From Gammaproteobacteria bacterium (GTDB lineage Bacteria; Pseudomonadota; Gammaproteobacteria; UBA6429; Thiohalophilaceae), in the NCBI GenBank assembly GCA_029881995.1, contig JAOULO010000027.1, positions 1-42,014 on the forward strand: a DNA stretch of 42,014 nt, read 5' to 3'. Shown here one piece after another: positions 1 to 42,014 of this stretch; the stretch's first letter is position 1, and each line of letters starts with the position of its first letter. Both the position numbers and the translations under genes were made by a program. The notes under the pieces were generated by a model that saw only the letters and a program-made list of their open reading frames with translations, was not told where the DNA came from and ran no database searches.

Positions 1-67
1 TCGGCGCAATCATGGTGGCCACTCACAATGCATGTAATTTGCCTTTTTCAAATTAATGAGCGCATGC

Positions 68-130
68 ACATAACCAGGCGCTCAAAATCGGACCGCCAAA
101 CTGCGGCGGCCGCTTAGCTTTGCGTTAGCT
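68..130 (+). other. attC-like recombination site of the cassette before the first complete one
   Basis: The site runs from a left core ACATAAC (68-74) to a right core GTTAGCT (124-130). Between them lies an imperfect palindrome containing GGCGCTCAAAATCGG on the left and CCGCTTAGCTTTGC on the right, a layout typical of chromosomal integron attC sites. The expected recombination point is between G124 and T125, so the next cassette starts at TTAGCT. The cassette that owns this site lies mostly outside the window. Confidence 0.7.
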
Positions 131-138
131 GTATAAAT

Positions 139-699
139 ATGAAACGTTCATTAAATATTTTTTATAATAAAACTGATGAAACTGAATTTTCAGAATTGCT
201 GTTAAAGAACTTTCCTGAAATTGCCTTTATTGATGGATGCTATTGGCCAACACCAGAACCCCCATTAAAAGAATCAATTACTGCATGTAAAGAAAATTTA
301 GTCTATTTATGGAATCCGCATGTAATCAAAACATTACCATATGAAAAACATTCAGATGGTGCTCGCTATCATGGCCCTCAATCTGGCATCGTTATTCAAT
401 ATTTACGTTGCAGAATAGATGAAAATAATATTAGAAATGGCTGTATATCTATAGGCATATCAGACTCAGATGATATAGAGTCAATAAAAATGAAAAAGTT
501 TGTTAATGATGTTTGGAAAATAATTAATAAATTTAGTGTACCAGGTCTTGTCTGTGTTTCACCTGATACCGGTGAAATAATAAATGATAAAATCCCACAA
601 TTTAGGTTGGGTAAACATGCTGCAAAATGGAGTTTAGAACATGAGTCACATTTCTTGCGAGATGCAACAGTATATAATTATTACAAAGCAAACAGCTAA
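139..699 (+). CDS. Integron cassette protein, unknown function
   Basis: This encodes a 186-residue soluble protein with no signal peptide or membrane segment. I do not recognise the family. The start ATG lies 14 bases inside the cassette and the TAA stop sits inside the R'' core of the downstream attC, the usual tight packing of cassette genes. The protein mixes charged and aromatic residues and has a Cys/His-poor, globular look. The gene is very AT-rich and has no obvious Shine-Dalgarno. Expression would rely on a promoter upstream or in a neighbouring cassette. Any function beyond being a mobile cassette payload is unknown. Confidence 0.8.
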   Translation: MKRSLNIFYNKTDETEFSELLLKNFPEIAFIDGCYWPTPEPPLKESITACKENLVYLWNPHVIKTLPYEKHSDGARYHGPQSGIVIQYLRCRIDENNIRNGCISIGISDSDDIESIKMKKFVNDVWKIINKFSVPGLVCVSPDTGEIINDKIPQFRLGKHAAKWSLEHESHFLRDATVYNYYKANS

Positions 700-773
700 C
701 AAGAAAATCAAGTCATTCGCTTCGCTCATTGGGACGCGCAAAAGCGGCGCGCCCCTTATTTAAGTCGTTAGGC
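694..773 (+). other. attC site of cassette 1
   Basis: The R'' core AGCTAAC (694-700) is the exact reverse complement of GTTAGCT formed at the start of this cassette (124-130), as expected because excision rebuilds the core from both cassette ends. The R' core is GTTAGGC (767-773). The 80-bp interior is an imperfect palindrome with a GC-rich centre (GACGCGC and GCGCGCC). Confidence 0.88.
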
Positions 774-783
774 ACACAATAAT

Positions 784-1152
784 ATGAAATTGTTATTAAG
801 TATTTTTACAGTAATTTTATTTGCCTCTTGTTCATCTAAGGATGAAAACAGCGGTTATAAATCAAACAAAATAGCTAGCTTAATATCAGAGGAAGGCCAC
901 GAAGCATATATAATCGAATCAACATTTAATAAAATTAGTGATACACAATTACTAATTAAATTTAATGGTGGTAAGTGCTCATCTGGTGCAGTCTATGGGG
1001 AAAAAACTGATTTAGGTCTGAAAATGAGATGGAAACAATCAGTCTTAGTTGTTTCAAAGCCTGAAAACGTAGTCCTGTCTCGCAATCCATCTGGAGAGTA
1101 TATAAAGTGCGGGAAATACACTATCCAAGTAGCAATTGAAAATTATGAGTAA
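784..1152 (+). CDS. Integron cassette protein, probable small lipoprotein
   Basis: The 122-residue product starts with a short basic-hydrophobic leader that ends in LFASC, a plausible lipobox with Cys at about residue 16, so it is probably a lipoprotein. The rest is a small polar domain with two further cysteines that could pair. No family is recognised. The gene starts about 16 bases after the cassette boundary at 767/768 and ends just before the next attC. It is AT-rich like its neighbours and has no clear ribosome binding site. Confidence 0.75.
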   Translation: MKLLLSIFTVILFASCSSKDENSGYKSNKIASLISEEGHEAYIIESTFNKISDTQLLIKFNGGKCSSGAVYGEKTDLGLKMRWKQSVLVVSKPENVVLSRNPSGEYIKCGKYTIQVAIENYE

Positions 1153-1161
1153 AACGATACT

Positions 1162-1212
1162 GCCTAAAAATGTATAACGAGACACGGGGTCTCGTTAATT
1201 AAACTGTTAGGT
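1162..1212 (+). other. Short attC site of cassette 2
   Basis: R'' is GCCTAAA (1162-1168), one base off the perfect partner GCCTAAC of this cassette's start; R' is GTTAGGT (1206-1212). Inside is a perfect 9-bp inverted repeat, TAACGAGAC (1175-1183) and GTCTCGTTA (1189-1197), with a 5-base loop. At 51 bp it is the shortest site of the array. Confidence 0.75.
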
Positions 1213-1216
1213 ATAT

Positions 1217-1708
1217 ATGATGAAATACATCGCCAGCCTTTTACTTATAATCATAACACCGCATTCCTATGCAGAGTCAGAAAGACTTTTGGAGGGCCAC
1301 TGGCTTGGCGGGGGCAGTGCATTTTGGGAGCATGATTTTACTATTAAGGATAATATAATATCGTTTAATTCTGTCTCTTGTCTAAACAACAAATTTGAGA
1401 TAATTGAAAATTTCAAAGGCCAACTACCAAACTTCATTGAAGGAAATGATGATTATTTTACATTTGTTATAAAAATTAATTTTGGTGATACGCGAGACTG
1501 TAAAATCGCCAAATACAGGACTGGAGAATATCTGAGAATTAACATTTACCAAAAAAACACATGCAAATCATCAATTAATTTATATAGTAATTTTGATGAA
1601 ATGATGAAAGACAAAAAAGATAACTGGAATAATAAAGTTGGTAGTTGGGGAATATGGAAACAGGATTTTGGCACAAGAAATTGCAATCCATACCTAACAA
1701 ACCAATAA
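1217..1708 (+). CDS. Integron cassette protein, probably exported
   Basis: The 163-residue product begins with a clear Sec signal peptide: basic start, hydrophobic LLLIIIT core, and a likely cut after SYA (about residue 19). The mature part is polar, with several Trp and paired cysteines that may form disulfides in the periplasm. No family is recognised. ATG codons at 1217 and 1220 are both possible starts. The reading frame runs into the attC: the R'' core ACCTAAC (1692-1698) codes for the last residues. The gene is AT-rich. Confidence 0.78.
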   Translation: MMKYIASLLLIIITPHSYAESERLLEGHWLGGGSAFWEHDFTIKDNIISFNSVSCLNNKFEIIENFKGQLPNFIEGNDDYFTFVIKINFGDTRDCKIAKYRTGEYLRINIYQKNTCKSSINLYSNFDEMMKDKKDNWNNKVGSWGIWKQDFGTRNCNPYLTNQ

Positions 1709-1781
1709 ACCGTGAGCACCATGAGCTACGGCCTAAACTACAGGCCTTCACTCATGGTGCCACGTTATCACAGCGTTAGGC
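1692..1781 (+). other. attC site of cassette 3
   Basis: R'' ACCTAAC (1692-1698) is the exact reverse complement of the GTTAGGT that opens this cassette at 1206. R' is GTTAGGC (1775-1781). The interior forms a long hairpin, with GAGCACCATGAG on the left and CTCATGGTGC on the right, and has TACGGCCTAAA and CAGGCC near the tip. It is clearly related in sequence to the next site. Confidence 0.9.
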
Positions 1782-1788
1782 ACACAAA

Positions 1789-2271
1789 ATGAAAATCATA
1801 GTTTTCGTTATTAGCATATTTTTCTCTGCCTCAGCATATGCTGAAAACTTAATTGGGAAGGTAGTCCCACCATACCCTGATGGACTTAAGTCTAGGCAAG
1901 GTGCATGTATATCTGTAGAACTTGGGGATAATAAATTCTGTGATTATGCTGTAGAAGAACTACAAGAAATTGGTAAGAAACCACACACCATTGTCATAAA
2001 AAAACAAATTGGAAGAAAAGGAAAAAAAGCAATTTGGAAAATTACTGATCAAATAGACTACCCGGAGATAAGAAAAGGTGAATATTTAACTTTTGCTGGG
2101 TGTAAAGTTAATAATGTATTTGATCAAACAGTCATGGCCGTTGTTTCTTTTACTGAAAGTCAATTTCATAAAGCAACTTCATGGGCTGCAATCGTTAATT
2201 TAAAAAGTGGTCTTGTAACTAAAATACAACCAAATGGCATTGAATGTGACAATGCTGGGTGGGGAGTATAA
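1789..2271 (+). CDS. Integron cassette protein, probably exported
   Basis: The product has 160 residues with a Sec signal peptide (MKIIVFVISIFFSASAYA) and a likely cut after AYA. The mature domain is basic, with four or five cysteines. I do not recognise a family. The start ATG is 13 bases inside the cassette and the stop is immediately before the next attC. It is the third successive cassette gene whose product is predicted to leave the cytoplasm. Confidence 0.78.
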   Translation: MKIIVFVISIFFSASAYAENLIGKVVPPYPDGLKSRQGACISVELGDNKFCDYAVEELQEIGKKPHTIVIKKQIGRKGKKAIWKITDQIDYPEIRKGEYLTFAGCKVNNVFDQTVMAVVSFTESQFHKATSWAAIVNLKSGLVTKIQPNGIECDNAGWGV

Positions 2272-2272
2272 T

Positions 2273-2361
2273 GCCTAACCAGCAAATCAACCTGACCACC
2301 ATGAGCTACGGCCTAAAAAGCAGGCCTCCGCTCACGGTGTCAGGTTATTAAAACGTTAGCT
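2273..2361 (+). other. attC site of cassette 4
   Basis: R'' GCCTAAC (2273-2279) is the exact reverse complement of the GTTAGGC that opens this cassette at 1775. R' is GTTAGCT (2355-2361). The interior shares CACCATGAGCTACGGCCTAA with the previous attC and closes with CTCACGGTG. Fifteen bases beyond it an IS3-type element begins, so the following cassette is lost or interrupted. Confidence 0.9.
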
Positions 2362-2416
2362 AACCAAGTTACCCATGAAAAGTAGACACCTCCTTAACTA
2401 AAGACAGGAGGCACTT

Positions 2417-2728
2417 ATGCCAAAGAAAAAACAAACACCGCCCTACACAGAAGCCTTTCGAAAAGAAGCGATACGTCGTTCAGAACAGGAAGGCATGACA
2501 GCCGTCATGGTGGCAAAAGAGTTAGGCATTCACGTTAATCAAATCTACAATTGGCGATTACAATATAAAAATCTCTCAAAGGGACAATTTACCACCATGA
2601 ACGGTGTTGACTATTCAAAGGATGAGTCGATAGAACTCAGGAAGCTCAAACGCAAGGTCAAGGAGCTTGAAGAGGAGAACGACTTCCTAAAAAAAGCGAC
2701 GGCGTACTTTTCGAATCAAAAAAAGTAA
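2417..2728 (+). CDS. IS3-family transposase OrfA
   Basis: This encodes a 103-residue OrfA. Residues about 8-50 form the helix-turn-helix that binds the IS ends (TEAFRKEAIRR ... MVAKELGIHVNQIYNWR). Residues about 75-98 form a leucine-zipper-like coiled coil (LRKLKRKVKELEEENDFLKK). An AGGAGG ribosome binding site lies just upstream. The gene ends on a run of seven A plus G (2718-2725), the usual slippery site where ribosomes shift by -1 to make the OrfAB transposase. OrfA alone may still be made, but its partner is truncated. Confidence 0.9.
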   Translation: MPKKKQTPPYTEAFRKEAIRRSEQEGMTAVMVAKELGIHVNQIYNWRLQYKNLSKGQFTTMNGVDYSKDESIELRKLKRKVKELEEENDFLKKATAYFSNQKK

Positions 2729-2934
2729 AGTACGCCTTTATTCAATCATTAAAGGGACAGTTTGCCATTACCAAAATGTGCATCTGGCTGAAGGTTTCAC
2801 GTTCAGGCTATTACAAGTCTCGCCGTCGAGAGGTGAGTCCGCGAGAGCGTAAACGCGAACTTGTCCGTTCAGCGGTGGTGGATGTCTACTTTCTAAAGGT
2901 GACGGAGGGATTAAATAATGAACAACTCCTCTAG
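2725..2934 (+). pseudogene. IS3-family transposase OrfB, N-terminal fragment
   Basis: In the -1 frame after the slippery A run the sequence reads about 69 codons typical of the OrfB N-terminus (ITKMCIWLKVSRSGYY, then RKRELVRSAVVD) before a TAG stop at 2932-2934. Full OrfB proteins have roughly 270-300 residues, so the whole DDE catalytic core is missing. The last dozen residues no longer look like OrfB, which places the break near 2895. Confidence 0.8.
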
Positions 2935-2973
2935 CTGGATAAAAACAATATCTGCAACCAACTTTCGTTTGAT

Positions 2974-3345
2974 TTAACCTGTTCTGAATACATCAATTAG
3001 AAACAATTGCTCTCTGACACGGATTTCGGTTTTAGTCATCCCCGATTGTGTCGCGAAGGTTTTCGCAAGACGAAACGGCCCTTTTGAACTCAGCCCAAGA
3101 CTAATAGCTATTTTAGTCCTGGTGCCAAGCCTGATCAGATTACGAATGCGCGTGCGTGGTTTGCGCCACTGTTTTAAGTAACACATACGTATACGCCGAC
3201 GTATCCATTCGTCTAATCGCGGTAAAGGGCGATAGTATTCGGAGAGTGCAAAATAGTTCATCCAACCTTGAATGTACAAGCGTAACTCACGGTAGCGACG
3301 CTGAGTCACTTCATTAAAATCGGTAACTGTCAGGTCGGGTCGTGG
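2974..3345 (-). pseudogene. Group II intron reverse transcriptase/maturase, C-terminal remnant
   Basis: The frame is open from a stop at 3346-3348 down to 2974. It carries the maturase X domain: GWMNYFALSEYYRPL, then LDEWIRRRIRMCYLKQWRKP, then LGLSSKGPFRLAKT. These strings are typical of bacterial class C intron proteins. The reverse-transcriptase fingers and palm (about 300 residues) are absent, and no domain V hairpin is visible downstream, so this is a dead fragment. Its orientation, opposite to the cassettes, fits class C-attC introns, which insert into the bottom strand of attC sites. Confidence 0.85.
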
Positions 3346-3718
3346 TCACTACAAATAAATTTATTGAAGTTACTACTCAATAAGTGGGTATATTTTGTAC
3401 AATTTAGTGCATCAATAATCAATACCGAAAAAACTGATAGCCATCAATAAGGTTTTAAACCTTGATACTCTTGTGATATTGGCGTTATTCTCAGAACAAG
3501 CAAGTAACCGATTTACATTAAGAAGTAGGTTGGGAATAGAGTAGCGCTGTCACTTCTGCATTTATCTCACTTGTTATATTAGTCGTAACGAATCTTTGAA
3601 GTGTCAGTGAAATTGTCTGGTACATTATTTTAAAAGTGTGTGAAAACCAAATCTGAAACAAAGGCTGCGATAATATTGTAAAAGCTGATAATTGATATTT
3701 TTATGTGGAGGGTGAACT
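3346..3718. other. Non-coding AT-rich stretch
   Basis: No convincing gene, repeat or RNA was found here. It is AT-rich, separates the mobile-element debris from the PEP-CTERM gene, and probably contains that gene's promoter. A strong ribosome binding site (GGAGGGT) lies at its right end. Confidence 0.5.
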
Positions 3719-4324
3719 ATGCGGTGTAAATATGTTTTATTTATTTTTTTAGTGGTATCGATTACCACTCAATCTGTACAAGCAGTTACTGTTATTGATA
3801 CTGGTGAGGGAGGCACTGGATATGCTGCCACAGGTCTTGGCGGAATACCTAATCAATCAACTGCTGCCGAATTCACTCTCGACATGGCATATATAATCAC
3901 TGATATCGAGGGTTGGATGCGTACTTTTACTGGAAATCAGGCAACAATTGTTATCTATAGTGATGCTGGAGAAATACCAGGTATTGAGATATATTCTGGT
4001 ACTTTCGATGCTTACCAGACAAACTATAGTTGGCAAGGTGCGCACAATCTTGATTGGCTATTAGCTGCAGGTACTTACTGGGTATCATTCGAGGTAAGGG
4101 AATTCGATAATCTATTTGCTGGTTTGCCGGTAGGTATTGGTGGAAATGGGCCACCTAACCCATTGGGAAATGAAGCTTATTATACCCCATCCAATGGAAG
4201 GTGGGTTGAGTTGGATAATTTAGATTTTGCGGTCAGAATTCAGGGGATTCCTGTCCCTGAACCAATGGCCCTAACATTGATGGTTATCGGGCTTGCTAGT
4301 TTAGGTTTTTGTCGTAAAGGTTAG
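3719..4324 (+). CDS. PEP-CTERM sorting domain protein
   Basis: The product is a 201-residue exported protein. It has a Sec signal peptide (residues 1-22, ending SVQA) and a beta-rich, Gly/Tyr/Asn-rich middle. The C-terminal sorting tag holds VPEP followed by a hydrophobic helix and a short basic end (CRKG). In this family the tag is recognised by an exosortase, which releases the protein to the envelope or extracellular matrix; no exosortase gene is in the window. The middle domain resembles the DUF-type beta sandwiches common in PEP-CTERM proteins, and its ligand is unknown. GGAGGGT precedes the start at good spacing. Confidence 0.88.
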   Translation: MRCKYVLFIFLVVSITTQSVQAVTVIDTGEGGTGYAATGLGGIPNQSTAAEFTLDMAYIITDIEGWMRTFTGNQATIVIYSDAGEIPGIEIYSGTFDAYQTNYSWQGAHNLDWLLAAGTYWVSFEVREFDNLFAGLPVGIGGNGPPNPLGNEAYYTPSNGRWVELDNLDFAVRIQGIPVPEPMALTLMVIGLASLGFCRKG

Positions 4325-4357
4325 CCGTCTAATTTGAATTTGCTTTTTAAAAACCAA

Positions 4358-4387
4358 TCAAGTGAATCAAGGGATCAGATCACTTGA
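4358..4387. terminator. Stem-loop after the PEP-CTERM gene
   Basis: TCAAGTGA (4358-4365) and TCACTTGA (4380-4387) form a perfect 8-bp stem with a 14-base loop, followed by AAAA rather than T. The loop and right arm contain the ATCAAGGG..TCAGATCACTTG motif that recurs at 4640 and 4778, so this may be part of a dispersed repeat as much as a terminator. Confidence 0.45.
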
Positions 4388-4480
4388 AAATCTTAAAACA
4401 AGACAGCCAATTCGCTTTGGGGTTAGCACCGACTTCGATGGCGTGTGTTTGGGTTTTGGTTTTTTAAATATAAATTAGGT

Positions 4481-4570
4481 GGCGACAGGAATGTCGCCGC
4501 ATTGGTAGAGGGACTTGGACGACGTACAGGGATGTACTAGTGTCGCGGGAGGCATGGATGCCGGGAGCGA
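4481..4570. repeat. Array of three small hairpins sharing a GGATG-like loop
   Basis: Three stem-loops follow each other: GGCGAC-AGGAAT-GTCGCC (4481-4498), GTAC-AGGGAT-GTAC (4524-4537) and GGCAT-GG-ATGCC (4551-4562). The last is enclosed by TCGC...GCGA (4542-4570). Each has AGG(A/G)ATG or TGGATG at its apex. The pattern resembles repetitive intergenic elements of marine gammaproteobacteria. No gene is present from 4325 to 4820. Confidence 0.5.
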
Positions 4571-4639
4571 CCGCCCCTTCTGCCAAAAGTAATCGGGGAC
4601 AGACCACGATTAAATGTAAGAGTTACAATCAAGGGGTCA

Positions 4640-4762
4640 ATCAAGGGGTCAGATCACTTGAAATAGATAAGCAAGCATTAAGATGAAACCAAACTCAATT
4701 TTAAAAATTATGTTCATCCTTGGCGCTGTTGTCGATGGTGCAATCGCAGTGTCGTGGTTCTT
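4640..4762 (+). pseudogene. Partial duplicate of the 5' end of the next gene
   Basis: These 123 bp recur at 4778-4900 with only two mismatches, an offset of 138 bp. The copy includes the spacer motif ATCAAGGGGTCAGATCACTT, the start ATG (4683) and the first 26 or so codons of the membrane protein gene, then runs straight into another ATCAAGGGG motif. It is therefore a truncated gene copy, not a second functional gene. Confidence 0.85.
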
Positions 4763-4777
4763 ATCAAGGGGTAATAT

Positions 4778-4900
4778 ATCAAGGGGTCAGATCACTTGAA
4801 ATAGATAAGCAAGCATTAAGATGAAACCAAACTCAATTTTAAAATTTATGTTCATCCTTGGCGCTGTTGTTGATGGTGCAATCGCAGTGTCGTGGTTCTT
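4778..4900 (+). repeat. Second copy of the 123-bp direct repeat
   Basis: This is the intact partner of the duplication at 4640-4762. It carries the leader and the first 26 or so codons of the functional membrane protein gene. The differences are an A/T change at 4707 versus 4845 and a C/T change at 4733 versus 4871. The repeat starts with the ATCAAGGGGTCAGATCACTT motif found three times between 4367 and 4801. Confidence 0.85.
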
Positions 4901-5219
4901 GATAGCATCAGGCTGGAAGATTCCAAATATATTAAATGGTTATATTGGATCAGGGATGGATTATCAATTGGCGATGTACGTTGGCGCCATGTTTATGGCA
5001 GGGTGGGCTGTATTATTGGCCTGGGGCGCAAGAAAGCCTATTGAGAGAAGAGGTCTTCTGCTGATCACGGCCGGATTTCTTTTACTTTCAGTCATCATTG
5101 AGCTTGTGGCGTTCAGTAATATGCTTGGAGGGGCTATGTTTGTATTTGGCGTAAGCAAACGCCTGATCTTAACGGTGTTGTTTACTTTCGCTTATTTCTA
5201 TTCACGAAAAGCAAGATAG
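4821..5219 (+). CDS. Small integral membrane protein, unknown function
   Basis: The 132-residue product has four predicted membrane helices, roughly residues 8-28, 48-68, 78-98 and 105-127, joined by short basic loops. I do not recognise a named family. The start ATG is shared with the duplicated upstream copy. No strong Shine-Dalgarno is visible; AAG close to the ATG is the best candidate. The acetyltransferase gene follows 35 bases downstream on the same strand, so the two may be co-transcribed. Confidence 0.75.
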   Translation: MKPNSILKFMFILGAVVDGAIAVSWFLIASGWKIPNILNGYIGSGMDYQLAMYVGAMFMAGWAVLLAWGARKPIERRGLLLITAGFLLLSVIIELVAFSNMLGGAMFVFGVSKRLILTVLFTFAYFYSRKAR

Positions 5220-5254
5220 CGAGTCAAAACAAGTTAAATATTACAATTACAGGT

Positions 5255-5761
5255 ATGAATATAACCATTCGAGATGAAACCGAGGCCGATATCTCAACAA
5301 TATTTGACATAACGGCCGAGGCCTTTAAGACACTTGAGATAAGTGATCACACTGAGCAATTTGTTATTAATGCACTCCGCAAGGCCGGTGCCCTTATCAT
5401 TTCATTGGTGGCAGAACTGGACGGGCAGGTGATTGGCCATATCGCATTCTCACCTGTCAGCATTTCCGATGGCACCCTGGGCTGGTATGGTTTGGGGCCC
5501 GTCTCGGTGTTACCAAAGTATCAGAAACAGGGTGTAGGGAAGGCCCTGATCCATGAGGGTATATCACGTTTAAAAGAAATGCATGCCAAAGGCTGCTGTC
5601 TTGTGGGCCATCCAGACTACTACAAAAAAGTCGGCTTCGAAAATACCACTGAACTGGCTTATGAAGGCGTGCCTGCCGAGGCCTTCTTTGTACAGTCGTT
5701 TGATGGCAACATTCCTTGTGGGAAAGTCAGCTTTCATGAAGGGTTTATGGCGACTAGTTAA
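5255..5761 (+). CDS. GNAT-family N-acetyltransferase, YhbS-like
   Basis: This is a 168-residue GCN5-related acetyltransferase. The acetyl-CoA binding motif A is seen at about residues 83-105 (LGPVSVLPKYQKQGVGKALI), preceded by the strand that begins with LVAELDGQVIGHIAFSPV. The later part (LVGHPDYYKKVGFE) is the YhbS-type motif B. The family transfers acetyl groups from acetyl-CoA to amines; the substrate cannot be told from sequence. Length and domain order match YhbS relatives. It is likely co-transcribed with the small membrane protein before it. Confidence 0.85.
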   Translation: MNITIRDETEADISTIFDITAEAFKTLEISDHTEQFVINALRKAGALIISLVAELDGQVIGHIAFSPVSISDGTLGWYGLGPVSVLPKYQKQGVGKALIHEGISRLKEMHAKGCCLVGHPDYYKKVGFENTTELAYEGVPAEAFFVQSFDGNIPCGKVSFHEGFMATS

Positions 5762-5887
5762 TATCTTTTACAAACGCGGGTTCTATCTATTTTTCTTCGT
5801 TATGAATTCACAACCTTTGTATATGACCTTAATGTAGTCGTCTGCAAGACTGGTTTTAGTTAAGGGTGTGTGCAAATGACTTCTATA

Positions 5888-6163
5888 TCAAGCTGCGCTT
5901 TCTTTGTGTGATGAAACATACTCGAATGCATACTTAATCGCAGATTCAATTTGGTTCATCATCAATTCTCGTTCCTGGTCTTGTAAATAAAATGCCATGT
6001 CAATATCGTGCCTGATGTATCGAGGAGGAAGCTTGTTTAGAGCGACACAGGCTACATCTTCAACGTAATCATCAATAGTTGTTTTTCCAGATTTATCCAT
6101 AATCAGTTGTATCACCAAGTGCTCATAATAGTTATGAATGTTTCCTGTAGCCATCATATTCAC
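5888..6163 (-). CDS. ComFB-family protein
   Basis: The product is a 91-residue protein with the ComFB signature VACVALNKLPPRYIRHDIDM at residues about 37-56. It also has the N-terminal helix NYYEHLVIQ that contacts the ligand pocket in this family. It is named after a Bacillus competence operon protein. In other bacteria ComFB domains have been reported as cyclic di-nucleotide receptors, so a signalling role is plausible here but is inference. It is a single-gene unit transcribed leftward, convergent with the acetyltransferase gene. Confidence 0.8.
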   Translation of the reverse strand: MNMMATGNIHNYYEHLVIQLIMDKSGKTTIDDYVEDVACVALNKLPPRYIRHDIDMAFYLQDQERELMMNQIESAIKYAFEYVSSHKESAA

Positions 6164-6485
6164 CTGTCTTTTTGTCTATTAACTAATTTGCTATAAAATT
6201 CTGTTATGTTAAATATAAGCAATATTTAAGTTTTACTATATATAATTATAGTTGTTCTATATCCTGTCATTGTTAGGAGTTGTGTCGCTTTGTTAACAAT
6301 CATGAATGATAGTTAAAGTCAGCACAAACAGACTCGGCAAGTAATTAACGCTAACGTTCAAAGTGCCAACATTAGACACTAATCCTATAGGGCAGGTGGA
6401 TGCCCAACGTTGTTGGATCGATTGGCAATGACTACACTGTAATAGCTGGGAACGAGTTTGCCTGTATCGTTAATGGAGTCATTGC
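6164..6485. other. Divergent spacer between the ComFB-like gene and a membrane protein gene
   Basis: I see no gene or RNA here. It should hold the two divergent promoters. A TGGAG ribosome binding site (6474-6478) precedes the TTG start of the rightward gene. Confidence 0.45.
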
Positions 6486-7073
6486 TTGCGAAGAACATTT
6501 TATACATTGTCGATTCTATTCGGCATAATTGCCTTCGAAGTCGTATTTATTGCGTTATCAACAACTTATATGCAGGTACAATTCAGATCGCCTGTGCTTG
6601 GCAATTTTCGGTTTTTTATGGTGTTGTTGCAGGAAGCACCGCTGACTAGCTTGAAGTTAATTATTGTTGAACAGCCCCTGTTTATCATTGAGGCGAAGCA
6701 CCATGCCACTGCAGCAACAGTCTGGTCATTGCATTACTTCAGTATTACAGTACTAATTCATGTCTTTATATCACAAGTTATAGCCAACATTATTTCACGA
6801 TCGGCAGATGCTTTTCGTTGGCGGGACATTCCTTTTACAGGATCCGTGTTGTTACTTTTCTCTTCGCTTTATTTGTTCCTGGGCAGTTGCTGTACGGGTG
6901 GGCCAAACTGGATTTTTCATACCTGGTTATTAGCGGTTGTGTTTAACCCGATTACCTCAAGCAATGCGACGATTCAGTTGTATCAGATGTTGAAAGACGG
7001 GTTTGTTATATGGCAGGTGTTGACTGGGGTGCTGGGCGGGTATCTGCTGTATCGCAATTTTAGAAAAACCTGA
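6486..7073 (+). CDS. Polytopic membrane protein, unknown function
   Basis: The 195-residue product has about five hydrophobic helices and a cysteine pair (GSCCTGGPNW) between helices three and four. The start is taken as TTG at 6486 because TGGAG lies 8 bases upstream and the protein then opens with MRRTF and a membrane helix. I do not recognise the family. No close neighbour suggests a role; the next operon begins about 180 bases downstream. Confidence 0.7.
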   Translation: MRRTFYTLSILFGIIAFEVVFIALSTTYMQVQFRSPVLGNFRFFMVLLQEAPLTSLKLIIVEQPLFIIEAKHHATAATVWSLHYFSITVLIHVFISQVIANIISRSADAFRWRDIPFTGSVLLLFSSLYLFLGSCCTGGPNWIFHTWLLAVVFNPITSSNATIQLYQMLKDGFVIWQVLTGVLGGYLLYRNFRKT

Positions 7074-7258
7074 TGGATAAAAGAAAAGCATACTCTTTCA
7101 GGACGCAATTTCTGGTTAAATTTGAACCAGATTATATTAGAGACAATTGTGCTATAACTTGTTTAAGCAGAGTATTTAGCGTTATGCTGGATTTTCACAA
7201 GCTGCGGTTTAAAAGATATTTGGATAGTATCTAATCAATAATTATAAAAGGGGTGATT

Positions 7259-7573
7259 ATGTTAGTCAGTAATCTTGAAATTGTTCCAGGCAAGCGAATT
7301 ATTAAGCACCTGGGTCTGGTACAGGGGAGTTCCGTCAGGGCAAAGCATGTTGGTCGTGACATCATGGCGAGCTTTAAGAACATATTTGGTGGGGAGCTCA
7401 AAGGTTACACCGAACTCTTGCAGGAATCTCGTCAGGAAGCCATGGAGCGTATGCTGGAACAGGCAAAATCAACCGGAGCCAATGCCGTTTTGAATGTTCG
7501 CTTTTCCACTTCCAGTGTTGCTGCTGGTGCAGCTGAGCTGTTCATTTATGGGACAGCCGTGATCCTGGAGTAA
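7259..7573 (+). CDS. YbjQ/DUF74-family protein
   Basis: This is a compact 104-residue YbjQ-type protein that assembles as a beta-rich ring in known structures. Family features seen are GLVQGSSVRAKHVGRDI near the N-terminus, the helix ESRQEAMERMLEQA and the C-terminal strand GANAVLNVRFSTS. ATG at 7259 is chosen over GTG at 7253 because AAAAGGGG (7247-7254) would overlap the latter. It opens an apparent operon with a paralogue (6 bases later) and an M48 peptidase. The biochemical role of the family is unsettled. Confidence 0.88.
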   Translation: MLVSNLEIVPGKRIIKHLGLVQGSSVRAKHVGRDIMASFKNIFGGELKGYTELLQESRQEAMERMLEQAKSTGANAVLNVRFSTSSVAAGAAELFIYGTAVILE

Positions 7574-7578
7574 AGCCG

Positions 7579-8028
7579 ATGGTTGATATCATTATATTAT
7601 TAACACTTCTGGCGCTGGGTTATGGCTTTGGTCGCTATGCAGAAGGGCGACACTATCGGTCCATAATACAGCGAGAAGAGAAATTACAATATCTGGTGGC
7701 TGTGTCCACAAAGATCATTCCGCCTGGTGAACAGTATTCTCAAAGTAGTCTTGTCTGCGGAAATGTGGTGATTTCAGTCGATTTTTTCAAACGCTTTCTT
7801 GCTGGTTTGCGTAATATCGTGGGTGGTCGTGTTATGTCTTATGAAAGTCTGGTGGACAGGGCACGTCGTGAGGCCATTCTGCGTATGAAACAGGAAGCTG
7901 AGGCGCTTGGAGCCAAACTGGTTTTTAACGTCAAACTGGAAACCTCAAGTATCTCCAAAGGTGGTGGCAATAGTATTGGCTCGGTGGAAGTATTCGCCTA
8001 TGGTACGGCATTAATTCCCCACAGTTAG
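7579..8028 (+). CDS. Membrane-anchored YbjQ/DUF74-family protein
   Basis: This 149-residue paralogue of the preceding protein has an added N-terminal membrane helix (residues 4-20, VDIIILLTLLALGYGFGRYAE). The YbjQ core follows, with the equivalent helix DRARREAILRMKQEAEALGA and the end strand KLVFNVKLETSSIS. A GGAG sequence that includes the previous stop serves as ribosome binding site. The helix would tether the ring-forming domain to the inner membrane, next to the membrane-bound M48 peptidase encoded next. Confidence 0.87.
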   Translation: MVDIIILLTLLALGYGFGRYAEGRHYRSIIQREEKLQYLVAVSTKIIPPGEQYSQSSLVCGNVVISVDFFKRFLAGLRNIVGGRVMSYESLVDRARREAILRMKQEAEALGAKLVFNVKLETSSISKGGGNSIGSVEVFAYGTALIPHS

Positions 8029-8034
8029 TTATAT

Positions 8035-8886
8035 ATGGAATACAGTAATCCAAAAATACCAGAGGGTATCAATACCTCATCCGAGCATCCATTAAAGGAA
8101 TTTTTTCTATTAAGTGCGGGTGTGCTATCGCTGGTTGCTGTTGTTATTCTTATTCTTTCACTACTTGCCGATAAACTGGCCCACCATATTCCCTATAGTG
8201 CCGAAAAGAATATCTCCTCACTAAAATTTGAACAGGAAATAAAAGGCCAGCCAGTTAATCAATACCTCAGCTCTCTTACGCATCACATCGAACGGGCTAT
8301 CGAATTACCAGATGATATGAAAATCAAACTTCACTATGTAGATGCTGATACCGTCAATGCCTTTGCTTTTCTGGGTGGGCATGTGGTTATGTTTCGTGGT
8401 TTGATGGAAAAACTGCCCAATGAAAATGCCTTGGCGATGGTTCTGGCGCATGAAATTGCCCATATTAAGCATCGCCACCCGATCCGCAGTTTGGGCCGTG
8501 GCGTGGTCATTGCAGCAGCCCTGTCGCTGGTGAGTAGTTCGGTAGGGAGTGATGTTATGGCAAATATCATGGGCAAAACCGGTTATGTCACTGCTCTGAA
8601 ATACAGTCGAGACCATGAAACTGAGGCAGATGATACGGCAATACAGGCAATGCACCGTTTATATGGACATCTGAATGGTGCTGAAGACCTGTTTCATGTC
8701 CTCGAAGCCAACACGAAGGGCAAGCCGAGTTTTGAATTTTTCAGTACCCATCCGTTATCAGAGAAACGTATTCAGCGTATACAGAAGGCACAAACAAATA
8801 CTTCACCAGATAACATAACGCCATTACCTACAGGCTATGCACAATGGGTGGCAAAAAAGCCGGAGAGCCAGGCCGATAAGAAATAA
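8035..8886 (+). CDS. Membrane-anchored M48-family zinc metallopeptidase
   Basis: This is a 283-residue M48 peptidase. One membrane helix spans residues about 24-48. The zinc motif HEIAH is at H139, E140 and H143, and the third ligand is the Glu in HETEAD (about residue 200). The substrate-binding strand VNAFAFLGGHVVMFRGL is also present. Family members degrade or process envelope proteins. It follows two YbjQ genes with only a few bases between stop and start and has no separate ribosome site, which suggests coupled translation. The YbjQ-YbjQ-M48 order is a recurrent arrangement in proteobacteria. Confidence 0.9.
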   Translation: MEYSNPKIPEGINTSSEHPLKEFFLLSAGVLSLVAVVILILSLLADKLAHHIPYSAEKNISSLKFEQEIKGQPVNQYLSSLTHHIERAIELPDDMKIKLHYVDADTVNAFAFLGGHVVMFRGLMEKLPNENALAMVLAHEIAHIKHRHPIRSLGRGVVIAAALSLVSSSVGSDVMANIMGKTGYVTALKYSRDHETEADDTAIQAMHRLYGHLNGAEDLFHVLEANTKGKPSFEFFSTHPLSEKRIQRIQKAQTNTSPDNITPLPTGYAQWVAKKPESQADKK

Positions 8887-8909
8887 TTTAGGAGATAATG
8901 AATATCTTC

Positions 8910-10007
8910 TTATGATATTTTTCCATTAAGCATTCCAAGATATTCTTTTACTAAAACTGGATACTGGCGTGTGTTTAGCAGGGTATTTGTCATCATGTAG
9001 CACTCATGGGTACAGTAGCATTGGCGATTTTTGATTCTGGCCTGGATTATTTTTGCCTGTTCAGTCTTTAAAACCTTTTGAATGTTGTACTGATAATCAC
9101 ACACGTTGCCAAAACTGTTATGTAACATTTCACAGGGATAGACATCACCAATTTCATTCAGAACCAGATTAACCAGCCCTGCATAGCAGGGAAGCTGAGA
9201 CTGTTTCTGTTGTAGTGTTGCGTAGATTAATCGACGTTGCAGGATGTCCTGTGCAGCCTTGAGGCGAGCACCATTGAATCGGAATAGGCTGCTGATTCTC
9301 TTTTTCATATTACTGGCCAGACGCTCACTGGCCTGTCGGTATTTTTCAAGGTCGATATTTTTGTAGTGTGGTTCATTTAAGTTACCCCGCACCATGGAAA
9401 TGGTGTGCAGTGGTGCATGCTCCAAACTAGCCACATAGTCGATGATACTGTTCATGTCGTGCTGATTTTCAGAACAGAACACAGTGTTAAAGCCCAGTTC
9501 GAAATTTTTATACCGCTCAAGAAATGGTAATAGGTCATGATAGGTTTGAAGAGTCTTGTTAAAACTACCGGGGGTGTTGCGCAGTCCATCGTGTTGCTCT
9601 CCAATACCGTCGATGGAGAGCTTAACGGCAATGACACTCTTTGGACAGGTCTCCAGGATCTGTTGCATGGTGTTTTTAATGTGTTGTGGCTGCATACCAT
9701 TGGTGGGATAGAGCATGATGCAGGGTTTGTTCTGTCGATAAAATATCTGGCTGATGGCAGCCAGGTCTTTACGCAGGAATATTTCACCACCAGAAAAGGC
9801 CAGCCAGAGCAAGCTGCCCAGACTGTTTGATACTTGCTGGATTTCATCCAGGTTTAATTCTGCTTCGTTCTGTTGTGTATCATTTTTACTTGCCAGATAA
9901 AAACAGTAGGGGCAACGTGCATTGCACTGTCGGGTTACAAAGTAAGTCAACTGGATAGGCCGATGTTTATAAAACAACGCAGGTAGATGACGTAATGGAC
10001 TATACAT
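8910..10007 (-). CDS. Radical SAM/SPASM-type protein
   Basis: The 365-residue protein carries the radical SAM cluster motif CNARCPYC (C28, C32, C35), the SAM-binding LAFSGGEIFLRKD, and a Cys-rich C-terminal extension resembling a SPASM/twitch domain (CYAG, YPCEML, CYCTHECYM) for an extra Fe-S cluster. Such enzymes modify peptides, sugars or lipids by radical chemistry; the substrate is not known here. It starts one base after the glycosyltransferase stop, so the two are translated as a pair. No short precursor-peptide gene was seen beside it. Confidence 0.85.
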   Translation of the reverse strand: MYSPLRHLPALFYKHRPIQLTYFVTRQCNARCPYCFYLASKNDTQQNEAELNLDEIQQVSNSLGSLLWLAFSGGEIFLRKDLAAISQIFYRQNKPCIMLYPTNGMQPQHIKNTMQQILETCPKSVIAVKLSIDGIGEQHDGLRNTPGSFNKTLQTYHDLLPFLERYKNFELGFNTVFCSENQHDMNSIIDYVASLEHAPLHTISMVRGNLNEPHYKNIDLEKYRQASERLASNMKKRISSLFRFNGARLKAAQDILQRRLIYATLQQKQSQLPCYAGLVNLVLNEIGDVYPCEMLHNSFGNVCDYQYNIQKVLKTEQAKIIQARIKNRQCYCTHECYMMTNTLLNTRQYPVLVKEYLGMLNGKIS

Positions 10008-10008
10008 C

Positions 10009-11013
10009 TTAATCAGTCTTCCAGTGACTTAAGGGTTGTCTGAGTGTATTAATCAGGGCAACTAGCACACCAAGGCCAACGGGCAGGGGATAGACTAGCA
10101 GGTAATAGGCCATGGCCATGAGTCCGGTGAGTCGTGAACTGCTGTGGATATAAAATGCCTCTAATAGGCCACGACTTATATACAGGTTCCCTGCGAGCAT
10201 TAAGACCAGAACTGGCAAAACAAACGGCATACCTGCGGCGATCATCAATAATAATAAACATGTAAGGTAATAACTAATCACATTGGTCTTCAGCTCAATT
10301 GATGCAGTACCGGAATCGACCAGTAGATCATGATTTTTCAGTGAATATTGAATCCAGTAACGTGTTTTACGTATGGCATTTTTCCAGGAATCACGCAGGG
10401 AGTAATTAAAAATATGCTGGACCTGTAATTCGGGCAGCATCTGTAACACCATCCCGGCCTGGCGCAGACGGTGACTGAATTCCACATCTTCCAGAATGGG
10501 CCCCATTTTTTCATTAAAGCCCCCCACCTGTTGAAATGTGCTGGCCCTGATTGCCATAGCATGGGTAGCTATATAGTCTGGTGCTGTGGCATGTTTGTTT
10601 TCAGAATAATGAACAAAGATCGACTGGAAACGACTGAAAAAATGATCGTCATAGGGCCGCGGGGTATAGCTGCCGCCGATCACAAGCCGCTCATCGGCTT
10701 GTTGCATTTTTTGCCTGACGAGAGATAGGGCGGTTTTATCCAGTAGACAGTCGGCATCGGTAAAAAATAGAATTTTACCAAAACTCTTATAGGCTCCCAG
10801 ATTCCGTGTATAGGCTGCCCCCCAGTTATGGCGTAACTGGATCAGACGGCAGGGGAAACGCTGAGCAATTTCGGCTGAACCATCTGTTGAACCATCATCC
10901 ACTACAATCAGTTCGCAGTCCCTGTCCATGGCGTGTATCGTGGAATATAAACAGGCTTCCAGTGTAGTGGCACCGTTATAAACCGGGATGATGATTGAGA
11001 TTAATGGGTTCAC
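10009..11013 (-). CDS. Family 2 glycosyltransferase
   Basis: This is a 334-residue GT-A fold glycosyltransferase. It has ISIIIPVYNG at the start, the nucleotide-sugar strand LIVVDDGSTDGS, the metal-binding DxD as TDADC (around residue 95), and the acceptor-side LEDVEFSHRLR. Two or three membrane helices lie in the C-terminal third. GTG at 11013 is preferred as start because AAGGAGGG lies about 10 bases upstream; the longer frame to ATG 11100 adds an unlikely leader. It is adjacent to and probably co-expressed with the radical SAM gene, so the two may build one modified glycan or glycosylated product. Confidence 0.82.
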   Translation of the reverse strand: MNPLISIIIPVYNGATTLEACLYSTIHAMDRDCELIVVDDGSTDGSAEIAQRFPCRLIQLRHNWGAAYTRNLGAYKSFGKILFFTDADCLLDKTALSLVRQKMQQADERLVIGGSYTPRPYDDHFFSRFQSIFVHYSENKHATAPDYIATHAMAIRASTFQQVGGFNEKMGPILEDVEFSHRLRQAGMVLQMLPELQVQHIFNYSLRDSWKNAIRKTRYWIQYSLKNHDLLVDSGTASIELKTNVISYYLTCLLLLMIAAGMPFVLPVLVLMLAGNLYISRGLLEAFYIHSSSRLTGLMAMAYYLLVYPLPVGLGVLVALINTLRQPLSHWKTD

Positions 11014-11288
11014 TTTATTTATGCCCTCCTTGTCTGTTTCATTTTTCAAGTCTAACGTGTCAATGAGTAAAAGAAATTGATGCAAACACATCATTCTCAA
11101 CCATGTGCCCGAGGAGTAGAAAAGCTATTATGTGCAGCTACAAGTCTTTGTAGATCAGGAAAACCGCACAGCAGAGATACGGAATTTCCGGTAATGAAAG
11201 TGATTTCTCTTTTTGGGTTTAATAAAAAGAGTGATGTGCTTTTAATGATTTTCTACTCAATATGGCTCTCAAGTAAAAGGAGGGGATC

Positions 11289-12305
11289 ATGAACTGGAAT
11301 AAACTATTCAAACCCCTGGCAGTATTGGCCGTGCTGTCATTAGGTTTCGTGAATTTAACGGCCACAGGCGCCGCCAAGTGGGCCAATCCAGATTTATTGG
11401 TCTCACCTGATACGGTGAAACAAAACATTAACAAGGCAAACTGGATTGTTGTCGATTGCCGTGATTTAAAGGACTATGCCAAGGGCCATATTCCCGGGGC
11501 GATTAGTCTTGGCAAACGATGCAAAAAAGCACTGCGTGATTCAACCGCACGTGTCTGGCGGGACACAAACAAATATGAAAAATTGTTTGGTAAAGTCGGT
11601 ATCAGTAATAACACCCATGTGGTGTTTTATTATGGCGACATGAAAACCCTGACTGACGCCACCGTGGGATTCTGGATCATGGAGTACCTCGGACATGACA
11701 AGGTGTATGTACTAAACGGTGGTCTTGATGCCTGGCGTAAAGCAGGGAACAGACTGGATAAAAAACCAGTAAAAAAATCACCCGCAACTTTTAAAGCCAA
11801 ACTGGTGTCAGCCCGTTATGCACCGACCGATGAGATTGCATCCATCGCACGGGGTAAAATCACTGCAAGACAGGTAATCGATTCCAGAACCGAAAAGGAA
11901 TACGCGGGCAAGGATATCAGAGCAATTCGCGGTGGATATATTCCGAATACCACTATGAATGTTTCTCACCTGGATACCCTGAAACAGGTTAAAAATCCCA
12001 AGACTGGCAAAATGGAAGCTGTGGCCTATTTTGATCCAGAACCAGTTGAGAAGGCATTCGGTAAACTCGACAAAATGCAAAGGACTATCGCGTATTGTCA
12101 GACTGGGACACGTTCTACCATGACCTATATGCAACTTCGTCTGATGGGCTTCAAGGACCCGGCCAACTGGGATGAATCCTGGCGTGTGTATGGCTCACAA
12201 CTGGCCTTACCGGTCGCTGGTGAACAGTGGTACAACTTTGCAGGTCTGAACAAGAAACTCAAAAAGCTGGAAAAGAAAGTCGCCAAGCTGGAAGGTAAGA
12301 AGTAG
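11289..12305 (+). CDS. Periplasmic tandem rhodanese (thiosulfate/mercaptopyruvate-type sulfurtransferase)
   Basis: The 338-residue product has a signal peptide (about residues 1-29). A first rhodanese domain follows (about 35-155) and lacks an active-site cysteine. The second domain (about 170-310) has the active loop CQTGTR starting at C270. The tail is a Lys-rich coiled coil (KKLKKLEKKVAKLEGKK). The family moves sulfane sulfur from a donor to a thiophilic acceptor; the export signal places this one in the periplasm. AGGAGGGG lies just before the start. It is divergent from the glycosyltransferase. Confidence 0.88.
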   Translation: MNWNKLFKPLAVLAVLSLGFVNLTATGAAKWANPDLLVSPDTVKQNINKANWIVVDCRDLKDYAKGHIPGAISLGKRCKKALRDSTARVWRDTNKYEKLFGKVGISNNTHVVFYYGDMKTLTDATVGFWIMEYLGHDKVYVLNGGLDAWRKAGNRLDKKPVKKSPATFKAKLVSARYAPTDEIASIARGKITARQVIDSRTEKEYAGKDIRAIRGGYIPNTTMNVSHLDTLKQVKNPKTGKMEAVAYFDPEPVEKAFGKLDKMQRTIAYCQTGTRSTMTYMQLRLMGFKDPANWDESWRVYGSQLALPVAGEQWYNFAGLNKKLKKLEKKVAKLEGKK

Positions 12306-12327
12306 TTATTTGCTCGCAAATTGATTA

Positions 12328-12354
12328 CCCCGTTATTGATTCAATTTAACGGGG
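12328..12354 (+). terminator. Stem-loop after the rhodanese gene
   Basis: CCCCGTT (12328-12334) and AACGGGG (12348-12354) form a 7-bp GC-rich stem 23 bases after the stop codon, with a 13-base loop. The sequence after it (GACTTCTTAT) is only weakly T-rich, so termination may be partial. The rest of the spacer up to 12580 is AT-rich and shows no gene. Confidence 0.6.
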
Positions 12355-12580
12355 GACTTCTTATATTCAATATTTAACATAATATATATTATGCGAACTA
12401 ATAAGATAGTCCCTATATTCTAGAAAATGTATTAAATAACCACCATTATTAGTTGTTTTTATTAATAAATATGCCTCAGAATATATATTCTAGTGCATTC
12501 TTCCCCCTTACAATTGTTACAGTAAATCCTAATTTGCTGTATATTGTCCATCTTTGGGAGTTTTGGGTTGGAAATTGGAC

Positions 12581-13132
12581 ATGTTTAGAAAAATTCTGAA
12601 TCTTATTACGTTATTTGCTTTGATGTTTCCTGCTAGCCTGATGGCAGAAACATCTCCTCTATATATGGGTCTATCATCAGCAACATTCGATTCTAAGTAC
12701 CATGAGTATGAGGTTGATGGTGCTATTCTGAGCTTGGGTATCGACCTTAATAATTACATTTCATTTGAAGTCAGTGGCGGTACATCGGATAAACACGAGG
12801 ATCCTGCTGCTGGTATTTCGTATGAAGTTGATTATGTGGCCAGCGCATTTTTGAAATTTAATCTCCGTTTAAATCGAGTTAATCTGTATGTGTTGGGCGG
12901 CTATTCTAAGTCTGAGATCACATCAACAGTTGGTACTACGACAACCACAGATGAAACGAAGGGTGGTTCAGTTGGTTATGGAATTGACTTTTTTGGAACG
13001 CCAGATCTTGCACTTAGTATCCGACGCGTTGAGTTTTATGATCTGGAAAATGAACCTAAAACCCATCTTGGTGCAACTATGTTTGGTATTACCTATTATT
13101 ACGATACACCAAGGATTCACAGTCGTTATTGA
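12581..13132 (+). CDS. Outer-membrane beta-barrel protein, porin-like
   Basis: The 183-residue product has a signal peptide (about residues 1-22, ending SLMA). Alternating polar/aromatic strands follow (SPLYMGLSSATF, YISFEVSGGTS, VASAFLKFNL, VNLYVLGGYSKS, HLGATMFGITYYY), as in OmpA/OmpW-like 8-stranded barrels of the outer-membrane-beta-barrel superfamily. The start is set at ATG 12581, which gives a normal signal peptide; the longer TTG start at 12554 adds nine unneeded residues. The ligand or function is unknown. A perfect hairpin follows the stop. Confidence 0.78.
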   Translation: MFRKILNLITLFALMFPASLMAETSPLYMGLSSATFDSKYHEYEVDGAILSLGIDLNNYISFEVSGGTSDKHEDPAAGISYEVDYVASAFLKFNLRLNRVNLYVLGGYSKSEITSTVGTTTTTDETKGGSVGYGIDFFGTPDLALSIRRVEFYDLENEPKTHLGATMFGITYYYDTPRIHSRY

Positions 13133-13133
13133 T

Positions 13134-14522
13134 TTATAGGGCTAACTCATCCCCGTAGCTGGGGATGAGTGTATTCTTTCCCAGTCTGTTGTTAAATTCC
13201 TTTCTGATCGTTTGCATTGCTTCCTTTTCACCATGGACCAGACTGATATCTGGTTTGCCATGAAAACCCTGATACCAGCTTAACAAACCATCTTGATCAG
13301 CATGCGCTGAAAGTCCACCCACCGTATGAATCTGGGCATTTACTGTAATGGTTTCACCCCATAATCTTATATGCTTTGCTCCGTCTACCAATGAACGACC
13401 CAATGTCCCTTTTGCCTGAAATCCAACTATGATGATATGACATGAGTGGCGCCATATATTATGTTTTAAATGGTGTTTAATTCGACCACCATTACACATA
13501 CCACTTCCAGCAATAATGATGGCACCTGATTTTATTTTATTTAATTGCATGGATTGATTGGCTGTATGAGAGATGTGTAGATTTGGTAAAATGTCTTTCA
13601 TTTTTTTATTTTTCATTAGCGAAATAGCTGCTGTATCATAAAGTTGTTGATGCTTTAAATAGATGTCGGTTGCAGCAATTGCCATTGGGCTGTCCAGGAA
13701 TATTTGCCATTTACTCAGATTCCATTCATCCCAATATTGGGCGAATAAATAGAGAATTTCCTGAGTTCTGCCTACTGCAAATGACGGAATGAGTATATTA
13801 CCTCCATCTTGTATGGCAGATTTAATGATCTCCCCTATTTCCTGCAATGTTGAATTTATACTGCGATGAAAACGATCCCCATAAGTGGCTTCCATAATAA
13901 CATGATCGGCTTCAGTTATGATTTCAGGATTACGAAGAATTGGAATATTTGAATGGCCCAGGTCTCCACTAAAACATAATTTTTTACTTTTAGTGCCTTC
14001 AGTTAAATACAGCTCAACAATTGATGAGCCCAGTATGTGTCCTGCATCTCTTAGACGAAAGGTTATCTCAGGATATAAGTTATATTTTATGTCGTAATCA
14101 ACGCCTTTGACTTTACGCATAACTTTTTGAACATCTTTTCGTGTATACAGTGGTTGCACTTGTTTAAGGCTCTTTCTTTGCCTTTTTCTATTTTCAATGT
14201 CGGCATCCTTTTCATTAAGGAAGGCAGAATCCTGAAGCAGGATATTTACCAGGTCTTTGCTGGCATGTTGGGTGTAAATATGACCATTAAATCCAGATTT
14301 ATGGAGCAAAGGGATACGACCCGAATGGTCGATATGTGCATGACTTAGGATGACTGCGTCGATATTTTCTGGTTTAAAAGGAAATGCTTTTCTGTTCTGT
14401 GATTCTTCCTGCCCGGTGCCTTGAAATAGTCCACAGTCAAGCAATATGGATCTCGTCCCTGCTTTAATGAGCATGCAGGAACCTGTGACTTCTTCTGTAG
14501 CACCCCAGAATTGTACTTTCAT
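13134..14522 (-). CDS. Metallo-beta-lactamase fold beta-CASP nuclease
   Basis: The protein has 462 residues. The zinc site HAHIDHSGR is at about residues 61-69, with further motifs GHILGSS (motif 3) and SGDLGHSN (motif 4). The beta-CASP region contains PSFAVGRTQE and AGSGMCNGGR, and the C-terminal RNA-specificity part contains HTVGGLSAHAD and LVHGE. Proteins of this class (CPSF73/YSH1-like) cut or degrade RNA. Its length and complete motif set suggest an active enzyme. It is transcribed leftward, convergent with the barrel gene. Confidence 0.9.
   Translation of the reverse strand: MKVQFWGATEEVTGSCMLIKAGTRSILLDCGLFQGTGQEESQNRKAFPFKPENIDAVILSHAHIDHSGRIPLLHKSGFNGHIYTQHASKDLVNILLQDSAFLNEKDADIENRKRQRKSLKQVQPLYTRKDVQKVMRKVKGVDYDIKYNLYPEITFRLRDAGHILGSSIVELYLTEGTKSKKLCFSGDLGHSNIPILRNPEIITEADHVIMEATYGDRFHRSINSTLQEIGEIIKSAIQDGGNILIPSFAVGRTQEILYLFAQYWDEWNLSKWQIFLDSPMAIAATDIYLKHQQLYDTAAISLMKNKKMKDILPNLHISHTANQSMQLNKIKSGAIIIAGSGMCNGGRIKHHLKHNIWRHSCHIIIVGFQAKGTLGRSLVDGAKHIRLWGETITVNAQIHTVGGLSAHADQDGLLSWYQGFHGKPDISLVHGEKEAMQTIRKEFNNRLGKNTLIPSYGDELAL
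13145..13170. terminator. Perfect hairpin between two convergent genes
   Basis: ACTCATCCCC (13145-13154) and GGGGATGAGT (13161-13170) form a perfect 10-bp stem with a 6-base loop. It lies just after the barrel gene on the plus strand and inside the last codons of the nuclease gene on the minus strand, followed by TATTCTTT in the plus direction. It probably ends the rightward transcript and may also stabilise the 3' end of the leftward one. Confidence 0.65.
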
Positions 14523-14606
14523 GATGCGTTCACAGATACAAGCTGATTATCGCTCTAAGTTCATCACATAATTTTTGATTTGTCATGTGATTTAGTTTGT
14601 TCAAAT

Positions 14607-14620
14607 TTGACCTGGATCAA
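14607..14620. promoter_or_regulatory. FNR/Anr-like box upstream of the DUF6763-type gene
   Basis: TTGACCTGGATCAA matches the FNR consensus TTGAT-N4-ATCAA with one mismatch. It lies about 108 bases before the next start codon and 85 bases before the divergent nuclease gene, so it could act on either. A similar box precedes nifJ. Binding is inferred from sequence only. Confidence 0.45.
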
Positions 14621-14727
14621 TTGAAATATCCCATTTGGAGTGCATAAATAACCAGTATCCAGATGACTTGACATAATGATTATTTTGGATAATTAATATA
14701 AGGGACGTTTCTGATTGGAGAACGACA

Positions 14728-15018
14728 ATGAGTGAATTGGCCCCAAAAGTTGGAAGCTGGTATCGCAACCTGGAAGATGGTCGTTTATTCGAAGTGGTTG
14801 CGATGGATGAAGATGATGGTACTATCGAAATTCAGTATTTTGAAAGTGAAATAGAAGAGCTGGATACGGATACCTGGGGTGAGCTAGTACTTGAGTTCAC
14901 CGCTGCTCCTGAAGATTGGTCAGGGCCTTATGATGACCTTATTTCTGATGATATGGGGGATACTGAAGATGCCCATCATCCACAAAACTGGTCCGATCCC
15001 ATGAAGGATTTTGACTGA
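14728..15018 (+). CDS. Small acidic DUF6763-type protein
   Basis: The product is 96 residues and strongly acidic. It has the conserved opening PKVGSWYRNLEDGRLFEVVA and the later WGELVLEFTAAPEDWSGPYDDL, a pattern I associate with a short gammaproteobacterial family of unknown function (DUF6763). It has no signal or membrane segment. GGAG precedes the ATG. The gene stands alone with a possible FNR-like box upstream and is followed by the HPt-receiver gene about 110 bases later. Confidence 0.75.
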   Translation: MSELAPKVGSWYRNLEDGRLFEVVAMDEDDGTIEIQYFESEIEELDTDTWGELVLEFTAAPEDWSGPYDDLISDDMGDTEDAHHPQNWSDPMKDFD

Positions 15019-15126
15019 ATTTTACAATTTTTTACTTTTCTTCTCGTCATTAATTTTAGCTATCAAGCATAGTCGGCTAGTATAAATATCAATGCAATGT
15101 CTCCGCACGGATGACACATTATATTT

Positions 15127-15915
15127 ATGACTGATTCTAACACTACTAATAATAACGATATTACTGAACTCCTTGCGGAATTGAAGAAAGGATTTGTTGC
15201 GGATATTCCAGAGAAGTTGGATGCAATGGAATCCCTGATACTTTTGATGGAACAAAATGAGGAGTTTAGTGAAAATTATGAGGCCCTATACCGTCTGGTG
15301 CACAGCCTGAAAGGGACGGCAGGAACTTATGGTTTACATTTCATTACCAGTGTTTGTCATGTTATGGAAGATATACTGAATGAAGTGGGTAAAAACAGTG
15401 AGAACTTCAATCAATATGGCGGTACCTACTGGCTAAGCTATATCGATTTGCTCAGAACTATTCTAAGTGATCTGGAAAAAAGCCAGGACAATTTCTCTGC
15501 CTATGAAGGAGTTCTCAATAAACTCCAGTCAACCACACCAAGTGGTAGTCGCTATGAATATCAATGTATGGTAGTTACCACCTCTGGTCTATATGAATCC
15601 TTAATCCCAACAACATTCAATGATAAGAATATTCGATTTTCTTTTTGTGGAGATGGTTATGAAGCACTTGGCCGCTTGCTTTCAGAAAATTATGATATTG
15701 TAATATCAGATTATGAGATGCCGTTTCTGAATGGTCTGGCTATATTTGGTGCGTTAAGATTATCTGATGGCAGGAATAAAGATGTTAAAACGGTGCTATT
15801 AACTTCCGGGAAACAGAAAGAACATGCAAGACAAACAGACCCGGATATTGTTATTTATAAAGATAAACATTTTACAGAAAATCTGATCCATGCTATTCAA
15901 TCAGTAATTAAGTAA
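15127..15915 (+). CDS. HPt-receiver two-component protein
   Basis: The 262-residue protein joins an N-terminal histidine phosphotransfer domain (motif VHSLKGTAG, phospho-His H59) to a C-terminal receiver (about residues 145-260). The receiver keeps the phospho-Asp D195 (VISDYEMP), the T/S switch residue (LLTSG) and Lys245, but the acidic pair expected near residues 151-152 is replaced by Thr-Thr. That pair binds Mg, so phosphorylation may be weak or absent. There is no output domain; it likely relays or sequesters phosphate for an unlinked kinase. No kinase gene is adjacent. Confidence 0.83.
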   Translation: MTDSNTTNNNDITELLAELKKGFVADIPEKLDAMESLILLMEQNEEFSENYEALYRLVHSLKGTAGTYGLHFITSVCHVMEDILNEVGKNSENFNQYGGTYWLSYIDLLRTILSDLEKSQDNFSAYEGVLNKLQSTTPSGSRYEYQCMVVTTSGLYESLIPTTFNDKNIRFSFCGDGYEALGRLLSENYDIVISDYEMPFLNGLAIFGALRLSDGRNKDVKTVLLTSGKQKEHARQTDPDIVIYKDKHFTENLIHAIQSVIK

Positions 15916-16009
15916 GCTTTCCAAAATTTACTTAATTTCAAACACATCAAACGTATTTGTCAGACTATTTCTCACTGTCAATTTAGCTGTAATATGCTGT
16001 AATAACACC

Positions 16010-17827
16010 ATGAGCAGGCTCAATACCGTCTTCAATAATGATGTTTCTCGACTGGTTTGGGAAACCAAGTATCGATATTCCTCTAAAGAAGACAAAGAAG
16101 AGTCTATTCTGCAAAGCTGGCGTCGAGTAGCTAATCACCTTGCCAGTGTCGAAAAGTCGCATTCTGACTGGCCCGAACATTTTTATACGATACTCAATGA
16201 TTTTCGATTTCTCCCCGGTGGACGCATTCTGGCTGGAGCTGGCCTGCCACAGCAATTAACTTTATTTAACTGTTTTGTGATGGGAGAGATCGAAGATTCC
16301 ATTGATGGTATTTTCGATGCCCTGAAAGAATCGGCCCTGACCATGCAACAGGGTGGTGGTGTGGGTTGTGACTTTTCTAATCTACGACCCAAAGGTACTC
16401 ATACAAGGCGAGTTGGTAGTATTGCCTCAGGGCCGGTCAGTTTTATGCATATCTGGGATAGTATGTGTGCCACCCTGCTTTCCACCGGGGTTCGCCGTGG
16501 CGCCATGATGGCAACATTACGCTGTGATCACCCGGATATCGAACAGTTTATTCAGGCCAAACGTAACCCGGACCAACTCAGGCATTTTAATCTTTCGGTA
16601 TTAGTTACCGACGCCTTTATGGAGGCGGTTAAAAATGACCATGACTGGCCACTGGTATTTCCTGTAAAGCATCTTTGTGGTGATGACTCGGGTGAAATTC
16701 TGCAGCGGTTCTGGCACAGTCAACATGAGCTTGAAAACTGTAAAGTGATTAAAGTGATCAGGGCACGTCAGTTGTGGGATAAAATTATTCAAGCCAGTTA
16801 TGATTATGCTGAACCAGGCGTCCTGTTTATTGATCAAATTAATCGTTCGAATAATCTAAACTGGTGTGAACATATCAGTGCAACCAATCCCTGTGGTGAA
16901 ATCCCCTTGCCAGCTTATGGGGCTTGTAATCTGGGATCCATCAACCTGACTCGATTTGTATCTGAACCCTATAATGCCCTGGCTAAATTAGATTTTGAGG
17001 GAATTATTGAAACTGCTGCCATCGCTACCCGGTTAATGGATAATGTTGTCGATGTTTCGCATTTTCCCATGTCAGCCCAGCAACAACAGGCCCAGGCAAC
17101 TCGCAGATTGGGACTTGGGATTACTGGACTTGCTGATACCCTCTTGATGCTTGGACTGCAGTATGGCAGTGAAACGGCCCGGCATCTGGCCGCTGAAGTC
17201 ATGCAATGCATTTGTCATACCGCCTATCGTACCTCTATTAAACTTGCTAAAGAGAAAGGCAGTTTTCCCCTGCTGAATAAGGAAAAATTTCTGGCGACAC
17301 CTTTTATTAAGAATATGCCCGAGGATATTCAACAAGGAATTCGTGACTACGGTATTCGAAACAGCCATCTGACTGCGATTGCACCTACCGGGACCATCAG
17401 TCTTCTGGCCAATAATATATCAAGTGGGATTGAGCCTGTATTTGAATCCAGTTTTCAGCGGCGGGTTCTGATCAATGAAACCGAATACGCCACTTACAAT
17501 ATTTCTGATTATGCCTGTCATCTGTGGCAGGAAAAGTTTGGACAGGATTCCCTGCCCGGCCAGTTCATTACTGCACAACAATTGCCCCCCGTCGAACACT
17601 TAAAAATGCAGGCAGCCATACAACCCTATATCGATAATGCCATATCCAAGACCATCAATATCCCCTGCGACTATGACTTCACGGCCTATCAAGATGTTTA
17701 CCAACAGGCCTATGAACTGGGTTTGAAGGGATGCACTACATTTAGACCGAATCCGGTGACCGGTAGTATTTTAAGTGTGGATAAGGAAACCAGTCACTGT
17801 TGTGGTCTGGAACGAGAAACAGACTGA
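16010..17827 (+). CDS. nrdJ: Class II (adenosylcobalamin-dependent) ribonucleotide reductase
   Basis: This is a 605-residue single-chain reductase that reduces ribonucleotides to deoxyribonucleotides using a B12-generated thiyl radical without oxygen. The active-site N-C-E set is visible in NPCGE (N293, C295, E297). The barrel motifs GGGVGCDFSNLRPKG, STGVRRGAMMATLRCDHPDI, CNLGSINLTRF and the substrate loop IAPTGTISLLA are present. There is no N-terminal ATP cone, and the C-terminus ends soon after a Cys pair (HCCGLERETD), likely the redox relay. It suits an organism that grows with and without oxygen. Confidence 0.9.
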   Translation: MSRLNTVFNNDVSRLVWETKYRYSSKEDKEESILQSWRRVANHLASVEKSHSDWPEHFYTILNDFRFLPGGRILAGAGLPQQLTLFNCFVMGEIEDSIDGIFDALKESALTMQQGGGVGCDFSNLRPKGTHTRRVGSIASGPVSFMHIWDSMCATLLSTGVRRGAMMATLRCDHPDIEQFIQAKRNPDQLRHFNLSVLVTDAFMEAVKNDHDWPLVFPVKHLCGDDSGEILQRFWHSQHELENCKVIKVIRARQLWDKIIQASYDYAEPGVLFIDQINRSNNLNWCEHISATNPCGEIPLPAYGACNLGSINLTRFVSEPYNALAKLDFEGIIETAAIATRLMDNVVDVSHFPMSAQQQQAQATRRLGLGITGLADTLLMLGLQYGSETARHLAAEVMQCICHTAYRTSIKLAKEKGSFPLLNKEKFLATPFIKNMPEDIQQGIRDYGIRNSHLTAIAPTGTISLLANNISSGIEPVFESSFQRRVLINETEYATYNISDYACHLWQEKFGQDSLPGQFITAQQLPPVEHLKMQAAIQPYIDNAISKTINIPCDYDFTAYQDVYQQAYELGLKGCTTFRPNPVTGSILSVDKETSHCCGLERETD

Positions 17828-17917
17828 TTTTTACAACGGTTTTTTTGATCTGACCGTCAGCCTGGTCTATTTTTTTAGTATTACTTGATCTAAACACACT
17901 TCTCAATGAGGTAAGGA

Positions 17918-18202
17918 ATGAAAACTGTCGATAACTATCTGGATTTACTCAAGAAGAAGTATGAGATTAAATCAGATTATGCACTTGCTAAATTTCTGGG
18001 GATTAGCAAGCAGCGTATTACCACTTATCGTCGGGGACGAGCCAGTTTCAACACGGAGTTTTGCATTATCGTTGCCAAATTTCTGGGAATCGAACCAATG
18101 GAAATTATTGCAGCAATGTATGCTGTGAGAGAAAAAGATAAATTGGCCAAATCATTCTGGGAGGATACATATTATAAGATTGCCATGGTATCCTATGGTT
18201 AG
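17918..18202 (+). CDS. Cro/C1-type DNA-binding protein (DUF3693-like)
   Basis: The product has 94 residues. Residues about 20-60 form a helix-turn-helix (YALAKFLGISKQRITTYRRG), followed by a second helical segment (FCIIVAKFLGIEPMEIIAAMYAVRE). The arrangement matches small phage-type regulators of the DUF3693 group. A strong site GAGGTAAGGA precedes the ATG. The neighbours are chromosomal metabolic genes, with no other phage genes around, so it appears to be a lone regulator, perhaps a prophage relic. Its target is unknown. Confidence 0.8.
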   Translation: MKTVDNYLDLLKKKYEIKSDYALAKFLGISKQRITTYRRGRASFNTEFCIIVAKFLGIEPMEIIAAMYAVREKDKLAKSFWEDTYYKIAMVSYG

Positions 18203-18223
18203 TCACCGATATGACTTGAACAA

Positions 18224-18727
18224 ATGCTGCTTAAATACTGGATTTTCGCTTTTATACTTGCAAGTAACTGTTACTCAGTCCTATCCGTAGCAGGAGTATA
18301 TAAATGGGTTGATGAACATGGCAATGTCCATTTCACTGATAAAAAACCAGAAAATCAACAGGCAAGGACTGTTGAGCTTAAATCAAGTTTAAACAGTTAC
18401 TACAACAGTTCCCTACCCATTATTAACGCTTCATCAAATACAACTGTCGGCAATAATAAAACACCTAATCGTCTTCCTAAACTCTTGCACCAACAGATAA
18501 TTATGTATTCCACCACATGGTGTACTTATTGCAAAAAAGCAAAGGCTTATTTTAAGCAAAATGGTCTTTCCTTTTCCGAGAGAGATATCGAGAAATCAAA
18601 ACAGGCTGAAAAGGAATACCAATCATATGGTGGTGGTGGCGTTCCCCTGATTCTGGTTGGCAATAAAAAGGGAACCAGAAAATTAAGTGGCTTTTCTGTC
18701 GCACGGTTTAATGCGGCCTATAAATAA
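18224..18727 (+). CDS. Exported DUF4124-glutaredoxin fusion
   Basis: The 167-residue protein has a signal peptide (about residues 1-23). A DUF4124 motif follows (VYKWVDEHGNVHFTDKKP), common at the start of gammaproteobacterial envelope proteins. A C-terminal glutaredoxin domain has the redox centre CTYC (about residue 99) and the cis-Pro stretch GGGVPLILVG. It likely reduces or shuffles disulfides or glutathione adducts in the periplasm; a specific client is unknown. It lies 21 bases after the Cro-like gene. Confidence 0.85.
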   Translation: MLLKYWIFAFILASNCYSVLSVAGVYKWVDEHGNVHFTDKKPENQQARTVELKSSLNSYYNSSLPIINASSNTTVGNNKTPNRLPKLLHQQIIMYSTTWCTYCKKAKAYFKQNGLSFSERDIEKSKQAEKEYQSYGGGGVPLILVGNKKGTRKLSGFSVARFNAAYK

Positions 18728-18761
18728 GAATCATTCCAATTCTTATTTCATTGGTCAAAAA

Positions 18762-18775
18762 ATGATCAGGATCAA
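18762..18775. promoter_or_regulatory. FNR/Anr-like box upstream of nifJ
   Basis: ATGATCAGGATCAA fits TTGAT-N4-ATCAA with one mismatch and lies 60 bases before the nifJ start. Its position is compatible with class II-type FNR activation of an oxygen-sensitive enzyme. Occupancy is inferred. Confidence 0.5.
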
Positions 18776-18834
18776 TTACCCCTTTGATAATTGCTAGCTA
18801 GGATAAGTCTAATCGGTGTAAACATGGAGTCCGT

Positions 18835-21800
18835 ATGAAGCAGGTTAAGACGCAAACATATGATGGCAACCAGGCTGCTGCCAGTATTGCCCACCTTACC
18901 AATGAAGTCATCGCGATTTACCCCATTACACCGGCCTCCCCCATGGGAGAGTTTGCCGATGAATGGTCAGCAAAAGGCCAACCCAATATCTGGGGTACAG
19001 TACCCCACATAATCGAGATGCAAAGTGAAGCCGGTGCTGCCGGTACTATCCATGGTGCTCTCCAGGCAGGTGCCCTGGCGACGACCTTTACGGCTTCGCA
19101 GGGACTGTTATTAATGATCCCCAATATGTACAAGATTGCCGGAGAACTGACACCCACAGTATTTCATATTGCGGCCCGCTCCCTCGCCTGTCAGGCCCTG
19201 TCCATCTTTGGTGACCATAGTGATGTGATGTCGGTGCGTATGACGGGTTTTGCCATGCTGTCCTCAAATTCCCCCCAGGAGGTGCAGGACCTGGCCATGA
19301 TTGCTCAGGCTGCAACGCTGGAATCACGAATACCGGTATTACATTTCTTTGATGGCTTCAGAACCTCTCATGAAGTTCAGAAAATAAATATCGTCGATAA
19401 TGAGATGGTACTGGCCATGCTTTCTGAAGATGCCATTCAACAACATCGTCAACGTGCTATGTCACCAGATCACCCAGTTATACGTGGGACCTCACAGAAC
19501 CCTGATGTTTATTTTCAGGGTAGAGAAAGCTCCAACCCTTTTTACATAAAAATGCCGTCCATTGTTCAGGCTACCATGGATCGTTTTGCCAGTCTCACCG
19601 GAAGGCAATACCGGCTGTTTGAATACCTGGGTGATCCTAATGCTGAAAGGCTAATCATACTTATGGGTTCCGCTGCAGAAACCACTCAGGAAACCGTTGA
19701 GTATTTACAGGCCCAGAAAGAATCAGTGGGTATGATCAAGGTACGACTGTATCGGCCGCTGGATACGGAAGCGCTGCTGGCAGCCATCCCGGCCAGTGTA
19801 AAAAAGATCGCTGTGCTGGATCGTACCAAGGAGCCAGGTGCAGATGGTGAGCCCTTATATAAAGATGTGGTGACGGCCATTGCACAACATTGTAGTAGTG
19901 GTGACAGTAAGTTTAATGGTATGCCCGTCATTACAGGAGGTCGCTATGGCCTGTCATCAAAGGAATTTACACCAGGCATGGTGAAAAGTATCTTTGATGA
20001 ACTGGTCAAGGATAAACCAAAAGCCCATTTTACCATTGGTATTCATGATGACCTCACCCACTTAAGTCTTGACTGGGACAAGGCTTATCGTACGGATGCC
20101 AACCATGAACATTTTCAGGCCATGTTTTATGGACTGGGAAGTGATGGTACGGTCAGCGCCAACAAAAACAGTATCAAAATTATCGGCGAAGCCACGGACA
20201 TGTATACCCAGGGCTACTTTGTCTATGATTCAAAAAAATCTGGTGCGGTTACGGTGTCCCATTTACGCTTTGGACCCGATCCGATTCGCTCGACTTATTT
20301 GATTGGTGACAATGATGCCAACTTTGTTGCCTGTCACCAGCCGGTATTTCTTGAGCGTTATAACATGCTGGATAATGCCGCAGATGAAGCCGTCTTTTTG
20401 TTGAATTCGAATCTCGAACAGGAGCGGATCTGGGATTCCATGCCAAAGCGTATGCAGGAACAGATCATTCAAAAGCGTATAAAGGTTTTTGCCATTGACG
20501 CCTATACTGTGGCTGAAGAGACCGGTATGGGAAAACGAATCAATACCATCATGCAAACCTGTTTCTTTGCGATATCAGGGGTGTTGCCGCGGGATGAGGC
20601 AATTCAGGCCATCAAGGATGCGGTAGAAAAAACCTATGGCAAAAAAGGCCAGCGCATTGTTGATTTTAATTTCAAGGCCATTGATGCGGCGCTGCATTCT
20701 TTACATGAAATTAAAACTCCTGACAAAGTCAGCAGCACGCTGGAGCTACCTCCACCCGTCCCGGATGACGCGCCAGATTTTATCAAACAGCTTACAGGTC
20801 GCATTATTTCAGGGCATGGTGATGATATCCCGGTTAGCCTGATGCCCAATGATGGTACCTATCCAACGGGAACGGCTAATGTTGAAAAACGTAACCTTGC
20901 TCTTGAGTTACCGGTCTGGGAAATGGAACTCTGTACCGATTGTGGCAAGTGTCCACTGGTCTGCCCGCATGCGGCGATTCGTAGCAAGCTGTTTGATGAA
21001 AAGCTCACCGCCAATGCACCTTCTACATTTAAGCACCGAGCCACCCGTGGTAAAGAATTTCCTGCAGGAACCCATATCACCTATCAGGTGGCGCCGGAAG
21101 ACTGTACGGGTTGTGGTCTGTGTGTGGAAATATGTCCAATACGTGACAAATCAAATGCCAGTCGCAAGGCTTTAAACATGGCTCCCCAGCCTCCAATTCG
21201 CGCTAGTGAGCGTGATAACTGGAACTATTATTTGACCTTACCCGAGTATGATCGCAGCCTGCTCAAGAACACGACCATCAAGGGCAGCATGATGATGCAG
21301 CCTCTTTTTGAATTCTCCGGGGCCTGTGTGGGTTGTGGTGAAACACCCTATATCAAGCTGGCAACACAATTGTTTGGTGATCGCATGTTGATAGCCAATG
21401 CGACCGGTTGTTCATCGATCTATGGTGGTAACCTGCCGACGACACCTTACTGCACAAACCCTGATGGTCGAGGCCCTGCCTGGAACAATTCTCTGTTTGA
21501 AGACAATGCCGAGTTTGGTCTTGGTCTGCGCATGGCGACCAGCAAACAACAGGAGTATGCACGTGAACTGGTCCAGTCTTTATCAGACAAACTGGACAGT
21601 AATCTGGTTGAAGGTCTGTTAAACCCGGATGAGTCTTCCGAAGCGGGTATTGCTGAACAACGGGCACGTATAGAAAAACTCAAACAGTCTCTACAAAAAC
21701 TCAATACAGCTCAGGCACGTGACCTTTTGCAACTCGCCGATATGCTGTCACGTAAAAGTATCTGGATTATTGGTGGAGATGGCTGGGCCTATGATATTGG

Positions 21801-22464
21801 CTATGGTGGTGTGGATCATGTATTAGCCTCTGGTCATGATGTCAACCTACTGGTACTGGACACCGAAGTCTATTCCAACACCGGTGGTCAGACCTCCAAG
21901 GCCACTCCTCGAGGGGCTGTGGCAAAATTCTCCGCTGCTGGTAAATCCGGTGGTAAAAAAGACTTGGCCTTACTTGCGATGGAATATGAGAATGTCTACG
22001 TTGCTCACATCGCCTATGGTGCCAAGGACATACAAACACTGCGTGCCTTTCATGAGGCTGAGTCCCACGATGGACCATCCTTGATCATTGCCTATTCTCC
22101 CTGTATCGCACATGGGGTGGATATGTGTTACAACCATCGACAACAGGAAATGGCTGTAAAAAGTGGTCATTGGCCGCTGTTCCGATTTGATCCAAAGAAA
22201 ATCGCCCAGGGCCAGAATCCATTGCATCTTGATTCAGCCGCACCCACGCTACCTTATGAAGACTTTATTAAGAGTGAAACTCGCTTTAGTATGTTGTGGC
22301 GTTCTCATCCAGATGATGCTGAACGTTATCTTAAACAGGCACAACGCGAAGTACACCATCGATATCAGTATTATAAACAGCTATCTGAAATGCATTGGGA
22401 TGATGAAACCAAACCTTCAGCCGTGAAAGTAACAAGTAAAATAAATAAACAGATGGAGAATTAA
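18835..22464 (+). CDS. nifJ: Pyruvate:ferredoxin (flavodoxin) oxidoreductase
   Basis: This is a 1209-residue single-chain enzyme that oxidatively decarboxylates pyruvate to acetyl-CoA, CO2 and reduced ferredoxin or flavodoxin. Domain order is standard: the N-terminal TPP half with YPITPASPMGE, the CoA-binding middle, two 4Fe-4S motifs (CTDCGKCPLVCP near residue 700 and CTGCGLCVEICP near 757), and the C-terminal TPP site GDGWAYDIGYGG near 980 with ATGCSSIYGG. The proximal cluster cysteines (CVGCGE, CYNH) are present. GGAG precedes the start. The next gene begins two bases after its stop, and an FNR-like box lies upstream. Confidence 0.96.
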   Translation: MKQVKTQTYDGNQAAASIAHLTNEVIAIYPITPASPMGEFADEWSAKGQPNIWGTVPHIIEMQSEAGAAGTIHGALQAGALATTFTASQGLLLMIPNMYKIAGELTPTVFHIAARSLACQALSIFGDHSDVMSVRMTGFAMLSSNSPQEVQDLAMIAQAATLESRIPVLHFFDGFRTSHEVQKINIVDNEMVLAMLSEDAIQQHRQRAMSPDHPVIRGTSQNPDVYFQGRESSNPFYIKMPSIVQATMDRFASLTGRQYRLFEYLGDPNAERLIILMGSAAETTQETVEYLQAQKESVGMIKVRLYRPLDTEALLAAIPASVKKIAVLDRTKEPGADGEPLYKDVVTAIAQHCSSGDSKFNGMPVITGGRYGLSSKEFTPGMVKSIFDELVKDKPKAHFTIGIHDDLTHLSLDWDKAYRTDANHEHFQAMFYGLGSDGTVSANKNSIKIIGEATDMYTQGYFVYDSKKSGAVTVSHLRFGPDPIRSTYLIGDNDANFVACHQPVFLERYNMLDNAADEAVFLLNSNLEQERIWDSMPKRMQEQIIQKRIKVFAIDAYTVAEETGMGKRINTIMQTCFFAISGVLPRDEAIQAIKDAVEKTYGKKGQRIVDFNFKAIDAALHSLHEIKTPDKVSSTLELPPPVPDDAPDFIKQLTGRIISGHGDDIPVSLMPNDGTYPTGTANVEKRNLALELPVWEMELCTDCGKCPLVCPHAAIRSKLFDEKLTANAPSTFKHRATRGKEFPAGTHITYQVAPEDCTGCGLCVEICPIRDKSNASRKALNMAPQPPIRASERDNWNYYLTLPEYDRSLLKNTTIKGSMMMQPLFEFSGACVGCGETPYIKLATQLFGDRMLIANATGCSSIYGGNLPTTPYCTNPDGRGPAWNNSLFEDNAEFGLGLRMATSKQQEYARELVQSLSDKLDSNLVEGLLNPDESSEAGIAEQRARIEKLKQSLQKLNTAQARDLLQLADMLSRKSIWIIGGDGWAYDIGYGGVDHVLASGHDVNLLVLDTEVYSNTGGQTSKATPRGAVAKFSAAGKSGGKKDLALLAMEYENVYVAHIAYGAKDIQTLRAFHEAESHDGPSLIIAYSPCIAHGVDMCYNHRQQEMAVKSGHWPLFRFDPKKIAQGQNPLHLDSAAPTLPYEDFIKSETRFSMLWRSHPDDAERYLKQAQREVHHRYQYYKQLSEMHWDDETKPSAVKVTSKINKQMEN

Positions 22465-22466
22465 TT

Positions 22467-23480
22467 ATGGTGGATCTATCCTGTGAATACCTTGGTCTTA
22501 AGCTGGCTCATCCGATTGTTCCATCGGCCTCCCCATTAAGCAAGGAGCTGGATAAGGCGAAACAGCTGGAGGATGCAGGTGCCCCTGCCCTTGTCATGCA
22601 TTCCCTGTTTGAAGAGGAAACCCGTAGTGAGGCAGAACACTTCAGTCGCTTCCTGGTTGACCAGGAGATCGGTTTTGGTGAGGCCAGTAGTTTTCTACCT
22701 GAACCGGTTGAGTTTAAAAATGAGCTTGATAATTATCTTGAACAATTACAAAATCTGAAACAGTCTTTATCCATTCCCATAATCGCCAGTCTGAATGGTA
22801 TTTCCATGGATGGATGGATAGAACATGGTAAAGAGTTACAGGCTGCCGGGGCCGATGCTCTTGAGCTGAATGTCTATTACATCCCGACCAATATCTTTGA
22901 GTCGGGCCAGCAAGTCGAAGCCAGGTATGTTGAATTACTCACTGAGTTACGACAACACGTATCAGTCCCTATTACCATGAAACTCTCCTCACAGTTCAGT
23001 TCTGTCGCTCACATGGTCAAACAGCTGGAGGATGCAGGTGCCAATGGTGTTGTATTCTTTAATCGTTTCTATCAGCCAGACATTGATCTCGAAACTTTAC
23101 ATATCAAACCGCGATTGGAATACTCATCTTCGATTGAATCGCTATTAAGGATTCGCTGGATCGCCATACTTTATGGTCAGGTCAAACTCTCTATGGCCGT
23201 GACTGGTGGTATGCACGGCGTAAAAGAAGTGGTCAAAGGCCTGATGGCAGGAGCCAATGTGACCCATGTTTGCAGTGAAATTCTAAGCAAGGGTCCCCAA
23301 CGAATCGGCCAGATTCGTGATGAACTCTCTCACTGGCTAGAAGAGCACGAATATGAGTCAGTTCAACAACTTATCGGTAGTGTCAGTTATCAGAATGCCA
23401 TTGATGCAAGCTATTATGAGCGGGCCAATTATTTGAGTGTACTGGATAGCTATAGCCATGCCCCAGGGGTTTGGCGCTAA
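22467..23480 (+). CDS. Dihydroorotate dehydrogenase-like flavoprotein
   Basis: The 337-residue protein has the FMN-binding TIM-barrel pattern of class 1 DHODs: YLGLKLAHPIVPSASPL, IPIIASLNGIS, ADALELNVYY, PITMKLSSQFSS and the phosphate-binding AVTGGMHGVKEV. Its constant pairing with nifJ in many bacteria and sequence drift from true PyrD suggest a role other than pyrimidine synthesis, possibly electron transfer linked to the oxidoreductase. It begins two bases after nifJ, with GGAGA inside the nifJ end as ribosome site. Confidence 0.9.
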   Translation: MVDLSCEYLGLKLAHPIVPSASPLSKELDKAKQLEDAGAPALVMHSLFEEETRSEAEHFSRFLVDQEIGFGEASSFLPEPVEFKNELDNYLEQLQNLKQSLSIPIIASLNGISMDGWIEHGKELQAAGADALELNVYYIPTNIFESGQQVEARYVELLTELRQHVSVPITMKLSSQFSSVAHMVKQLEDAGANGVVFFNRFYQPDIDLETLHIKPRLEYSSSIESLLRIRWIAILYGQVKLSMAVTGGMHGVKEVVKGLMAGANVTHVCSEILSKGPQRIGQIRDELSHWLEEHEYESVQQLIGSVSYQNAIDASYYERANYLSVLDSYSHAPGVWR

Positions 23481-23558
23481 ATACAGGTTGCCATTCAGGC
23501 TTGCCTAATTATAATAAGGCATCTTTGGATTATTGCGATTGTCGCTGGAGAACATATC

Positions 23559-23762
23559 ATGAATGTAGATCGTCTTGTTTTTGCCATTGCTGGCATCTTT
23601 ATTTTACTAACCCTGATGTTGTCGCAGGTCCACTCTGTAAACTGGTTATGGTTTACGGCCTTTGTGGGAGCCAATATGCTACAGGCCTCATTTACCGGTT
23701 TTTGTCCACTGGCCATAATCCTGAAAAAGCTTGGTAAATCTCCTGGTAATGCTTTTAACTAA
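23559..23762 (+). CDS. Small DUF2892-type inner membrane protein
   Basis: The product has 67 residues with two membrane helices and the family motif [18 protein letters not shown]2892 proteins are also found fused to rhodanese domains (YgaP). The conserved Cys and Pro lie at the membrane edge. GGAG precedes the ATG. It is the last gene of the nifJ operon, before a strong terminator, so it probably supports anaerobic metabolism or sulfur handling; this link is inference. Confidence 0.85.
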
Positions 23763-23787
23763 AGCCTTCTTTTAGCGGGTTTGAGAT

Positions 23788-23811
23788 AAAGGGGCAATAT
23801 GCCCCTTTTTT
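23788..23811 (+). terminator. Rho-independent terminator of the nifJ operon
   Basis: AAAGGGGC (23788-23795) and GCCCCTTT (23801-23808) form an 8-bp stem with a 5-base loop, ending in a run of six T. It lies 26 bases after the DUF2892 stop codon. Beyond it, to 23945, the sequence is AT-rich and shows no gene. Confidence 0.93.
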
Positions 23812-23945
23812 AATACATTCAATAAGTTATATATGCTTTTAAAGTATAGGGTTAGAATTTAACCAGATTTTGACAATTCATCCTTCAAATATCATCTCAG
23901 GAACCGATAAATAATACATATCTTAATTTTGTAAGTATTTTCGGG

Positions 23946-24551
23946 ATGAAGGCATTTTTACTACAACATAAAATTAAAATTATTATTGCAGCACCATTCG
24001 TTGTTCTGCTGTTAGGCATGCTTATTCCTGCGAATACGGTAATCCCTGTTAAAGACGCAACATGGCATGACTGGAACCATCAGACCTTCTGGGATAATCG
24101 TTGGGGACGCTCCGGTGTGCATAAGGGGATCGACATATTTGCCAATGTGAATCGCCCTGTTGTTTCAGCAAGTCCTGGCATTGTCATTTTCAGAGGCGAA
24201 CGTCTTCTGGGGGGCAATACGGTAGCAATATTGGGTCCAAAATGGCGTATGCATTATTATGCACATATGAATGACATCAAGGTTGGCTGGTTGAGTTTTG
24301 TCAGTCAAAAAGAAGTTATTGGCACTGTTGGCCGAACGGGTAATGCCCGTAACAAACCTGCCCATCTACACTATTCAATATTATCTCTTGTTCCCTACCC
24401 ATGGCGTTGGGATGACAGTATGCAAGGATGGAAGAAGGCCTTTTTCCTTGACCCGACATATCAGTTACTACCCAAGCATCGAATCAAAATGGCCCGATCA
24501 AAGTCAAAAAAGAAAACAGTTGAGAAGAAGCTGGCAGAAAATGTATATTAG
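23946..24551 (+). CDS. M23-family (LytM-type) peptidase, membrane-anchored
   Basis: The 201-residue protein has an N-terminal signal anchor (about residues 11-28). Its LytM domain keeps the zinc ligands H59 and D63 in HKGIDIFA and H142 in HLHYS, plus the HYYAHM strand (about residue 99) and the GNTVAILGPKWRMHYYAHM core. Such enzymes cleave peptide cross-bridges in peptidoglycan. The C-terminal tail is Lys/Arg-rich. It is followed 6 bases later by a periplasmic protein gene. Confidence 0.85.
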   Translation: MKAFLLQHKIKIIIAAPFVVLLLGMLIPANTVIPVKDATWHDWNHQTFWDNRWGRSGVHKGIDIFANVNRPVVSASPGIVIFRGERLLGGNTVAILGPKWRMHYYAHMNDIKVGWLSFVSQKEVIGTVGRTGNARNKPAHLHYSILSLVPYPWRWDDSMQGWKKAFFLDPTYQLLPKHRIKMARSKSKKKTVEKKLAENVY

Positions 24552-24557
24552 ATAACT

Positions 24558-25043
24558 ATGCGTTATCTATTTTTGGCATTATTGCTAATTATTCCTGTCC
24601 AATCATCTTCGGCTGAATTTGATATTCAATCCTATCAGCAAGTTAAATTTGCTGATATTAAAACAGCCCATACTGGTGATTTGTTAAAAAGCAGCCAGAA
24701 GAATGGCACGATAGTCTCTACGGCGACTTTTAAATACGTTTTCCCTGTTAAATTCATCAAGAAGCTTCGCAAGCTTTCTATTCTAAATAAAACAGTGATT
24801 CAGGCCTGGCAGGACGCCTTACGAGTCCCACCAGATTTTATAAATCTTTATCAGAATGAGTTCAAGGTAGTGCTTGGTAATGACACTTACTGGATTCCCG
24901 TGCAGGAACATCTACTCTTACCAATGAGTTCAGAATTACATGCTGGTGATCAGTTTGATTTATTCGTAATTGTCATCGGGGCAAAAGATGGCAAATTAGT
25001 CATGTTGGCTACCGAGTTTAGAAGCGATCGAGCTCCCAATTAG
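24558..25043 (+). CDS. Periplasmic protein of unknown function
   Basis: The product has 161 residues with a signal peptide (about residues 1-19, ending SSA). The mature part is small and soluble, beta-rich at the end (FDLFVIVIGAKDGKLVMLAT), with no cysteines. I do not recognise the family. It starts 6 bases after the M23 peptidase gene and probably acts with it in the envelope. It ends one base before the convergent DsrC-like gene, with no room for a separate terminator. Confidence 0.75.
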   Translation: MRYLFLALLLIIPVQSSSAEFDIQSYQQVKFADIKTAHTGDLLKSSQKNGTIVSTATFKYVFPVKFIKKLRKLSILNKTVIQAWQDALRVPPDFINLYQNEFKVVLGNDTYWIPVQEHLLLPMSSELHAGDQFDLFVIVIGAKDGKLVMLATEFRSDRAPN

Positions 25044-25400
25044 TCAATGCTCCCCTTTGGTTCGGAGTAGTCCTGCCAAACGGTTTCCCTGTTTTTGAGG
25101 CCCGCCCCTTGGAAAGATCCTGTGCAAATAGGTGCTGCTACCTCGCTCAGGCCCCCATATCTGTTTAAAATGTTTTACCATTTTCCTGACTTCGCATTGA
25201 ACACTATGTTCAAAGAAATAGTCCCGCAAAAACATGACGACTTCCCAGTGCTCATCAGTCAATTCCAGACTTTCTGCTTTAGCCTGTGCATGAACAAAAT
25301 CTTCTGACCATTCGTCCAGATGAACGATATAACCTTCTGAATCAGTCTGGACAATTTTTCCGTTTACATCCAGTTCTTTGATTTGCATATTTGCGTACAT
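25044..25400 (-). CDS. DsrC/TusE-family protein lacking both C-terminal cysteines (RspA-like)
   Basis: The 118-residue product has the DsrC/TusE core: WSEDFVHAQAKAESLELT, then HWEVVMFLRDYFFEHSVQCE, then SSTYLHRIFPRGGPQKQ. The C-terminal arm usually reads KQxxKIAGLPKPxxC and in DsrC carries two redox cysteines. Here it reads KQGNRLAGLLRTKGEH, so neither cysteine is present. Such proteins cannot carry persulfide and are thought to be regulatory (sometimes called RspA). The gene starts 18 bases after the DmsBC-like gene in the same direction, so it appears to be the last gene of the nitrate assimilation operon. Confidence 0.85.
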   Translation of the reverse strand: MYANMQIKELDVNGKIVQTDSEGYIVHLDEWSEDFVHAQAKAESLELTDEHWEVVMFLRDYFFEHSVQCEVRKMVKHFKQIWGPERGSSTYLHRIFPRGGPQKQGNRLAGLLRTKGEH

Positions 25401-25418
25401 AGCAATACCTGTTGTTAT

Positions 25419-27254
25419 CTAATGTTTAGGTAAAACGCCGACCTGAGGCATATTAGCCAATCCAGATTCCTGCGCATGTTCCTGAAAACCTTTATTTCGC
25501 CAGAAAAAGGCTCCCGGCATGGTGGTGGGAATCACCAGCACATAAAACAGGGCGCGACTAATGATGCTACTGCTTAAAATAGATAAAACGAGCAGGCAGC
25601 CCGCAGCCATACCAACATAACCTGACAGACCTGTGATACTGACCGTTACCAGTGCGATAAGATTTGTTGTGAGCAGACTATTACGCAACAGGCTGCTTGT
25701 ACCGTAAGTGGTGTTCTGTTCATACTGGGATGCAGCTCCCTCTCCTCCCTGGCGGTCCATGTCCCATCCATGGAACAGGTGACCGACAGCCTCCATGGCC
25801 AGTCCGATCAATGCCACAAGCGCCAAAGATTGCAGTTGCACTTGATTGTCTACTAAACCGCTTACTAAACTGGTCATAACTGCGATAAGCATTGCTCCCA
25901 GACTCAGTGTGTTCCCCCAGAACTGTGTAGCCGTTTGCCAGTGGTTCCAGAAGGGACGTGCAGGAATTAGATAGAGTTTGACCATATACCAGGAACCCAG
26001 TACCAGACCGGTTATGGCAACATAGGCTGAGATCACTTTCAGGCTATTAAATAGTTCACCCTTTAACAGGCTAAACAGGCAAAATCCGACAAGACCAGCA
26101 AAGAACAGTGACACCCCGGCTATTTCACGACTGACTGGAGAATAACGCAGGTTATTAAAACCACGATAGAAGCGATGTGGGCGTCCAAGGTGTAGATTGA
26201 GTTTCAACATGCCAAATGTTAACAACACCAACATACTGCCGAGTAGTGGAATGAAGCTGCTTGATGTTTCCAGGCTATTGAAAGGTGTTACACCAATAAC
26301 TCCACCCAGGAACAGTAACAGGAAGGCACCCATTACCGTTTGGCTACTGAGGGTAAAGGCAATATGAGCATTTTCATGGCTGGATAGGAGTTTCTTGAGG
26401 TTCCAGCATTTACCTTTACCGATATCACGTAGTTTAGTTTTAAAACCACCCTGCCCCTGATCGTCACGTTCATAACGCAGTGGAATAGCATCAGGGCGCG
26501 TCATTTCTCTTGGCAGTGTTTTGGTCTGTTGGAAACGGATATTGGGGTGGGTTATTTCCGGAGTTGGAAAACCGGGGATCTGGGTAGCCAATTGTTCACG
26601 GTTTTCTGGCCGGGTTTCGATGACACCAAAATCCAGTGCGCCGGCCAGACAGGCTGAAGCACAGGCCGGTTTCAGGCCGACTTCAAGACGATCAACACAC
26701 ATATTACACTTATGTACATGACCTTTTTCGGTATCCAGTTGCGGCGCGTTATATGGACAGACCCAGGTGCAGTAACCACAACCAAAACAGATGTCCGGGT
26801 CTTGTAACACCGCACCATACTCGGCAAACTTGGTATAGGCGCGGGTCGGACAGCCCTTCAGGCAGACTGGGTTGTCGCAATGGTTACAGGCCATGGAAAT
26901 GTTCAAACGTGTGTAATTGGGATAAGTTCCTCCTTCCACATAACCCACAGCACGATAAGCCAGATAAGGTGGCAGACCATTCTTTTCGCTACAGGCCGAT
27001 TCACAGGCATGACAGGAGATGCAATTATCGGCATTGAAATAAAAGCCGTGTTGCTTATAACGGTTAGGGTGTTCACCTACTGAGGTATCACCATTGATGT
27101 TTAAGCTTTTACCCTTGAGTTTTTCATCTTCGGCCGCAAGGTCGATGACCTTACCGTAGCGATTCTTTTGTGGTGCATCATACTGCGGTAAGCGGGCGTA
27201 TTCAGGTTCATCACTGCGCTCGAAGTATTTTCGTTTTTTAACTTTATCTAACAT
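25419..27254 (-). CDS. DmsB-DmsC-type fusion: ferredoxin domain plus membrane anchor
   Basis: The 611-residue protein joins a DmsB-like electron-transfer part to a DmsC-like part. The first has four Cys clusters (CISCHACESAC near 77, CNHCDNPVCLKGCP near 121, CFGCGYCTWVCP near 154, CNMCVDRL plus CASAC near 181-200). The second has about eight membrane helices (residues 300-600). It should take electrons from the quinol pool and pass them to the neighbouring molybdoenzyme at the inner membrane. It follows nasA in the same operon, so its natural partner is that nitrate reductase rather than a DMSO reductase. AGAAGG lies before the start. Confidence 0.9.
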   Translation of the reverse strand: MLDKVKKRKYFERSDEPEYARLPQYDAPQKNRYGKVIDLAAEDEKLKGKSLNINGDTSVGEHPNRYKQHGFYFNADNCISCHACESACSEKNGLPPYLAYRAVGYVEGGTYPNYTRLNISMACNHCDNPVCLKGCPTRAYTKFAEYGAVLQDPDICFGCGYCTWVCPYNAPQLDTEKGHVHKCNMCVDRLEVGLKPACASACLAGALDFGVIETRPENREQLATQIPGFPTPEITHPNIRFQQTKTLPREMTRPDAIPLRYERDDQGQGGFKTKLRDIGKGKCWNLKKLLSSHENAHIAFTLSSQTVMGAFLLLFLGGVIGVTPFNSLETSSSFIPLLGSMLVLLTFGMLKLNLHLGRPHRFYRGFNNLRYSPVSREIAGVSLFFAGLVGFCLFSLLKGELFNSLKVISAYVAITGLVLGSWYMVKLYLIPARPFWNHWQTATQFWGNTLSLGAMLIAVMTSLVSGLVDNQVQLQSLALVALIGLAMEAVGHLFHGWDMDRQGGEGAASQYEQNTTYGTSSLLRNSLLTTNLIALVTVSITGLSGYVGMAAGCLLVLSILSSSIISRALFYVLVIPTTMPGAFFWRNKGFQEHAQESGLANMPQVGVLPKH

Positions 27255-27273
27255 AAAACACCTTCTTTTTGTT

Positions 27274-27356
27274 CCTTCTCCCCTTTGGGGAGAAGGTTAG
27301 GATGAGGGGTAAATAAACTTATACCCTCACCCCTGCCCTCTCCCAGAGGGAGAGGG
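27274..27356. repeat. Palindromic intergenic repeat inside the operon
   Basis: Two perfect hairpins, CCTTCTCCCC-TTT-GGGGAGAAGG (27274-27296) and CCCTCTCCC-AGA-GGGAGAGGG (27336-27356), flank a TGAGGGGTA...TACCCTCA pair. This combination of CCCTCACCC and CCCTCTCCC blocks is a very common dispersed repeat in gammaproteobacteria. It lies between nasA and the DmsBC-like gene and could lower or stabilise expression of the downstream pair. Confidence 0.85.
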
Positions 27357-27367
27357 GGCCAATTTAA

Positions 27368-29548
27368 TTAAAAAGCCCTCGCTGCCTTATTACGCACAGC
27401 GGCTGTTCCCTGATCGGTTGCCGGTTCCACTTTCACAGCACACTGTTTAAAGGCAGGCTGACGTGAATGGGGATCTAGCAGACCGAGAGAAATACGATTT
27501 ACACATTCATGAAAATGAAATGGGATAAACACGCTATTGGGTGCGACGCGTTGAGTCAGCTGTACCATCACTACCGCGTCACCACGGCGTGACGTCAGGC
27601 GTGCATAACTGCCATGAGTAATACCCAGTTCTTTGGCCGCATCGGGATTCATTTCCATATACGGTGTTGGGCTGAATTTATTCAGGTTACCCACCTTGCC
27701 GGTCCGGGTGCGGGTATGAAAGTGTTCTACTACTCGACCGGTATTGAGCCAGAAAGGATAATCATCATCAGGTCGTTCGTTGTTATCGATAAAGATCAAG
27801 GGAATCAATTTGGCCTTGCCGTCTTCATGCTGGAATTTACCATCGGTATACAGGCGTGGTGAGCCGGTTTCTGCCCCTTCGGTACAGGGCCACTGGATAC
27901 CACGATGTGACTCGATCTTCTCATAACTCATGCCAGAGTAATCCAGCATACGACCTTTGGAGAGTTGTCTCAGTTCATCAAATACCCCTTCCGTGGTTTC
28001 AGGGAATTTGATTTTCTGGCCCTGCTCGAAACGTTTAGCCATCTCATTAAAGATCCACAGATCCGGTTTTGATTCAGCATAGGGCTTAATCACGTTGCGA
28101 ATCAGGTTGACGCGACGTTCCGTATTGGTAAAACAGCCTTCTTTTTCTGCCCATATGGATGCAGGGAAATAGACATGGCTGTACTCATTGGTTTCCATGT
28201 CTTCATAGGCATCCTGTACCACCAGGAACTCCAGTTTTTCCAGGGTCTTGCGAATACGTGCAGTGTTGGGCATGGAGGTCATGGGATTGGTGGCAACAAT
28301 CCACAGGCCTTTAATTTGCCCGGTTTCGATGGCTGGGAATATATCAGTCTGAAACAAACCGCGTTTCTTTGGGAAGAACTCAGGATCGATACCCCAGAAT
28401 TTGGCGATGTCTTCGCGGTCCTTTTCTTTTTCAAGTACGCGATAACCGGGTAGACCGGAACAGGAAGACCATTCTCTGGTGCCCATGGCATTACACTGGC
28501 CGGTAATCGATAAGGAAGTCCCACCGGGCTTACCTATGTTACCAGTGACAAGATTAAGATTGTTGATATTGACGACACCATCAGAACCATGGGTGCTCTG
28601 GTTAATACCCATGGTCCAGATACTCATCGCGGCACCGGCTTTTGCATAGGTGCGAGCCACATTGCGAATGGTGTCTTCGTCAATGCCACAGATCTTTGCG
28701 GCCATCACCGGGTTGTATTCTTCAACAATCTTTATGAATTCCTCATAGCCTGATGTATGGGCATTAATGTACTCCCTGTCTTCAAGTCCTTCATCCAGAA
28801 TGACATGCATCAGGCTGTTTATCAGTACTACATCAGTCCCCGGTGTGATCGGCAGGTGCATGTCGGCCATCTGGGCTAGCATGGTGACGCGTGGGTCGAC
28901 CACAATTACAGGGAACTTACGCTTTTCGAGTGCCTGCTTCAGGCGCCAGAAGATGATCGGGTGTTGTTCCGGTAGATTGGATCCAAAGGCAATCAGACAG
29001 TCGGTATGTTCAAAATCATCATAACAACCAGGCGGGCCATCGGAGCCAAAGGATCTTTTGTAACCCGATACGGCCGAAGCCATGCATAAGGTGGTATTAC
29101 CATCATAGTTATTGGTGCCGAGTACACCTCGGGCCAGTTTACCCAGGGTATAAAACTCTTCTGTCATGATCTGACCGGTAGAGACAATGGCAAAGGCATC
29201 TCGACCATAGGTTTCCTGAATCCGTTTTATTTCACTCGCGGAATGATCCAGTGCTTTGTCCCAGCTGGTTTCCTTAAAGGGTTCATAAAACCGCTTACGT
29301 ATCAGAGGCACACGACCACGACCGCTGGAACGGAACAATTCATGTTCAAATATCCCTTTCAGACATAGTTTGCCGCGGTTGACATCGGCACTGCCCACTC
29401 CGCGTGAAGTAATGGCCTCACCATTGGCATCTACACCAACTTCAATGGAACAACCCGTTGAGCAGTAACCGCAAGTGGTATATTTCCATTCAACTACCGG
29501 CTTGTCGGCAATCTTGATGGGATTCTTTTTTAGTCTGCCAAATAACAT
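27368..29548 (-). CDS. nasA: Assimilatory nitrate reductase catalytic subunit (Mo-bisMGD)
   Basis: This is a 726-residue molybdopterin oxidoreductase. The N-terminal 4Fe-4S site is CGYCSTGC with the fourth Cys in GKLCLKG; the Mo-ligand Cys lies in LCMASAV; and the Nas/Nap-type guanine dinucleotide contacts are visible (VVDPRVTMLA, GNIGKPGGTSLSITGQCNAMG, NTGRVVEHFHTRTRTGKV). It reduces nitrate to nitrite in the cytoplasm. ATG 29548 is chosen because AGGAA lies just upstream; a longer frame overlaps nirD. Unlike many NasA proteins it has no C-terminal 2Fe-2S domain, so electrons probably come through the DmsBC-like partner. Confidence 0.92.
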   Translation of the reverse strand: MLFGRLKKNPIKIADKPVVEWKYTTCGYCSTGCSIEVGVDANGEAITSRGVGSADVNRGKLCLKGIFEHELFRSSGRGRVPLIRKRFYEPFKETSWDKALDHSASEIKRIQETYGRDAFAIVSTGQIMTEEFYTLGKLARGVLGTNNYDGNTTLCMASAVSGYKRSFGSDGPPGCYDDFEHTDCLIAFGSNLPEQHPIIFWRLKQALEKRKFPVIVVDPRVTMLAQMADMHLPITPGTDVVLINSLMHVILDEGLEDREYINAHTSGYEEFIKIVEEYNPVMAAKICGIDEDTIRNVARTYAKAGAAMSIWTMGINQSTHGSDGVVNINNLNLVTGNIGKPGGTSLSITGQCNAMGTREWSSCSGLPGYRVLEKEKDREDIAKFWGIDPEFFPKKRGLFQTDIFPAIETGQIKGLWIVATNPMTSMPNTARIRKTLEKLEFLVVQDAYEDMETNEYSHVYFPASIWAEKEGCFTNTERRVNLIRNVIKPYAESKPDLWIFNEMAKRFEQGQKIKFPETTEGVFDELRQLSKGRMLDYSGMSYEKIESHRGIQWPCTEGAETGSPRLYTDGKFQHEDGKAKLIPLIFIDNNERPDDDYPFWLNTGRVVEHFHTRTRTGKVGNLNKFSPTPYMEMNPDAAKELGITHGSYARLTSRRGDAVVMVQLTQRVAPNSVFIPFHFHECVNRISLGLLDPHSRQPAFKQCAVKVEPATDQGTAAVRNKAARAF

Positions 29549-29556
29549 ATCTATTC

Positions 29557-29883
29557 CTAAATAGCGATGTAGATGGTTGTACCTTCTATTTTGATTGGGA
29601 AAGAAGCAGTACAACCTTCATCAGGGGCGACAGCTTCACCACTGTCCAGTTGTATGTTCCAGTTGTGCAAAGGACAGGTGACTTTCTTGCCATGCACAAT
29701 ACCCTGCGATAGTGGTCCCTTTTTATGTGGACACTCATCACGCAGGGCAAAGATTTCATCCTCGGCAGTTCTGAAAAGACCGATGTTGCCATCATCCGTT
29801 TTAATCACTCGCGCACCGAGCCTGGGTACATCTTCGACCTGGCCGACTTCGATCCAGTTTGCTTCTTGTTTTACTGCTGACAT
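29557..29883 (-). CDS. nirD: Nitrite reductase small subunit with Rieske domain
   Basis: This 108-residue NirD belongs to the siroheme nitrite reductase NirBD, which turns nitrite into ammonium with NADH. It keeps Rieske-type ligands, C-x-H in CPHKKGP and C-x-x-H in CPLHNW, which several enterobacterial NirD proteins have lost. It lies between nirB and nasA with short gaps, and AGAGGA precedes its start. Confidence 0.92.
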   Translation of the reverse strand: MSAVKQEANWIEVGQVEDVPRLGARVIKTDDGNIGLFRTAEDEIFALRDECPHKKGPLSQGIVHGKKVTCPLHNWNIQLDSGEAVAPDEGCTASFPIKIEGTTIYIAI

Positions 29884-29895
29884 CGTTGTTTCCTC

Positions 29896-32355
29896 TTATG
29901 CGGTAGCGGTTGTCTTGCCAATAGTGATGGTGGCAATGGGCTCGAATTCATGTTTATCGGTACCATTGGCGCGTTCTGCCCATGGGTCATCCTGCATATA
30001 CTTTTGTGACTCACGGAACAGTTCCGCCAGTTCTTTGCGGTACTCTTCATTCTCTACAATCTGTTCTTTCACATAAGTCAAACCAACACGTTCTAACCAG
30101 GGTGCAGTACGTTCAAGGTAGTGGGCTTCCTGACGATAGAGCTGCATAAAGGCTGCGGCATATTCCAGCACTTCATCTTCGGTTTTGACATTACACAGGA
30201 AATCTGTCGCGCGTACTTTGACTCCACCGTTACCACCGACGTGAAGTTCATAACCGGAATCGACACAGACCACACCAAAGTCCTTGATGGTGGCTTCAGC
30301 ACAATTGCGTGGACAACCGGACGCGGCCATCTTGAATTTGTGAGGTGTCCAGGAACCCCAGGTCATTTTTTCCAACTCAACGCCTAAATGGGTTGAGTCC
30401 TGTGTGCCAAAGCGACACCACTCTTTACCGACACAGGTTTTCACGGTACGCAGAGCCTTACCGTAGGCGTGACCGGAGACCATGCCGGCGTCACTGAACT
30501 TCTTCCAGATGGTTGGCAGGTCTTCTTTTTTCAGGCCATACAGACCGATACGCTGACCACCAGTAACGTGTACTGTTTCTACACCGTACTCTTCTGCTAC
30601 ATCGGCAATGGCACGCAACTCTTTCGGTGAGGTACCACCACCCCACATACGAGGAATAACCGAATAAGTACCATCTTTCTGGATGTTAGCGTGAACACGT
30701 TCATTAATGAAACGTGACTGGTAATCATCCAGACCTTCCTTAGGCCAGGCACAGACAACGTAATAGTTGAGTGAAGTACGGCACTTGGCGCAACCATCTG
30801 GTGTTTTCCACTCAAGGCCGGTCATCACATCACGCACGGTCTTGAGTTCTTTATTGGTAATGGCCGCACGAACTTCATCGTGGGTCATTTCAGTACAACC
30901 ACACATGGGTTTCAGGTGAGGTGCTGTGGAATAATCACCACCAACTGTGGTTGCCAGAATGGCTTCAACCAGACCCGTACAGGAACCACAGGAACTGGAG
31001 GCTTTCGTGTGTGCACGAACATCTTCTAATGTATAGAGTTTTTTATCATTAATGGCCTTAACGATGTCGCCCTTGCAGACACCATTACAACCACATATTT
31101 CGGCAGAATCAGACATAGCAGCAATGCGATTTTCTTCACCGTGTCCGGAGTCACCCAGATGGGCCTGACCGAACAGGATATTCTTGCGCATATCCGAGAT
31201 ATCGGTTTCGTCACGTAAAAGATCGAAATACCAGGTTCCATCAATGGTATCGCCGTACATCACAGCGCCCTGGATCTTGTTATCTTTTACAACCAGCTTA
31301 CGGTAGACACCGCTGGCCTTATCCTGAAACACCAGTTCATCGGTTGTTTCATCTCCCACGAAGTCACCCGCAGAGAAAAGATCAATGCCGGTTACCTTTA
31401 ATTTGGTTGAAGTAACCGAGCCTTCGTATCTGCCAATACCATGTTTGGCAAGATGATTGGCACAAACCTTGGCCATTTCAAACAAGGGTGCCACCAGACC
31501 ATAGGTCATACCACGATGCTGAACACATTCACCCACTGCATAGACACGTGGGTCAAAGGTCTGCAAAGTATCAGAAACCACTATGCCTCGTTCACAATGG
31601 ATGCCAGCTTTTTTTGCCAGTTCCATATTGGGGCGAATACCCACGGCCATCACCACCAGATCGGCATATATTTCAGTGCCATCTTTGAAGCGCACTTTTT
31701 CAACACGATCTTTACCAATGATGGCCTCGGTCTGGGCAGCCATGAGGAAATTCAGACCACGCTCTTCTAGAGAAGTACGTAACATATTAGCTGCGGCTTC
31801 ATCCAGCTGGCGTTCCATGAGAGTTTCCATCAAGTGAACGACTGTTACACTCATACCCTGTTGCATAAGACCATTGGCGGCCTCAAGACCCAGCAGTCCC
31901 CCACCGATAACAACGGCATGTTTCTGCGTCTTTGCTACATCCATCATGGTATTGACATCATGCATATCACGGAAGGTGACAACACCTTCCAGGTCATTAC
32001 CGGGAACAGGTATAACAAAGGGATTCGAACCAGTTGCAATCAACAGGCGGTCATATTCTGCCTGAGTTCCATCACTGGCAATTACTTTACGATTAACACG
32101 GTCTATCTCAATAATCTCCTTGCCTTTATAGAGAGACACAGCATTATCGACATACCATTGATCGTTATGAGTTACGATCTCCTCAAATTCTTTTTCACCG
32201 GTTAATACAGGTGACAACATAATGCGGTTGTAATTACCATAGGGCTCTGCACCAAACACGGTTATATCAAACACCAGTGGATCAATCTTGAGTAACTCTT
32301 CAACGGTACGGATACCCGCCATGCCATTACCAATTACGACGAGTTTTTCAGCCAT
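29896..32355 (-). CDS. nirB: NADH-dependent nitrite reductase large subunit
   Basis: The 819-residue subunit has an N-terminal FAD/NADH domain (VIGNGMAGIRTVEELLK; VIGGGLLGLEAANGLMQQG) and two BFD-like Fe-S segments (CGCNGVCKGD ... CGSCTG, and CGCTEMTHDEV ... CAKC). The C-terminal siroheme-4Fe-4S part has cluster cysteines in CVGKEWC (about residue 637) and CPRNC (about 681). It makes ammonium for assimilation in the cytoplasm. GAGGAGA lies before the start. It is the first gene of a leftward operon with a leader that holds a hexaloop hairpin and terminator. Confidence 0.96.
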   Translation of the reverse strand: MAEKLVVIGNGMAGIRTVEELLKIDPLVFDITVFGAEPYGNYNRIMLSPVLTGEKEFEEIVTHNDQWYVDNAVSLYKGKEIIEIDRVNRKVIASDGTQAEYDRLLIATGSNPFVIPVPGNDLEGVVTFRDMHDVNTMMDVAKTQKHAVVIGGGLLGLEAANGLMQQGMSVTVVHLMETLMERQLDEAAANMLRTSLEERGLNFLMAAQTEAIIGKDRVEKVRFKDGTEIYADLVVMAVGIRPNMELAKKAGIHCERGIVVSDTLQTFDPRVYAVGECVQHRGMTYGLVAPLFEMAKVCANHLAKHGIGRYEGSVTSTKLKVTGIDLFSAGDFVGDETTDELVFQDKASGVYRKLVVKDNKIQGAVMYGDTIDGTWYFDLLRDETDISDMRKNILFGQAHLGDSGHGEENRIAAMSDSAEICGCNGVCKGDIVKAINDKKLYTLEDVRAHTKASSSCGSCTGLVEAILATTVGGDYSTAPHLKPMCGCTEMTHDEVRAAITNKELKTVRDVMTGLEWKTPDGCAKCRTSLNYYVVCAWPKEGLDDYQSRFINERVHANIQKDGTYSVIPRMWGGGTSPKELRAIADVAEEYGVETVHVTGGQRIGLYGLKKEDLPTIWKKFSDAGMVSGHAYGKALRTVKTCVGKEWCRFGTQDSTHLGVELEKMTWGSWTPHKFKMAASGCPRNCAEATIKDFGVVCVDSGYELHVGGNGGVKVRATDFLCNVKTEDEVLEYAAAFMQLYRQEAHYLERTAPWLERVGLTYVKEQIVENEEYRKELAELFRESQKYMQDDPWAERANGTDKHEFEPIATITIGKTTATA

Positions 32356-32424
32356 TGTTTTCTCCTCATCAAGCTGGTTAAGCCGATCAACCCTGATTCA
32401 GTTAACCTGTCTTTAAAACACAAT

Positions 32425-32477
32425 AAAAAAACGGCGTCAGTTACAAAGGGGGTAACCCCGTGTAACAGGACGCCGTT
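32425..32477 (-). terminator. Intrinsic terminator in the nirB leader (attenuator)
   Basis: Read leftward, AACGGCGTC (32477-32469) pairs perfectly with GACGCCGTT (32438-32430) and is followed by a run of T (A on this strand, 32431-32425). The inner part adds GTTAC/GTAAC and CCCC/GGGG pairs. It lies about 70 bases before the nirB start codon and after the sigma54 promoter, so it would stop transcription unless an antiterminator acts. Confidence 0.9.
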
Positions 32478-32517
32478 GTCCAGTTCTTTTGTGTTGAACA
32501 GCCGGAATCAATTTACT

Positions 32518-32533
32518 GACCCGCCGTTGGGTC
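32518..32533 (-). promoter_or_regulatory. ANTAR-type hexaloop hairpin in the nirB leader
   Basis: Read leftward, GACCC and GGGTC enclose the six-base loop AACGGC, which has A in position 1 and G in position 4, the rule for RNA hairpins bound by ANTAR regulators such as NasR, NasT and EutV. The same loop is used in the divergent transporter leader. A weak GTTC/GAAC stem (32483-32499) lies between it and the terminator; its loop does not follow the rule. Confidence 0.78.
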
Positions 32534-32584
32534 GTAATCCAAATCTATTCAACGGTCCCAATTCAGGGACAGTTATGCAGATAT

Positions 32585-32600
32585 TGCAGAGAGTGTGCCA
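32585..32600 (-). promoter_or_regulatory. Sigma54 promoter of the nirB operon
   Basis: Read leftward the sequence is TGGCAC-ACTCT-CTGCA, matching TGGCAC-N5-TTGCA at all positions but one, with the invariant GG and GC 10 bases apart. Transcription should start about 12 bases further left, placing the hairpin and terminator inside the leader. Confidence 0.82.
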
Positions 32601-32727
32601 AAATTGAGCAAGTTAATTAACTGATTGATTATTATAGATTATTTACATTTTAGTAATGATGCACTACTGGCTTATATGGCTTTCACGCACTGTTTTATTG
32701 CATTAAATTAAATTAGCGGTTTCTAAT

Positions 32728-32742
32728 GCACTTATGCAGTGC
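32728..32742. promoter_or_regulatory. NtrC-like enhancer site
   Basis: GCAC-N7-GTGC (32728-32731 and 32739-32742), in the context TGCACTTATGCAGTGC, fits the palindromic NtrC core. It lies about 130-145 bases from both sigma54 promoters, a normal distance for a shared upstream activator site. Half sites (GCAC, GTGC) are seen nearby. Confidence 0.6.
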
Positions 32743-32883
32743 GTATGCGTAGATTTGAATGCCTCCCAAATGACTGGTCCAACCGTTAGCATCGATACAG
32801 TGCAAAATTACACATGTGAGTTTCTTATTTATATTAATCACTTAACCGATAATTATATATTTTAAAAACTAAACGTAAACATT

Positions 32884-32899
32884 TGGCATAGCAATTGCT
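32884..32899 (+). promoter_or_regulatory. Sigma54 promoter of the nitrate transporter gene
   Basis: TGGCAT-AGCAA-TTGCT matches the -24/-12 consensus closely, with GG (32885-32886) and GC (32897-32898) correctly spaced. The predicted start is near 32910, giving a leader of about 165 bases. Confidence 0.85.
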
Positions 32900-32928
32900 C
32901 TAGTTTGCTGCATTGAAATTTAAACAAC

Positions 32929-32981
32929 GCAGGCCAACGGCGGTTTGCATGTATTAATGATGGATCACTGATCGATCTATC
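32929..32981 (+). promoter_or_regulatory. Two-hairpin ANTAR-type element in the transporter leader
   Basis: Hairpin one pairs GCAGGCC (32929-32935) with GGTTTGC (32942-32948), including two G-U pairs, around loop AACGGC. Hairpin two pairs GATGGATC (32959-32966) with GATCTATC (32974-32981) around loop ACTGATC. Both loops have A at position 1 and G at position 4, though the second has seven bases. A 10-base linker separates them, and a terminator follows 9 bases later. Confidence 0.82.
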
Positions 32982-32990
32982 TGTTGGGAC

Positions 32991-33036
32991 AAAGGCGTCC
33001 AGGCATGGTTATCAAAACCATTCTGACGCCTTTTTT
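32991..33036 (+). terminator. Intrinsic terminator in the transporter leader (attenuator)
   Basis: AAAGGCGTC (32991-32999) pairs with GACGCCTTT (33025-33033) and an inner ATGGTT/AACCAT stem (33005-33010, 33016-33021), followed by six T (33031-33036). It lies 37 bases before the GTG start, so read-through needs antitermination. Confidence 0.92.
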
Positions 33037-33073
33037 GTTGCGTGAAAATTAGATACATCGAGGTATAGTCAAA

Positions 33074-34549
33074 GTGACTGAACAAGCAAACAAATTAAAT
33101 TTATTATCATTTACTGGAAGAATAAGAATTTTGCATATGACATGGTTTGCATTTTTCCTGAGTTTCTTCGTCTGGTTTAACCATGCACCATTGATGGGAG
33201 TAATACGGGAAACCTTTGATCTAACAAATCAACAGGTCAAGGCTCTTCTGATTATAAATGTGGCGTTGACCATTCCGGCACGAATTATTGTCGGTATGCT
33301 AGTGGATCATTTTGGCCCTCGTCGTATGTATAGCTTGCTATTATTCACAGGCAGCTTTATTTGCTTCGGATTTGCCATAGCTGATTCCTACGAACAACTA
33401 GCATTAATGCGATTTCTACTGGGTTTTGTCGGTGCTGGATTTGTTATTGGTATTCGCATGGTCAGTGAATGGTTCCCTGCCAAGCAGGTGGGTGTTGCCG
33501 AAGGTATTTATGGTGGCTGGGGAAATTTTGGCTCAGCTGCCGCAGCCATGAGTTTACCAACAATTGCTTTACTCTATGGTGGTGATGATGGATGGCGGTA
33601 CGCCATTGGTACAACAGGTGTGTTGGCATTGATTTATTCAGTTATATATTTTTTCTCTGTAACGGATACGCCAAAAGGATCTACTTATTTCAAGCCCAAA
33701 AAGACGGGTGCCATGGAAGTGACAAGTAAAGGGGATTTTTTCCTGTATATCATTATGAATATCCCCATGTATGCTGCGCTTGCCGTATTAACGTGGAAAC
33801 TGGGGCCAGAAAACCTAAAAATGCTAAGCCCTGGTATAACAACAACTATATATGCGGTTCTTATTGGAATTTTTATATTTCAGACCATCCGGATTTACCA
33901 GGTTAACAAACACGTATTTATCGAAGAGGTGCCAGAAATTGATCGTTACAATTTCAAGCAGGTTGCCGTTCTGGATCTTGCCTATTTTGTTACATTTGGA
34001 TCAGAACTGGCGGTGGTATCCATGTTGCCACTTTTCTTCATGGATACATTTGAATTATCTGCCATAACGGCTGGCCTGTTAGCCTCCGGGTTTGCCTTTA
34101 TGAATCTGGTGGCCCGTCCTAGTGGTGGTTTGTTCAGTGACAAATTTGGACGTAAGAAAACCATGTTAATCCTCATTGCTGGATTAGTTGCCGGCTACCT
34201 GATAATGAGTAATATTACATCAGCTTGGCCTATTTGGCTGGCAGTTGTTGCTTCCATGGCCTGCTCTTTCTTTGTTCAGTCCGGAGAAGGTGCTGTGTTT
34301 GCTATTGTACCTCTAGTTAAAAGACGGTTGACTGGGCAGGTTGCTGGAATGGCAGGTGCTTATGGTAATGTCGGTGCTGTAACTTTCCTGACTGTTCTAT
34401 CGTTTGTTTCTCCGCAGATATTTTTCCTTGTAATAGCTGCTGCGGCCTCAATCACATTTGTTGCCGTTGCCCTGTTCCTGGATGAGCCAAAAGGTCATAT
34501 GGCCGAAGTAATGCCGGATGGTACTGTGCAAATGATTGAAGTTGGCTAA
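33074..34549 (+). CDS. Nitrate transporter, NNP family (NarK/NrtP type)
   Basis: This is a 491-residue major facilitator with about 12 membrane helices. The family's nitrate signatures are visible: [13 protein letters not shown] in the first half and [12 protein letters not shown] in the second, and the loop 2-3 motif DHFGPRR is repeated as DKFGRKK. It imports nitrate (or exchanges it for nitrite) across the inner membrane for the adjacent NasA/NirBD pathway. GTG is the start, with GAGG about 10 bases upstream. It is the first gene behind a sigma54 promoter and attenuator. Confidence 0.92.
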
Positions 34550-34573
34550 ATTGTTATTAACAACTTAGATAAC

Positions 34574-34597
34574 CTCCTTTCCCGTTTGGGTAAGGAG
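34574..34597 (+). terminator. Hairpin between the transporter and kinase genes
   Basis: CTCCTTTCCC (34574-34583) pairs with GGGTAAGGAG (34588-34597), with one T-T mismatch and a GTTT loop, followed by TTTA. It could be a partial terminator or mRNA end. TATAAT at 34605-34610 directly before the kinase start might be a -10 box of a separate promoter, but no good -35 is present. Confidence 0.5.
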
Positions 34598-34616
34598 TTT
34601 ACGGTATAATTCAAAT

Positions 34617-36323
34617 ATGGCTTCTCTTGAGATTTCATCAGCCCAATATAGTATTGCAGGCATCAAATCAGAAAATGAAGATGCCTGTGGGATTCATGTG
34701 CCTGATGAACCCTTATTGACAACCAAAGGGATTGCGGTTGCCATTGCCGATGGTGTCAGCAGCAGTGATGCCGGTAAGCGGGCCAGTGAGGCCTGTGTCA
34801 AAGGATTTCTGTCCGATTATTTCAGTTCGCCAGAAAGCTGGACCGTAAAAACTTCTGCGCAAAAAGTGTTATCCGCCTTAAATCGCTGGTTGCATGCCCA
34901 GGGTCAACGTGAGTTTGGCCATGCACAGGGAATGATCACCACATTTAGCGCAGTTGTCATCAAATCTAATACAGCTCATATATTCCATGTGGGTGATACG
35001 CGAATATATCGTTTACGTGATAATGAGCTGGAGCAATTAACCCATGATCACCGCATTGTACTGGATAAGGATAAATCTTATCTTAGTCGCGCCATGGGTA
35101 TCGATCTGAGACTGGACATAGATGTTCGAACTGTCACTGTTGAGACAGGAGACATCTTTTTACTGGTGTGCGATGGTGTTTATGAATTTCTGGCGGATGG
35201 GCTATTAAGAAAGCATATCAAGGACAATGATAAAGATCTGGATAAGGCATGTAAATCCATTGTTGACCATGCAGTCACTAATAAAAGCAATGATAATCTT
35301 ACCTGTCAATTAGTCAGAGTTGATCGTCTTCCATCCGAAAATGAAAAAGAGTTTTACAATAAACTGATCGAATTACCGTTCCCTCCCCCTCTTGAGCCTG
35401 GGATGATACTTGATGGTTATAAAATTCTACGTCAGTTGTTTTCTAATAAACGTACCGAGGTCTATCTGGCAAAAGATACGGCAGATGAATCTACTGTCAT
35501 CATGAAAGCCCCTTCTCTCAATTACGATGATGATGCTGAGTATATAAATCGGTTCTTACATGAAGAATGGGCAGGGAAACGGATTAAAAACTCTAATGTT
35601 GTTCAGATTATTGAATCCAGACAAAAACGTACGGCTTTGTATTACATCACTGAATATGTAGAAGGTCAGACCCTACGTCAATGGATGAAGGATCATCCGC
35701 TACCGTCAATTATTTCAGTCAGAAATTATGCGGAACAGATTGCGCATGGTCTTCGTGCTTTTCATCGCCTGGAAATGATTCACCAGGATTTGAAGCCCGA
35801 GAATATTTTGCTTGATAAACATGATAGTTTGAAAATTATTGACTTCGGTTCAACCAAGATTGCCGGAATTGAAGAAATTAGTACACCACTAATGCAAAAT
35901 AATTTGCTCGGCACCATCAATTATACTGCCCCAGAGTATCACATTGGAGATCCAGGCAGTCATCGCTCAGATATATTTTCTCTGGGGGTGATTGTTTACG
36001 AAATGTTGACAGGAGAATTGCCTTTTACTAAAGAGCTCAGCGCTCGCAACCTGGGGAGAGCCACGTACCGATCAGTTAAGTTCTTCAGGCCGGATATCCC
36101 TGTCTGGGTCGACAAGACGATTGAAAAGGCTGTCAATATCAATCCAGAAATGCGGTTTGACAAATTATCTGAATTTACTTATGCCCTTTCGCATCCAGAC
36201 TCAACATTAATCAATCAGGATTATGTGCCACTGATTAAAAGGAATCCTGTCAAATTCTGGAAATCCTTAAGCATTATTTTGTTGATTATAAATCTTGTTT
36301 TTATTTATATGCTTGTAAAGTAA
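34617..36323 (+). CDS. PP2C phosphatase-Ser/Thr protein kinase fusion
   Basis: The 568-residue protein has an N-terminal PP2C phosphatase (about 5-235; metal motifs SENEDACG, AIADGVSSSDAG, HVGDTRIYRL, CDGVYEFL, SNDNLTC). A Ser/Thr kinase follows (about 265-530; Lys297, catalytic D391 in HQDLKPEN, DFGS, APEY), then a C-terminal membrane helix (about 548-566). The Gly loop is degenerate (LFSNKRTEVYLA) and HRD is HQD, but Lys, Asp and Mg residues remain. Such fusions sit beside nitrate assimilation genes in Pseudomonas and other gammaproteobacteria, where they probably tune uptake or reduction. No strong ribosome site is visible. Confidence 0.9.
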   Translation: MASLEISSAQYSIAGIKSENEDACGIHVPDEPLLTTKGIAVAIADGVSSSDAGKRASEACVKGFLSDYFSSPESWTVKTSAQKVLSALNRWLHAQGQREFGHAQGMITTFSAVVIKSNTAHIFHVGDTRIYRLRDNELEQLTHDHRIVLDKDKSYLSRAMGIDLRLDIDVRTVTVETGDIFLLVCDGVYEFLADGLLRKHIKDNDKDLDKACKSIVDHAVTNKSNDNLTCQLVRVDRLPSENEKEFYNKLIELPFPPPLEPGMILDGYKILRQLFSNKRTEVYLAKDTADESTVIMKAPSLNYDDDAEYINRFLHEEWAGKRIKNSNVVQIIESRQKRTALYYITEYVEGQTLRQWMKDHPLPSIISVRNYAEQIAHGLRAFHRLEMIHQDLKPENILLDKHDSLKIIDFGSTKIAGIEEISTPLMQNNLLGTINYTAPEYHIGDPGSHRSDIFSLGVIVYEMLTGELPFTKELSARNLGRATYRSVKFFRPDIPVWVDKTIEKAVNINPEMRFDKLSEFTYALSHPDSTLINQDYVPLIKRNPVKFWKSLSIILLIINLVFIYMLVK

Positions 36324-36343
36324 CTAAATATAAAAACAAAACA

Positions 36344-37561
36344 CTAATCCTGTTTATAAGTCGACAAAAAGCGAGCAATACGGCTAATGGCTTCTTCCAG
36401 TTCATCTTCTCGTGGCAGGAAGACAATACGAAAGTGATCAGTGCCAGGCCAGTTAAAGGCTGAACCTTGAACTAACAATATCTTTTCCTGAATTAGCAGA
36501 TCCAGCACAAATCTTTCATCATCTTTAATTGGATGCACTTCAGGATCCAGTTTGGCAAAAATATACATGGCCCCCTTGGGTTTGACACAGCTCACCCCAG
36601 GAATTTCAGATACCAGTTTATAGGCAAGGTCTCGTTGTTTGTATAAGCGACCAGAAGGAGCAATCAGATCGTTAATGCTCTGGTAACCGCCCAGGGCTGT
36701 TTGAATGGCGTGCTGCCCCGGTACATTGGAACAGAGACGCATTGAGGCCAGTAATTCTATGCCCTCCAGATAATCTGTTGCCATGTGTTTGGCCCCACTG
36801 ATTACCATCCAGCCAGCACGAAATCCTGCAACACGATAGGACTTGGACAGACCATTAAAACTTACAAACAGCACATCATCTGCAAGTGATGCCGCTGCAA
36901 CATGCTCGACCTCATCGTAGACAATTTTATCGTATATCTCATCTGCAAAAATAATCAGATCATGCTTGCGAGCCAGTTCAATAATGGATTCCAGTGTTCG
37001 TTGAGAATAAACGGCCCCGGTAGGATTATTCGGGTTAATTACGACGATGGCGCGCGTATTCTTGGTGATCTTGCTTTCCATATCAGCCAGATCGGGTTCC
37101 CAGTCATTCTCTTCATCACAGAGATAATGGACGGGCTTGCCACCACCCAGACTCACGGCTGCAGTCCAGAGTGGATAATCGGGTGCCGGGATAAGAATCT
37201 CCTGTCCATTATCAAGCAGGGCCTGCATGGACATAACAATCAGTTCGCTGACCCCGTTGCCAAGATAGATATCATCAATCTCGACGTTTTTGATTCCCTT
37301 CTGCTGGCAATACTGCATTACCGCTTTGCGACCAGAGAATATGCCGCGGGAATCACTATAGCCCTGAGATTGGGGCACATAGTGAATCATGTCCTTGACG
37401 ATTTCTTCAGGGGCATCAAAACCAAAGGGTGATGGGTTGCCCAGGTTGAGCTTGAGGATCTTCTCCCCATCCTCCTCCATGCGACGGGCCTCGCGTAGGA
37501 CCTGGCCACGGATGTCATAACAGACATTGTCCAACTTGTGTGATTTAGTAACTTTTCTCAT
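36344..37561 (-). CDS. alaA: AlaA-type glutamate-pyruvate aminotransferase
   Basis: This 405-residue fold-type I PLP aminotransferase is close in pattern to E. coli AlaA along its whole length: LDNVCYDIRGQVLREARRME, LNLGNPSPFGFDAPEEI, YLGNGVSELIVMSMQALL, NPNNPTGAVYS, DEIYDKI and the PLP-Lys motif SFNGLSKSYRVAGFR. It makes alanine from pyruvate and glutamate in the cytoplasm. It lies convergent to the kinase gene, 20 bases away, and is the probable boundary between the core locus and the accessory block. Confidence 0.94.
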   Translation of the reverse strand: MRKVTKSHKLDNVCYDIRGQVLREARRMEEDGEKILKLNLGNPSPFGFDAPEEIVKDMIHYVPQSQGYSDSRGIFSGRKAVMQYCQQKGIKNVEIDDIYLGNGVSELIVMSMQALLDNGQEILIPAPDYPLWTAAVSLGGGKPVHYLCDEENDWEPDLADMESKITKNTRAIVVINPNNPTGAVYSQRTLESIIELARKHDLIIFADEIYDKIVYDEVEHVAAASLADDVLFVSFNGLSKSYRVAGFRAGWMVISGAKHMATDYLEGIELLASMRLCSNVPGQHAIQTALGGYQSINDLIAPSGRLYKQRDLAYKLVSEIPGVSCVKPKGAMYIFAKLDPEVHPIKDDERFVLDLLIQEKILLVQGSAFNWPGTDHFRIVFLPREDELEEAISRIARFLSTYKQD

Positions 37562-37644
37562 TTTTCGCTATTCATATCGTAAAACTGCACTAATTATATA
37601 CAGGTTTTGCGGGAAACACCCTGAGTTTGTAGATGGTACTTGGG

Positions 37645-37661
37645 TATCCAAACGTTGGATA
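37645..37661. promoter_or_regulatory. Perfect inverted repeat upstream of the M15-like gene
   Basis: TATCCAA and TTGGATA are separated by three bases (ACG), a 17-bp operator-like palindrome. It lies 83 bases before the alaA start and 153 bases before the accessory gene, so it might control either. No matching regulator was identified. Confidence 0.4.
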
Positions 37662-37813
37662 AATAATAACCAGTCTTACTGAGCCATACCAGATTTTTAC
37701 AGGTTCCCGTCAGCGATAAAACCTTGTTAGGCTAGTGACATTGGCGTTATGCTGATGACCTGTCAGTTACACATAAATTTAAGTGTTGTGGTAAAAACTA
37801 AGGAAAGGTAAAT

Positions 37814-38272
37814 ATGACTCAAGCAGCTGTAATAAGACCTCACAATATTGATCAACTCATAAGTCAGATAAGACAGGAATTTCCACTATCAGGGATTCGT
37901 ATTACTGGCCGTGGCAGAACATTCCAACGTCAGGCTGAATTAATGGTGCAACGTATTCGTGCAAATCGTCAGGAATTTCTCAGCACCTATGTACGCCGCC
38001 CTCACATACAGGAAATGGATCGCTGGTTTCTTGCTAACCGTACTGCAACATCGGCTCAGATGGTTGAGGAGTTTGAACAGATCATTCGCCGAGCTGTAAG
38101 CGGTGGTGCTGCCGTATCCAATCACTTATCCAATACTGCTAGAGATATCAGTTGGCCGGTCGGCGCACCTGATGTTTTAAACAATATCGAAAACCGGATA
38201 AGTGAACTGGGCGCCTCAGTTATTCGGGAGCCCAATGCCGCAGGTGGTCGTCATTGGCATATAGACTGGTAA
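37814..38272 (+). CDS. M15-like (DD-peptidase/Hedgehog fold) zinc peptidase, no signal peptide
   Basis: The 152-residue protein has M15-like signatures: GRGRTFQRQAELM near residue 32, SNHLSNTARD (H104 and D111 as likely zinc ligands) and a C-terminal HWHIDW (H149 as third ligand), with E139 as possible general base. M15 enzymes cut peptidoglycan stem peptides. Standard M15 proteins carry an export signal; this one has none, so it is either exported by a specialised route or acts after lysis. AAGGAAAGG precedes the ATG. A secreted protein gene follows 17 bases later. Confidence 0.72.
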   Translation: MTQAAVIRPHNIDQLISQIRQEFPLSGIRITGRGRTFQRQAELMVQRIRANRQEFLSTYVRRPHIQEMDRWFLANRTATSAQMVEEFEQIIRRAVSGGAAVSNHLSNTARDISWPVGAPDVLNNIENRISELGASVIREPNAAGGRHWHIDW

Positions 38273-38289
38273 GCAAGGGAACAACACGA

Positions 38290-38790
38290 ATGAAAAAATA
38301 CCTGCTGTTAGTTCTTCTGTTGATACAACAAACTGCCCTCGCCTCTGAGGAAGGTCTCTATGCCTGGTGGATGACCATCGAATTTCCGGTAACAGAAACA
38401 AAAATACTGACACAATCTATAAGCAAGCTGAATAAAAACTGGGTAAAGGCAACATTGTTGTCAGATGCTTTACTCAAACAGCACACTAGCCAGAAGCAAT
38501 ATCAGGAATTCAAAAACTCTAAAATGCAATTTCAATGGGCACTGGACATGAATAACAATGGCATCAAAGAACAGTTCTATACCGGTGTTTATAAAGACAA
38601 AAACAATCAAACTGGTAAATTTGTTGCCATATTTGAGTCAAATAAATTGATAAAGATCTTCACCCGGTCGGGGAAACCCGGCTATAACGCCCTGCTTCGC
38701 ACTAAGGAGCAGATTAGTTGGTATCAGTGTATGCAGTGCGGGGAGTTTGAGGCCATCAAATGGAATGGTAAGACGTATGGACTTGAGTGA
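38290..38790 (+). CDS. Secreted protein next to the M15-like gene, candidate immunity protein
   Basis: The product has 166 residues from ATG 38290, chosen because it begins a clean signal peptide (MKKYLLLVLLLIQQTALA) with AAGGGA upstream. The mature domain contains DMNNNGIKEQFYTGVYKD and ends with YQCMQCGEFEAIKWNGKTY, whose CxxC could bind metal or form a disulfide. I do not recognise a named family. Its placement directly after a signal-less peptidoglycan-peptidase-like gene, and its periplasmic address, fit an immunity protein, but this is inference. Confidence 0.65.
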   Translation: MKKYLLLVLLLIQQTALASEEGLYAWWMTIEFPVTETKILTQSISKLNKNWVKATLLSDALLKQHTSQKQYQEFKNSKMQFQWALDMNNNGIKEQFYTGVYKDKNNQTGKFVAIFESNKLIKIFTRSGKPGYNALLRTKEQISWYQCMQCGEFEAIKWNGKTYGLE

Positions 38791-38852
38791 TGAAATGAGA
38801 ATCAAGTTATCTGCCCCCTTGATTGTGCGGAATTCTATTACGGTGCATTTTT

Positions 38853-39269
38853 ATGATGAGAAAACTGCTTCCTGTTTTACCTCTTTTGTTTGTTGTTAGC
38901 ATTGTGGAAGCTGGCAATGATGCATCTGAGGCACAGGTTAAAGAGGCCTTCAAAACATTGATCAAGAACCAGAATGTAAAACTATCAAAATCAGAATTAT
39001 GCAACCCGACAGGATCAGATGCGAATAAAACGATTGGAGACCTGCTCGCTAGCACTCTTTCATATGCTATTGCTGAAAAAGGTCATGAAACAAACCTCCA
39101 TACCCGTTGCGAGAATGTGAACTTAAAAGAAAAAGGTAAAGTTAAAAACTTGCTAGATTGTGAAATGTCTATTTATATGAAAACACGTGAAGGTGCGAGT
39201 TCTTCATTCAGGTTTGCTATAGATACTCGGGATAACTCACTTATCAAAGATTCGATTCGGTGTTTTTAG
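38853..39269 (+). CDS. Secreted protein, unknown function
   Basis: The 138-residue product is taken from ATG 38853 (or 38856). It has a signal peptide (residues 1-20, ending VEAG) and a helical, Lys/Asn/Glu-rich mature domain with four cysteines (LCNPT, TRCENV, LDCEMS, IRCF) that could form two disulfides. The longer start at 38823 would add an unlikely leader. The family is not recognised. It follows the candidate immunity gene by 62 bases, so it may belong to the same transcript. Confidence 0.65.
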   Translation: MMRKLLPVLPLLFVVSIVEAGNDASEAQVKEAFKTLIKNQNVKLSKSELCNPTGSDANKTIGDLLASTLSYAIAEKGHETNLHTRCENVNLKEKGKVKNLLDCEMSIYMKTREGASSSFRFAIDTRDNSLIKDSIRCF

Positions 39270-39309
39270 GGGGCTAATGTATGCGAACCAATTTAGAGCT
39301 CCCCTTAAT

Positions 39310-39331
39310 ATTGCTCGATTTTCCGAGTAAT
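39310..39331. promoter_or_regulatory. Hairpin upstream of the GHKL ATPase gene
   Basis: ATTGCTCG and CGAGTAAT form an 8-bp stem with one G-U pair and a 6-base loop (ATTTTC). No T run follows, so it is not a typical terminator. It lies 40 bases before the start codon and could be an operator or an RNA element. Confidence 0.35.
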
Positions 39332-39371
39332 GCTGCAAACTACATGAATCAATGTTGCGCATAAACAAACA

Positions 39372-40337
39372 ATGGGATTGATTATAAGTATACAAAATCA
39401 AGCATCTCTTCATACTTTAGAGAGCTTGCTAAGATCAAATCATTTTTTCCCAGAGTCACCAGAGCATTTCACGCTTCAGTTTAACCCAAGATATACCCAC
39501 TTTGAGCCATTTATGCTTTCGATGCTGGCAGCATGGGGAGATTACTGGGTAAGGCAAGGAGTGAAAATTAACTGCAAGAACACAGATGCCAAAGGCGTAG
39601 ACTATGTCGCAAGAATGGGGCTTTTTAAATATATATCTGCAACTAACCCCAGAGAAATAACTGAACACGAACCATCTGGTAGTTTTGTCCCGATAACAAA
39701 GCTTGTAAACTCATCTGATCGAGCAAAATTTATGGCGAACTTAATGCCAATACTCAACAAAAATCATTCACGTTATTCAGATGCGGTTAAATATAGCTTG
39801 AGCGAGCTAACAAACAATGTAATGGAACATGCGGGCGGCGCTCCTGCATTTGCTTGTGCTCAATATTACAAACAATCAGATAAGGTTTCTATCGGTGTTG
39901 CTGATTGTGGTATTGGTCTATATACATCACTGTCAAATACCATATCTGTTGTTGATGACTGCGATAGTGTAATGCAGTCAGTTAAACCTGGTATCTCTGG
40001 TGCGGTAAAGTCTGTGTATAGCAGCTCAGACAATGCAGGAGCTGGTCTTTTTTATAACAAATGCATCGCTCATGCTTCTCGTCAATATTTTGCCATCATA
40101 TCCGGCTCTGCAGCATTTAGGTTAAGACGGAAACAAAACTCCATTGATTTTAACGCCAGCCCTGTCAATGATAGGCATGACGTTTACCAAAACCTACCTA
40201 ACTGGAAAGGGACAGTAGTAGGTCTTGATATAAAGGTTGCCTCAGGAAGGGAGTTTAATAATTTATCAAAAAGAGTTTTGGAAACATACACAAGACAATA
40301 CAGACCAAAGAAAAAAGTGAATATTAATTTTGAATGA
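39372..40337 (+). CDS. STAS-like plus GHKL ATPase protein (predicted regulatory switch, part 1)
   Basis: The 321-residue protein has two parts. Residues about 1-110 resemble a STAS-like fold (FTLQFNPRYTHFEPFMLSML, then YVARMGLFKYI). Residues about 130-310 are a GHKL ATPase: N box SELTNNVMEHAG (E145, N149), G1 box VADCGIG (D178, G180) and G2 box NAGAGLF (G223, G225). No dimerisation/phospho-His domain is visible, so it is not a full histidine kinase. Similar ATPases act as anti-sigma-like Ser kinases. It overlaps the next gene by four bases (ATGA), so both are made together. Confidence 0.8.
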   Translation: MGLIISIQNQASLHTLESLLRSNHFFPESPEHFTLQFNPRYTHFEPFMLSMLAAWGDYWVRQGVKINCKNTDAKGVDYVARMGLFKYISATNPREITEHEPSGSFVPITKLVNSSDRAKFMANLMPILNKNHSRYSDAVKYSLSELTNNVMEHAGGAPAFACAQYYKQSDKVSIGVADCGIGLYTSLSNTISVVDDCDSVMQSVKPGISGAVKSVYSSSDNAGAGLFYNKCIAHASRQYFAIISGSAAFRLRRKQNSIDFNASPVNDRHDVYQNLPNWKGTVVGLDIKVASGREFNNLSKRVLETYTRQYRPKKKVNINFE

Positions 40338-41125
40338 ATAATACTTCCTCCACAGTAATCATGTATGACTTAACTGGTTCTTTTGCAGAAAATAAAGATA
40401 CAGCAAGACAAGTTAGATACAAGGATATTTTGCCGCACCTTGAAAACAACAATAACATTTGTATAGACTTTTCATCGGTTGACTTAACTACCCAGTCATT
40501 TATTCATGCATTAATTTCAGAAGGCGTAAGAAAATATGGGGAGTTTGGGGTCAGCCTTATCACATTCAAATCATGCAATACGCTCGTAAAATCTATTATT
40601 AGAACTGTTATATATTATTCGTTAGAGTATTCAACAATTGAGCCATCAAGCGACACTGTAATTATATCAACTGAGGATATACCGCAAGCTAACAGCCTTG
40701 ACACAATAAAAATAGTTCTAAGATCGTTGCAAGGATCAAAAAATATAGAACAGCTATCTAATAAAACCGGTTATTCAAAAAGACATATTGGCTACCGACT
40801 GAGCTCTGCAAGAATTCTTGGGTACCTTGATCCTATAAATGGTGAGTTAACCAATACTGGTATTGAGTTGGTTAATACCGAGGTTGGCTCCGAAGATGAA
40901 AGAAAACTATTTATCAATGCAATTGAAGATAGCAAAGTATACCAATTAATAGCGCCTGACTTACTGGAAGATAAAAGCCCTAGCCAACACACTCTAGCGA
41001 AAAGAATAATGCTGCACACAGGGATGTCTGAATCGACCGCCGTTAGAAGAGCTAATACATTGCTCTCTTGGAGGCGGCAAATTGGGGATTCACAGATGAT
41101 CCTAAGATTGTTTGACCTGATTTAA
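40334..41125 (+). CDS. STAS-like (DUF4325-type) plus winged-helix protein (predicted regulatory switch, part 2)
   Basis: In this 263-residue protein, residues about 1-110 match the STAS-like DUF4325 pattern (ICIDFSSVDLTTQSFIHALI, then LVKSIIRTVIYYSLEY). Residues about 115-263 carry two helix-turn-helix-like segments (IEQLSNKTGYSKRHIGYRLSS ... LGYLDPINGELTNTGIEL, and AKRIMLHTGMSESTAVRRAN). It is thus a candidate DNA-binding partner whose STAS-like part is acted on by the ATPase before it. No target promoter or effector gene is adjacent, so it may control genes elsewhere or be a stand-alone module. Confidence 0.78.
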   Translation: MNNTSSTVIMYDLTGSFAENKDTARQVRYKDILPHLENNNNICIDFSSVDLTTQSFIHALISEGVRKYGEFGVSLITFKSCNTLVKSIIRTVIYYSLEYSTIEPSSDTVIISTEDIPQANSLDTIKIVLRSLQGSKNIEQLSNKTGYSKRHIGYRLSSARILGYLDPINGELTNTGIELVNTEVGSEDERKLFINAIEDSKVYQLIAPDLLEDKSPSQHTLAKRIMLHTGMSESTAVRRANTLLSWRRQIGDSQMILRLFDLI

Positions 41126-41134
41126 ACAAGGACC

Positions 41135-41239
41135 GTAGGTTGGGCTGAGGAACGAACCCCAACATCTTAAACAGAAGAACAAAAATGAATCGCTGTTGCG
41201 ATGCTGTTGGGTTACGCAAAAACCGCTAACCCAACCTAC
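41135..41239. repeat. Palindromic MITE-like repeat
   Basis: The element is 105 bp, bounded by GTAGGTTGGG (41135-41144) and CCCAACCTAC (41230-41239), with inner CCCAACATC and GATGCTGTTGGG pairs. This is a widely dispersed type of non-coding palindromic repeat. The surrounding spacer (41126-41418) shows no gene. Confidence 0.85.
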
Positions 41240-41418
41240 ATTTGAATGCCCTCTTCTGGCCCTGACCGTGTAAATCACCCAAACACCCTTCTAACAAAAC
41301 AAGATATTAAAATAAGCACCCAATCAATAATCTAACCCTATTGATTGAACACAGAATTCGTTAACATTAGAAACTATTGTGTTCTGCCCCTAATTCACCC
41401 CAACAGATTGAGACGTTT

Positions 41419-42014
41419 ATGCGACCCTGGGTTTTGCTCGACAGTACATCCATACCGGGTAAAGGTGGAGAATTGCGCCTGTATCAACGCGGCGATGAAT
41501 TTTCTATACGCATAGCTGGGGTTGGTGGTGAGCTGATGAATAGCCGCAAACATGGCTCTGAAGATGCGCTTGCTGAGCTGACCTGTGTAAGGCTAAAAGA
41601 GAGTAGCAATCCCCGGCTGTTGATTGGTGGTCTGGGGATGGGCTTTACGCTGGCGGCGGCGCTTCAACATGCGGGTGATCATGCGCAGGTCGAAGTGGCT
41701 GAGTTAATACCGGCTGTGGTGGAATGGAATCGAGGCCCTTTAGGTGAGCATGCTGGTTATCCTGTGCAGGACTCGCGGGTCGTCATACATGAAGGTGACG
41801 TTGCTCGTATCATTAAATCTGAACAAAGCGCTTATGATGCGATTATGCTGGATGTCGACAATGGTCCTGAAGGTCTCACGCAAAAGAACAATAATTGGCT
41901 CTACAGCATGGATGGATTGATTTCCTCTTATGAGGCCTTACGTCCCAGTGGCATCCTGGCCGTGTGGTCAGCAGGACCAGCGAAGGATTTTTGCAGCGCC
42001 TGCGAAAGATTGGC
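41419..42014 (+). CDS. Spermidine-synthase-like methyltransferase-fold protein (runs off the window)
   Basis: About 198 codons are inside the window. The sequence has the Rossmann glycine loop LLIGGLGMGFTLAAAL, the acidic strand VEVAELIPAVVEWNR, and the family motif YDAIMLDVDNGPEG, as in the SpeE superfamily. It lacks the usual N-terminal beta-barrel of true SpeE, so it may be an uncharacterised relative rather than a polyamine enzyme. At the very end, after WSAGPAKDF, the frame reads CSACERLA, whereas one extra T in the five-T run near 41987-41991 would give LQRLRKIG. That is the more usual sequence, so an indel or read error is possible. Confidence 0.78.
   Translation, partial: MRPWVLLDSTSIPGKGGELRLYQRGDEFSIRIAGVGGELMNSRKHGSEDALAELTCVRLKESSNPRLLIGGLGMGFTLAAALQHAGDHAQVEVAELIPAVVEWNRGPLGEHAGYPVQDSRVVIHEGDVARIIKSEQSAYDAIMLDVDNGPEGLTQKNNNWLYSMDGLISSYEALRPSGILAVWSAGPAKDFCSACERL

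Follow-up and report, generated by a model that had tools for sequence, protein, structure and literature searches.

The stretch of DNA analysed here (42,014 nucleotides; hereinafter the window) raises the question of what role an antiterminator of nitrate assimilation would have once its nitrate sensor is gone. The question centers on an intergenic region (32356-33073) bounded by nirB on the minus strand and a gene for a NarK-type transporter on the plus strand, with the same order of elements on both sides: a sigma54 site followed by a hairpin (P1), a second hairpin (P2) and a terminator. The original prediction, whose every position reads in the sequence as claimed, saw in this region two sigma54 promoters, a shared NtrC-like site and two ANTAR-type attenuators, which together would sense both ammonium and nitrate or nitrite.

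The minus-strand operon begins with nirB, coding for the large subunit of assimilatory nitrite reductase (29896-32355; TIGR02374, 943 bits, over the cut-off), and continues with nirD (29557-29883, minus; TIGR02378, over the cut-off) and a molybdopterin oxidoreductase gene (27368-29614, minus; PF00384/PF01568). In NCBIfam, the product of the latter matches formate dehydrogenase alpha with 614 bits and NasC with 550 bits, each under its own cut-off; it is probably the assimilatory nitrate reductase (NasA/NasC-like), a name given from its position after nirBD. Adjoining it on the same strand is a gene for a fused 4Fe-4S and DmsC-like membrane protein (25419-27254, minus; PF13247 + PF04976). This fusion is also present in two of the relatives (designated by G numbers), G002 and G004, and suggests a membrane (quinol) electron donor to the assimilatory enzyme. 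On the plus strand, the gene for the NarK-type MFS nitrate/nitrite transporter (33074-34549; TIGR00886, 339 bits, over the cut-off) adjoins one for a fusion of a PP2C phosphatase and a Ser/Thr kinase (34617-36323, plus; PF13672 + PF00069), which is found next to narK in G010 and G041 too, and upstream of nirB in G060.

The two claimed sigma54 promoters are the top-ranking -24/-12 sites over both strands of the window. The site of the nirB-nirD-nitrate reductase operon (TGGCACACTCTCTGCA, 32600-32585, minus) ranks first with 21.0 out of 22.5, and that of the narK-type transporter (TGGCATAGCAATTGCT, 32884-32899, plus) second with 20.5 out of 22.5. Both match the GG-N10-GC core with the -24/-12 consensus, and a shuffled window should hold 0.55 sites scoring 20.5 or higher (20 Markov sequences); the consensus and its weights were hand-set, and hence the ranks are more telling than the scores. 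The nirB-side site has counterparts in G004, G010, G002 and G017, and the narK-side site in G004 and G010. At sigma54 promoters, transcription typically starts about 12 bases past the GC of the -12 box. Starts would accordingly fall near 32574 (minus) and 32910 (plus), which places both P1 hairpins within the RNA. Sigma70-like sites number 4 against 2.5 expected; a terminator scan run with the sigma70-like search misses both leader terminators, its sole site being the P2 of the nirB leader on the opposite strand.

Between the two promoters lies an NtrC-like site, TGCACTTATGCAGTGCG (32727-32743), with one mismatch to TGCAC-N7-GTGCA, together with a weaker second one, CGCACTGTTTTATTGCA (32686-32702), which has two mismatches and is 41 bp from the main site. 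The predicted GCAC-N7-GTGC site is thus present, but its count lends it no significance of its own: the window holds 20 NtrC-like sites with up to two mismatches where 20.1 are expected, including a second one-mismatch site at 37947. This chance-level motif is what favors reading the whole region as a coincidence of ordinary promoters and terminators devoid of an ANTAR switch. However, the site carries more weight than its count suggests because it is conserved in relatives, with counterparts of no mismatches in G004 and G002 and one mismatch in G010. The spacing of the pair is also similar, being 41 bp in this genome, 41 in G004 and 42 in G002, while G010 has a poor partner (three mismatches) at 41 bp. 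G004 and G010 keep sigma54 sites on both sides along with the central NtrC-like site. The means for the proposed sigma54/NtrC control are present, as the genome codes for one RpoN (442 bits) and for a single protein that scores above the NtrC cut-off (763 bits).

The identical AACGGC loop claimed for both strands is borne out in P1, both in the nirB leader (GACCC-AACGGC-GGGTC, 32518-32533, minus; an A1/G4 hexaloop) and in the narK leader (GCAGGCC-AACGGC-GGTTTGC, 32929-32948, plus). Both terminators are likewise found where they were placed: AACGGCGTC...GACGCCGTT with a T run in the nirB leader (32425-32477, minus; -28.3 kcal/mol) and AAAGGCGTC...GACGCCTTT with a T run in the narK leader (32991-33036, plus; -21.0 kcal/mol). 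While the one hairpin per side of the original prediction corresponds to P1, it had missed P2, namely GGAC-AACGGC-GTCC in the nirB leader (32468-32481, minus) and GGAC-AAAGGC-GTCC in the narK leader (32987-33000, plus). On both sides P2 shares sequence with the 5′ terminator arm, making the antiterminator and the terminator mutually exclusive. With P2 being weak (-4.0 kcal/mol in each leader) and the terminators strong, the latter should win in the absence of a protein. The motif described for ANTAR target RNAs comprises two A1/G4 hexaloops, the second of which is exclusive with a terminator (PMC3369931). Both leaders of the window have the two hexaloops as well as the P2-exclusive terminator, and hence are attenuators of the ANTAR type, as had been proposed.

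A scan of the whole window for A1/G4 double hexaloops recovered one pair per strand, each of the two with an overlapping terminator, whereas 100 dinucleotide Markov sequences averaged 0.04 pairs, with no more than 1 in any of them, and gave none with a terminator. Along with the recurrence of this layout at the corresponding location in G004 and G010, and the location of all three leader matches of the genome before nitrate genes (see below), this makes it extremely improbable that ordinary promoters and terminators have come together here by coincidence.

The wider distribution of such leaders was traced with a covariance model (R1) built from 22 leaders, which had been picked by a scan demanding pairing along with A or G at loop position 1 and G at position 4. 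The model matches the nirB leader at 32422-32543 (76 bits) and the narK leader at 32921-33041 (66.4 bits), both of which are also among its seeds, and finds three matches in the genome (E 0.01 or better), before nirB, narK and nrtA. Among relatives, at least 24 of 76 genomes (E 0.01) and, class-wide, at least 66 of 369 (E 0.001), this genome being included in both counts, have a match; these are lower bounds because stricter filters were applied and only part of each genome's candidates was scored (up to 47 for the 76 genomes and 9 class-wide). Of the 24 leader-bearing genomes, 21 match NasT at 1e-14 or better, as compared to 2 (G025 and G049) of the 52 with no leader match; three more of the latter, G014, G022 and G033, have weaker NasT matches (1e-12 to 1e-13). 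While 16 of the 24 supplied sequences to the model, NasT is also found in 6 of the other 8. The three leader-bearing genomes with no NasT match are G004 (87% complete), G011 (70% complete) and G071, whose leader match is weak.

Leaders on opposite strands less than 1 kb apart were found in this genome and in two of the relatives, G004 and G010; the divergent twin arrangement thus recurs in two further genomes. In the class sample such pairs were found only in this genome, with G004 and G010 giving no matching row there; in G082 and G222, about 2.5 kb separates the leaders on opposite strands. The nirB leader and its promoter are also present in G002 and G017, whose fetched stretches gave no NarK match. 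In two Thalassospira loci (L181 and L200), the leader matches lie opposite to the nasT strand, about 2.1 kb upstream of nasT.

When the loops of 53 distinct model hits are compared, position 1 of P1 is A in 50/52 and position 4 is G in 52/52, and the same letters occur in P2 in 52/53 and 53/53, respectively, counts that are partly by construction as only leaders with A or G at position 1 and G at 4 had been taken as seeds. In the 22 leaders, P1 and P2 together show 93.2% standard pairs and a covariation of 0.490 versus 0.204 in shuffles, and P1 with the terminator 93.2% and 0.439 versus 0.212, all of these values being biased upwards by selection. A fairer test of P2 used 53 distinct hits of a model lacking the P2 pairs (57 hits at 49 loci with 4 repeats; one row is a partial opposite-strand hit). 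In these, 96.6% are paired versus 93.6% in shuffles, and the covariation is 0.169 versus 0.126, with 1 of 500 shuffles as high; two of the five measures, double-sided changes and further pair types, were no better than shuffles (153/500 and 156/500). Covariation in these sequences thus offers modest support for the pairing, modest because P2 hardly varies. The overlap of P2 with the terminator is itself kept in the relatives. The leaders fall into two spacing classes with respect to the distance between the P1 and P2 loops, about 46-57 (e.g., L004, L006 and L007) and about 20-24 (e.g., L010, L012 and L013); several of the former have an extra hairpin between P1 and P2 that is absent in the latter.

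In none of the 20 leader-bearing loci tried did any Rfam family reach its gathering score, and Rfam annotation would therefore miss the NasT regulon. The best Rfam match of both window leaders is 'Pseudomonas sRNA P11' (RF00625), at 28.3 and 25.6 bits. This match would favor viewing the leaders mainly as small RNAs, with terminated 5′ fragments of the NalA/P11 kind as the product and the operons using other promoters. Against this, both scores are far under the P11 gathering score of 70, the terminators precede the first gene of each operon, P2 continues to overlap the terminator in relatives, and NalA itself has been described as the leader of the nirBD operon (PMC12830290); accordingly, we deem it very unlikely. 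The Rfam narK RNA (RF03032) matches on the plus strand only, at 18.5 bits (E 0.95), and does not reach its gathering score of 43.2; a literature search for it gave nothing. The P11 consensus has sigma54-like boxes, an A1/G4 hexaloop and GGAC-AAAGGC-GUCC; in that of the narK RNA, a stretch resembling a sigma54 promoter precedes CGAC-AAAGAC-GUCG, which is similar to an ANTAR P2. From these consensus sequences, both families appear to represent a sigma54 promoter with an ANTAR leader, and P11 is probably the NalA kind of leader.

The combination of a sigma54/NtrC promoter with NasT antitermination before nirBD is indeed already established for NalA of Pseudomonas (PMC8092218, PMC12830290, PMC3973561). 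The nirB leader studied here is comparable in having a predicted sigma54/NtrC promoter and a NasT-type leader, but differs in that the transporter has a divergent leader of its own, nrtABC has a third and no NasS was found. The intergenic twin attenuator is real and recurs in two relatives, while its kind is known from Pseudomonas NalA and the nasA leader of Paracoccus.

An ANTAR gene whose product could act on these leaders is present, and the absence of any such gene, which would have refuted the original prediction, is thus not what the genome shows. The only ANTAR match in the genome is a 193-aa receiver and ANTAR protein of the NasT type on another contig, C116, in keeping with the statement that the window has no nasST or nasR gene. 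Of the NasT/NasR-type regulator that had been postulated, the NasT part therefore stands, whereas NasR is rejected as no NIT-ANTAR protein was found in the genome. The only NIT-domain protein found there (L247, C122:84078-84794) reads like a chemoreceptor rather than a NIT-ANTAR fusion, and might possibly function in nitrate taxis.

Downstream of nasT on C116 are nrtA and the genes for a permease and an ATPase, the latter a protein of 287 aa with an ABC domain only. The third attenuator lies between nasT and nrtA, with the P1 loop AAAGCT, the P2 GGGC-GAAGGC-GTCC and a terminator of -28.9 kcal/mol; the P2 loop starts with G where the others have A, the sole case among the 53 distinct model hits. 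A GAAGAA loop was rejected as the P1 of this leader, as AAAGCT upstream of it is the better candidate, which leaves the GAAGAA hairpin as a spacer. The nasT gene is preceded by a sigma54 site scoring 20.5, so that all three units of the genome have such sites, and the R1 search found no leader match before it. In 8 of the 12 genomes tested, this one included, a site scoring at least 20 precedes nasT; in the other 4 (G034, G041, G051 and G067) no good site was found at the nasT promoter. The order of nasT and nrtA with a leader between them is seen in this genome (G000) and in G002, G010 and G041, and in G010 nasT-nrtABC and the narK/nirB pair are on one contig, about 10 kb apart.

From this anatomy we infer the binding, the read-through and the order of events. 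Under nitrogen shortage, phosphorylated NtrC together with sigma54 would transcribe the nirB, narK and nasT-nrtABC units. In the stretch before nirB, narK or nrtA, the leader entered by the polymerase would fold into the strong terminator and stop it, unless NasT binds the P1 and P2 hexaloop hairpins of that leader; with P2 held by NasT, the terminator would lose its 5′ arm and the polymerase would pass. As nasT is preceded by a sigma54 site but by no attenuator, NtrC would make NasT first, and NasT would then open the three gates before nirB, narK and nrtA, in a coherent feed-forward AND. The AND logic that finds support in the sequence is one of NtrC acting both directly and via NasT. With the nitrate step excluded, we consider this promoter-NasT-attenuator mechanism quite probable.

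The nitrate step is the weak part of the original prediction. It had the ANTAR arm sense nitrate or nitrite, but in the NasT systems that have been studied this is done by NasS, an NrtA-like and predicted cytoplasmic protein described as holding NasT until nitrate or nitrite binds (PMC3795266). In this genome NasS was not found; the single PF13379 protein is the NrtA encoded beside nasT, and its N-terminus, read by eye, resembles a signal peptide. The assembly is a draft (97.3% complete, 132 contigs, 4.2% contamination), and a nasS elsewhere in the genome is hence a minor possibility. A NasS query taken from G001, of the same genus, recovers NasS there as well as in G017 (70% identity) and G034 (57%), while in this genome (G000), G002, G010, G015, G041, G049 and G073 it finds at strength only NrtA (50-52%). 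It finds nothing in G004, and the locus of G038 ends at a contig end. Further weak PF13379 matches in G002 and G010 do not rise above E 6e-4 with the NasS query. A binding protein of G067 that had been taken for NasS was reassigned to NrtA and has a Tat-like signal (by eye).

What the loss of NasS might entail can be gauged from Paracoccus denitrificans, in whose nasTS-nasABGHC system an NtrC site controls nasT (PMC5424462) and a hairpin leader before nasA is bound by NasT (PMC5424462, PMC3795266). The nasS mutant described there makes the nas transcript on all nitrogen sources but ammonium, on which it is similar to the wild type, and on glutamate it has NasG and nitrate reductase activity with or without nitrate, whereas the wild type needs nitrate (PMC5424462). 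Thus, while NasS gates NasT by nitrate in Paracoccus, the system studied here, with no NasS found, resembles its nasS mutant. The independence of that mutant from nitrate leads us to expect ammonium control and blindness to nitrate here. On these grounds we infer a loss of nitrate control, with a regulon that would answer to ammonium or nitrogen status and the level of NasT; we regard this as evenly poised between right and wrong.

The gene order is nasT-leader-nasS-leader-nrtABC in G001 and G017, and nasT-leader-nrtABC in this genome (G000), G002 and G010. G002 and G010 are the genomes with the NasT closest to that of this genome, and in a NasT tree (quick method) G000, G002 and G010 form a clade (SH-aLRT 99) beside G001 and G017 (87 for the five). 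The receiver phosphoacceptor position is Ser in the NasT of G000, G002 and G010, and Asp in that of G001 and G017. Across 79 loci, the receiver Asp is present in 60 of the 64 with NasS nearby as compared to 8 of the 15 without (Fisher p 0.0005), with NasS having been sought within each fetched stretch only and separated from NrtA according to which of the two reference sets (4 and 6 sequences, respectively) gave the higher blast score. Another 13 of the original 92 loci had been set aside as ambiguous (2), truncated (8) or having an NrtC fusion only (3). Independent pairs on a quick tree (4 starred pairs, p 1) were not supportive of a general link between the losses of NasS and the receiver Asp. 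Accordingly, we propose a joint loss for the single clade of G000, G010 and G002 only. The possibility that nasS was lost by recombination between the leaders flanking it was also considered and found weak; the leader region of G002 is 71% identical over 91 bp to the nasS-nrtA leader of G001 and 85% over 20 to the nasT-nasS leader.

Alternatively, NasT might still be controlled by nitrate or nitrite via a sensor other than NasS, such as the NrtA-type protein encoded beside nasT or a direct ligand of the receiver domain, retaining a gate that demands low ammonium and the presence of nitrate. This would fit the retention of hairpins and terminators in all three leaders (despite the changed A1 in the P2 of the nrtA leader), the juxtaposition of nasT, leader and nrtA in the four genomes listed above, and the binding of c-di-GMP to NasT in Pseudomonas putida, an input independent of NasS mentioned in a review (PMC12830290). 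The proteins at hand are less accommodating: the sole PF13379 protein is an NrtA with its signal-peptide-like N-terminus (by eye), the ATPase with its 287 aa has an ABC domain only, and the chemoreceptor-like L247 is the one NIT-domain protein found. We would give this alternative slightly less than an even chance. The terminators retained at the three leaders argue mildly for some control of NasT, as they would be odd if it were always on. That NasT has another input of some kind is accordingly a serious possibility on the sequence evidence, though we lean a little against it. More specifically, NasT freed from NasS might read a new input via its Ser-bearing receiver, resetting the three-attenuator regulon, the candidates being the precursor of NrtA, a ligand bound directly (nitrate, for instance) and a second messenger; we view this as rather unlikely.

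If the regulon is blind to nitrate, some bacteria would control nitrate use by ammonium alone, with the attenuators serving as a feed-forward filter; if it is not, a further nitrate input to NasT exists. Among the open-licence titles and starts of abstracts listed, we found no description of a NasS-less NasT, a NasT feed-forward or divergent ANTAR leaders with a nitrate transporter.

The EutV regulon of Enterococcus faecalis includes the EutW kinase and is not known to have a sigma54 promoter. It is comparable to the regulon proposed here in having one ANTAR protein for several attenuators, but responds to ethanolamine instead of nitrate (PMC3369931). The nasF leader of Klebsiella oxytoca similarly combines a dual-hairpin ANTAR leader with a terminator (PMC3369931), but is served by NasR, a NIT-ANTAR fusion of a kind not found in this genome.

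Two further observations concern the usual place and form of NasS. In G015 (L097), the gap between nasT and nrtA has at the usual place of nasS a frame of 152 aa that is globin-like (by eye), flanked by a weak and a strong leader match. In L167 and L175 (both Candidatus Thiodiazotropha) and L172 (Chromatiales), a NasS-like stretch is in one frame with an ABC-ATPase signature, and such frames might possibly code for a cytoplasmic nitrate sensor fused to the transporter.
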